Source: Udeniomyces pyricola
Lineage: Eukaryota; Basidiomycota; Tremellomycetes; Cystofilobasidiales; Mrakiaceae
NCBI GenBank assembly: GCA_039545295.1
Contig: BCIK01000034.1
Location: 62,001 to 126,000 of the forward strand
DNA length: 64,000 bases
Reading direction: 5' to 3'
Both the position numbers and the translations under genes were made by a program. Below the pieces are notes generated by a model. That model was given only the letters and a program-made list of their open reading frames with translations, was not told the origin of the DNA and ran no database searches. How positions within the stretch are numbered: the first letter of the stretch is position 1; each line of letters starts with the position of its first letter. Below, piece by piece: positions 1-64,000 of this stretch.

Positions 1-1526
1 GATCGCAGTGCACGAGGAGAGAGCCCCTGCGCGTGCGCACCTGGTCCGACCGCACACGACGTGGCAGCGGCGGCGGGAGGCCCATCAGTGAGCGATGGAA
101 GTCGGGAGATGCAGATGCTGTGCTCAAGTGTCGGCTGCCAGTGACCGAGTCTAGACTCACGAGCGAACACCTACTCCCAAGCGAACATCCACTCTCAAGC
201 TTCCGAGCATCAGATGAGGATGAAGTGTCGAGCTGGTCTCATCCGTCTGTCTGGCGTACTGTCGTACTGCTGTACTCTGCCGTCGCTCGTGTGTTGTGCA
301 TGTCGACGTTGACGTGTTTGGTACTCATCCTCGTCGTTCTAGCTTGCGTCGTTTTCTCACTTTTACCTGCCGCGCCATGTCTGCACGCCTCTTTCTTTCT
401 TCTTGCCTGTCGTGCTCCCTTGCTTCTATCCTTGCACTCCTATCAGTTAATTCTGTCAACCGTTCTTTTCTTGTCGGCTCTGTCCGTCTTTCAAATCTCA
501 AACCAGATATAATCAACGCACGTCGCCGAATGTTATTTATCGACCTTTGCGCATCATGTTGCCCCGCGCTAAGATTATCTTTTATACTGTGACTCTGCGG
601 AATTGTATTTCGATCGAGTTGCCTTCAGCTGTCAACTGTTTTTTTTTTCTCACGTTGTTTCGCCCGGCCCACGATGCACGAACATCATCGGCTTTGTCCA
701 TCCCTGATAATTGCACTGATGTTGATTTTGTTTCCAAATCCATCATATCGGCGAAGACCCAAACATCAAATCGCCGAGCTGCAGGGCTGCAGCCAGACTG
801 CACACCGGCACGTCGCCAGACGCGCCCGACTTTGCAACTGAATTATATCATTCATTACGTGCATATATATATGTATGTGTACACTACAGTATATATCACG
901 TACCAGCTTTCAAAATTTCAAGCTTTAAGATGCCGGATGTATTGCACCACAGCATCCAGATACTATCAAGATGTTTGAGCAAACTTAAATATATGTATGA
1001 TCAAGGCAAATTTCGCAGCATGCATCGTGTGGTGCTCTCTGCAGATCGATCTCTCCTGAACTGTGTGCGTGCGACGGCAAGATGCGACGCCTCATTGATC
1101 ATCTATTTTTTACCTTATTCAACATGCACATCAACCGATAATCATCCAGCCGATGGCACGACGGCGTCTGGGTCGATGATGGATGATCCGAGGGGTGTCC
1201 GGTAACGCGGCGTCCGGTGTTCGGGTGACGATGCATACATCCGACCGGCGTTCTCAACCGGGCAGCTGTCCGGTCATGATGCATGAGGCACGATCAGATA
1301 ATCAGAGTGGAAATGACCCATGTAGTCCCTAATCGGAATGTAATATGCATCAGTCCGGCCGGCAATGCGTCAACCTGATTATAGATCGATTAGATCGATA
1401 AGACGGAATATGATGTGTGTGATATTTTTTCTTTCATCCTTCGTCCTAAAGACCCTTCCTACCTGAGCGATCCATCCCAATCTCTCAACCTCCATCACCT
1501 ATTCTACCGCTACTCCGACCGACAAG
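1..1526. other. Intergenic/5' flank of the OPT transporter gene
   Basis: No convincing gene is visible. The open frames here lack family resemblance and end at random. The last ~100 bases before the ATG at 1527 are pyrimidine-rich, as expected for a basidiomycete promoter/5' UTR. A short alternating TA/TG tract lies near 860-890. Confidence 0.5.
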
Positions 1527-4500
1527 ATGGTCGGCCACAACCACGCCCATGCGTCTGACATCCACACCCTTCCGCAATCCGACGGCACGACTCATGCCTC
1601 ATCTGCCGCACCCGGCTATGACGACTACCTCGAGGATAGCAAGATCGATCTCGAGAAAAAAGGCGAGGACCATGACGCCAAGGTCTTCGTCGCTGACCCC
1701 GAGGACGACGAGGCTCGAATGAGGGAGGTCGAGGAGCTTGAGGCCAGGTTGAAGGCTGGAGATGCGACTGAAGAAGAATACGCTGTTCACGACGTGAGTT
1801 CAAGCTTCAAGTCTATTAATAGCAATGCGGTGGAATCCCTCGGGTCTTGCGATTAAGGACAAGGCAGCGCTAGCCTGCGAAGTGGTTGCATGCGTCCATC
1901 CGCAGTGCCACACGCACAAGACGATTAGCGATGATGCAGATGGTCTATACAGATGCCGTCGCCAATTCGACTCTAAGTTCTTTCTTATCTTGCTGGTGCT
2001 GGCCGAGTCTTCCTTGGTCCCCCTGCGTCGTTGAACCCACCACAAACCACGCTTGACCGCTGACGCAACTCTGCTGACATCGATCTGTATCTGAATATTT
2101 TCTTCGTCTACAGTCGCACGACATCGCCGTTAAAGTTCTGTCCACATGGGACGACCCCACCCTTCCGGTCCTCACCTTCCGAGTGTTCTTCCTCGGTCTA
2201 GGTTTCGCCGCGTTTGGTTCGGTTCTCGCTCAGCTGTACTAGTGCGTCTGGTTTCTACTAGTCATGCCTTCTGCCTGTGATTGCATCCAAATTCCACCAG
2301 AGCTGACCAGTCTCTCCGAACGCTGTCGTTCCCATCCTTGCGTCTCGCCATATTTTGATCTAGCTTCAAGCCGCAGACGCTCAATGTCTCGCAAGGATTC
2401 CTCATCATTCTCACCTTTGTCAGTCTCGATCCGTTTGGACTCGACCTCATACTCAGAGACAAATGTTAACCGACCATGTTCCTACGTGTCTCTTAGTTCT
2501 TTGGTCATGCTCTCGCTAAACTGCCCTCCCGCGGAATTTTCCGATGGTGAGAACGTTTCGCTCATTCCTTGTCAGGGCCTGGCAGGACGAGAACCTGACT
2601 CGCCCGAGATATGACGTTCTCTTAACTTGCAGGATTAATCCCGGTCCCTTCAATATCAAGGAGCACGTCGCTTGCATCATTGTACGTCATATGGTCAAGG
2701 CCTGACGAATCTAGACTCATCACGTCTCTGACCAACCATCGTTTGGGTTTCTGACAGATGGCCAGTACGGCTGCCAGCTCGGCCACCGCGATCCAAGTCA
2801 TCTCTGTTCAAGATCTCTACTACAACAACGAAGTGTGAGTATTAAAAAAAAAAGGACGGGTCTGGTCACCCAAGGCATCGAAAATAGCTTACTGACTTTC
2901 CTTTCTTTCCGCTCTAATTATAAAGCAACCCTGGGATTGCCATCTTCACCCTTTTGGGCAGTCAGCTTCTGGGATTCAGCTATGCCGGTCTACTTCAAGC
3001 TGCGCTTGTTTACCCAACCATAGCTCTCTGGCCGCATACAATTATGCCGTCTGCAATGTTCCAGGCGTTCCACCTTGATGGCGGGCTTAGCAGTTCTCGA
3101 GTTAAGCTCTTCTGGATTCTCTTTATCGGAATCTTGTGAGCAAGCTTGGTTTTTTCTTATTACTACTGTCCACTTCTCCGAAAACTATCAACAACTCTAA
3201 AAATAACGACATCCCGTCCATACTTGTACCAAGCTTTCTCGATCAAGACTGACGTTCCATCAATCGCTCGTCTGTCCTCTCACTCACCCTCCAGTATCTA
3301 TGAGATCTTCCCTCAGTGGATCTTCCCTTGGTTGACGGGTGTCAGCATCGTGTGCCTCATCAACCATACCTCTCCAGTTATCCGAAACATCTTTGGAGGC
3401 GGTTCCAACAACGAAGGCATGGGATTGTTTAGTTGGTGCTTTGATTGGAATCTCATCGGTATGTATCTTTCTCATGTTGACTACTCTAGCAGAGCCGAAG
3501 CGGGAGACCAGGCGAAACTAATCTCATGCCTTGATGTTTCGAAAACAACATTCATTCGATAGGTTCATCTTGCCTTTACACCCCTCTATGGACTCGTGAG
3601 TTGCACATTCTCATCTCCTTCTAGACCTGGACGCTGTTGCAATATACGCTGACGACTGGCCCTTCTTCTGCTCGTAGAACTTAACCAGGTTGGCTTTCCC
3701 ACTCATTTCCGATTGACCCGTCCTGTCGGATCAGCCCCAAAGCTGACCGCTCCTATTTTACTCCACCTACGTAGGACATTGGTATCTGCATCACCTACAT
3801 TCTCATGCCTATTGTCTACTACTTCAACGTGTGGGAGGGCAGACAGCTCCCCTTTATGAGTCAAGCTCTTTTCTTGAAGAACGGCACTGGTATGTTCCTC
3901 TGTGATACGTGAATGTATAGCTCCTAGCCTTCACGGACGGCACTCTGACATTTACATGTTGAAAATCTTGTGGGTGATGTCTTTTGGTAACAGAATATCC
4001 TCAGACGGAGGTGCTTGACAGCAACAACCGCTTCGACAAGAACAAGTACGACGCTATCGGTCCGGCTTACTTCAGCGCGACGAACGCCCTGTACCTCCTT
4101 GTCGAGAACCTCTCTCTGTCGGCCACGATCACTCACACATTCCTCTTCTACTGGCCCGAGATCAAAGTCGGTCCTACTTCTTGTTATGAATGTGTAGTCC
4201 TGACAAGTAGACGGGCTATCAATGACTGACCAGAATTGATTGGTTGTCCCCTACCTAGCCATTTTTCCTTGCGCTCAACCCCTGGAACAAGACCGTTCAC
4301 ATCGTGCACGACGAGCACTATCAAAAAATGAAGGTTCGTAAATTCTATCTGATCTGCTTCCTTCGCTCCTTATTCTTCGCTCACTCAAATTTCACGAATC
4401 TTTCCCAAAACAGGTCTACAAGATGATTCCGCGATGGTGGTATGCTTGTATCTTCCTTGGAGCTTTCGCCATGGCACAGGCAACGAACTGTCAGTTTTTT

Positions 4501-5336
4501 TTCCTCCAAGCTGATGATGTCACGAAATAACTACATAATGCTGAGCATCTTATTCCTGCCATGTAGATACCGGACATTCGGAACTTCCCTGGTGGTGTCT
4601 CATTGTTGTCGTGATCATTTCCTTCTTCCTTTGCTGCATGGTAAGTCGCACTTTCTCTCGTGTAGTGCACTCATTTATCTCTATCCATTCAGTCTGAACC
4701 GGAACAAGTTGTAGTTTCGTAGACTAACGCTCTTGCTGTATTATCTCGTCCTGGGTAGTACGCGACCATGGCTGGTATCCTCGGATTCTACCAATTCTCG
4801 TCATCGGGTCAAGGATTCTTTTCGATGCTTGTCAGGTTAGTGACTCATATCTCTTCTTTATACATACTTTCCCGACTGAGCGTGAAGAGGCATGGACTGA
4901 CACGACTGTGTGAATTTCCATCTGGCAGCTACTTTGTTCCGGGTCTTCCTATCGCAAACGCCTACGGCACCCTGTACGGTAGTCACTCGCTGACTCAGGG
5001 AATCAACCTTCTCCAAGATCTCAAGTGAGCTCTACTATCTCCAAGTCTCTGAATCAAAGCTAGCTCGCATCGGGCTCACATCGCTTTCTCCTTACCCTCC
5101 GCGACCTTTCTGCAGACTCGGACAGTACATGAAGATTCCTCCCCGTGTTACATTTGCTATGCGTCAGTAGATGACCTCCTAACAACTCGTCCAAGCCTGG
5201 CGTCGTGTACTGATAGCCAATTATCATGTGTTTTACCTCCCTCAGAGCTCATCGGTGCCTGTGTCGGAGCGATTCTCAACTGTACGTGAAGAAGGCACAA
5301 CATCGCTTGTCACACGTTGAGTTTACTGATGCTCCG

Positions 5337-5368
<32 letters not shown>

Positions 5369-6313
5369 TAATCAGACGTGATGATGTTGTCCATCATTAA
5401 AGCTCAACGACCCGCGTTGCTTTCGATCTCGGGTACCCGTCTCTGGTCCGGTCAGAACGCACAGAGTTATAATGCCAATTCGATTGCATGGGGAGGTCTT
5501 GGACCTCAGATGTTTGGAGCTGGTTCGAACTACTACATGGTACGTTCTTACGTGCCGTGACGTCTACTCTTGATACACTGCTGACTTTCGCTCTCCGACT
5601 TGGTGTATCAGATCCCTGCGGCTCTTGGTATTGGGCTCGTCATGCCGATTCCATTCTATCTCCTCCACAGATGGAGGCCATCCGTAGGCTTCAACAACTT
5701 GAATGTCGCCGTCATGATGCAATACTCGTGCTACTTGTCCGTCGGAATCAACACTTCCGTGAGTAGGCTAGAACCTCGATCCAAGGAGACGATTCCAGCC
5801 GAGATTAACGACTTTGACCTCCTCGTACTTGATGTACTTCCAGGTCAACCCTGCCATGGTCATTGGTGTCTTCTCCCAGTACTTTGTTCGACGCAGGTGG
5901 CCCAGTACGTCTCATTCTCATTCATCCAGTCGAGTCCAGAATGACACAGAGAAGAGAAACCCCAAGGAAACAAGACAACTCATTCCCATAATCTTTCTGT
6001 GGTACCTTGATCCTATCCAGAGCAATTCACCAAGTACAACTATATCATTGCCGGTGCTCTCGACGGCGGAACCCAAGTCATCTCATTCGGTACGTTTCGC
6101 AGTGCACATTGTTTACTCTAGCCCATCACCGTTTGGGAAGTTTGTTGCTGACTTTTTGCTTTTTCAACGTCTTTCTATTCTTATGGACCAACAAAAGTCC
6201 TTTCGTTTGCCGTTTTCGGTGCTGCGGGTGACCCCGTCAACTTCCCCATCTGGTGGGGTAACGCTGATCCGGCCAAATACTCGATCGACAGATGTCTCGC
6301 CGCTGGGCTCTAA
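1527..6313 (+). CDS. Oligopeptide transporter, OPT family
   Basis: This gene encodes a proton-coupled oligopeptide transporter of the plasma membrane, about 800 residues, split by well over ten short introns. The start at 1527 gives a hydrophilic, acidic N-terminal tail (about residues 1-90), followed by many hydrophobic segments. Family hallmarks are visible after splicing: INPGPFNIKEHV (exon near 2633), YNNEVNPG crossing the intron at 2836, and QYMKIPPRVTF near 5130, the KIPPR signature of fungal OPTs. The C-terminus reads FPIWWGNADPAKYSIDRC, typical of the family. One exon is only 11 nt (3678-3688), preceded by one of 33 nt. The intron before the exon starting near 5376 holds a run of 29 T. 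The substrate could be peptides, glutathione or metal chelates; the sequence does not say which. The family call is very secure. Confidence 0.95.
3678..3688 (+). other. 11-nt micro-exon in the OPT transporter gene
   Basis: AACTTAACCAG is flanked by ctcgtag and gttggc. Joined to the 33-nt exon 3563-3595 and the exon starting at GACATTGG (after 3776), it gives TPLWTQLNQDIG, which fits the TPLWxQLxQDxG stretch of OPT proteins. Confidence 0.8.
5337..5365 (+). repeat. T29 homopolymer inside an OPT intron
   Basis: A run of 29 T lies in the intron between the exon ending at about 5281 and the next exon (ACGTGATGATG). It sits in the polypyrimidine position before the acceptor, so length change would not alter the frame. 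Confidence 0.9.
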
Positions 6314-7262
6314 GTCCTGGTTTCGTGCTCTCTTTTTATCACTTATCTTTCACCTCTCATAGCCTTCTATCTTTTTTTCTCTCCATTTTAGCAGCCTTGA
6401 TCTTTCTTGCCTTGACCTTGCTTTGTTCGCTTTAGGTTCTCAGTCAAAAACGTTGTATCTTTTCACCTCCCTCCCCCCCCCGTCTTCTCACCCCTCTTCC
6501 CATGTTGAGGAAATGATTTCATGCGCTTTTTGCTCTTCGTTCAACGTTATACACGTGCATGAAAAGACTTGTTGATGATTGACGGAGGGAAGCGGTAATT
6601 TGTTGCCGAAATCAAGGATTGATCGAATTTGCTACATATGCATCACAATCGTGCTACAAGACCTTCTACGATCGATACGATGCTTGTTCAAGATCAGTTA
6701 TACTAGTATGTACAAGTGTAGCAACTACCCGTCGTTTGTATATTCATATGTATGTATATCTCAGACCATTTCAGCAGATAGACCGCTTCCCTCACTCGCA
6801 TTCGTATAGAGCGGGTCGAACTCGGTCATCATGATCGCGAGAAATTAATCTGATGGGCAATTGAGCTGATCACCACCGACAGAAAGATGTGTAGGATTTA
6901 ACGAGGCATGCATGCGATATCGTGAAGACCAAATGAGTAACCCCAACGAAGGAAGGATGGTTTGTTTTTTTGTGAGGAGTGAGAAAAGGAAAGAGAAGAG
7001 GAGAGAGCACCACATGAAGACCCAAAAGAGGATGAGATAAGGAGCAAAGAGAAGAGAAAAGACAGATCTAGTCTAGTACAACGAGGTAAAGTGGTGAACA
7101 CAAACAAAAAATCCCAAGCCGAAGCGAATATGAAGAGCAAAAAAGGTACACGATGTGCGTACAAAAGATAGAAGCAGGAAAAGGTCGAGATGCAACGTAA
7201 AGGAGGGGGTCAAAGAGAAGAAAACAAAGATAAGATATCAAAAGAAGAGAGAAGAGGGGGCT
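6314..7262. other. Convergent intergenic region (OPT / MFS 3' ends)
   Basis: This is a 3'-3' region. It is T-rich after the OPT stop and A/G-rich before the stop of the minus-strand permease, with a short C run near 6473-6481. It probably holds both 3' UTRs and terminators. No gene is seen. Confidence 0.5.
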
Positions 7263-9431
7263 TTAAACTCGGTTGTAGTGAACATCCTCGATCTGGGCAT
7301 CCTCGAGTCCGGCCTTCTTCTCCTCGTCGGTCGAGCCAGTCTCGACACCGGCGCCAGAGTTGGGGATGTAGTCCGTCGCCCGCGAAGCGGCAAGTCGGTC
7401 GATGTAGGCCTGCTCAGCAGTTCGGGTGAACTTCTTGCCCTTGGCCATCCAGCACCAGGCAGCAAAGCCGGCAACGTACAGGAACGCCGGGAACGAGAGC
7501 CACATCGACACTCGGGTGTTGTAGGCAACAGCGATGGCACCCTGGACAGGAGGGCTGAGAGGAGAGGAGAGGAGAGGACAGAGTCGGAGTCAGAATTGGA
7601 GCTGGGAGCTGGATACAAGTCCAAAGCGGAAGTAGGACAAAGGCAGGATGGATACTCACAAGATCGCACCACCAGAGACACCCATGACAAGGATACCAGC
7701 CGCCCGTCGAGTGTGTCGGCCAAGTCGCTCAGTCGAGAGAACAAAGATGACAGGGTACATGATGGCCATGCCGGCGTAGACGAGCATGAGGCAGATGACA
7801 CCACCCGTACCGTGCATAGATCCGATGAGCGCAGTGAGGACGGCACAGATCGCGGCGTGGACGAGAAGGAGGAACGAGGCGGAGAACACGGTGAGGAGAG
7901 CAGTCGAGACGAATCGGAAGACGCTGTAGCGGAGGAGAGAAATATCGAGGAAGATGTGCGAAGGCAGATCAGCCGGCAGCTCTTGTATGGACGAGAAATG
8001 GAAGAGGCGACAAAGCGTTGACTCACGTGAAGATGATGAGGGAGTAAGAGAGCATGTTGGCGGCTCCGGCATCAGAGAATCCACCGTTCTCGGAGGCGTA
8101 GTTGATGAAGAACGATCCAATGGTAACCTGAGCACCGACACTAGAAAGACAAACCAGTCCAAGTCAGATCGGCTGACCAGCAATTTCAAAGTATTCTTGG
8201 TTGAGGAGAGAGGATACTTACTACATGAACTGGCAAACAGCACCCAAGATAGGTCGGAGCTGCTTGTAGAAAGGCTTGGCGAGCTGAGGGTCGGAAAGTT
8301 CACCAGTAGCCTCGGCAACAGCGTCCTGCTCGATCTGAAGCTCCTCTTCAGAGACCTCGGGAAGCTTGGTGATCATGAAGAGNACGGCGACAAAGACACC
8401 GAGACCGGCTGTGAAGGAGCAGAGAAACAGAACGTAAAGCGTGAGTCACGAGTATGCGTTTGAAACCCCACGACGCCAACCAGAAGCAGGTCACTCACCG
8501 ACAGCCATGTAGACGAATTGGACGTTGGTCAAGTTGTGCTGGTTGGCACCGGTGAAGAAGTACTTGGACGCAATGAGGGGGCCGGTGAAGGAGGCGACAC
8601 CGTTCCAAGCCTGCGAGAACTGCAGTCGGAAAGCAGCAGGACCGGCGGGAGGCATCGTCGAAACATAGGAGTTGGCAGAGACCTCGAGCGTGGCAAGACC
8701 GCAGGCGACGACTGTGCAGAGCAGGCAGCAGAGCAGGGAGCAGACCGATCAGTCAGTAAGATAGTATGTGGCAGGCACGACAAGTCGAGTGCAAGTCGAA
8801 ACGCGAAACGGCTGCTTACCTCCAGTGCAAACAACAAAGCCAGCAAACGTCGCGCCCTTGTTGTTGGCCGACAAGAAGTGAGCGACCGGCCAGAAAAGGA
8901 TGGCACCGAGCGAGTAGACTGTGGTAGCGAGAAGAGATCGAAACAAAGATCGTATGTGTGTTAGTCGGGCTTGGTGCTGGACAAGAGACATCGAAAAAAG
9001 ACAACTCACGAGAAAGACCCATGATGATCGTCTTCTTGTAGCCAAACCTCTTCATGACCTCGGCAGCGACAGGCGAGAACGCAAAGTATCCGATACCAAA
9101 GTACGCCACCTGGAGACCGGTCGACTGGAGCTTGGAGATGCCGAGGACGTTCTGGAAGTGCTTGTTGAGGACATCAAGGAGACCGTATGCGAATCTGAAG
9201 GTGGAGGATTGCCGATCGAAGGGAGAGACAAAGATGCCGCAGCGTCAGTATTGTGAGATAAGACAAAGAAGCGAACACTATCGGCGATCAAAATGCAAAA
9301 TGTCAGGTAACTCACCCCCAAAGGAAGAAGAGCGAGGTGACGAGGGCGTAAGGAACGTAGTAGCTGCGGGGCATGAAGGGACCCTTGAGGAAGCTCGTGC
9401 CAGGGGGAAGAGTGGTAGCACCGCCAGCCAT
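7263..9431 (-). CDS. MFS sugar permease, FucP (L-fucose/glucose-galactose) type
   Basis: This is a 12-TM major facilitator protein of about 500 residues with several introns. The ATG is at 9429-9431 and the stop at 7263-7265. The N-terminus after a short tail reads PRSYYVPYALVTSLFFLWG, followed by a G-x-L-D-V-L-N-K-H-F-Q stretch, which is the fucose-permease signature rather than the hexose-transporter signature. Later parts include QVAYFGIGYFAFSPVAAEV, NSYVSTMPP, SFTGPLIASKYFF and GIGxxFINYASE-like segments. The C-terminal tail is hydrophilic and acidic. It probably imports a sugar by proton symport at the plasma membrane; the substrate is not determined. Base 8383 is an N, but it is the third base of a GTN valine codon, so the protein is unaffected. 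A long plus-strand open frame across it (7155-8021) is a shadow. Confidence 0.88.
8383..8383. other. Ambiguous base (N)
   Basis: This is the single undetermined base in the window. On the coding strand it is the wobble position of a GTN codon (Val) in the MFS permease, so it has no effect on the protein. Confidence 0.95.
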
Positions 9432-11528
9432 TGTGAAGAGATGAGTGTGTGGGGTTGAGGTGGAGTGAGGGTGGAGTAGGTGCTAAAGAGAGGAGCTGCT
9501 AAGCTTGAGAGATCGGGGAGTGTCGATGAGGAGAGCGAAGGGATGCGGGATAGAAGACGAGTGGAGAGAAGCTTGAAGGTTGGATGAAGACGAGAAGAAG
9601 TGTTTGTGGATGTTGGTGAGGAGTAGGATGGGCTCTGATATATATTTTCTTTTAGGCATCCATGGTCAGCTCTGGGTCAGCGGTTGCAGACGACATCTGG
9701 AGGAAGCGTGAGCGGCTGGATCAGCTTAGGCCTGGAATCAATGCGGGGTACAGATAGTTGGACCCAGAGCGGAGGTGAAGCCACCATCGAGGCCATGTCA
9801 GTACCATCAGAGTTGACGAAGCCAGACCGAGGCGATCGGCAGGGTCCCAAATGGGCGCGGAGCAAAGGAGGTTGGGCCAGGCGGAGGATATGAGAGGTGG
9901 CGGCCAGGAACCGGTTTGGTCAGACAATAGACAGACCCGAGATGATCGATGGCCCTCCTGCTTTGCGAGATCGGTACTTTGGCAACAATAGCACACGTGT
10001 TGGACAAGTCCAGTTCGTAGAATCTCTCCTGTCGTCATAATTTTAGGTCGATGGATGTCTATCTGTTCAGTTAATCAAGCTGCGTATCCACTCAGAACAT
10101 CTCGATCAAGTTGAGAATATATTGCATCATGAGCATCAGCACTCCTTCCAATTCGATCTTCGACACCAGCTGGTTGGCCCATCGCTAGACGTAGGGCTAG
10201 CTTGCATGCGCGCAGCGGCTGCGACCCTCGTCTTCGCGCTGCTCTCTCCCCTCCCTCATAATATCTGCTCCCCAACCCCATCGCGAAGGCGGATCCTTTG
10301 GATTCTATTTTTGGCATGTTTACTGCCGCCGGTTAGCAAAGAGGAACGTGGAACGACGTATGATGTTGCCGCTCGGCTCGGTGAACTCATCAGGACCGAG
10401 TCGCGCACTCGCTCGACGGACTCGAAACGACAGGGGCCAGACCCAATGGGCCTAGCCTAGCAGATGCCGTCAACCTGAGACGATTTCTTTCCCCCCTTCT
10501 CGCCGGTCTCGCCTGCAGACGGACCTGATACAGTATAGGATATTCGACGACCCCAGCTCGCTCAAAATGGCACTCGGCTCGTCGGTCCGTTTCCGCTGCC
10601 ACGCTTTTGCTATCCGCCGGTAAGGGCTACAACGAAGAAAAATAGAACCTGGGGAAAAGCTACCCTCTTCCGCCGGCACCAGCTTGATCTCCGTTGCCGC
10701 TCGGGGCTCTACTTCAAAATTTGCAATTGTATTCGCCAGTGGCATGTAAGGGAAGAAAGAAAATCTTTGCCATGACCGAATCAAGGATCGAGCTCGAATA
10801 TGCACGACGCGCTCGGGGCCATTGATTGTCGTCGACGTTCAACGACGTTTGACCTGGATCCGATGATTCTTCACCGGCCTCAGCCCTTCGATATCAATTT
10901 GATCTACGCATGATCAGCTGTGAAAGCTTTATCACCCCATCAGTTTCTCTGCAAAGAGGCGAGTAATCGGAGATAAGAATATGACGCCCCAACGAGAAAG
11001 ATAATTGCTGCAGACGGCAGGGACAAAATGCTTGAAAAACGTCCGTGGCCGAGCGTGTCAAGTTCATAGATTTCTTCGTGCAATATGTATAGTCGGTTAT
11101 ACATGGCGCATATGAATAGTTGAGTTGTGCGATAGTGACAGTCGACAATTGTCGATTTAAGTATCAGTCGTACGACGTACATGCGTGTATTGAGTCAGTA
11201 AATCATTCGCGCCGATCTAACCGAATCCAACGCACTAACACGAGCACACGTCGGGTACGATGAACACGATTGCACAGCTGCATGATTGCGAAACGTGCAA
11301 GCAAGCACCGCCGCTGTGACTTCTAGCTAGCTGCACTCTATTGTACTTATTACTCATGATGATATCGATCTCATGACCTCATCGCCTGGCCCATCAACCA
11401 TCATATCATCCATACACACATCTTCGCCCAACTCACTAGTCTCAATACAACGTAGCCATATAACTTCTCCTACGTACCGACTTCACTGACACCATCTATC
11501 GTTTGCTAGTCAATTCCTGTTCGCTGCA
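9432..11528. other. Divergent 2.1-kb intergenic region
   Basis: This region lies between the permease start (minus) and the PI31-like start (plus). I see no open frame with family resemblance, no tRNA and no obvious repeat. It is large compared with other intergenic gaps in the window, so it could hold long promoters, an unrecognised non-coding RNA or a small unrecognised gene. Confidence 0.45.
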
Positions 11529-13293
11529 ATGTCGCCTCCAGCTTCACCGACCCGATCTACACCGAACCAGGCTCCCAACCCACTTTCGCCAATTCACCTC
11601 CTCTCGCTGCTTCCGAGCCTCCTCCCTTCATCAACCTCTCCAAGTCTGGACAGTGCGACCGACCTTCTTGTGTCGTCTATCCATGCTATTCACATCTCGC
11701 TCGGCTTCCGATTGTCTTCCACGTTGCACAACTCGGACCGCGTTCTCGCCCGTCGATGGAACGCCGGCGGACCGGACAGCTACAAGCTCGAGTACAAACA
11801 CGAGCAAAGCAGCCTGACATACCTTGTCCGCATCGGGACTCTTGGTGAAAGAGCCATGATTGATGCCATGGCAGTCGAGGTAAATAAGCAGCTTCGCTAC
11901 TCTGATCTTCAATCTGAACACTTGCTTGCTTCCACGTATCTTCCAACTGACATTCATCTATCGTTGACTGGCACAATGATCCTGCTGATTTGCGCGTACA
12001 CTTGTGATCCAACCTCCAGGACGACAAGCCGCACACGTTCCACGTCGCTCTTGCAACCTACTTTGCCCCGCACAACATATTTCCCATCACGCTTCCGGCC
12101 AATCCAACCAGCGAAGATGCTAGCGATGATACTGTCATTGCCGACTCGCCTTTGCTAGCCGGGTTCGTCTCCTTGAACCGAGTGCAAGAGCTCGTAAGCG
12201 TATACAAGCGAGAAGTCATCATGCGGTTCATTCCCAAGCTTGTCAAGGAGGGTTATGAAGAAGGGTACGTGGCGTTTCTCTCTAGCATGATCAAAGCACA
12301 GTAAGGTTCACAGCAAGCCTTTAGTATTAACACATGATCTGACGTGCGGTACCTAGGCCGGTAGAGGAGACAACCGAGACTGTGGCCGAGAGACAAGGGA
12401 TCCGTCAGGTCAACCCGCCAGGATTGCCCGGTTCATCGGGCCCACAGGCTGGTCCATCTCGAGGCGGAGCGGGTGGAGGCGGTGGTTCCGGAAGCATGTA
12501 TGCGTAACCGTTTAGTTGATCAACCAAGTCAATGCATGCTTCGGGTTTGTATGGCTGACACTCCGACGGATTGTCATCTGCTTGTTAGCTACCGCCCTCC
12601 GTCTCTTTTCCCATCATCTTCGGCCATCGGCTCATCTGACCTCGACCCCCTTGCCGCATCCCCCTCGGCATTTGGTCCTCCTCCTTCTCTCCGTCAGCCT
12701 CAGGGCGTGTTCGGAGGCGCGCAAGGTGGAATGTATATGGACCCTTCTCATCCGCTTTTCCATCCGTCCTCGCCTGGCTCGTCGTCGCACGGCCCGCCCT
12801 CTGGCTTCCCTGGCCATCCATCAGGAGCACGATTCGACCCAGCTACCCCCTTTGGTGGTCCAAGTGGTGGGGGAGGGGGATTCAACCCGAGAGGAGGGGG
12901 AGGCATGATGGGTGGAGGCCGAGGCAGTACATTTGGGTCGGGCGAGCCCGACAACGACGAGTTTATGCCTCCGGGAATGGAAGGGCAGAACGGCGATGAT
13001 CTCGATCGTGGCATCAGATTTCCCGGTCAGGGTGGTATGGCGATGCCTGGAATGGGTATGGGCGGGTTCGGTTCTGGACCGAGGGGTGGAAGAGGCGGCC
13101 TCGGAGGTGGTGGCACATCTGGAGGTGGCTTCGGAAGGGGTACCTTTGGTGGAGGTTTCGTAAGTCCTGACACGGCTCCTGAGTGGTGCTATTGATAGGG
13201 GGATGAACATGTGTGAGGATGCTGACATGTCTTGACGTTTTCATTGGTTGATGGCCGGGTCGACTGTAGGGCGGTGGAGGGGGCTTTGCGTGA
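11529..13293 (+). CDS. PI31-like proteasome regulator (PSMF1 family)
   Basis: The protein of about 440 residues combines a PI31 N-terminal-like domain (about 1-200) with a Gly/Pro-rich C-terminal half. The N-terminal part has DATDLLVSSIHAIHISLGF-type helices, WNAGGPDSYKLEYKHEQSS, then FHVALATYFAPHNIFP. The C-terminal FP-type motif is clear: IGSSDLDPL and GGMYMDPSHPLF, as in PI31 homologues that bind the 20S proteasome and F-box proteins. A Gly-rich, RGG-containing tail follows. The last intron (donor 13160) ends at 13269, and the final exon encodes GGGGGFA plus stop. Introns also lie at about 11880-12018, 12266-12358 and 12494-12588. It likely regulates or chaperones proteasomes in cytosol and nucleus. 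A GW/RGG-rich gene follows on the same strand. Confidence 0.82.
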
Positions 13294-13683
13294 TGCAAGT
13301 GAATGCGAATTGGTTGATGTTTGGACATGAACATGGTGGGTTGGTATGGGATGATTGTATATTGTATGAGCGTACACTTGGTATGATATGTGTGTGCTTG
13401 CGATTTATGATTGCCGTCGTCCTGTTTTGCGAGGGAGAGTTGAGACGGGTTGTAATGTCAATTACCGGCATCTCAAATATATATGTACATATAACTTGTA
13501 GGCGGGCGTGAATTGACTGCAACCATGTCGACAGCTGACGGATCACGTAGACTGTGAGAAACTCGCGGTGGTCATCATCATCCGATCATCCCCTTTATAT
13601 GAATAGTCTTGGACCCCCCCCCCCCTCCCCTCGCCCATCCTTGTATCCTTGCTGTCACTTCACGCTGTCGGCCTCAGCCTACC
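13294..13683. other. Intergenic region between PI31-like and GW-rich genes
   Basis: A G/T-rich 3' UTR-like stretch is followed by a short promoter-like segment with a C run (13614-13625) and a tttatatgaat element near 13593. No gene is visible. Confidence 0.45.
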
Positions 13684-14823
13684 ATGCACCCCAATCCATA
13701 CAAACCGTCACCGGCCTCAAAGTACATCCATCCACATGCGTCCCAAGCCTTCACGCCCAATAAATCTAGCCATGCCTTTCAAAATCCGGCCGCGTCCTGA
13801 ACAACTGCTGGTCCCGGTGTCTATACAAACGCCCGCAATGGTCCAAGCCAGTTCGCTTCCTCCAATCTTCCGGCGGGCCCGGTCTATCGCTCACCATTCG
13901 ACCTGAACCAACCGATACATCCAACCCAGCTGCCGGCAGGACCTCCTATCTTTGGAAATCAACCGAGACGGAGCTGGCGCAGAGGACCAGGCGGGGGAGG
14001 AGGTGGTTTGGGTGGAGGAATGCCGGGTATCGCTGAGGGTAGCCGTGGGAGAGGTTTACGTGGAGGTCGGCAAGATAGAAGCAGGAGTGGTCGGGCTGTA
14101 GGCAGAGGTGGGGGGTTCGACAGTCCCAACGGCACCGGGACCGTCAGCGCAGCCGGGGACGATGGGGGATGGGGGGATCACCCTTTGCCCGTGGGTGATG
14201 GGAGTAAAGTCAACGTGAACGACGTCGATGACGGAGGCTGGGGGCTCAATAAAGGAAAGGTCGAACCAGAGGTTGTGAAAGGAAGTGGATGGGGCATAAC
14301 CCTGCCAATGACCACGACGGCTGCTGCTGTTGGGTAAGTCCTACGCCTATTCTGTTGACAAGCCGGTAGAAACAAGAATCGAACGGAGTGACAATCGGTT
14401 GTCCCTCTTCGACCTCTCAGCTGACAATGGTTTATTCGCGTGGCTCTCATGATGATACGATCACTCTCTCAGTATCAAAGGCAAGAAAGGCGAGGATGAC
14501 AATCCCTGGGGTGTAGATACTTATGAGCCAACCGAACTCGAAGTTCGCATACAAGACGTACGTTCGCCCAGTCTTCCTACCTATCCATTTCTATCTCTGC
14601 ATTCTACTCGTTTCTCCCACTGAGGTATTCCGGACAGCTAACGACATATCTTGTTGGTATATCGCATGCGTCATTTAGTGGACAAAAACGCTTCACCTCG
14701 CTTTGAGCACGCAGCGAGACGTCGACCGCCTTCCGCCCGCAGGCTTTTTGGACGCCGACCCTGAGGACCGTCTTCCGCCGCCAGACGACGACGAGTCGCA
14801 AGGAACAGGTTGGGACCTGTGAC
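13684..14823 (+). CDS. Hypothetical GW/WG- and RGG-rich low-complexity protein
   Basis: I do not recognise a named family. From about 13848 a frame rich in Gly, Arg, Pro and Asn is open to the stop at 14821. It contains RGG-like stretches and five Trp-Gly contexts in acidic surroundings: DDGGWGDH, DDGGWGLN, GSGWGITL, DDNPWGVD and a terminal TGWDL. Introns at about 14335-14473 and 14559-14679 join in frame. The C-terminal part (QDWTKTLHLALSTQRDVDR) looks more ordered. The start is uncertain. The ATG at 13684 meets an in-frame TGA at 13798, which disappears if 13722-13847 is an intron (GTACAT...CAAG, phase-matched). Otherwise the gene starts later (ATG at 14021) or is damaged. GW/WG spacing resembles Argonaute-hook proteins, but this is inference. 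It could also be a general RNA-binding RGG protein. Confidence 0.6.
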
Positions 14824-14969
14824 CCTCATCCACCTTGGTACTGGACTTTGCCAGATGCTCAGGAGAGCATTTAGCTCTGGTGTGGCCTTTCTTCTTCCTT
14901 CTCTCTTGATACTCGTCAACAGACGTCCCATCCGCGAGCTCCTTTCAGGTGACTCCACTGCGCGCCTTT

Positions 14970-15001
<32 letters not shown>

Positions 15002-15592
15002 TCCTTTTTGTTCCCTCACACGCCATCATACCTCATCTCTACATGTCCATCGCCACCCAATAGCCCAGATCTGATTTTTCCGCAGCTCTTCCTTGCATAT
15101 CCTTTTTCCGACACTGCTTTCCAATCTCTCTTCGTCTTTTATCTTTCCTTTCGTTGTAACCCATCCATCCATCGTCGCCGATTCATCTTGCCAATAGTGT
15201 CCCCTGCGCTGTGACTTGCCCCTATCACACATCTCTTTGATCATCTTTTCTTTGTCCTAACGAAACCCCCTTCTTTTTTTTTTTCTTCCGAGACGCTACT
15301 TCACGAGAATCTATATTTTCTGTTTGCCTTGATTCTACGATGCCAATGACTTGATAATCTGTACCTCTGCCGTTCTCGTCTAGCTTTATTTGGTATGCAT
15401 GAATTTACGTTCACAACTTGTTCTATACGTTGAATATTTTAATTCATCGACAACCAGTGGGTTGCGGTGGGTAATTCGACATCCAAGCTCAGCCGACTCC
15501 AGACCGATAGCGCTCCCTCCCGCTTGACCCCGATCACGACGTACAACGTACACCAACCATCTCCGACCAGCCGTTTGACTCTCCCCATCACC
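14824..15592. other. Intergenic region between the GW-rich gene and TVP23
   Basis: It holds a pyrimidine-rich 3' UTR with a TTTC microsatellite (14967-15003) and the TVP23 promoter. The open frame continues upstream of the TVP23 ATG, but without another ATG that looks better. No other gene is seen. Confidence 0.5.
14967..15003. repeat. TTTC tetranucleotide microsatellite
   Basis: About nine tandem TTTC units lie just downstream of the GW-rich gene stop. Confidence 0.9.
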
Positions 15593-17613
<2,021 letters not shown>

Positions 17614-18813
17614 TTTTTTTTTTCTCCTTCTTCTTTTTTTTCTTTCTTTCTTCTTTCTCTTGGAAATGCGTCTTGGAAGGAAGCTCTCACCCTTTCACAC
17701 CCACACACACAAAATCGACTCAGAAAAAAAAAGAGAGGGAGAGGGAGAGAGAGAGTTTACGATTGAGCTGCTCGACTTTTCAAGGGACCTTTCTATCATG
17801 CACATGATCACATGCTCTATGATATATATATCGAAACATATAAGCGCACGGTTTACTTCCTCTGATCGTCTGTTCTCCTACGATACGATACAACCCCAGT
17901 TAACTCTGATTGATGGTCGTCGTCCTGGTACTGGTTCCGACTCTATGATGGCCAATATCACCATCTCATTCTCATCAAACTCCTTAGAAAGAAAGAAAGA
18001 GATAAAGAAAAAAAGAAAGAGAAGAAGAAGAAGGAACAGAAAGAGAATCCCATCATAACTACGACAAAACTATTGGCTACATGAATGTATTCAGAAGAAG
18101 AAGAAGAAAGAGAAGAAGACAAGGTAACGGAGATGAGCCGTCTGGGAGAAGGAGAGGGGGGGAAAGAGTGAGAGAGTGAGAAGAATAATCGAAAGATGAG
18201 GAGATAGGTGGATGAGTGGTTTTAGCTTGTTTTGTTTTTGTTTGGGTTGTGAAGGGGGGCTGTCCTTTTTTTATTCTTCGGAAAGAGATTAATGGAGAAG
18301 GAGGGTGGGATGGAGGAGAAGGGAGAGAGAGAGAAAAAAGGGTGGAAAGTCAAGGGGTATATTAAGGTGCAGTGCGCGCGCCATGCAAACGCAGAAGCAA
18401 ATCCGTATCCGAACAGATGGGAGGCAAAAGCAGATGGGGAGGGTCGTATGTATGAGAGGACGAGAGTGACGGAAAGATGAAGAAACAGAAACAGAACTTA
18501 GGCAAAGAGATAGAGGTCATTGCCGATTCGCAAAAAGAAGAGAAGTAAGGCTGAAAGGAATGGAACAGGAAAGGGAGGTTTGGACTGAACCATGCAAAGA
18601 CCCGATAGACGTCGTATATGTGCGGGTTTGTTCGAACGACAAGGGAAGAATGATGGAGAATCGATGATCGTTGGGGCAAGGTACCAAGGCAGAAGTTGGC
18701 AGGACCTAAATCCTGCCCATCCACACCCCTTCCCTGGGCTTCCTTATCCCCCCCCTTTTTCCCTCCTCCCTCTAGTCCGATCTATATCAATTCCTCTCCC
18801 CTGTATTCCTCTT
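17614..18813. other. Convergent intergenic region, 1.2 kb
   Basis: This is the 3'-3' region between TVP23 and the histidine-phosphatase gene. It is strongly purine-biased on the plus strand (AAGAAG/GAGAGA runs), with no supported gene. Confidence 0.5.
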
Positions 18814-20789
18814 TCAGAGCGCACTCTGAAGATGCCCCTGATCAGGAGGAGCGTCAGGCATGTATTTCTCGAGGCCGGGTGCGAGGCCACACGGGTAGTT
18901 GGCTTCTCCGTCTGTGCCAGGCACACCTGGGTCCTGTAGATTTGAAAGTCAGAGTTGCAACATAAGAAGAAAAAAAAACATGCAAAAAAAAAAAACATGA
19001 CAAAAGACACGGAGACAGTGAAGATATGAATGAATCAGCCTCACCAATCAGAGAGACGACACCCAACTGATTGCAAGACACAAGAGAGTAGAGGGACTAA
19101 CGTCGATGACCTCGCCCGCGTCCGACAAGATGACATCCCTAAACGACCAGTTCCTCTCGACGCCATCAATCAGATGCCCGGCCTCTCCGTTCATAGTGAT
19201 ATCCCATTCTCCAACCTTTGCCGCTCCAGTTTTGTTTGGCTTGCGAGTGTAGAGACTATAGCTGCAGCACCCAGCGGTAACATCCAGATCGGCGTCGCCC
19301 GTCAAGGCTCGCCCGAGGGCAATGACACTCGCGGCGTGACCGACAAGGATGACCGTCTTGGCCTCTGGAAATTCGGCCTCCAGTCGGTTCAAGAAAGCAG
19401 TGAGAAAGTTGGAGCAGCGCGAGAGTAGATCCGAGAGGGATTCTCCCCGGCGGGAGGGGTAGTACGTCGACGTGTAGGTTTGGGAGAGGGCATTCTGGGG
19501 GAAGAGGTGAGAAAGTTGGGCAGGTTGGGCAGGGCGGGGGTGGAGGTTGTGCGGCTTCGACGCTGGGATGCGGGAGTACTGAAGGGGATGGACGGAAAGG
19601 AAGACGGCGGTTAGATCAAGCAGAATATCAGGTCAGCGAGGGTTTCTTTTTCGGACCAAACAAATATATGATTGTTTGCGCTGATAAAGTGGTATCCATC
19701 TTTCTTTACATGGCACAAAGCCTCAGGTCTAGTCCTCCATCTGGTGAAGCTAACCATGTTGGCTAGAGTCAACGCATCAGAACAAGCAAGAGCATAAGGC
19801 TTACCCATTCAGCAACACCGTGTTCCAACCTCAAGGGAACTTGGAGCTTCTTAGCCAGGGGTATCGAGGTTTGGATACATCGATAAAATGGCGAACAAAA
19901 GACGAGCTCCGGTTTTGGCTGCTCGAAAGAGATGCAAGAGGGCAAGCAGGGATTGTTAGCCAGATGCCAGAGTATGAGCGCAAGGGAACAGAGTGTATGC
20001 GGAGATGCGATGGAAGGTGATGCTGCCCAACCACCATAGTGGAGAGAAAGAAAAAAAGATCATCAGTCAAACTGACCTGTCCATTAGGAGGAGATACAAG
20101 ATGGTCTCCCAAGCGTTCGGCTTGCTCCTGTATGGGCGAGAGAGGAAAGGCAGAGACGCGTGTAGTTGGGGATGGAACGGAATGGGTTCGAGGGGAGAAG
20201 GGGCGCCGGGGTGAGAGGAGAGAGTGTGGTTAGCGATCGTCATGGTTCGTTTGGTCAATCCGTTAAGGAATCCCTTTCACTAGTCTAACGCCAGCAGAAT
20301 GTTTGGAGGCGGGTGGACGAGAGACGAGAAGATGTCACAAGCTGAGGCCATAGCAAATGAGATGCGAGAGCGAGAAGTCGGAGGTAGGTCGAGGGGGAAG
20401 GATAGCCGAATAGATCCGGCAATGAGACGCATACGCGATCTCCTCTGGATGCTCTGGCTACGATTGTCGAGCGGAAGGCTGCGCTCTGGACTGATCCAAC
20501 ACACTTGGCGGACGGTGCAGATGGTGACAGGCGGGCATGGGATAGAGAATGACGAAACGCGGTCTGGACGCATGCGAGGACAAAAGGGCAGACGACAGGG
20601 GGGAAAGGAGAAGGGCAAAGGGCGGATGAAGATCGAGAGAGCAGAGAGAGTGAGAAAGAAAGTGAGACTGACAAGTCCCTTGCCTGCAAGAGGCGGATCT
20701 CGTGCCATGCCTGTGGGGTTGGGATAGACGTCCGAGACCCAGTTGGCACGGAAGCCATGACGAGCAATGTAGATGTTTTCGATCGGCAT
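18814..20789 (-). CDS. Histidine phosphatase superfamily protein, TFC7/tau55-like
   Basis: The ATG at 20787-20789 gives MPIENIYIARHGFRANWV, with the catalytic RHG motif at the very N-terminus. The next part, TGMARDPPLAGKG, then EQAERLGDHL, is the PPL..G..QA pattern of the branch that includes yeast Tfc7 (TFIIIC tau55) and animal UBASH3 proteins. The next exon has LVFCSPFYRCIQTSIPLA (second Arg of the active site) and LEHGVAEW. Later come TVILVGHAASVIALGRAL (second catalytic His) and, in the last exon, LEKYMPDAPPDQGHLQSAL and stop 18814. The length is about 330 residues with at least five introns, one using the donor GTTAGT. Either role is possible: TFIIIC subunit in tRNA/5S transcription, or a soluble phosphatase. 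The fold is certain, the role is not. Confidence 0.82.
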
Positions 20790-21163
20790 GATGGGGGCAG
20801 GCAAGGACGTGAGGCGAGGGAAGGGGGAGAGGGTCAAACGAAACAAGGGGCCGGGGAAAGGCAAAGGGGGGAATCGGCGGACGGAAGTCAAGTCAAGCGG
20901 GAGGGAGCTGGGAGTAGGGAGAGCTTTCTGCCAGCTGCCAGAATCATGTGCGTCATGATTGATCATAGTCCCATGAAAGTGATGGCATACATAAACAAAT
21001 GGTATTATACACAACATATCCATAATAATTGTACTGCATATTATACATCCACCACCACCACCATATATATATATATCAACCTGCTCCATACATTGATTCC
21101 ATATCGTTCTCATCCCAACCATTCATCCATTCATCATCCCATAGTCTCCATCCACTCACTCCC
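20790..21163. other. Short intergenic region between two minus-strand genes
   Basis: It holds the promoter of the histidine-phosphatase gene and the 3' end of the basic-protein gene. It contains a CAC/TA-rich low-complexity patch (about 21048-21075). No gene is seen. Confidence 0.5.
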
Positions 21164-23828
21164 TCACACCCACAAGTCCTCCAGAGAGTCAGCAGTGGCC
21201 TCCCTCGTCCCGCGTGGCAGATCCTGTTCTGGAGCTGTACCTGGCTTCATCACCGGCTTTGTCGATGACAAAGCCGACTCTTTGCCCTTACTCCGGCCGT
21301 CGGTCCTCGTAGCCTTGACTGGCTTCTCCGCCGGAGTCATGATCAACACATTTCCGCTACTATCTCCACCGTCAGAATCGGAGACCATTGCAACTTTCTC
21401 GTTTCGCCGAGTCGCTGATCGGGTTGATTGGCGGGTAGTAGAGGAAGCAGGTGTCGGTTGGGCCTCTCCGCCACCTGTTTTCGTCCGTGCAGCGCCTTGA
21501 GAGCGGGTCGCCCGAGACAAAGGCACGGAAGGAAGTGCGTTGGACGGTGGTGGAGTCAGCGAGGACGAAGCTACGTCTCGAGCCTTTGAAGAGAGCCGAA
21601 AACAAAACCCAAAAGATAAGTCAGGGCATTCTAGGGATTTTGCAGTGATGGTCGCAAAACAAAAACATTGGTCACTGCGGACTTAGCGTCAACAATCTTC
21701 AAAGTAAAGAGACAGTTACGTTCTACGTACCTTTTTCCTGAGAGCACGATCGCTTCCGTCCGGTGCACCCGAACTAACGTTAGGGTTGAGGATGGTAGCT
21801 TTTGACCCTGGATCTGCAACGTCCTTCATGCGAGCTTGACGACTTCTCGTCGTGTAAGGAGTTGTCGTAAGTGGGACAGGAGATAGAGACGAAGGTCGAC
21901 CTATTGGTTTCGAAGGTGGAGGTGAAACGCGAGGTTTCTTGGCCGCAGGCTTGGAAGACGACAACTCAGGAAGGTTCTGAAGAGACAGTTCATGTCGACA
22001 GTGCGTCTAATCAATCAGTACAGTACCAGAACAAACTTTGGATACCCAGCTTGCATGTACCCGTACAGAGAAAAACTCTTACCTTTTTCGCCAAGCGAGG
22101 AAGAGGCTTGGGTCTTGCGCTTACGCTGTCGGCCTTTTTCTTGCCTTGAGCCTTTTTGGAGCCGGACGAAGATGGCCGAGACTTCGGTGCAGTTCTCCCT
22201 GGAATTACGTCGTACTCGTCAGAGAACTCCTCTATATCTTCTGACACGTCGCCTGATACGGTCCTTTCTTCGTCCTCATCATCCTCGTCTGAACTCATTG
22301 CGTACGACTTCCGCTTCAGATCGCCTTCCGACCGATTGATTCTGGTCGACGATCGGCCAGGCCCTGGCTTGGGTGTGACGGCATCCGGAATATCATCAGC
22401 CGTCTGCTTGCCACGTTTCGTCGACGATCCGGACGCCGTCTTCTTTGCAGAGGTCGACTTAGATTTGCCGTTGGTTTTAGCGGTCGGGGTGGCATCCTTC
22501 TTCGCCTTGGCTGCCTTCTTTTTAGCGGCTGACTTGGGATTTACAATGGTCTCGAGATAATCTTGATCTGAGAGCGGGTCGATGCGTATGTCGGGGGTGG
22601 TAGGGGTGGATGGAAGTGATGGGACAGAGGGGGTTCTGATCGTGGGTAAGGGTGTGTGCTGACGCTTGAGGCGTTGAGGAGGAAGAGCTTCATACAAGGC
22701 AGAAAGATGTTTGGAGGCCAGTCAGTATGCCAAGGGTAGTCATTGCCACCTGCTGGGATCAGAATCAGAGAGATAAATTCACACCTTTCAGCCGTTTTTC
22801 GGCGAGACTGGACCAGAAAGGATGATTCGCTTCAGCATAAGTCTCGATCTAAAGCTACGTATGATGTTATCAAGGAAATTCGGGCACGCACCCAAAGCCA
22901 AAGACATCATTTTCGAATGTATAGGCTTTCTTGCTTGGTTGGATCAGGGCGGGGATCTTGTCTTGTTCTTGACCGGCGGCGTCGACCGGATCCGGTCTTT
23001 TGTTCTCCTCGTGCTCGGCCAGTATGCCATGCTCCTCGGAGCTTATTTCTGGTGCATCCTGCCCTGAGATCGTCGATGGGACCTTACTCAAGACTCCTGA
23101 GTCATCCTGAACCATCTCTTCAATGTCCGTACCAACTACTTGGGGCTGGTCGGAGCTCGCGCCGGCCTTAAAAGGGACAGATAACTCCCTCGCGTTCCTT
23201 TTGGCTCGTAACCGCTTCTCCAGGGCTTGGGTGAGGACAGGGTCGACCTCTTCTTGGTCGCTATCGCTCTGGATGATTGGAATGATGGGTTGCTGGTGCA
23301 GGGGAAGTAATGGTGCCATATTGCTCGGGATGGGTGAGACAGATCGAAGACGAAGAGGTGGAAGGGGTACAGGCGTCTTGCTTCTCGATCTGCTGCGACT
23401 CAGGGAGGTACGAAGGCGACGAGCTTGACTATCGACGCCGAGGGATGAACCCGCGCTTCCTTCTCTCATGGACCTAAGCATGTCAACTCCGAGCGCGCCT
23501 TGACCATCGTCCGAGAGGCGTGACTCCTTGAGAACAGGTCTGATAGGCTTGTGAAGGGCGAGGGCGGGGGAGGCCCGAGTGTCGATCGGGACGGTGGTGT
23601 CGAGATTGGTCTTGGGATGGAACGGACGTCGGGATTGGGAGGTGGCTGAGGGTGCAGGAGATGAATGGAGCGGCATAGCTGGAAGGGCAGCAGGAAACCA
23701 AGAGCTGAAAAGAGGCCAAGGAAGCCGGGATGGTAGAAAGTTAGGGCTGAAGAAGGGAAGGCAGATCGCGCACAGCTCACATCCCAGACCGGACAGGAAC
23801 GGAAGGCCGACTCCGCACTCGGGCTCAT
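21164..23828 (-). CDS. Hypothetical basic, Ser/Lys-rich low-complexity protein (probably nuclear)
   Basis: No known family is recognised. The proposed start (23826-23828, MSPSAESAFRSCPVWD) is followed by an intron, then a long Ser/Pro/Arg-rich exon (about 23690-22880) with an SRSRSRSKTP patch. A short exon encodes NHPFWSSLAEKRLK, the most ordered-looking part. A large Lys-rich exon (about 22690-22085) has KKKAAKAKK and an acidic SSDEDDEDEE run. The next exons hold KKPRVSPPPSKP and TRSRQARMKD. The final exon ends TREATADSLEDLWV with stop 21164. Alternating basic and acidic patches suggest a disordered nuclear or chromatin protein. Exon borders between 22880 and 22690 are approximate. Its start lies only 233 bp from the divergent gene at 24062, so they probably share a promoter region. 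Confidence 0.65.
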
Positions 23829-24061
23829 GCGAGGGAAGAGGATGGGTTATGTGACCTATGACGTGGTCACCGAATAGTACTGATTATCGATTACCACAAC
23901 CGTCCAATTCGATCACATGACAATTAGCCCCCCCCCCCCCGAGATCTATCTATGCATGTAACAATCTACTGGCTACCGTAATATGCACATTCTATTCTAA
24001 CTACTGATACCACCACCACCACCACCGCCACCCCTCAGCACCTCAAACCCAACGATCCATC

Positions 24062-26292
24062 ATGGCCAAGACCAAAAAGAAAGCTGCCGTCGCACCTCGC
24101 CGTCCAGATCCTCCAACCCCTTCCAAGCCATCGAACCGCCCACAACCCACATCCGATGTTGCGTCTGCCTCCACTGGGCCGCCCACAACGCTTCCTTTCA
24201 CGGCGCCGGTCCGAGCAAGGACCTCATCCGTTCGATATGATGATGACGATGTTGCCGTCAAGTTTGAGTCAACTTCTGAAGACGATGAATTTGCCGACAG
24301 CGACGCGCACCGTGTTCTCTCTGCTGCGTCAATCCACCACTCACCGCCCTTGACCTCGACTCGAGTGGGATCCACATCGTCCCGTCATCCCTCGGCTCTG
24401 CCACCCCCTGCCAAAGCAGTCGTCGCCAAACAAGTGAAAGAGGGGACGTCTTTCGTTGGTCGACTGGTGTGGAGCCTCCTCAAGATCTTCGTCCTCCAAT
24501 CCTGGTATCCAATCCTTCTTGTCCTCTTGGCTCTGGCCTTGATGCTGCCCGCTGCGCTCGTAGTATGGTCTGGCTACTCCAAGGTTTCATCTAGTAAGTC
24601 ATTTCTCTTTCAATCCGATCGGTAGAACACGGTTTACGTAGGGTTGTTGATCAAGTGAATACATCATCTATTCTCGTCCAGTCATTTCCCTCTTTCCCTC
24701 GCCTCCCCTGTCGGCGATCACTCCTCTCATCTCTTCAGCCCTTACCGCTGCCTACTGCTCTGCCATCGGTATAGGCTGCTCTCTACCCCCTGTAGACACC
24801 AAGACCATCCACATCGGCCGTGTCGCTCGCAAACTGACTGACGAAGGTATGTCTGGATCTACCTTTGCGGAAACTTCCTCGGTAGCCACTTGTCTGAGTA
24901 CGTTCAGCATGTGTGCTCATTTCTACCAACAACTAACGACCATCATATGCGATGCTATTTGCTACAGTTTCGCATGCCTCAGACATGTTCGCGTCGGTCA
25001 TTCAGCTCTCGGATGCCACCATGCCTAGTTTGCACCAGGTCGAAATTTGGGAACTTGCCGTTTCGGTCAAGAGGGGATCAAGTTTGGAGAACCGAGACAT
25101 ACTGGCAGGAGAGCTGGTTGAGCTTGGTGACATGACGAGGGATATGAAGGACAAGTTGATCGGTATCAACTCACAGGTGAGCGCATGTTGCCGTCTCGTT
25201 TGCCCTTCAAGGCGGTAAAAAAAAAAAAAAAAAAAAAAAAAAGAAAAAGAAAAGTATATCTGACCCTACTATCCCTATTGGACGCATCTGACTTGTATAT
25301 TCAGGGCATCAATTCGTTCTCCTGGATCGTTCAAGAGGTTCTCTCATCAACTCTCATCTGCGACCTGTTTATCGTTGTCCACTAAACCTGATCACGTTCG
25401 GTGTTTCTGTTTTCTTCACTATTTGTCGCAGTTTACTCGCCTCGAGACACATCTGAATGCCTTATCGAGCGCACCGCTGCTCGAGGGACCGTCATCCACA
25501 GGTCCCAAATACCAAACCCATTCTCCCTCCTCGTCCCATTCTTCCGTCACGCAACTATCCCCTCGAGCTCTCGCGTCTTTCCAATCGCACCTCACTTCCC
25601 TCATAACCCGTCTTTCCTCCTCCCTCACCCAGCTCCAGACATCTATCGAAGCGACGATCCCTCTGGCTGAACGTGCCTCGGATCTCGGTGGCCGATTGCG
25701 CTTAGAGTTTCTTGGAGCGGTGGATACACTCGATGAGGAGGTCCGGGAAGAACCCGTATGGAAGGATTACGCTCTGAGCATCAAGGAGTTTGCGGTGGGC
25801 AATAAGGTCAAGAACAAATTTGAAGCACAAAGTAGTCCGTTTGCGGATGCTGATGCCTCGAGGGGTGGATCACTCACGAGACGGAAGATCGTCAAGCGGG
25901 ATCTCAAGATGGCGGGAGAGACGGCCAGTCAGTTGTTGACTCTTCGAAAAGGGATGGAAGATCTTAGGAGTGACCTCATGGGGTACCGTGATAACGTAGG
26001 ATGGTTCAGGTCCGGAATCGTGGGGTATTGGGCAGGAGGAAGTAGCACCGACCCTGAGGGAGAGTATGGATTCGAACCGATGGATGTTCAAGTCGAAATG
26101 GTCAGTCAAACCGGCCAGTTCACCTTGTTTCACTGATGGATACGATGGGTGCTGAACTTTCATTCGCCTGGAAATTATCAGGAGGCCCTTCGTCATGTCA
26201 TTGGCCGCTTCTCGGGTGCGGTAGACGAGGCCAAGGGGAGAGGAAGAGGTTCCTTGCCGAAGCAGACTTATCAGGAGCACCTCTCGGGTTGA
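24062..26292 (+). CDS. Hypothetical single-pass membrane protein with long helical lumenal/cytosolic domain
   Basis: Not assigned to a family. The ATG at 24062 starts a disordered basic N-terminus (MAKTKKKAAVAPRRP), then an acidic stretch. One strong TM segment follows at about residues 148-172 (QSWYPILLVLLALALMLPAA...). After it, helix-rich sequence (HASDMFASVIQLSDATMP, LAGELVELGDMTRDMKDKL, FTRLETHLNAL, LASFQSHLTSLITRLSSSL) suggests coiled coils. The last exon reads EALRHVIGRFSGAVDEAKG and ends at 26290-26292. Introns are clear by frame, including one with a run of 26 A (25217-25242). The layout of a short tail, one TM and a long coiled-coil domain recalls organelle-contact or nuclear-envelope proteins; this is only an inference. 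Confidence 0.75.
25217..25242 (+). repeat. A26 homopolymer inside an intron
   Basis: A run of 26 A lies in the intron downstream of the exon encoding DKLIGINSQ, followed by more A-rich sequence. Confidence 0.9.
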
Positions 26293-27005
26293 ACGTTCAT
26301 GCGCAGGACGTCTTACACGTTGTTGCTGGCCGGGGGAAAAAGCCTTGTTGTTGTATCGAACCATGCTTTTACGCTTTGGATATCGTCTCCTATCGTCTTG
26401 GTTCATTACACACGGTCTGCTGCCTGATTAACGCACTGACTGCCGCTGCGGAAACACTGTCTGATTGGCCCTTCCAAGGGCGTTGGCGAATGGCTCGGCC
26501 AGTTCCGGATGATCCTCGTCACTCATCCTTTCGCTATCTTTTCTTCCGAGTCTATACTGTGGAACTTTTTGAGTCAGCACTCTTCTCGGTCGTGTCATTA
26601 GCGCACACGAGATGACAGGAGCCTAGCGTCCGGCTGGTTCGGCCGCGACTTCCTGCCTCTTGATTCGGAACTGGACTGAAAGGCCAATGTTGTTTGTTGT
26701 TCTCAACTGCGCCTCCCCAAGCACCTGGTATCCGCTTATCCCCTTTTACCCAACTAGCTTACTCCCCTCTGACCTGCCTGCTCCATCTGTCCAGACCGTT
26801 TAAGCGCGAAGAGAAAGCCAGGTGAGTCCTTCCTTTCCAACCACTATCATCCCTGCTTGGCGTATACTCTCAAGTCTCTGACACTTTCCCTAACCACTCT
26901 CGTCTTGAAACCGCCTTGGATCCATACTTAATCACCCAGTCAAGTCTCCGAGCCAAACTCAACCTACTTCAATCAGCCAAAAACGCGCGATAGAATCAAA
27001 GAAAC
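26293..27005. other. Intergenic region between two plus-strand genes
   Basis: It holds the 3' UTR of the membrane-protein gene and the promoter of the next gene, with several cytosine-rich stretches. An open frame covering 26136-26615 is a chance extension across the previous gene's last intron. Confidence 0.45.
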
Positions 27006-28098
27006 ATGAAGTCCTCTTCGAACGTTGCGAACCTCACTACCGAGCTCGTCGCAAACCTCAAGAAGAAGACGGCGAAGCTCGTTTGGCCTCTATATCCAGT
27101 ATCGCAAAAGAAGCAAAAGCGAAAAGGTCCTAGAAAGCATGTCTCGTCGGATGATACTGTGAGTGTTTCTCTTGTTTGTGTTTGACAAGAGTGGGCTAGG
27201 CCGGCCTTTGGATGAGTGTTAGAGACAGACGTGATGCTCATGCTATATATCCTTTGACCTCCGGTAGACACCCACTACGATCGATACTCTCCTCGAGATC
27301 TGTCCGACTGGCTCAAGGACCTTCATCACCCAAACATGGTCACCTCACCCTTACCATAATCTCGACGTCCTCCTTCACATCGAAGAAGTCAACCGCATGC
27401 GCTACAATCCAACTGAAAACACCTTTATCCCCATCGAGTTTATCGAGGGCTACACGGCGCCGAGCCCACTCGTATTCGGAGGACCGTACGAGATGCCCAG
27501 CTGGGACAGCGTTATTCAGAAGGAGGGAGAAGGAGAAGGAGAGGATGAAGAAGACGAAGAAGAGGAGGATGTCGACATGACTGCTAACAACACTACTATC
27601 TCCGATCAAGACTCGTCCTTTGACTCTTCCCTTCTCTCACCTTCATCTTCCGCTGTCACTATCAACATCAACGCCTTTGACGAGCTCCCCATCGGTAATC
27701 ACATCAGCACCACCACCACCCATAACCGCAGCAACAGCAACAGCAACAGCAGCCATGACCATCGCCGTCCTCTCGACCCGGAACAAATCGCGTACGAAAA
27801 AGCTTGGCACCTTCACAAGGACCGAATCGAGCCCCCGCGTGTGTTTCATGGACGGTCGATGAAGAAGGAGAAGGGATGGAGGATGACGACTGCCCGACAT
27901 CGGCGGGAGCCCGCTTGTTTCGAGGGCCGGTTGGAGGACGATGAGGATTGGGAGGAGGGAGAGGTGGAGATGTTTCGTGAGTGGAGGGTCTGTAGCAACG
28001 GGGCCGATGAGAAGAAGGAGGAGGAGGAGGAGGATCTGCAGGGAATGCCACCTGTTAGTATCTTTGTGGTGGCTCGGAATGGAGGTTGGGTTGTCTAA
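27006..28098 (+). CDS. Hypothetical acidic protein
   Basis: No family is recognised. The start at 27006 (MKSSSNVANLTTELVANLKK) gives a basic first exon up to 27158. One intron (GTGAGT to CCGGTAG, 27159-27266) joins in frame to TPTTIDTLLEICPTGSRTF. Then come TQTWSPHPYHNLDVLLHIEE and NTFIPIEFIEGYTAPSPLVF, which look ordered. The middle is strongly acidic (GEDEEDEEEEDVDM) and carries Asn/Ser repeats. A second ordered part (YEKAWHLHKDRIEPPRVFHG) precedes another acidic patch, and the end is VSIFVVARNGGWVV. The length is about 325 residues. It is simpler in gene structure than its neighbours, having one intron. Confidence 0.7.
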
Positions 28099-28567
28099 TT
28101 GTTTGAGCATCATCCATTTTTATTTTATTTTTTACTTGTGTGGTGGACATATCAACATCGTCCGGCCTATTACAGTGATTGCTGTAAGGACCTCTCCCCT
28201 GTTGATTGTATACCACAGCCCCCTTGCTATTATACCCTTAGACATTCGACTTGATCTCCTCTCTTTGCTGCAGAACTATCCTCCCTTCGATTTTATATAT
28301 ATATATATATATCTCTTTTTGACGTTGTTTTTTTTATGATTTGAATGGCTCTGTTGATATTGGATGAGGAGCTGTGATGATGAGGACAGGTTTGAAGGCG
28401 ATGAAACATGAATAGACGTCATAGATATAGATACATAAATAATATACCACGTCGACGTCCATGTGATGAATGATGATGGATCATCTGATTTGCCATTCCG
28501 TCGATGATGATGATCATTTTGGGTGGGGGCTGGTTGAATGGATGGTTGGATGGCTGAGCGCACATGA

Positions 28568-28661
28568 GCACTCACTCACTCACTCGCTTCGATCAGTCGT
28601 CTATTATTATAGTCTCTGTTTCCCCCAGCGGCCCCCAGGAAGTGAGTGAGTGAGTGAGTGC
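28568..28661. repeat. Perfect inverted repeat of ACTC/GAGT tetranucleotides
   Basis: The left arm (28568-28585, CACTC-type repeats preceded by G) is the exact reverse complement of the right arm (28644-28661). The arms are 18 bp and the spacer 58 nt. A GACT repeat follows. The arrangement could fold as a hairpin in DNA or in a NEM1 5' UTR. Confidence 0.85.
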
Positions 28662-28672
28662 CCTGGCCATGG

Positions 28673-28696
28673 GACTGACTGACTGACTGACTGACT
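28673..28696. repeat. GACT tetranucleotide repeat
   Basis: Six tandem GACT units lie immediately downstream of the inverted repeat, ahead of NEM1. Confidence 0.85.
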
Positions 28697-29009
28697 ACGC
28701 TTCCGCATAGATCCATCCCACCGAGCTCCTCCGGCCTCCTCTCCTCTCACTCCTTCCCCTTGGATCGACCGCTCACCAGCTTCGACAGCCCAAGATCCTA
28801 TTACCCCTCCTACCCAACAGTTCACTCCTCGCCTGTTCTCCAGCCCAGTCTCAAGCCCTAGCGACCGTCTATCTCCTCCCGCCTTGCATCTCACAGCCCC
28901 TCCCCAACCCCCCATCACTTCGACACATTGGCTTGATCGACAACGTTCCTTTGGCCCCGGCCCTTTCCGAACCCATTCCCAACTCGCCCTTTCTTCTCTC
29001 TCTCTCTTC

Positions 29010-31643
29010 ATGAACACTCTCAAAATCTTTGATCGGGTCCTTACTAGGTCAACCTATGACCCTTTATACTCGGCTTGTCCTTCACTAGGCACCATCATCA
29101 ACCCCAACAGCAACAGTAACAGTAACCATCTTGGCCAAAGGGGCCTGTCACCATCGTCGTCAGCGTCGTCGTCGTCGTCGTCGCTTAGACCCGTCGCCGG
29201 AGCGGTTTCGCTGCCATCCTCCCCAACGAAAGGAGACGTAGCTACCTTGTTTCCTCTCGATCCCAATGACCGCCTCTACGCCTCATCGTCCTCACTGGCC
29301 CAACGAAGAGCATCCTCCAACACATCCGGTTTCCCATCGTCCCATCCACCCTCGGCTGGAACGGCGTACCTTCGGAAGCGACCGTCCTCACCCTCCCTCG
29401 ACACGTCCTCCTCGCCTTCCTCCGTCTTTCTCCCCGAGGCTGTTCCCTTGACAACGTCTCCTCTTTCTTCTTCACCTTCCACATCCTCTACCTTTTCCAA
29501 CGACTCTAGCGTACCTTTGGTCTCACCCCCTTTCCTCGTCCGGCTTTGGTCTCTCGTCTTGACGACGTTGGCGTTTCTCGGCCTCGTCGGTCGGAAAGCC
29601 GGCTCGGGCGGTCGAGGGGGTTCGACTTTTGCCCGTCGGACGCGATCGCCATCGTCTTCCCCAAGCATGCGTACCCGATCGCTCTCGACGAAACGTAGGA
29701 CGGCTTCGTCGAGCATGGCTAAGCTGCCACCGACGAGTGGTCCCCCGTTCGGGGAGGGCGAGCCGGAGAACGTCGATTTGGTCTTGTTGGGGACGACTAC
29801 TACTACCACCAACCTTGGAGCTCGTGGGAGTGGGAATGGGAGTGGGGCAGAAACAGATGGAGCCATGAGCGATGGGGAAGATGGAGCATCGTCAGAAGGA
29901 AGCAGTAGTCGTAGGCCGAGTCGGGGTGAAGGAGAGGACGGGGAGATGCTCACGATTCGACAGACGGCCCGAGAGATCATGGCTACTGTCCCATCGGATT
30001 CCAGTCCTCGCCCCGTCAAGGTCGACGTGTCTCCTGAACATTCGACGTCTGGAGATATGGCAGCGGCTACGGCAATCACGTCGGCCCCAACAACAAGCAT
30101 CCCGATCAAAACGCGGACGTCCATCCTCCCTCAAGCTCGCATCAACAACCAAACAAACCCTCTGTTTTCATTCACTCCACCTAGCCTTCCTCGCTCATCT
30201 TCCTCTTCTACATCTCTCGACACGCTCGCTTCGAAACCTCTAACCGCATCTATCCACCTTTCCCCTGACCGCAGTCGGGACAGCGGCGGCACGAACAGCG
30301 GTCATCTCTCGGCTTCTTCTTCGAGCCGTCACCTTGCTTCTTCTTCCCATCACGTCACGAGCTCACTCGCTCCTTCTCCAATCCCTCGACCTCGTCGACC
30401 GACTCCGTTTCATAAACCCAAGACGCTCATTCTCGATTTGGACGAGACGCTCATCCATAGCACGTCGCGTCCGAGGGATACCGGTGGGAAAGGCGGGAGG
30501 GGCACCGAAGGCCATATGGTCGAGGTTTACCTCGGTGGGAGGAGTACCGTTTACCATGTTTATAAACGACCGTTTGTGGATTACTTTTTGAAAAAGGTCA
30601 GATCTCTCTTGGGCTGTGCGCAGTGGAGGAGGGACGTGTCTCTTTGTTTCTTGTTGTCGTTGTTGTTGTTGTCGTCGTTGTCGTCGTCGTCGTTGTGGCA
30701 TTGACTGACTTACTCTTGTTCCTCTCGTCCTTTTGTCCTGATATGTAATTTGGACTTCGTTCTTCCTTGCTTCCTCTCACTTTCCTCTGATCTTTGCACC
30801 GTTCCTAGGTCTCTGGCTGGTACACTCTTGTCATCTTCACCGCATCGATGCAAGAGTATGCGGATCCGGTGATTGATTGGCTCGATGCTGGTCGAGGGAT
30901 GTTTGCGAAGCGCCTCTTTCGCGAAGTGAGTTTTCCTCCTTTTTCGCTTGACGTATCACGATGGGGGCTAGCAAAAAAAAAAAAAAAGGCTACTACAAGT
31001 TGCAGCAAGTGCCATCCAAACGCACCCTATGTACACCAACTCACTTCATTTTCCTCTTCCTTCTCCCTTTCCCTTGGTCTTTGATTCTTGCTCCCTGTGC
31101 CCCCCCCCCCTCCCCCAACTTTGGTCAGTCTTGCGTACAGCACCAAAATGGGGCGTACATCAAGGATCTGTCTGTTATGAATGAGGACCTCGACGGACTC
31201 TGCCTTATCGATAATTCGCCTATCTCGTATTCGTTCCATCAATGTACGTCCCTCTCAAGGAAACTCTTTCCCCCTCCCCCTCCCCCCCCCCTTCTTCCTC
31301 TCTCACCAAACTCACGAGAAGAGAGGACCAAGAAACGTCAAGCATCACAAAGAGGAAAAAGAGAGAGAGAGAGATCGCTATCCGAAAATGGGTTCTCTTT
31401 CTTTCCGCGCGCGCTCTCTCTCTCTTTTTCTTTCTTACGTTTATGTCTTTCTTCCATTTATGCTCTCTCTTTCCTTCCTTTTCCTTTGACTCGATTGGAA
31501 CCGACGAACCGGATGGGTGTCGGTCATGTTCATCACGAACGGTAAACCCCATACTGATTGATATCCCTTGATCTTGTTTCTTCAAACCCCCTTTCCTTTT
31601 TTTTTTTCGTTCTCCTCCCCTTTTTCACTGCCTTTCTTCGTTC

Positions 31644-31681
<38 letters not shown>

Positions 31682-31812
31682 CGAACGGGATCCCGATCGA
31701 CGGGTGGTTTTCCGATCCGAACGACCAGGCGCTCCTCGATCTCCTTCCCGTCCTCGACAGCCTGAGGTTCACGGGCGACGTCAGGCACGTCCTTGGGTTG
31801 AGAGGGTTCTGA
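29010..31812 (+). CDS. NEM1: Nem1-like nuclear envelope/ER phosphatase (HAD, CTD-phosphatase-like)
   Basis: Nem1, with Spo7, dephosphorylates the lipin Pah1 at the ER/nuclear envelope and so controls triacylglycerol versus phospholipid synthesis. The start at 29010 gives [19 protein letters not shown] long Ser/Pro-rich region follows, containing one hydrophobic segment ([16 protein letters not shown], about residues 180-195). The catalytic domain is C-terminal: [14 protein letters not shown] (DxDxT nucleophile motif), [56 protein letters not shown] and [14 protein letters not shown], ending [14 protein letters not shown]. The protein has roughly 650 residues; the N-terminus is longer and more disordered than in yeast. 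Introns are at 30597-30808, about 30927-31132 and 31245-31681. The last ends in a 36-A run directly before the acceptor G, an odd splice site. Confidence 0.9.
31645..31680 (+). repeat. A36 homopolymer ending at a NEM1 splice acceptor
   Basis: Thirty-six A are followed by G and the coding sequence of the last NEM1 exon, so the AAG acceptor is formed by the end of the homopolymer. There is no polypyrimidine tract within 36 nt of the junction. Confidence 0.85.
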
Positions 31813-33456
31813 AAAGAAATAATACGAAAACGTGAAGGGAAAAGGGGAGTGGGGAGGGAAGGAAGGGAAGGGAGGTCGACTTGACGTGGGGAAGGAAGGA
31901 ACAAAGATGAAGGGCGCCGCGCGGCAGGGGGTACGAAAGGGTCCGGGAGTAGTAGTAGTCGTCGTTGTCAGTTTGTTCTTTATCAAATCCATCATCTTCC
32001 AAATTTATGTTGGTTCGGGTGGGGGGTGGGGGGGGGGGGGGGTGGCCAATTCTCGTTGCCTTTGTCGCTGTTGGTCTGTCTTGTCGATCTACTCATTATC
32101 TTCTTAGAGGAACAGCAGATGAAGCATCCGTCATGAGGGACACCAGAGAAAACCAAGGGTAAACGAGCGGAGGAGTATAAACCCTCATCATGATGGATTG
32201 TACGAACTAGTATATATACATATGCATATTGCCAGCTTTACCATTTGATGGTATTGGACTTACAGTCGACTTGAGGGGTGTATTAGCTGATTGGATGCAT
32301 GTCCAAGTGCATCGTGACGTTCTGCCCATGGTAGTACAGTACTGCGTTGAGTGGGTTGGACGTTTTAAATGCATTACGTACCTGGACGTGCGTGCATGGA
32401 GTGATCCTTACTATACAAGAGAACGTTTAGATGGATCGATCCGTCCGCCCATCCTCTCTCTCTCTCTCTCTCCCCTCTCAGGCAAGTCTTGATAAGCCGA
32501 CCGGCTACATAAGACGTAAAATTGCCGATTTTTTTTTAATTTCGAGTTGACAGTGGAACGATCATGATTTTTAGTTGAGCTACTCCTTTTGATCCAGATA
32601 GTTGACCTTTTTGAAGTTACCGGCTTCAGCAGACCGAAGGGAGTTTTTAGTCTGGAGACATCGGTCAAGTTGAATGACATGGGCAGAGATTGACTGGCGA
32701 CAAAAAAAAAACATAACACGAAATCTTAACTACAGCTGGCTGACTAGCTTGGTTGGCTTGACTTGGACTGACTGACTGGATAAAAAAAAAAAAAAAGGGA
32801 TGGTGATTAGGATCAGATATCAGTGAAGGAGATGAGATTTGAAGTTACTTATTCAACATCGTCATCTGCTAAGAAAAAAAATTCTTTTTCTTTTCCAAGC
32901 ATCGACATCGCTATCCATCAACGGGCCGAGGTAGGATGCGTGAAAGGGGGGACGAGTCGAGGAAAGTGATTAGGAGGCCATCCATCATGGCATGTATGTT
33001 TGACAAAACAATCAGTAAGGTTGATGGTTCTCAACCCTACCGAAGAAAAAAAAAAGTATTCATCCATCGTACACACCCCACGCGGCGCATGCAGCCAGCT
33101 AGAGCGGTCAGTACTCGAGAGTCCATCGTCAGTCGTCGGAAAGAGGTCTTCTTTGGGAGGCGGGGGGGAGGGGGGGGAGGGCGCAGCGGATGAGAAATTA
33201 CTCTCTTTTACAAACTCTTTACACACACACACACACAAAGGCAAGAACAGTGCTGAGGGACCAGGAGTTCAGTCAGATCGAAAAGAAGGTGGCATATCAT
33301 CCCTTCCCTCCGTCGCGACACACTTCGACCCGTCACCACACACACACACACCCCACCGATCCAACAGAAGAGAGGAGGTAAGGAGTATGAGGGAGGGATA
33401 GGCCTAAAGCGAGCACCTCAAAGAAGACATAAAAAATATGGTGGGAAACAGATGAT
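31813..33456. other. Convergent intergenic region, 1.6 kb
   Basis: It lies between the 3' ends of NEM1 and eL32. It has G runs (about 32024-32041), a CT repeat (32452-32470), A/T runs and CA repeats near 33222-33237 and 33339-33352. No coding gene is supported. Confidence 0.5.
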
Positions 33457-34487
33457 TTATTCCTCGGATCGGAGCTTGCCGTCAGGGTTGGTGATCTTGA
33501 CGTTGAGGACCTTGGCTCGGGCAATGATGTCGACGCGCTTCTTGGAAGAGACGGCGTGGGCGATCTCACCGGCGAACTTGCCGGCGTGCATCATGAGGAG
33601 GTCGACCTCTCGGGCGTTGTGGATGAGCATGACCTTGTGACCCGAGGGGATCATGTGTCGGGTCAAGTGGTTCGATCCGTAACTGTATCATTCGACCAAG
33701 AGGAAACAAGCAAATACGGAAAGACCAAGAGATGTGGTGTCAATTGAATTGCCAAAAGATACCAAGCGGAAATGTCCAAGGGAGAGAGAAGGAAGGGGCG
33801 GGGGGAGGAAGCGAAAGCTAAACGCACCCGATCTTGGGCATGGGGGTCTGACCCTTGAATCGTCGTCGGACCCTGTTATCGATACCTGTTCCAAGTCGGA
33901 ATCAGCCCATGGACGAAGATAGACAGATCGAGCACGATGACGAGATGAGGAGCAAGAAAGGGAAGGGGAGAGAGGAGAAGATCAAAGATTCAAAGGTCAG
34001 CAAGGGAGTTCTTCTTTGCCGTCCTTTGCCCAAGCGTGCCATGTCTCCCCCACATCGCCCTCGTTTTGGCTCTTCATGCGACCCGCGTAGGCAATGCTGG
34101 TGATCTCTCGTCGTGTTTGACAGAAGAAGAACCATCGCTCATGAATGATTGTCCTGACTGGACTACCGCTGTTCGACAGAGGTTCCTCCTTCTTAAGCTT
34201 TGATTCCCACCGCGCCAGCTCCGTTGAGTCCATAGCTTCGAGACTCCTGATATCCCTGCCTTTCTGTTCCTCTCTAGCTTCCCCTATCACTCTGCCCATC
34301 CCTCTTGTGCACAACACCTTGTTGGCACACAATCCCTCGTCGCACAAAAAAAAACAGACGAGCCAATGATGGGTGTCTACGAACCCTTGGGCTTCCTCCA
34401 TGACTCCTTGACACCGGCGTATCGGTCGGACTGATGCCTCTTGAACTTGAGGGTTCGCTTCTTGACGATGGGGACGTGGGCGGGCAT
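33457..34487 (-). CDS. RPL32: 60S ribosomal protein eL32 (L32)
   Basis: The spliced protein starts [20 protein letters not shown] (ATG 34485-34487). It continues [15 protein letters not shown], then [19 protein letters not shown], then [19 protein letters not shown], and ends with the family's [20 protein letters not shown] and a C-terminal LRSEE (stop 33457). The length is about 126-130 residues, normal for eL32. It sits in the large subunit near the exit tunnel. Two introns interrupt the CDS: 33886-34384 (499 nt, long for this window, donor GTTCGT) and a second of about 130 nt within IGYGSN. A CATAG just upstream of the ATG could be the acceptor of a 5' UTR intron, common in ribosomal protein genes. 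Confidence 0.96.
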
Positions 34488-35581
34488 GGCCTATGGGTGT
34501 GAGTCGTTTCCGGGAAGGCGGGGTGAAGAGGAGAGCGTTGGGTGAAGCGCGCGGAGGTTGTCGAGAGGGGGGAGGGGGAGAATTGAGCGAGCGAGGGAGA
34601 AAACGGACGAGGGTGGAAGGATATGCGAGGTGTGTCCAGAGGGAAAGAGAGCGCAAGAGAGGGAGGGCGAGTTTGAGAGCGCGTGAAGAGAGACAAAGGC
34701 CGTTGGCGAACGGTTTTTTTTTTTGTTTGAACAAGACAGGGCGAACGGTTCGTCATGATTTGAGTGATATCAGAGGTTGCATTGGGACGAGCGAGCGAGG
34801 GAGCAAGGGGTGAGGGCAGGAACAGAAGAGCACCAGAGAGGAGCGAAAGGAAAAGGAGGGGGAAAGGGAAGAAAGCAGAGGGCAGTCATCAGTATCGAGC
34901 GAGGGAGAAAAAACGAGCATGTCCCATAGCTATCCCGCCCTCAGACGTCGCCCGCCTGGAATGCCTTTTGTCTAGGTAGACAGAGGATGACGAGCTGACG
35001 GACTGGCTAAGGGCGAGGAAGAAAGCAAAGGGCAAGGATGGATCTACGATGGCGAAGAAAAGGCCCAGGTGGGATACGTACGAAGAGTCTTGCTGAGAGG
35101 TCCGGCAGGGAGAGAAGGCGAAGCGAAACTTTGGATCCACACGCCAGCCAGCCAGCCAGCCAGTCCAGCCGCCAGACCAGAGCCAATACTCGCCTTCAGC
35201 ACAGCAATCCTGATCCATGCACTCACTGCACTCTCCAGCACAGCTTCCCAGCTGACTGCACCCACCATGGCCCTTTGCCCTTTGCCCTTTGCCCTTTGCG
35301 CCCCAAACTTATCTCATTCGACACTCACTTGTAGCCAGTCATCATCATGCTAAGATAATAGCGCCAGCTTCTATAGTACATCATGTATGCATGTATATAT
35401 CTCATCGCATACATCCACCCCGTCTGTTCGTTTCTTTCCTCTTTCAGAACAACACCACTCCATCACAACCACAAATCAGCATCATATTCTAACTTATCCC
35501 ACAACTTCTACTCGCAGTCTTTCCATCATCATCATCTCTCTCCCCATGATGTGAATTCAACTCGCTTTTGGTCTTCTCCCA
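34488..35581. other. Intergenic region: eL32 promoter and SHB17-like 3' end
   Basis: The eL32 side is purine-rich on the plus strand (pyrimidine-rich in the sense direction). A CCAG tetranucleotide array (35143-35163) and a CCCTTTG heptanucleotide array (35271-35298) are present. No gene is visible. Confidence 0.5.
35271..35298. repeat. CCCTTTG heptanucleotide tandem repeat (4 units)
   Basis: Four perfect tandem copies of a 7-nt unit lie upstream of eL32 and downstream of the SHB17-like gene. Confidence 0.85.
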
Positions 35582-37503
35582 TCACTTGGGCTCAGTGTAC
35601 CAGTTGACACCCAACACACTCGGCTCCTTGAGCGTCTGCATGGTGAAAATCAAGGCGGTAACAACCCATTCAGTATCGTCGTGCCATCACCCTCATGACA
35701 ATCCAACCCAGACGCAGAAGAAAGAAAACGTACGCCGTGTTGGTAACCGAGAAGAGTGAGTCCTCCCTATTAGCCCATCAAGAGAACAAGAAAAGAAGAA
35801 GAAAAAATAGAAAGAAAAAAAATCCCCAGACCGACAACAACGTGTCAGCGGAACTAGTCAGAGTGGAGCTTGCACGCAGAGACATACAGCCAAGCTGGGA
35901 AGTAAAGCAGCCCACGTACAGCATCCGTCGCAAAGTTGGTACCCGCCTCGAGGGGGAATCCACACCATCGGCTAAAGCACACAAAAACAGAACCGACACA
36001 TCACACACTGTCAGACTCTAAGCAATAAGGAAGAAAGAAACAAAAAAGAATCCTAGCAAGGCGCAGCACCATCCGCGTTGTCCACTCTTCCACACCGAGC
36101 CTACTCACGCAATGAAGCACCTCGAAAAGTGCCCGTGCGACACAAGAACAACATCCGCCGCCTCGGCCAGTTCGCGCCGACGCTTCTGAGTAACCTCAGC
36201 GGTCTCGCCCTCCACTTTTCGGAGCCCGCGCTCTTCGGCATCCTGGTGGATCGCTCGAACCTTGGCGATGGCCCGGTCGACTCGGGCTTCCATCTCGGCA
36301 GCGGTCTCACCCTCGTGCTCGTCATCCGATGGACATCTGACGACACCATACAGCAGGGACGAGATGATAAAAACGATGGGTGAGCACGCTTCTAGTCACA
36401 ATGATTGAAAAAAAGAAGAAAAAGAAAAAGACGAGAAATCTTACCCATCGACCCAGATCCTCCATCCAGGTCGCTCCTTGTGAATGTTGGCGGTCTGTCA
36501 TATCGCAGTCCAACAAACGATGAACCGACAATCATCAGTTGCTTGATCCATCTTGATTCAACCATTCTTGGGGTATGGACTTACGAGAGCACCCTCGTAA
36601 GCTCCGTACTTCCATTCTCCGACCTCCTCAGTCGTCTCCCAAACGAGCCGGTCCTTGAGGTCTTGTGCGTAATTTTGGAAGAGAAGCTCGGCCGTTCGCT
36701 GGGCACGCAGACGAGGGCTGACAATGACGTGCGTCAGGTACTTGGGGTCGATCAACTCTGTATATGGCAGGAAGAGGGATGAAAAAAAAAAAAAAAAAAG
36801 AAAGAACGCGTCTCCAAGATCAGCTAGATCCGGGGTTGGGCGGTCGTCTGTCGATTGCAACAAGGAACAAGCTCGCATGCTTGCGAATGGATATGTTTGA
36901 GATGAGTTGTCGACACGCACTGTTCTCTCCAACGACGAGCGGAGCCGTTTTCTTCATGATAGCCTCGCCGTTGGCGGTAAGCGGGATATCAGAGACACCA
37001 GTCTGAAAGAGCATGAAATGTCAGGGAAACTATCAGCTCCGAATCCACCATATTTGGCGAATGCCACAACAGTGGGCAAGTGATAGCACCACTCACGTGT
37101 CGTCCTAAGCAAGTGAGTACGAGTAGAACACGGAATTTAGGCACCCATAAGCAGACAGCATCACCATCAGCATGGAAGGGGTCGAGTGTACGGAGGACTT
37201 GCATGGCGGGAGGGCTTACCGTTGATGGACCACTCGGTCTCTCCTATTGATGGATAAGGCGGTGAGAATCAGGTCAGAGTGAGTGAACATTGTTGAGATA
37301 CGAAGCAAAGAATCTGCTACTCTGATAGATACGACAAACCATGACCTATGGAAAGCGCAGGAGGATGGGGAGAAACAGAGAACGTTGGGGCAGGATCACA
37401 CAATGAGCTCAAACGCGGTTCATCGAAGGGCAGCGATTTGGAGACTGTCTTGTCAGATGCACAACATACGGAAGAGATAGACTCGGGGCATTCGAGGGGC
37501 CAT
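35582..37503 (-). CDS. SHB17: SHB17-like sedoheptulose-1,7-bisphosphatase (histidine phosphatase fold)
   Basis: Spliced by hand, the protein of about 245 residues begins MAPRMPRVYLFRHGETEWSI. It continues NGRHTGVSDIPLTANGE, LIDPKYLTHVIVSPRLRAQR (active-site Arg), EVGEWKYGAYEGAL, HKERPGWRIWVDGCPSDD, GETAAEMEARVDRAIAKV and VVLVSHGHFSRCFIARWCG (second catalytic His). The end is GLTLLGYQHGTLKEPSVLG and NWYTEPK. This order (HTG.SD.PLT, SPRLRA, GEW.YG.YEG, SHGHF, LGY.H) is that of yeast Shb17, which makes sedoheptulose-7-phosphate for riboneogenesis. A broader phosphoglycerate-mutase-like role is possible. There are about nine introns, including micro-exons of 6 nt (37340-37345) and 8 nt (37097-37104); without them the RHG motif and frame are lost. 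Confidence 0.85.
37097..37104 (-). other. 8-nt micro-exon in the SHB17-like gene
   Basis: On the minus strand GACGACAC is flanked by gcttag and gtgagt. It joins AAC G (end of exon 37221-37244) to ACT GGT GTC, giving N-G-R-H-T-G-V, the conserved stretch of the family. Confidence 0.85.
37340..37345 (-). other. 6-nt micro-exon carrying the catalytic His of the RHG motif
   Basis: On the minus strand GTCATG is flanked by ccatag and gtttgt. It joins TTC C (exon 37470-37503) to GA GAG ACC (exon 37221-37244), giving F-R-H-G-E-T. Introns of about 124 and 95 nt flank it. Confidence 0.85.
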
Positions 37504-38095
37504 GATGGGCAGGTGTGTATGGGAGAGATGGAGGAGGATGGGCGTGGTGTAGCTATTAGGGTGATTTGATTGAGTGACGCGATGATCAGGGGCGGATTAA
37601 TGGTCCTGTCGAACAGGCCGCGGGTGTTGCTTATAGCGGTTTCTAACTATTATGTAAATTAACACGTATGTACATGTTAAGTTTATGTATCACATCAACC
37701 CAATTCGATAATCGCATTTCTTTACTTTATATGTTTGTGCAGTCACTTCATCAGCTCCTAATCCACTTTCTCATGCACGCACAAACGTGGTTGTATACAG
37801 ACATGGTCATCTTTCGACTTCCACCGCAACTAGCTACATAAAAGTTATACACACATAGTGTACTCGACAAGGCTGATACAGTCAATCCGAAAGCTCATCC
37901 ACCGTGGCAGTAACCTCTCAACATACTCTACCTAGTTGTGGGCATTCCCTCCCCATCGAGCAATCTCTGGTTCTCCGATCCGGCACCACCGACATTCTTC
38001 TTGGCGCTCATCCTGTACATCGTTAAGAGAACGGAAGACGGTATCAGTCGCTATTTCAAGACTAAACGTAGGACACCAGCTCAAGCAAATATGGA
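37504..38095. other. Intergenic region between two minus-strand genes
   Basis: It holds the SHB17-like promoter and the 3' flank of the membrane-protein gene. It is AT-richer around 37640-37720. No gene is visible. Confidence 0.5.
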
Positions 38096-39438
38096 CTACC
38101 AGTTGCCAAAGACACGAGCGGCGACAGCACTAGCAGAGGCGATAAACGTGCCGAGAAGAACATTGTTCCAGCCCTGACCGCCGACCATGTAGCTGATGAG
38201 TGGAGACAGTGGACAATACATCAATCGCAAGGGCAGAAACAAGCCATTCCGAGTGCTGATGTCAGCGCAAAGTTCAAATTTCCTAACAACACACGACACG
38301 ATCTGCATCAGTTTGTCGTCGTTTTGTTCTCAACTCAAACGTACTTTCGCTGGCCAAGCCAGATACCGAGCACGTCGTACGCGTAACACGCGCCCAGGAC
38401 GGGCTGCGAGAGGAAAGACGCGAGAGTGAAGAAGACGGGGGTCGCAATCTTGGTCAAGAGACCAGGAGCCACCTCTCGGGCGACGACGATGGAGGTGTTG
38501 TGAATGAAGTCGAGGAGACCGACACCGGCGAACGTCTGAGCGACGAGTCGAGTCGTTCGGTTTTCGGGGCTAGAAGGCGGCAACTGGGTGTAGCAGTACC
38601 AGAGCTGAACGGCCGAGTTAATGCAGACGAAGACGTTGGCCCCGGCGAGGTTTTCTGCGTTCCAGAAGAACATCCACACGCCTAGAAGAAAGCAGTAAAG
38701 AAGATGAGAGAGTGGAGTAGTTAGCACTTGTGTCAAAAGATTTAGTAGGCCTGAGAGAGGATAAGAAGAAAGTGTATGATGGACGAAATGACGATGAAGG
38801 GAAATGGAAGATGGAAAGGGAAATAATAATAAAGATAAGAGAAGAAAAACACAACGTACCGATGCAGACGTTGCCGAGAGCATAGTAAGGGACGTATCGG
38901 AGCTGCTCCTTGTTGGCCTGGTCCTTTCGGAACAGCTTGGAGAGCCAGTAGAGTTGCAGGAGCTGCTGGGGCGAGAAAAAGGCGGCGATGGACATGGGGT
39001 GGGGTGAAAAGGCGCTGACGTATTTGTCCGAAATGACCTTCATGTTGGGCTTGTCGAGGAGCATGCCTTTTTGTTGGCAGAGAAAATCTGAATGTGGTAA
39101 CGATTTTGTCAACGAATATGGAGAGCGTTGTCAGTTTAGCATGATGTGTGTCATGGTCTGTACCTATCCCAGATCGCGGGCGATCGGAGCATGACGTCTT
39201 TGCAGATCGTTGCGATGCGCACCAAAAATAAAGGACGCCGGGGCGACGATTTGAGCCTTAGAAAAAAAAAGGATCAGGATGAATGATGAGATGTAAGCAT
39301 GATCCATTGATGAGGGAGACGAGGATCGGTAACGATGGTGCCCGGATCGGAGAGCCGGGATCGATGAGGGTGGTATGGGTATATCGATAGATAGCTTGAT
39401 AGGTTACGTACCATCTTGAGCGACATGACGGACGACAT
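38096..39438 (-). CDS. Hypothetical multi-pass membrane protein
   Basis: I do not recognise the family. A short first exon (MSSVMSLKM, ATG at 39436-39438) joins to AQIVAPASFIF and then DFLCQQKGMLLDKPNMKV; the donor is GTGCGC inside TTTGGTGCGC, because reading on gives a stop. The body has SPQQLLQLYWLSKLFR, YVPYYALGNVCIG, VWMFFWNAENLAGANVFVC, QTFAGVGLLDFIHNTSIVV, PVFFTLASFLSQPVLGACYA and the final exon YMVGGQGWNNVLLGTFIASA, ending ARVFGNW with stop 38096-38098. About 260 residues and four or five TM segments are predicted by eye. The pattern suggests an ER or organelle membrane protein of fungi. It is divergent to the Gfo/Idh gene, 481 bp away. Confidence 0.75.
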
Positions 39439-39919
39439 GGTCAGAATTAGGTTGATGTGGGTGGGTAGTGAGTGGGAGATGGGTGTTGGTGATGATGGTG
39501 GTGATGGGATAGCAGATGAGGGTGGAGCAGGAATTTAAGTCTTGTAGAAGCTGAGTGTATAACGTATATCTGCAGTACTCATTCGTTTCTTGTACGCCAG
39601 GGCACGAATCGGGCGACTTGATGAACAAACAGGCCGCCGAGGGATTCGCAGTCCCCCTCGGCCACGGATTGGTACGTCATCGTCAGAGAACCTTGGTGTA
39701 ACGAACCTGTAACGTGTGACGGTGTGACTGGGGCGTCCCTTGCTGCGATTGGAAATGCCGCGCTGCCGGAGCTGCTGTGCGGGCTTTTCGCTTTCGCTTT
39801 CGTCCCAACAAGAGCTTTGCCTTTGCCTTTGCCTTTGCCTTTGCGTCTGCCTTTGCCTTTGAGCTTCTTGTCACCTTCCCCCTACCATCACCCTCGACCC
39901 CTGCCATCACCCTCCCGCC
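39439..39919. other. Divergent promoter region
   Basis: It lies between the membrane-protein gene (minus) and the Gfo/Idh oxidoreductase (plus). It contains a TTTGCC hexanucleotide array (39816-39857) close to the oxidoreductase start, probably in its 5' UTR. Confidence 0.55.
39816..39857. repeat. TTTGCC hexanucleotide repeat in the oxidoreductase 5' flank
   Basis: About six tandem units with one variant (GTCTGCC), 60-100 nt before the ATG at 39920. Confidence 0.8.
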
Positions 39920-42614
39920 ATGTCTCTCCGACAAGCCTTCCGACCCCTCGCCTCCGGACTCAGGCAACAGCCCTCTGTCCTCAGCCGGTTCTCTCCAGTC
40001 TCTGTCTCTCTCGCGGCCAACTCCCCGCTGGCGTCATCGCCCAAGTCCCAGCGACGAGCCTTCTCGCGCTCCCTCATTCGTTCCGACGTCGCTCCCGATG
40101 ATGTCAGGAACACCATTGACCCAGACCAGATCAGGCCCATGCACAAGTCAGTACGCCAAGTCTATACCTCACCATGCCCCGGTCTTAGGCCTCGTGCCGT
40201 CACCAAAACTTCCGCCGACTATGCTCGAAAAGCGGCTCGTAGATTTCAGTCTGCTCGGCTCATCTCACCTTCGACCTCTCCCTTTTGCTCTCTTCACCTT
40301 TTCTTCATAGGCATCCGGCTCCTGCATCTGGCGAGGACTTCAATGTCGTCATGGTTGGTGCTGGAAGTATGTGTTTCTTGCAACCATCTTCTGACCCTCG
40401 GTTGGAGAGCGAACGTTCAGGCGAAAGCCCAAACGTCATACCTGGCTAGCAAGGATGACGAGGTTGACGTCGCATTTGATTCTTCCCCGCGTGCCCCTCC
40501 CTCACCCCCCCCCCCCCTCCTTCAACTCGTCTCCATTTCTCGCATACAGACATCATGTTTGGCTCGGGTAAGCGCCTACTTGACCTGTACATCGGCCAGA
40601 ACTGATCTCGATATCCATCTCACGCGCCTAACTCCTTTCTCATCTGGATTTGGCCTTCACTCACGCGCCTCCCCATTTTCTTTCCTGGTTTCGTTGACGT
40701 ATTAAATACCTCTCTGCAGACGAGGGACCTTGGAACCACTCGTTCCGTCTTGAGCACAAGCTCGGACCCCGACTCAAGGTTGTGGCCCTCATCGACCCTT
40801 CGCAGGACCGAGCCAACTCGGCTCTCAAAGCCAAGCGTGACTCGTTCGTCAAGAGCGCCTACCAGGATACTTTGACTTACAACAACGTTTCCGAGTACTC
40901 CAAGGCTGTTGAGAGCGGAAACGCCAAGGAGCCCCAGTACGACCCCTGTCTTTCTTGTTACGCGTTGGCAGTAGATTTGATGGACAGCAGAGCGGAAGAT
41001 GGGAGCATTGGCTTACTTACGTTCATTTTCTCTGTCGTCTTTCCTCCCTTGCTTCACCCTGCACAGCTGCATCGTCATCGGCTCGCCTCCTCTTTTCCGT
41101 GGTGGCTTTGCTCCTCCTCAAGACCTTGAGCTCCAGCTTCTTAAGCACTTCCCCGATGTCTCCATGTTCGTCGAGAAGCCTGTCGCTACTGGCCAGCCGT
41201 ACGAAAAGTCGATTGCTGGTGCCCAGGGCATTTCGGATGTTCTCGAGAAGCGAGGCAATGTTGTCTCGGTTGGGTACATGCTTCGATATCTTCGGGTTGT
41301 CCAAGAAATGAAGAAGGTGCGAACAAATGTCTCACCAACGTTGCTTGGTCGAGTCTGACAGCAAGACTGATGAATTCTATTCCCTCTTTGCTCGCCTCGT
41401 CTCATGCGGTCCGCAGATCCTCACCGACAACAACCTCACCGTTATGGCTACTGTTGCCCGATACTGCTGCGCCTACGAGGCCATCGCGAAATCAGTCAGG
41501 CCCTTCTAACGTTGTGTTTTGCATTTGATGTCTGTGACGTTTTCATCCTTGGGCTGACATGACTCGAACAAATTTGTACCGTAGGACTGGTGGACCAAGT
41601 CGATCTCCATGGGACCTGTCATCGAGCAGGGAACTCACTTCTGTTCGTCTCCATCCTTCGACCCTCTTTTGCACTCTTCTCTCGCGTTCATTCATGCTCA
41701 CTCATGTCAAACGCTTTCCCTTATCTCTCTCCCTTCCTCACTCGTTTCTCTTTGGATTCCTCTCTCTCTTCATACTCGCAGGTGATCTCTCGCGATACTT
41801 TGGAGGAGACGTTGATATCTCCACTGTCTTTGCCCACGCCGTCGAGTTCAACGAGGTTCCCGGCAAGCTCTCCAAGATTCCCATTGATGAGAGCAAAATC
41901 CCAGAGGGCGAGAGGATTCCGAGGGTTACGACTGCTTCTTGGTGAGTGTTTCCTTCTTTGCTTATCTACAGGCGTCAGAGACAGGTTTGAATAGGTGGGA
42001 GTTCTATCTCGGTGATATTGCATGAACGCTCCTAACTCATCTATGATCGTCTTGAACTCGTTGTGACTTCTTACAGGAAATACGAGAACGGAGCCGTTGG
42101 TCAGTTCATCCACGCCGTCGCTCTTCAAGGAACCGCCTACTCGTGCGAACTCGAGGTCTACGCTGATGGTTTCCAGCTCCGGTACGTACACTCGCCGAAG
42201 CGGAATTCCTCAAGGAAGGACTTGTGTCTCTTCTTGAATTTTTCTTTTTCTTTCTTTTCTTTTCTTCAAATACTCTATACGGCTCTGGTGATTCCAAGTC
42301 TATTTTTACTAAGCTATGCATCCTTCTCTTCTCTTCTCTCTGCTTCCACCTTGTCCAGCCTGGTCGACCCTTACAACAACCCTACGCTCTACGTTCGTCG
42401 ACCGGGAGATGACCACGAGGAGGTTCACCGATTTACCGATGACGACCCGTTCTTCTCGGAGATTTCCAACTTTATCGACGCTATCGAGGGCGGACCGGAG
42501 CCTCACATCTTGTCGTCTTATGCTGACGCGACCAAGTCGTATGAGCTCACTTGGGCTATCCGAAATGCCTCGGAGAGGTCTTCGGCTATCACCAACAAGC
42601 CCGCTTCGGATTAG
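39920..42614 (+). CDS. Gfo/Idh/MocA-family NAD(P)-dependent oxidoreductase
   Basis: The start at 39920 gives an Arg/Ser-rich, acid-poor N-terminus (MSLRQAFRPLASGLRQQPSV) that looks like a mitochondrial presequence. The Rossmann glycine loop is assembled from three exons: FNVVMVGAG, NIMFGS (18-nt exon 40550-40567) and DEGPWNHSFRLEHKLGPRLK. VVALIDPSQDRA follows. FVEKPVATGQPY is the family's EKP motif with the catalytic Lys. Then come VVSVGYMLRYLRVVQEMKK, MGPVIEQGTHF, DLSRYFGGDVDISTVF and the substrate-domain sequence WKYENGAVGQFIHAVALQGT. It ends SSAITNKPASD (stop 42612-42614). The length is about 440 residues. The substrate, a sugar or cyclitol, is unknown. One intron carries a C run (about 40506-40517). 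Confidence 0.88.
40550..40567 (+). other. 18-nt exon in the Gfo/Idh oxidoreductase
   Basis: ACATCATGTTTGGCTCGG lies between catacag and gtaagc. It completes VGAGNIMFGSDEGPW, the nucleotide-binding loop. Confidence 0.85.
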
Positions 42615-43297
42615 ACAAGCAAACAAACAAACAAACTTGATCACCCCCATCCTTGCTCTTTGTGTACCTTTGCTCTCCTGCCTGCTTGACACACACACAC
42701 ATTCTCTCTCCTTCAGCAAAACGGACCTCTCCCATTCATCTCTCTGTACTGGCTACTCTTTTGTTTTTATGCCTAATCTTTGCTCCGTCTGTATCGTTGC
42801 CCCTTCTTTCCCTCCCTCCCTCGGATTTCTGCATTCTTCCCTTCCTATCTCGTCCTTGTGCTCGGGTGCTCTTTTCTTTGCGCGGGTAGCGGTAGATCAT
42901 ATATGCTGCTTAATCGCTGTTGTGATACAGTCCTCCGGTTGGAATTTTGTGTGCCCCTTTTCTTTGTTGTGTGAAGATCAGTACGTAGAAGTTCGGCTGA
43001 GATGATTGACAATGTCAGCCCCCCCCCCGGTCGACAGGTCCATAGAGTTAGAACCGACTTTTCTCACCTACCAAAGTTCTTTCAAGAGAAGAGGGAGAAA
43101 AAAAAGGAAGAACACATAACGAAGAAGTGACCAGACCAGCGTTGTTTAACTGAACCAGAGGAGCCGACAGAGAGCCAATTAAGAAGCGAACAAGACGACC
43201 ATTCATCTTTCCACACACTACTGCCTTTCAATTTCATCGTCATCATGAGAAGAAGGGGGAAGAAAAAAAAAAAGCAAAGCGGCCAGGGATATCAAGC
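42615..43297. other. Convergent intergenic region
   Basis: 3'-3' region between the oxidoreductase and bL17m. It is pyrimidine-rich, then purine-rich, with a CA repeat (42690-42700) and a C run (about 43020-43027). No gene is seen. Confidence 0.5.
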
Positions 43298-45179
43298 TCA
43301 ACCACCCATACCATCCCTTCCCAAAGTGAACCTTGGCGTCGGTGTCCTTCTCTTGCCGAGACCCTTCATAGCCAACAGCAAAGGTCTTCTCCCCAACTCG
43401 TACTCAGCGTTTCCACCTCCGACCGAACTGTCCCATGCGCCCCCGACGGTCGCCTGATCGGCCGGCACGCCATTGACACCAGCCACCTTACCCGTCTCAC
43501 CAAACTTGACGCCCTTGCGCGAGCCGGGGACATATTCCCCCGTCTTGGGATCTTTGGTACCGAGGAGGTAACCACCTCGACCACCTTGATTGACAGGTTT
43601 TCGAGCCCAAAGGTGTCGAGCCGCAAACGAGACGGGCTTCGTCGGCGTCTTGATGGCCATCGCTGGGAGAAGCTCACCGACTTGGAGGATTCGACCTTGG
43701 GAGCCTGGAATCGATTCATCCCGCACAGCGTGGCCGTATTGCGAAGCTTCAGCGCGGAGGCTTGTCTGATCAGTACACAAGGAGTGAAAGGGCAGTGATG
43801 GTGGTGATGATAGTGGTTGTCATAGTAGGAGCAAAGAGGAAAATCAAGAAGAGTACGTTTGGGAGAGCAAGATCGTCAGCCAAACGGGTCTTTCCCAACC
43901 GTGTCACTTCGGCCATCACTCTGCAGTATATACTCTCTTCTTTTTCCCTCAATCGACAAGGTGGAACATGCATGGGTCGAAGTGCAAAGAACGAAAGAAA
44001 AGAAGGGAGAGAAGGACACTAACCCTCCAAGCATCGGCCTTGGCCATGATCTCAGCTCTGGCGTCGGGTCGGAACTTGCACAGCCTATCGATGCTGTCCT
44101 TGAGCTTCCAGTTGTCGTAACCCTTGAAGATGGTGTCGGTGTTGATTGGTAGAGACGCGTTACTGGTTCGCCTGAGAAGAGCGTAACGGACGACAATGAG
44201 AAGAAGGTCAAGACGGAATGGAATGGCAGAGGTGATTTGATCAGTGTCGCGTTGGGTTTGTCGTATGTCTGGCAACACGCTCTTTCCCCCCTCCCTTCTT
44301 CTTTCGAGCGGTGACAGAAACTCCCGGTGAACCCAAACCGTCACATGTGTACATCAAGAGCACAAGAGCCCAGACTTACAGCTCCTCCTCGTATATCTTC
44401 CTGCCCAACGTCCTCGCCGTCATTTCCGTCTTGATATCTCCTGGCGAGTCGATAAACTCGATGATGGCCATCTTGGCGTGATCCTTCCTTCCCATGGTAT
44501 CAATGACACCGTCTGGATCCCGTCGAGACCGACCATCTCGGTGACCTGTAGGAATGATACGGGTGTAGCCTCCTGTGCGCTCCATGAAACGTTCGCGAAG
44601 AGTCGTCATGAGGATCGGCGTCGTCTTGTCGGAATCTTCGACTTTGCGGTTGAGCGAGGCCCAAGAATTCGGCTTTCCGCGCTTGGCGAGGGTGATGATC
44701 TGATTACGTTGGCGGAGCAGAATGTAAGGTTTGATACGTTTAGTTGAGGTGAGATAGACATGGGGAACCCATCAAGACGCGGCTGGATGAGGGCTCGGTC
44801 GCGTTGGAGAGAAGGCGAGCGCAAGAGGGGAATGATGAAGAGGAAGGTGGTAACATATAACAACCCAGACGCATTACACAAGGGGACTCACTCGATCAGC
44901 ATGCTTCTGGAGATCCTTGGCTTTCTGAAGCGTGGTTTCGATTCGGTTGTGCTGGACGAGGTTCGAGAGCAGCATTCTTGGGTACGCGATCACACATACA
45001 AAAGAACGGAGGAGAGAGAGAGAGAGAGAGGAAGGTAGAAAGAGAGGGAGAGGTGTGTTAGAACGTAAAGAGAATGGAAGCCTTATGGTTGAGTTGAGTT
45101 AAAGGACAAACTTGAAGAGGTCGATTCTGGGGCCACGCCTGCGGCCAAAGGACCGCATGAATCTACCACTGCCGGCCAT
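43298..45179 (-). CDS. MRPL8: Mitochondrial large-subunit ribosomal protein bL17m
   Basis: Homologue of bacterial L17, acting in the mitochondrial large ribosomal subunit. The first exon encodes MAGSGRFMRSFGRRRGPRID (ATG 45177-45179) and LFK. The second gives MLLSNLVQHNRIETTLQKAK and DLQKHADR, and the third IITLAKRGKPNSWASLNRK. These match the L17 core (NL...H.RIETT..KAKEL, ITLAK). ERFMERTGGYTRIIPTGHRD and KMAIIEFIDSPGD follow. The protein then carries a long C-terminal extension: NTDTIFKGYDNWKLKDSIDR, then AIKTPTKPVSFAARHLWAR and a Gly-rich basic tail ending LGRDGMGG (stop 43298). The total is about 330 residues, much longer than bacterial L17 and in line with enlarged fungal mitoribosomal proteins. 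Confidence 0.88.
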
Positions 45180-46215
45180 GATGTAAATGTGAGGGAAGGA
45201 AGGGAGAGTGGGTGCGGTGGTGGTTGCGTTGCGGGCGAAAGAGAGGCGGCGGCGACGATGAGCCATGGATCCATCCATCCGCACCTCATGATCGATATAA
45301 ATGACTGGCCCCAGTATACAGTAATATAATGTACAGTATAAGTTGCAAGTTGTCGCCAGACTATATTACCGTATGAGATGTATATGCATACTGTATCCAT
45401 ATATACTGTATGCATATTCATTCAACGCCATCCCTCACTTTCAGCTTACTCGAATGCCATGCATCATGATTCATTCATACATTCACACATATCAACCACC
45501 ATATATTTATTCGTTCATCAAAGGAATGGATCCCAGACGCGACATCTATGCTTGTCGCAGTGAATCTGGGCGGGTGTGTGGTGCGTCAGTCTCGGACGTA
45601 GACATAGACAGCGTGGAGCCGGGAAACGGAAAGGTGTTGGTAGCTTGGCAAAGACCTGGGGCTGCTCAGATCAACCACGCAGGCTGGATAGCTAGCTACC
45701 GTATGAAGGCTATCGGGGAGGCGTTATATATTTCCAGAACACCTTTGTGACTTCTGTGTGGATTAGAACGCGTGGGAGGCGAACATTAAGCGGGAAGCCT
45801 GACCGTCGCACTCCAGAAGATAAAGGAACAAATAGATTGCGTCTCATGAGCAGGGTCAATCACATGTCTCTTGTCTCTTGGACTGACGAGGCCGGTAGGT
45901 GAGCTCCATATGCATGGTATCAGTAGAGACTGAAACTTGTCGTCAGTGTTACCACCCGACGATCTGCGATGGTCTAGCTGGAGCGCTCATGGGGAGGAGA
46001 CAAGGGCGGTGGTGTAGACACTGATGGAAACGCGGGGAACGGTTACCGGTTCCTGCCCGATGGCTTCGTTCATATCGAAGGGCCGGATGACACTGGCACA
46101 TCCAATCTGTTACATCGTATATGTATATAGATATCCTGCTTCAACTCATCTCACTTTTTCTTTGCAACATCTCTCCATGCAGATTCCAGCGTATGGATTC
46201 GTATTCTACCTCGGC

Positions 46216-46253
<38 letters not shown>

Positions 46254-46337
46254 CATACTACAGCTGCCTGAACCCCTCGGCATCTGATATCTGACCCCGA
46301 TGCCCGAATAAAACTGAACGATCCATCTGCAAGCACC
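45180..46337. other. Intergenic region, 1.2 kb
   Basis: It holds the bL17m promoter, AT-rich segments with repeated atactgta/gtatat words (45310-45420), and a CATCATT heptanucleotide array (46217-46256) near the DUF1772-like 3' end. The open frame 45343-45750 shows no family resemblance. Confidence 0.5.
46217..46256. repeat. CATCATT heptanucleotide tandem repeat
   Basis: About five perfect tandem copies of a 7-nt unit. Confidence 0.85.
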
Positions 46338-47045
46338 TTACATCCTGGGCAACGCTGCCACGACACCCAGCCCAAAGCCAATGGCTCCAATCACCATTCT
46401 CACAGCATGCCCGCTCTCCCATCGTGCCAGGAGATCGTCTACTACTGTGGCAGTCGTCTCGATATCGGTTTGCTGTTGCTCCGCATCAGCTTTGGCCAAT
46501 CGACCGAGATCGGCGTTGATGGGACCGAGACGAACGAGGGTATACGGGAGGATGGCGAGGAAGGTACCAGCCGAGGCGAGGAGGAGCTTACGGGTGTGAG
46601 GATCGGTCGATCTAAAGGACGCAAGGGTACCAAAGGAGACAGCCGTCATAGCGATGCCCCCTACGAAGTGGAACTTGATGGGCGGGCGGTAATCATCCCA
46701 AGATGATGGGTGGGGGGGGGGGGGATTCGAAAGGCGGCGCCGAGGCAGTAGAAGAGAAGGGTAGCATAGCACACTTGAGCGAATCTGGATCATATCGACA
46801 ATGCGTAGTACAGCACGGACAGAGATCAATACCTTGGCCCGGTCATAGAAGAAGGCCCATAGTTTGGCCCGTTGGTAAGGGTTGAGGTTGAACCTATCAC
46901 TCTTTGAACGAGAGGTGACGGCAGGGATGATGCCCAACTGAGAGCCGGAGAGGTTGCCAAGAACCCAGTATGCAGAAGAGAATAGGCCGGTGGCGAGGAG
47001 GGCATTTGGGGTGTTGATGGGAGGGTATTGAAGGGTTGTCGACAT
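46338..47045 (-). CDS. DUF1772-like (anthrone oxygenase-type) membrane protein
   Basis: The start at 47043-47045 gives MSTTLQYPPINTPNALLATG, then LFSSAYWVLGNLSGSQLGI. The C-terminal half has GGIAMTAVSFGTLASFRSTD, PHTRKLLLASAGTFLAILPY, TLVRLGPINADLGRLAKA and a final hydrophobic segment VIGAIGFGLGVVAALPRM (stop 46338). The A.GL..G.Y start, the YT...PIN..L motif and four hydrophobic segments fit DUF1772/anthrone-oxygenase-like small membrane proteins. The frame is open throughout, but the middle (about 46683-46835, with a 13-C run on the coding strand) looks non-coding. It is probably an intron from gtattg to catcaag, joining FYDRAK to FHFVGG, giving about 185 residues. The function is unknown. 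Confidence 0.65.
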   Translation of the reverse strand: MSTTLQYPPINTPNALLATGLFSSAYWVLGNLSGSQLGIIPAVTSRSKSDRFNLNPYQRAKLWAFFYDRAKVLISVRAVLRIVDMIQIRSSVLCYPSLLLPRRRLSNPPPPHPSSWDDYRPPIKFHFVGGIAMTAVSFGTLASFRSTDPHTRKLLLASAGTFLAILPYTLVRLGPINADLGRLAKADAEQQQTDIETTATVVDDLLARWESGHAVRMVIGAIGFGLGVVAALPRM

Positions 47046-47490
47046 GATGGGTGGGTGATGGTCAGTAAGAGATGGTCGATGGGAGATCGTAATGGGTGGG
47101 ATGATGCTGAATGATCGGGTAGACGTGAAGGGCGTGGAGGTTATTTAAAGGTTGATAGGGAGAAGGGAATGGTTACATAACTCAACGCGCAAGCGACACG
47201 TAAGCAAATCTGGATTGTTGTAATTTATCATGAACACATCCATCTATATATTCAGGCCTCAGGTCCAGCGGAGCATAATCAAGATGCAGAACCACCACGT
47301 CCATCGGTCTAGATGATATGAATACGAGATATATATATATCTACTCGTGATGCATGGTGCAAGTACACACATTGACATTTGGGTTGTCCATCTAAATACC
47401 CGGTCTGCACCAGCCGCAACTGTATCCACCGGCCATCTTCAACCGACAACCTGCTGCAACACGCTCACGATCTTTCACCCTCTCGCCATC
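47046..47490. other. Divergent promoter region
   Basis: It lies between the DUF1772-like gene (minus) and the SurE gene (plus). An ATATAT tract lies near 47328-47340. No gene is seen. Confidence 0.5.
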
Positions 47491-49558
47491 ATGTCTTCAT
47501 CTCGCAAAGTCCGCGTGCTCCTCACCAACGACGATGGTCCTCCATCAGCAAAAGGTACATCAATATCTCCGCTTGAGCTTTTCTTAGTTTCCCTCTTTCG
47601 ATCCACCGGGCACTAACCAATCTCATCTCCCGCCCATCCATCCCATCCACCCTTGCTCTACAGAATCCCCCAATATCTTTAGTTTCTCTCGAGAGATCGA
47701 ACGGCAGCTCGGCTGGGAGGTCAAGGTCGTTGTGCCAGCGTCTCAAAAGTCTTGGATCGGATCGGCTTACCAGGTGGGGATCAAAGGCCTCACATGACAG
47801 CTAGCTGTTTGGTTGCATGACGATGTTCAGCAGATCACCGCACTAACGACCTCATCGACGTTTGCCCGCTTGCTTTCATCGCGTCTGCCCCATTGTCCTT
47901 GATCTCAACCTCTCCCTCAAGATTCAAAAAGATATCGAGGGACACTTTTACTACCCGACCGAGCCCGATGGCCAAGGCGAGCGCTCCGACACGTCGCGAC
48001 CCCTTCGGGAGGGTGAAGCGGCTGAATGGATCCTTCTCGAAGGTACCCCAGCGACTTGTTCCAACATTGCCCTACACAACCTCTTCCCCGACGAAGGAAG
48101 CTTCGATCTCGTCATCAGTGGACCTAACCACGGCCGTAACTCGAGCTCGGCATTTTCCGTCTCGAGTGGCACCATCGGAGCGGCCCTGGCGGCTTCGCTG
48201 AGCAAGACTCGAGCCATCGCTTTGTCGTATGGCGTGTGGCCGCAGCTAGGTGTTACGCCCGAAGCTCGAAGGCTAGCCAACGAGCTTTCGGTCGAATGCA
48301 TCGGTCGGTTGTATGACGCTTGGGGAACAGACTCTACCGGCTGGGGTTCAAGAAAGGAAGAGGTCGATCTCTACACTGTAAGTCTATAGATTCACGCAGC
48401 TTAGCCCTCCTCATTCTTGCTCCCGCCCCCCTTCCTTTCATGCATGCGCTCTACATGCTCCACTCAACCATAAGGGGCTGTAATTTATCGCTACTGCGTT
48501 TGAACCAATGTGGTTTACTGTATCGTATGGGACGAAGCCAGCCGAAATTCCAGCCTACAAAGCATTTCACGACAGTCCTCGATCGAGTGTCGAACTGATG
48601 TCACCCGAATGACCCGCATCCTCCCTTCTTCTAGATCAACGTTCCCCTCGTCGAAGAATACCTCCAGTCTCCTCGATACTTTTTCACTCGGGTGTTCCGC
48701 AACAATTACGGAAGGTGAGTGTGTTGTCCCTTCTTCCGTGTGTGGACGATCTAGCCTTTTCCAGTCGAATTCTGATCAGATCGATCCGTTTCTCCTTGAT
48801 TCAAATTTCTGTTTCTGGCTTTGTCGCGCTCATCAGTCTTTTCAAACCGAAAGGCGAAGAGTATGTCGTCGATCCTCTTCTCTTGACTATCCTGTCAAGG
48901 ATGATCCGATTGATGGTTGTTTGTTTGCGTGGTCTCATTGCACACACCCTGCGCTCGTCGTATATTCACTTCTTGGGCTCTCTTTCTTCTACTTCATCTT
49001 GCCTTCACCAGTCCTGCCAAACCTCTGTCGTTCAAGGTGTGTCCATCTACGCTGATGCCCTTGTCGCCCTTTGTCTTCGTCTTTGACCACATCATCGATT
49101 GAGTAGTGACTGATGCCTCTCAACCGCATGCTCCGTACCCATTCTGCTTCATTGACCACATCATGACTCGCTGGTGGCAACCATTAGTTTGCGCCTGACA
49201 TGTCTGGCCTAGTCAGTCCAGCTCTGGATTCACTTACGGTCGGAAGCGATACCTGGGCCGTCCATGCCGGTCACATTTCCATCACTCCGCTTCGAGCTTC
49301 GTACGTCGGACTTTCACATCTCGACTCTACCCCATCTACGACCTACCATCTATCATGACCGGCGAGCGATGCATTGACCCCAGATTTTTCCTTTCCCCCA
49401 TCTCCTCTCCCTTCGTCTCATGTCCTCTCAGCCTCGCCGAACCAGGGAACGAATCCTTCAAACTTGCCGGACCGAATCAAGACCAAGGAGAGGTCCACGG
49501 CGTCGGACGCGAATGGATTTTTGCGCCCCTCGAGTCGGACCAGCGGTCCAAAGTTTGA
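47491..49558 (+). CDS. SurE-like 5'/3'-nucleotidase (survival protein SurE family)
   Basis: The start at 47491 gives MSSSRKVRVLLTNDDGPPSA with the SurE N-terminal NDDG metal site. It continues ESPNIFSFSREIERQLGWEV, then VVVPASQKSWIGSAYQ (the Ser/Asn metal-binding loop region), GTPATCSNIALHNLF, LVISGPNHGRNSSSAF (metal-binding Asn and GPNHG motif), SSGTIGAALAASLSKTRAIA and LSYG. INVPLVEEYLQSPRYFFTRV, two 24-25 nt exons (48837-48860 and 49012-49036) and SDTWAVHAGHISITPLRAS follow. The last exon is frame-checked to LAEPGNESFKLAGPN and stop 49556-49558. The length is about 360 residues. It removes phosphate from nucleotides or polyphosphates in bacteria; the fungal substrate is uncertain. It lacks the TTL domain seen in yeast Pby1. 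Confidence 0.9.
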
Positions 49559-50611
49559 ATCTCAAACCTATGAGTCACATCCTTTGGCCGGTGTCAAGCG
49601 CATGCAAATGAAGTACGATATCGAAGCCACACGCATGTTATGCCTTACTCTCCGGGTTCGACTTCCTCATTTATTTTGTTTTATTTTATTTTCGTCCTTC
49701 TCTCTAGTTCTTCTTTTGTCCTTACCTTTTGTTTCTTGAACAGCCTCTCCTGGGACGAACGGTACTGATGCGATGGAAAGACAATCGTCGCTGTTTGAAT
49801 CCCCCTGCTCTTGATCTATCGATAATTTTCATTCTCTCGAATCGATATTCGACGTTCTTTGCCCCCCCCCCCCTTGGAACGTGTCCAGTGGATCAGTCTT
49901 TACGTATACATATACCCCAGTCCTTGTTTGGATCTCATGTGTGTACTTTTGTGATTGGACGTCGCCCCTGGTTTCTTCAAGTACGCAGCAGCACCAAACT
50001 CAACTCAAAAAAAAAAAGATACTGCGTCACGCATATATATACCCATGCGGTCGGAGCTGCTCTCATTGTTCAACGGTCAAAGATCCAAGACGAGCTCGAC
50101 AGGGACGTTCGTAAGAACCTCAGATTCCCCGGCAGGTGATGGTTTCTTTGTCTGTTACATGCACACGGCCAATTGAGAAGCCAAGATGTGAGAACCGGAT
50201 GACATCAATACAAGAGGAGCGTGGAAGAGATAAAGGGGGAAGGGGGAGGGCTCAAGGAGAGAGAGTAGGATTGGAAAAGAGGATCTGATATCATATACCA
50301 TAGGGTTTGAACGAAAGATAGAAAGGGTAAAGGCGAAGAGGTGAAATATATGTATAGGGGAAAGTGGACAGAAATAAAAGTCTCTTGCCCTTTTTTTTTT
50401 GGTGTGTAAGAAGGGAAGGGAGGGGGGGGGGGGATTCTGAGAAGTAGAGAATGCATGTCGAGGACGAATTGAAGATGAGAAACATAGCGAAATGCGGAAA
50501 AAAAAAGAAGCAAAGTCTAGCAAATGGGGGTGGATTGATAAAGAAGCAACAGGCAGAAGGGCAAGAAACGGACAACTTCAAGATGCCACGTTCGCGAGAA
50601 CTCCATCTCCT
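49559..50611. other. Convergent intergenic region
   Basis: 3'-3' region between the SurE gene and homocitrate synthase, with a C run (49862-49872), A/T runs, a G run (about 50421-50433) and purine-rich tracts. The frame that runs on past the SurE stop from 49374 is a different frame and is not used. Confidence 0.5.
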
Positions 50612-53801
<3,190 letters not shown>

Positions 53802-54547
53802 AGTGAAGGGGGATTCTCAAAGAGCGAGCAAAGGACGGGGAGAGGGGCGCGGCGGGGGTGAAGAGGTGGGAAGTTGGCGAAAGGACAGTTCAAAATCTCG
53901 ATTCTCTGACAAGGCGGGCGGGGCGAGCCATGACTCACTCGTTTGATCACTCATCATGACTCGCAGTGACCCAACAGATGCATTTTGTGCATTTTGTGGA
54001 TTGTGCCTTCAAGTGCCCTCCACCTGAATTAAATATTATTAAATAGTTCAATCATCATCCTGCCATCAGTCACCGCCAGTTGGCCGACCATCTCACTGTT
54101 CACATCATACATGCATCACAACATATATATCCTCATACTATCGATTGGTTTGCGGTTTGGCTCGCAACGATCGTTCATGGACAATTCTATGCGCCATACA
54201 TATATTCATACGTCGTCGCTGGTCTCTTCCAATCTGTTTGCCGAGATTGTCATCGCTTAAACTACATATCTATAACGTTGGGTCGTCTATTGTTACATGG
54301 AAAGCACGTCAAGGGGTCGGTCGTGGGTCTTTGAGCTCAGGCTTCAAGGGAGCGAGGATCGAAAGGCCTCTATTGGCCTCGATGGTACGTCGCTTCACCT
54401 TCTCTTCTATCCCCTCCTCTCCTTCCGCTCTCTTTCTTCCTCTCTCTCTCTCCCTCTTTCTTTCTCCCTCTCTCTCCCTCTTTCTTTCTCCCTTCCGCCC
54501 CTTGGACCGTTACCCACGCAATGTGTACGCTTGCCAGCCGTCACATT
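53802..54547. other. Intergenic region between homocitrate synthase and the aminotransferase
   Basis: It holds the homocitrate synthase promoter and the aminotransferase 3' flank. A short gcattttgt duplication lies near 53979-53998. A pyrimidine-rich direct repeat lies at about 54440-54492. No gene is seen. Confidence 0.5.
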
Positions 54548-56911
54548 TTACGCAACCTGGCTGAGCTCGCTCCGGGCCTGCCGGATGGCAACTGCCAAGC
54601 GTCGGAAACCCTCATCGGCCTTGTCCTTCGCGACAATCGAGAAAGCGACACGAAGCTGGCTGGACTTCCTTCCAGACGGGTAGAACGAGTGGCCAGGGAC
54701 AGCGAGGACACCTTCCGCAAGGGCTTTGGTCAAGGTGAAAGCCTCCGAGTCGAGAGGCGAGATGTCGATGAAGAGGAACATCCCGGCGACAGGCGAGACC
54801 TAGAGTGGGATGAGCGACGTGATGCATTGGTCAGTGCTGAACATGGCACGATCTCAGAGACGAACTGAGCAAAAACAACTCACCCAAGTAGCGATACCGT
54901 CCAAGTGCTTGTGAGCAAGCTCCTCGAACCAGATGCGTCGGTCGTCGTAGAGGATGGCAACTCGCTTAGCGTGCTCCACGAAGCCCTCAACTCCCCCTAG
55001 AAAGAGACAAAGCAATAAAAGCAATCAGTCTTAGCCCGGATGCCAAGAGAAAATCAATCTGACAACGCCACTCACATCGCTTGAGCAGCGACCAGACAAC
55101 GGCCTGAGCCATGCTGTTGGGCTGCAAGTTGACAGCTCCAGTGTAGGTATCCATAGCATCGATGATGCGCTTAGGTCCTGAAGCCCATCCCTATGAAGCA
55201 AGAAAAAACCGGCACAAATTGAGTCCAAGCACCGTAAGAACAAGTTGGCGAGAAAACTGTCTGGAGATCGTAGGGAGTATCAAGAACAGCAAAACTTACC
55301 AATCGAACACCAGATGAAAGAACCTTGGAGAACGAATCGAATCGAACAGTGAGGCCACCCTCAGGGATGACCTGCTTCTCAAGCTCAAAGTAAGACGGAA
55401 CGTGGTGTCGGGTCAACCAGTAGTAGGGGTCGTCTGTTTGATGTCACAACCATATCCGCAAGATTAGCCTTGGATTGTCAGGTCCGCACATTGAGAACAG
55501 ATAAAGGTAAGGAGAGGAACACGAACCCTCAATGATGAGAATGCCGTGCTCGTGGCAGATCTCGAGGATCTCAAGCTTCCTGCCAGCCGAAGCGGAGCAT
55601 CCAGTAGGGTTGCTGCCGACCGGGACAGTGCTGAAACACGAATTCGCCCATGAAAGAACAAGTCTTTGATCAGCACGCCCAATCTATGCTAACCGGTCAA
55701 GGGTTGAAACCACAAAATCCTCGACTCACTAGACCATCTTGGGCTTACGCAAGCCAGCTGGCCACTCCGCCATGACCCGTCGGAAATCCTTGGGGCAAAG
55801 ACCCTCGCGGTCGACCTGGACCTCGTGCAGGTTGCAATCAAGAATGCCAAAGATGGCAAGAACACCAGCATAGGCAGGAGACTCGACAAGGATCTGGTCT
55901 CCGGGAGCGATAAGAACGTGGAAAGCCTGGAAATGCGGGTGCATTGAAGAATGAGGAAAACATTGAGAAAGAGGATAGGATTGAGCTCAAGTCCTGAATG
56001 GATACATGCGGTCGTCTGCGAGGTCAGGTTTCCTTTAGGTGTACCAACCTTGGAAAGGAGATCCTGGCATCCACTACCAATGGTCACTCGCCAGCTGGGG
56101 TCAGACGCGTCTCGGTGGTGGGTCGACGAGGTGAAGGAGGTGATCCAGTTGTTCAGGGCCGGCAAGCCGCTCGTGGTGCAGCTGTTCTTTCGAGTCGGGT
56201 GGGAGAGCAAAGATATTCAGCTTTCAAGGTCGTTCCAGTATCAAGGAGGCTCCGGAGGTAATCTATAATCTGAGCTAGAGTACTGTACTAACTCTGTGAC
56301 AGACGGGAAGAGGGAACAAAAGGAAAACAAGGACAAATTGGGTGAGTCAGCCCGGTCCACTTGGTCAAATAATCATCGACTCGAATGCGACCACGTACAG
56401 CTAAGGGCCTGAACCATGTCGGCACCCTCAATCTTGATGTCAAGGCCGGGCTCTCCTGGGTGGTTGAGAGGAGCCTTGAGGTGGAGCGAGAGCGACTCGA
56501 AAGGGAAGGAGTCGGGGTTGGGCCGACCGGCGAGGAAGGAAATGACGCCGTCAGTCTCCAGAGGGAAAAGGCCTCGAACTACAGAGGTCAAGTGAAGGAA
56601 ATCAGTCAGTGTGCATACATGTTGTAGACATGAAACAATCTCCCAAGATCATGACATGAGAGCGAGGCGAGGCCTCGTGGCAGCTCAAGCAGACGAGAAG
56701 CAAACGAGAGAAGAAAGCGCAACGTACTGCCGTCGGGGACGGGCTTCAAAGCGATAGGGCTGAGGTACTGAGTGTAGTCGATGGGCATGCTAGATATGAG
56801 AGTGTTGCGAGGAATCTGTGTGAGGGCGTCAGGGACGTTGGCAGCGAAGAGTGGACGAGGACTGGTGGGGAGGATCGACGTTGACAAGGAGGCTCGGGGG
56901 GAAAGAAGCAT
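54548..56911 (-). CDS. ARO8: PLP aminotransferase, Aro8 / 2-aminoadipate transaminase (KAT II) type
   Basis: Class-I fold aminotransferase of about 500 residues. The start at 56909-56911 gives MLLSPRASLSTSILPTSPRP, a presequence-like N-terminus. A second ATG at 56786-56788 starts MPIDYTQYLSPIALKP and could give a cytosolic form. The family signature GVISFLAGRPNPDSFPFES is clear, followed by IEGADMVQALS, TTSGLPALNNWITSF, WRVTIGSGCQDLLSK, HVLIAPGDQILVESPAYAGV, VPVGSNPTGCSASAGRK, EDDPYYW and VRFDSFSKVLSSGVRLGWAS (PLP Lys in SFSK). It ends AFSIVAKDKADEGFRRLAVA and stop 54548. It may make alpha-aminoadipate for lysine synthesis, matching its homocitrate synthase neighbour, or act on aromatic amino acids and kynurenine. 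The ALS-to-CTTSG junction needs a one-nucleotide exon (56293) or a missing base. Confidence 0.9.
56293..56293 (-). other. Candidate single-nucleotide exon (A) in the aminotransferase gene
   Basis: The upstream exon ends CTT AGC T at 56399 (donor gtacgt). The downstream exon starts C TGC ACC at 56181 (acceptor gaacag). One base is missing for frame. At 56293 a lone A is flanked by a strong acceptor (tctgtcacag) and a donor used elsewhere here (gttagt). T-A-C gives Tyr at the position of the conserved Tyr in ALxY...GLP. The introns would be 105 and 111 nt. A base lost from the assembly is the main alternative. Confidence 0.55.
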
Positions 56912-57683
56912 GACTCCAAAAACTCTTGATCATTGATGATTGCGGCGTCTCATGATCAAGCCCATTCGCTCGGTTTGACTCGGCTTTCTTCGGCTTTCCA
57001 CCCATGGTGATATGGCACGTGACTGGCCCGCATTGATTCGTGCTCGTGACTGCAAGTGACTAGTGACTGCAGCTCTGCGTTTCGATTGATATGAATGGGG
57101 AAGCTTTGCAACAACGATCGCAATCCTACATGATCTTATACCAATATCATCCCATCGGACACATACTTACGGTCCTGACTTCAATGCAGATGCTCAAATC
57201 AACCTGACCGTGCAGATCAGGTCTGACCCGGCCGCGGTCTGCCAATAACCTCTCTGACTCGCTTCTGATGATCTTCATAATCAATTCTGAGTCATGCGCG
57301 CATAATCATATATACTCAATCATCCCCAATTGCAGATCTCAGCTTAGTCCTGCAACATACTCAGTCTTGCAGGACGTACTCTAACTCAGTACTGACCTCG
57401 TCCCGTGTGATTGATCTCATCACGTCACGACTCAACGGACATATAGACCTGCTTAGACCCGAGCCGGGTATGATCTTAACTCAGACTGTCGATCCCCAAA
57501 ATCTGACACAATGGTCTTGTCATGGGATTCACGGCATCTGCTGACCCGTTGATTGAGGTATACAGGTCACCTGGTTCTTTGAGTACAGTATGTTTGCTTG
57601 ACAACATTGAACAAAAGATACCCAAATGCTCATATACCCAAATGCTCATTCCATAATCATCGTGATGAAACGCAGGATGCGAT
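56912..57683. other. Intergenic region: aminotransferase promoter and eL28 3' flank
   Basis: A small direct duplication (atacccaaatgctcat, 57618-57649) lies near the eL28 end. No gene is seen. Confidence 0.5.
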
Positions 57684-58695
57684 TTAGGCCGAGGTCTCCT
57701 CAACGGCGGCAGGGGCAGGGGCGGCCTTGTGTCGGGATCGCTTCTCCTTGACGGCGGTAGGGTTGGCGGTCTCCTTCTGGGCGTCAGCGATGAGCGAAGC
57801 TCGCGAGAGGGCCGACTGCACGACATTCGAACGACATTTTTAGAAGTGAAGAAAGCTCTTGATCAGCTGACCGATTCTACAGAAAGGGGTTGGTTCTGGG
57901 TCTACGGCTATTGAAATCTCGATGTTTTCCCAGCCAGATGCTGGGTGGCTCGTCCACATCCTTTTTTTGTCTTCAATTCTCGATCGTGCCCTCTGGCTCT
58001 TCCTTCATGTCGATCGTTCAAACTTCGCGTTGCGTGCGCGTCTGAGATTTCCAATATAGCGAATTCAACACTTACAGTCCTCAAGTCAGCTCGGTAACCC
58101 TTGCCGGCAGTCTCGGCGGCAATGATCTTGGCGATCCTTCGGGGTCCGGTCGACTTCTTGATGGCGATGGATCGGACGGCCTTCTTGACGTGTCGGGGGT
58201 TAGCGTCAGCGGATCGGATGTTGAGGGTGATGCCGCCCTCGGGGGTGGTGGGAACAACGTCGAGGCTCTTCTTGTTGGCAAGACCGGAGTACTTGAACGA
58301 GTGGCTGAGTCAGAGGAAAGAATGGGGCAAAGAGGGTAGGGGACAGTCGAGAGAAAAGCCGAGAGGGATGGTACCAGGCGAGGTCACGGTCAACATGATT
58401 GGTCGCTTGAAACATTGTCCTAGGCAAAGATGCTCTCCGATTCTGTCTCGTTATCTTATGAGCTGAGCACGCACAGGTTTCGGAGGTTTCCGGGCTCGGT
58501 CGAGAAGATAGGTCCCTCAACAGTCCTGTTGACGATGAAAGACGAGTTCTTTCGGAGGAGGAGCCACTGAAGGTCTGGAAGGGCAAGGGGGAAAGGTCGA
58601 CAAAAAGTATGAGCTTGACCGCTTGAACGCGATGGTCTTTTCGGCAAGCTTGGAACAGATGCAAAGAGAATGACTTGGGGCTTACCGGCAGACAT
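57684..58695 (-). CDS. RPL28e: 60S ribosomal protein eL28 (L28)
   Basis: The first exon holds only MSA (ATG 58693-58695). It then continues DLQWLLLRKNSSFIVNRTVE, GPIFSTEPGNLRNL, HSFKYSGLANKKSLDV and VVPTTPEGGITLNI, matching eL28 (LQW...R..S.F...R......FS.EP.NL.N..S.KYSG). VRSIAIKKSTGPRRIAKIIA, ETAGKGYRADLR and TSALSRASLIADAQKE follow. The tail is basic and Ala-rich, ending APAPAAVEETSA (stop 57684-57686). The length is about 150 residues. This cytosolic large-subunit protein is absent from Saccharomyces but present in basidiomycetes, plants and animals. Three introns lie in the coding region. Confidence 0.93.
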
Positions 58696-59624
58696 CTTGA
58701 AGAGGAAGAGGAGAAAAGGGCTGGACGAAAGGGATGAAAAGAGCAGGGAGCGAGGTCAGCTCGAGCTGTCTTGGCTAAGCTGACTGACAGCGTGCAGAGT
58801 CGATATCATGGCATGTGGTAGGATTTTGGGTGTCTGGTCGCAAAGTTGTCGGTGGAAATGGCAGTGTAACATGGCATAGGGAGCGTTAAAAGAGGGCGTG
58901 TTGCAGGGTTGGATTTGGAGGGCCGAGTGAGGGCAGAAGAGGGGGGGGGGCGAGGAGGGGAACGACACGGCGATTTTGACGATAGTTCTTGCTCAAACAG
59001 CTGAGTATTTGATGCAAGGGATACATATCTGAAAACGGCATGATAGAGTGATGCCTGTGTCTGTTGGGACCAATGGGAGGAAATGTGGTGTTTCCCTCTC
59101 TGTCTCTTTCGGTAGACCAGACAAGGCAAGGGCCTGGGGGGGCACAAGAGAAGAGCAGGGGTTTTCTCTTGTGAAGAGGATTCCCCCTCCTGGCTGACGT
59201 TCTGGGTGGGGTTGAGGCTGGAAGGACTGTTGAGGGTCGTATTTTTTTCTCTGTTGGTAGGGGGTCGTATGGCGGGTAGAATGGGCTGGCGTACGGAGCT
59301 CGGTGAGACCTGGGGCGGTAGGCCAAACTAACGATTTGGGCGAAGAAGGGGGATGGGCGTTCTTACTTTGGCTGGGTGAGGCAGAAGTTTTCGCCCTCGC
59401 TCAATTCGATGGATTCGAGACTCTTGCGACGGCTCTCGATTCCTGCTGCAGTCCAACAGTTGCACCTCTGCCTCTTGCCCTTTTGCCTTTGTCTTGGACA
59501 ACCCACTGAGATCACTTGCACTCACTCACTAGTTCACTCACCATCCATCTTAATCCTCTATTGAGCATTTATATATATCTCGCCGCAGCATCACCATCAC
59601 CATCACCATCATCAATCACCAAAC
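58696..59624. other. Divergent promoter region, eL28 / phosphoglucomutase
   Basis: About 930 bp with a G run (58940-58949) and CAT/CAC repeats just before the mutase ATG (59590-59615). No gene is supported; the overlapping open frames are low-complexity and lack conservation signals. Confidence 0.5.
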
Positions 59625-62600
59625 ATGATCCACCCATCCCTCCAAGCGCACATCGACCAATGGTTTGCCTTGGACAAGGTATATATATATATATACATAT
59701 ACACCCTCCAACCAACATCAACCCATCCATATCCCATTCTCACTCCTTTGCTTTCCCCCTCAGAACCCCGAGACCAGACATCAAATCGAGACGCTCGTCG
59801 CCAACAACGACGTTGCCGAACTGGACCAACGACTTGGCTCCCGCATCCAGTTTGGGACAGCTGGTTCGTCTCGACATGTCTTCCAATCAGGGATCATCGC
59901 CATCATGACTCAACTCCGCTGCTGATATGTACTCTCAGGTCTACGTGGAAAGATGGAGGCTGGTTTCTCAAGAATGAACGACGTGCGTAAGCAAATGCGC
60001 CTGCTGACATCTTCAGTCTCGCCCATCTCCGCCGAGGCTCGACCTCACATCTGTTTGTTTTTGTGTCTGTGATCCTCGTTGACGTGGTATCATTCAATCA
60101 ATAGCTCACTATCATTCAAGCCTCTCAAGGACTTTGTGCTTACGTTCTCGCTACCGTGCCGAACGCAAAGGAGCGAGGAATTGTCATCGGCTACGACCAT
60201 CGTTACCACAGTGAGCGATGGGCCGAGCTCACGGCAGCCGTCTTCATCCGCAACGGTTGTCGGGTTGTCCTCTACCAGGGACTCGTCCATACTCCGATGT
60301 AGGTTGCTAGGTTGGTATCGAGGTCCTGCAAAGCGAGACCCGTAGTTCTCACCAAGCTATGATTTCTTTCTGTCGCAGGGTTCCCTTTGGCGTCAAGAAG
60401 CTTGGTGCCGCATGTGGTGTCATGGTGAGCCTTCCAGCCATATCTTTTCTCCCTATCACCGCTCTAGCCTGATGCCTGACTCGTCGATTGTATGCTACTA
60501 CTCGTAGGTTACTGCATCTCATAACCCCAAGGTACGGCTTCTGAGTGTCATGTCCAAACACATGCATCGCCCTGATCATCTACGATGGCTAATGATGGAT
60601 TGATTCGCTCACCGGTCCTCAGCAAGATAACGGATACAAGGTCTACAATCAGCATGCCATCCAGATCTCGGACGAAGCAGACGGCATCGCATCTGCCATC
60701 CTTGACAATCTAACTCCTACGGTCTCCTCCACGTCGAGCGTGCGTGCGGATGATCTCTGCGAGGATCGCACAGACGAAATGAAGGATGCCTACTTCGCTC
60801 ACATCTCCAAGCTTTCCCGAACAAGGTAGGATTGTGTGGTTGGCAACATACGAGCCTCACAGTGGATCAACACTGACTGTCCATATATCCATTCTTCGCT
60901 TCCGCGCGCGTTATCAGAACCTCAAACAACAAACCATCTGTCGTTTTCACGCACACGGCTATGCATGGTGTCGCGACTCCTTTCCTGCTGCGAGCGTTTG
61001 ACATCTTTGGTTTCCCTTCGCCTGACCTCTGCACTGAGCAGAAGGATCCGGATCCTGAGTTCCCAACGGTCCCATTTCCCAATCCCGAAGAAAAAGGTGA
61101 GCACATCGGTCGCTCGTATCGCTCATTTGGATTCAATGCGCTTGGCCCCGCTACAAGAGCGTCACTGATCAGCCCTCTCACGTGCGTTATGCAACCAGGT
61201 GCCCTGGTACGTTAAGAGTTCAGCGCAGAGATCCATCCCAGATGTTCTCAGCTGAACCATGCCCTATCTATCGCAGAACCTCGCGATGGCTCAAGCAACC
61301 CGTCATGGAGCGTCTGTGGTGCTCGCCAACGATCCCGATAGCGACAGATTCACGGCTGCCGAACGTAACGGGTAAGAGCTACCTGACCGCAGTACGCCTA
61401 TCCTGCCGTGACCGGGATCAGAATGTCTCTGACTCTCTTGACGATCATGAACTCACTCGGTCCGCCGGCATGCAGCGAGGAATGGACTGTCTTTACAGGA
61501 GACCAGATCGGATCCCTTTTTGCCGCTTGGGTGCTAGAGGGATACAAAATGTCAGAACGTCCGCTCAGTGAGTTCCACGTTCGTTTTGGGATACAGCTGC
61601 CTTGTTGTCGGACGTTTCGAACACTGACGTCCGCACGTGTTAACAGGCAAGCTTGCCATGGTCAACTCCACTGTCTCATCCTCAATGATTGCCGCCATGG
61701 CGCGTGTCGAGGGCTTCCGATCGGTGGAGTCTCTCACTGGTGAGTTATGATCCTATGCACCGACCTGCTGCAGAGCACCAAGTGGACTGATAAACATCTG
61801 TATGTCCCTTTGCAGGCTTCAAATACATCGGCAAGACGGCTCAAGACCTCGCTGACGAAGGTTACACCGTTCCATTTGGTTACGAGGAAGCGATGTAAGT
61901 TGACGGTCAAGAATGCGTCGTATGCCTGAATCCCTTAGATGACTGACCGTGGAATTCATGTGTATAGTGGCTACATGTTGAGCGAGGAGATCCGGGACAA
62001 AGACGGTATCTCAGCTGCAGTACGTTCTTGTTCCCTATACATACACCTTCGGCGACTACCACGCTGATAACCATTTGGTTACAACACAGGGTTGTTTTGC
62101 CGAGCTCGCCTGCTCACTCTACTCCAGGGGCGAAAATCTCAAATCTTATCTCAACAATCTTTACTCCAAGTAAGTGTGACTATCGAGCCAAGTGTTTTTT
62201 TTTTTTTTTTTTTTTTTTTTTTTGGGTTGAGCGTGGAGAGAGTTGAGAGTGAGAGTGTCGGTGGCTCAAGGGACAGAGGAGTAGAAAAGACATTTGTTCA
62301 CATCGACTTCCTCATTTTGAACTTGGCTCATCACTCTGCTATCGATCTATCTACCAGGTACGGCACGTTTGTGACCCGCAACTCGTACTTTGTCTGCCGC
62401 GAGCCAGCTACGATTGAACGGATCTTTGAGCGCCTGCGCTACACTTACTCTGGAGAGGTCAGTACATTGTGCTTTACGGCGTGAAGAAAACTCGACCGGG
62501 TCCGTCATGCTCATCTTTGCCTTTCTTCCCTTTTGTGTATCGGTCGTTGTAGCCCGACTCCTCTGTCCCTGCTCTGCCTCGTGGCCTGCGACCACTGTCC

Positions 62601-63142
62601 CCACCCAAATCGCTCGGTGGGCTACCCATCACATGCATCCGAGACTTGACCCTCGGTTATGACTCGTCAAATCCTCCCTCCTTCATCCCGTCGTTGCCGA
62701 TGAGCGGCGGGGAGATGATCACTTGGACGGCGGGAGAGGCTGGTGGCGAGCAAGTCGTGCTCACTATTCGGTGAGCCGTTTGCCGTTTTTACTCTTTCAA
62801 ATGAAGGAAATATATGAGTGGCGTCTTTTCGTACCTATACTGACCTGATCTTTCACTTTTCGCTTATACAGCACGTCCGGTACTGAGCCAAAGGTGGGTG
62901 ATTGATCCTTTTTTGTGTTTTTGGTCTCTCGGACTAACATTCCTCTAGGGATTTCGTGGCCGATGGGGTGACTGATCTTTCCTTCGGGCTGGTTTGGTAT
63001 CAACGTTCAAAAGATCAAATTCTATCTCGAGGGCTCTGGTCCAGACCCCACACGGGTCGAGGCAATCCTCAAGCAAGTCGTCGAAGAGCTCGTCGAGGAT
63101 TGGATGGAGGTCAAGAAGAACGGGTTGGGCTTTTCCGGTTGA
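59625..63142 (+). CDS. PRM15: Phosphoglucomutase/phosphoribomutase (PGM3/PRM15 type, alpha-D-phosphohexomutase family)
   Basis: It interconverts sugar 1- and 6- (or ribose 1- and 5-) phosphates. The start at 59625 gives MIHPSLQAHIDQWFALDK, then NPETRHQIETLVANNDV. RIQFGTAGLRGKMEAGFSRM is typical of the PGM2/Prm15 branch. VIGYDHRYHSERWAELTAAV follows, then VTASHNPK (phosphoserine loop, a 24-nt exon at 60508-60531) and QDNGYKVYNQHAIQI. Next come FTHTAMHGVATPFLLRAFDI, VVLANDPDSDRFTAAERNG (Mg-binding DPDSDR), FTGDQIGSLFAAWVLEGYK and VPFGYEEAIGYMLSEEIRDK (the GYEEAIG sugar-specificity loop). At the end, TSGTEPK (22-nt exon, 62872-62893) and IKFYLEGSGPDPTRVEAIL form the phosphate-binding domain. Stop 63140-63142. 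The length is about 620 residues with some 17 introns. One intron carries a run of 29 T. Confidence 0.93.
60508..60531 (+). other. 24-nt exon encoding the catalytic phosphoserine loop
   Basis: The exon starting GTTACTGCATC and ending CCCCAAG lies between ctcgtag and gtacgg. It encodes exactly V-T-A-S-H-N-P-K; the Ser is the phosphorylated residue. Confidence 0.9.
62195..62223 (+). repeat. T29 homopolymer inside a phosphoglucomutase intron
   Basis: Twenty-nine T lie shortly after the donor of the intron that follows the exon encoding LKSYLNNLYSK. Confidence 0.9.
62872..62893 (+). other. 22-nt exon encoding the phosphate-binding TSGTEPK loop
   Basis: It lies between ttatacag and gtgggtg. It joins LTIR to IKFYLEG in frame. 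Confidence 0.85.
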
Positions 63143-63637
63143 ATGCATGTGAAGTCGGTAGACGGATGAAACCAAAACGATGTTGCATGTATGATGATGC
63201 GATGACAAACAAAATCATGCTACAATAGGACTCGGAGAGTGCATGGGATGATGTGACATATATATGGTGCTTCGATAAAGTCGATATGATGTTTGTGGCT
63301 GTATGCTGTATTATGTGGCGGCGTATGAATGTTTAGTTGAGTGGTTTGTCACCTTTTCTCTTGGACGATTTCAATCTGTTTAAATCTGGTTCCGACGAGC
63401 CGAGCGACTGACGCGGAGGATCCGTTAGCTTCCCTCCACCTCTTTCGCCGCCGCTCGCTCGACCTGAAAGTATCCTGCTTTGGCCTCGTCCGTCCCCTTT
63501 CTTCCTATCGCTCATTATCCACCTGTCAATCTTGGAGGCACTCGAATCCTCTCCTGCATCATCATCTTCTACAGTTTCCTCCAACCTTCAGCCTCCACCC
63601 CTCCTCTCGCTTCTCGATTGTCTATTGGTCACGGACA
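63143..63637. other. Intergenic region between the mutase and the deacetylase-like gene
   Basis: A 3' UTR-like AT-rich part (63180-63330) is followed by a pyrimidine-rich promoter. A minus-strand open frame at 63333-63584 is hydrophilic and low-complexity, with no support as a gene. Confidence 0.5.
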
Positions 63638-64000
63638 TGCTCTCGTCCACCCTCGCTTCCTTGCTGCCCCTAGCGGCTTCCCTCCTCGTCCCGTCGTCAT
63701 CCTTCCTCACTACGACAGGGTCTCGCTCCTTCAATTTGGCCAGGGCTCAGGATGGCACAGCCACTGCTGGATCGACCCCGGCAGATGCCATCTCGAGCTA
63801 CAAGTGTGATCCTAATTCATGCAAGCTGCCAAACTGTCGTTGTGTACGTCCCACCTTGGCTGCCTTCACCCTTAACAATCCACTCATCGCCACTCCCGCC
63901 ACGCTCGACGGCCCCCCTTACCGCTCGACGTCGCCTGATGCCCTTTTCAATTTAGATCATCCGCTGATATCTATGGTGACTTTGTCATATACATATATAT
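63638..64000 (+). CDS. Secreted chitin/polysaccharide deacetylase-like protein, N-terminal part (runs off the window)
   Basis: The ATG at 63638 gives a signal peptide (MLSSTLASLLPLAASLLVPS) with a hydrophobic core. A Ser/Thr/Ala-rich linker follows, then the Cys-rich element YKCDPNSCKLPNCRC. This spacing of cysteines (CDPxxCKLPxCxC) is found just before the catalytic domain in chitin-deacetylase-like CE4 proteins, which remodel chitin to chitosan at the cell surface. After CRC the sequence has a GTACGT donor at 63853, but no satisfactory acceptor lies within the window. The frame also stays open to the end, containing an STSPDAL stretch that loosely recalls the STSPPGG following the Cys element in the family. 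The catalytic domain is not in the window, so the identity is provisional. Confidence 0.5.

Follow-up and report, generated by a model that had tools for sequence, protein, structure and literature searches.

Can a single nucleotide serve as a coding exon in a nuclear gene of a basidiomycete? The question is raised by an aminotransferase gene on the minus strand of the window, the 64,000-nucleotide stretch of Udeniomyces pyricola DNA analyzed here, in which two exons separated by 217 nt are out of phase by exactly one base. One-nucleotide exons are extremely rare, and this counts a priori against reading one into the gap. The analysis, made from the sequence, nevertheless led us to assign a probability of roughly 0.9 to the locus being a functional PLP-dependent aminotransferase gene of the KAT II/Aro8 type whose third exon is the one nucleotide A56293. 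The gene was drawn with ten exons, from 56788 or 56911 down to 54548, as follows.

56728 to 56788, minus strand: exon 1, starting at the second in-frame ATG, with an upstream in-frame ATG at 56911
56399 to 56578, minus strand: exon 2, ending GCC CTT AGC T, in phase 1
56294 to 56398, minus strand: intron A, 105 nt, GTACGT...GTCACAG
56293 to 56293, minus strand: proposed exon 3, one nucleotide, A, the middle base of a TAC codon
56182 to 56292, minus strand: intron B, 111 nt, GTTAGT...GAACAG
56049 to 56181, minus strand: exon 4, starting C TGC ACC ACG AGC GGC, preceded by AACAG and supported by homology
55730 to 55926, minus strand: exon 5
55527 to 55630, minus strand: exon 6
55300 to 55433, minus strand: exon 7
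55076 to 55190, minus strand: exon 8
54884 to 54996, minus strand: exon 9
54548 to 54799, minus strand: exon 10, with the stop codon TAA at its end

The phase mismatch that the initial annotation had described was reproduced exactly, in that the coordinates, sequences and lengths of the exons ending AGC-T (56399) and starting C-TGC (56181) were all as proposed, and the two implied introns were indeed 105 and 111 nt long. Direct joining of the flanking exons runs into a stop, the frame closing after 89 codons, and premature stops also arise on retention of intron A, intron B, or both. In-frame joining needs one base between an AG and a GT, the arrangement that defines a nuclear single-nucleotide exon, and the 217 nt contain AG-N-GT only once, where the single A at 56293 lies between a CACAG acceptor and a GTTAGT donor (upstream flank ...TCTGTCACAG; downstream flank GTTAGT).

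Counted from 56788 and with A56293 included, the predicted protein has 429 residues. It matched PF00155 at 97.8 bits, showing similarity to the family of KAT II/Aro8-type class I aminotransferases, and aligned with human KAT II along its full length (E about 1e-69 over residues 3-420). The exons other than that of one nucleotide are open and have GT and AG borders, which, together with the full-length match, speaks against a decaying allele, that is, a real frameshift in a gene spliced with a single intron, from which the full enzyme is not made. A fresh frameshift would also look like a one-base phase mismatch, but the assembly contains no second close copy of the aminotransferase gene, and the one-nucleotide exon would restore precisely the required codon; we consider decay of this allele very improbable. 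At the other end of the model, initiation at the in-frame ATG at 56911 (56789-56911, minus strand) would extend the protein by 41 residues, with Ser, Pro, and Arg abundant among them. This predicted N-terminal extension looks like a mitochondrial presequence, and our gene finder favored the start at 56911.

The codon that A56293 would complete is TAC, and its tyrosine had been proposed to fit the spacing of Aro8/KAT II enzymes, as it did. A homologue search scored 798 proteins and listed the best 120, which were aligned. At the position that the TAC codon encodes, all of these best 120 of 798 have tyrosine, and the region around it was free of gaps in 119. The strict motif A[LM].Y....G[LIV] was matched by 66 of the best 120 of 798, and a motif with a variable gap (2 to 7 residues) by 46, in every case with four residues in the gap; the remaining rows differed by substitutions, e.g., GLQY, with the spacing unchanged in the alignment. 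The sole exception to the gap-free stretch, P0005 from Filobasidium floriforme, comes from a gene model interrupted right after the equivalent tyrosine, and an intron, or a small exon overlooked in annotation, may lie at the equivalent position there too. The nearest protein among the best 120 of 798 came from Mrakia frigida (63%), a tremellomycete of the order Cystofilobasidiales. The tyrosine aligned with Tyr74 of human KAT II and is present solely if the one-nucleotide exon is included; Tyr74 is reported to stack on kynurenine from the other subunit (PMC6629613).

A second measure of the spacing came from the same genome, where a paralogue on contig C8 (L038; 35% identical) carries DALQYGAASGVP in one unbroken frame, with a TAC codon. 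Because the motif lies in one open frame in the paralogue, its spacing there is independent of splicing prediction. All eight of the aminotransferase loci L001-L008 were also scanned as length markers and were too distant, the C8 paralogue being used instead; three of these loci gave weak matches to the homologue profile (28.8 to 37.4 bits), and the models of L005 and L006 gave the same protein.

The ALTERNATIVES enumeration covered GT/GC-AG solutions with one or two introns, no intron being shorter than 45 nt and no middle exon longer than 60 nt, and yielded 612 distinct in-frame proteins. The product with the one-nucleotide exon ranked first among the 612 both by homology (587.3 vs. 581.8 bits) and by splice score (5.1 vs. 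1.5 nats). Single-intron solutions, which made up 26 of the 612 in-frame products, were all below it on both measures. Longer microexons in the interval were rejected as well, such as one of 4 nt at 56287-56284, which would use a GC donor and scored 581.8 bits in homology and -17.2 in splicing. The best one-intron product shifts the donor to 56394 (GTGGTC) and reads ALS-CT-CTTSGLP, which gives one extra residue and no tyrosine. This solution is in frame, free of stops, and makes a microexon unnecessary, but it scored 577.5 against 587.3 bits in homology and -11.6 against 5.1 nats in splicing, and it loses the Tyr seen in 120 of 120 aligned homologues (the best 120 of 798) while inserting a residue. 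Moreover, its GTGGTC donor scored lower than 84% of all GT dinucleotides in the sampled sequence, and an equally low score was found in only one of the 530 donors of the unfiltered model. Use of the shifted donor is thus hardly credible.

The splice scores came from a home-made gene finder trained on 264 kb, comprising the window and C1:400001-600000, about 1% of the 25-Mb genome, with splice models self-trained on introns that were predicted, none sequenced. In these data, Ns occur at window position 8383 and in 13 N runs of C1:400001-600000, where isolated Ns or short clusters of single Ns lie beside longer runs. Gene scores in the ab initio, enumeration, and error-simulation analyses used the unfiltered model, and the matrices for percentiles and shuffles used the same model with poor donors filtered out. 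Percentiles refer to 519 introns, the aminotransferase gene excluded.

On that scale, three of the four splice sites were ordinary or strong. Donor A (GTACGT, at the end of exon 2) stood at the 55th percentile and donor B (GTTAGT, after 56293) at the 37th, and the acceptor of intron A (CACAG before 56293), which had been called textbook, lived up to that description at the 95th percentile (79th on its last 20 bases). The acceptor of intron B (before 56181) was weak, at the 9th percentile and at the 0.8th on the last 20 bases. As had been claimed, GTTAGT is also in use elsewhere, 14 of 530 predicted introns having it as their donor. The donor consensus in the sampled genome is GTNNGT, with a strong G at +5 and T at +6, and among donor hexamers GTACGT ranks second in frequency, with 73 of 530 predicted introns. 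Over both strands of the 264 kb (528,000 strand-bases) AG-N-GT occurred 1,739 times, and solely at the 56293 site were both scores as good; none of the 37 internal AG-N-GT in 166 introns of at least 140 nt was as good either. Candidate branch sites were found in both introns.

56343 to 56350, minus strand: CTGAC (A at 56347) and, overlapping it, CTCAC (A at 56343), both branch-site candidates in intron A
56216 to 56220, minus strand: CTGAA (A at 56217), a weak branch-site candidate in intron B, located 35 nt before its 3′ end

The two candidates of intron A sit 53 (CTGAC) and 49 nt (CTCAC) from its 3′ end, are followed by a pyrimidine tract, and both rank among the top three 5-mers by enrichment near predicted intron 3′ ends in the sampled genome. 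Intron B lacks the CTNAY branch motif, as do 142 of 530 predicted introns in the stretch examined.

Ab initio prediction also selected the single base. Run without tiny exons, the gene finder reproduced the remaining hand-drawn borders, save for placing the start at the upstream ATG, and dropped the first part of exon 4 by jumping to a poor acceptor at 56110. When one-nucleotide exons were allowed, and with no use of homology, it picked A56293 with a gain of about 13.3-13.4 nats, under a model whose training took in the ordinary introns of the aminotransferase gene, and it retained A56293 even under a penalty of 9 nats. At zero penalty, two other one-nucleotide exons appeared in the 264 kb, with gains of 1.7 and 1.3, and both were gone at a penalty of 3. 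Across 59 intact genes the gain was at most 1.7, vs. 13.4 for the aminotransferase gene.

The main rival is an error of assembly or base calling, in which the genome has an extra base at an exon edge, one intron of about 217 nt separates the exons, and 56293 is no more than a position inside it. Such an error would produce exactly a one-base phase mismatch, isolated Ns are present in the sampled sequence, and a single 217-nt intron would be ordinary here, 13.3% of the 519 predicted introns being at least that long. Intron length, used as an argument in the Fusarium paper (PMC12940212), was therefore dropped, 217 nt being unremarkable in this genome. We simulated the error by deleting one base at either edge of 193 introns of at least 140 nt in other genes, 386 trials in all, and the gene finder placed a one-nucleotide exon in the affected intron in only three, with a top gain of 0.7 against 13.4 nats. 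The interval itself was also submitted to 20,000 dinucleotide shuffles. AGAGT with room for an intron of at least 60 nt on each side arose in 2,936 of these, an acceptor at or above the median together with a donor as good as that observed in seven, and an AG-N-GT reaching the observed summed acceptor and donor score in one. Under an assembly error, the complete 3′ splice module and good donor would have to be a coincidence of that order. Furthermore, neither exon edge (AGCTGTACG, AACAGCTGC) has a homopolymer of three or more, and the adjoining homocitrate synthase gene reads for about 400 residues without a frameshift. An error in the assembly is, in our judgment, improbable. The one-nucleotide-exon reading advanced in the initial annotation was supported, being the one picked by homology, splice scoring, the ab initio model, the enumeration of alternatives, and the simulated-error control.

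How such an exon would be spliced we infer from the signals and their spacing. The likeliest mechanism would be the removal of two ordinary introns in succession, intron A (GTACGT...CACAG) and intron B (GTTAGT...AACAG) each being recognized by intron definition. Removal would be successive rather than simultaneous, since U1 on donor B would have the AG of acceptor A within its footprint, and the two sites could hardly be occupied together. In the simplest order intron A would leave first, with AGCTA|GTTAGT then serving as the donor of intron B; by our hand summation of the matrix, donor B scores about 2.3 in this context (CTA|GTTAGT), vs. about 1.9 before removal of intron A. The resulting mRNA would read AGC-TAC-TGC, restoring the active-site tyrosine, and the predicted joint is AGCT-A-CTGC, as opposed to AGCTCTGC or AGCTGTAC-CTGC.

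Consecutive splicing of two adjoining fungal introns is also required in ascomycete stwintrons (PMC5639578, PMC6616335), in which one intron is nested in a splice site of another, and two adjoining intron-like units at one position are what is seen at A56293. In those stwintrons, however, no base is kept between the outer exons, and here the frame requires that one be retained. If a stwintron removed the entire interval, the exons would still be out of phase and the tyrosine still absent, making this the least probable of the readings considered, with almost no chance of being correct. For the one-nucleotide exon, an origin by intron gain one base from an existing donor fits the sequence, as would, by analogy, a cryptic AG-A-GT that rescued a lost base. 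Rescue by a cryptic site has been suggested for Fusarium CYP621A (PMC12940212), and stepwise gain beside an existing intron has been proposed for the mitochondrial one-nucleotide exon of Ophiostoma (PMC12308204). A fuller scenario, in which this is the first basidiomycete one-nucleotide exon, born when an intron was gained one base upstream of a donor already present, in an event akin to the origin of [D]-type stwintrons but with a sister outcome, and spliced by obligate two-step (recursive-like) splicing, is speculative and, taken as a whole, unlikely. In that scenario, failure of the two steps would give a premature stop, so that the exon could also switch the enzyme on or off.

The initial annotation knew of a single precedent, in Arabidopsis, and of none in basidiomycetes; the second part stood and the first was too narrow. 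There is more than one plant case, VPS55 (PMC8831610) being a second conserved plant one-nucleotide exon beside APC11, and a nuclear fungal one with RNA reads, in Fusarium CYP621A, was published in February 2026 (PMC12940212). No basidiomycete one-nucleotide exon was found in text searches of the literature, which covered main texts and few subscription papers. In a survey of one group of basidiomycete genes, the P450 genes of Phanerochaete, the shortest exon given is 6 bp (PMC1184071), and in passages from other basidiomycete papers that mention microexons the term appears just as an aligner option.

The closest counterpart is CYP621A (PMC12940212), likewise a nuclear fungal gene with a phase 1 upstream and a phase 2 downstream exon, in which the lone base is the middle of a conserved codon and an uninterrupted relative marks the length. 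It differs in belonging to an ascomycete P450, in having G (AGGGT) where the aminotransferase gene has A, and in being common to at least 20 orthologues and supported by RNA, whereas the exon here is predicted from sequence. Arabidopsis APC11 (PMC4674806) resembles the present case in that the frame depends on a lone A flanked by AG and GT, and its authors propose intron definition with sequential removal, as we do; it is a plant gene with a 422-nt interval, and its exon was demonstrated by cDNA and mutated reporter constructs, unlike the predicted A56293. The VPS55 microexon (PMC8831610) was similarly overlooked by annotation, but is conserved throughout the land plants and has been verified with RNA-seq and RT-PCR, in contrast to our prediction. 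Mitochondrial one-nucleotide exons are reported for placozoan cox1, and in Ophiostoma one A is kept between the two introns rnl-576 and rnl-577 (PMC12308204), as is predicted for the fungal gene studied here, although that is a mitochondrial rRNA gene with group II introns and no spliceosome.

The homocitrate synthase gene (50612-53957, minus strand) immediately follows the aminotransferase gene and shares its strand. Its model could be aligned to a solved structure for about 400 residues with one sizeable gap, a 15-residue insertion, which we take for a probable splice-choice error of the gene model. In fungi, lysine synthesis begins with homocitrate synthase, and 2-aminoadipate can be a substrate of KAT II-type enzymes; the two genes may form a lysine-pathway pair.

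If the one-nucleotide exon is real, the aminotransferase gene would represent the fourth nuclear gene family known to us with such an exon and the first that we could trace in Basidiomycota, with the exon lying within an active-site codon. One-nucleotide exons would then recur across distant lineages, and splicing in intron-dense fungi would be seen to cope with exons of a single base, which standard annotation is likely to overlook. The locus would also offer a tractable yeast system for studying the order of the two splicing steps.
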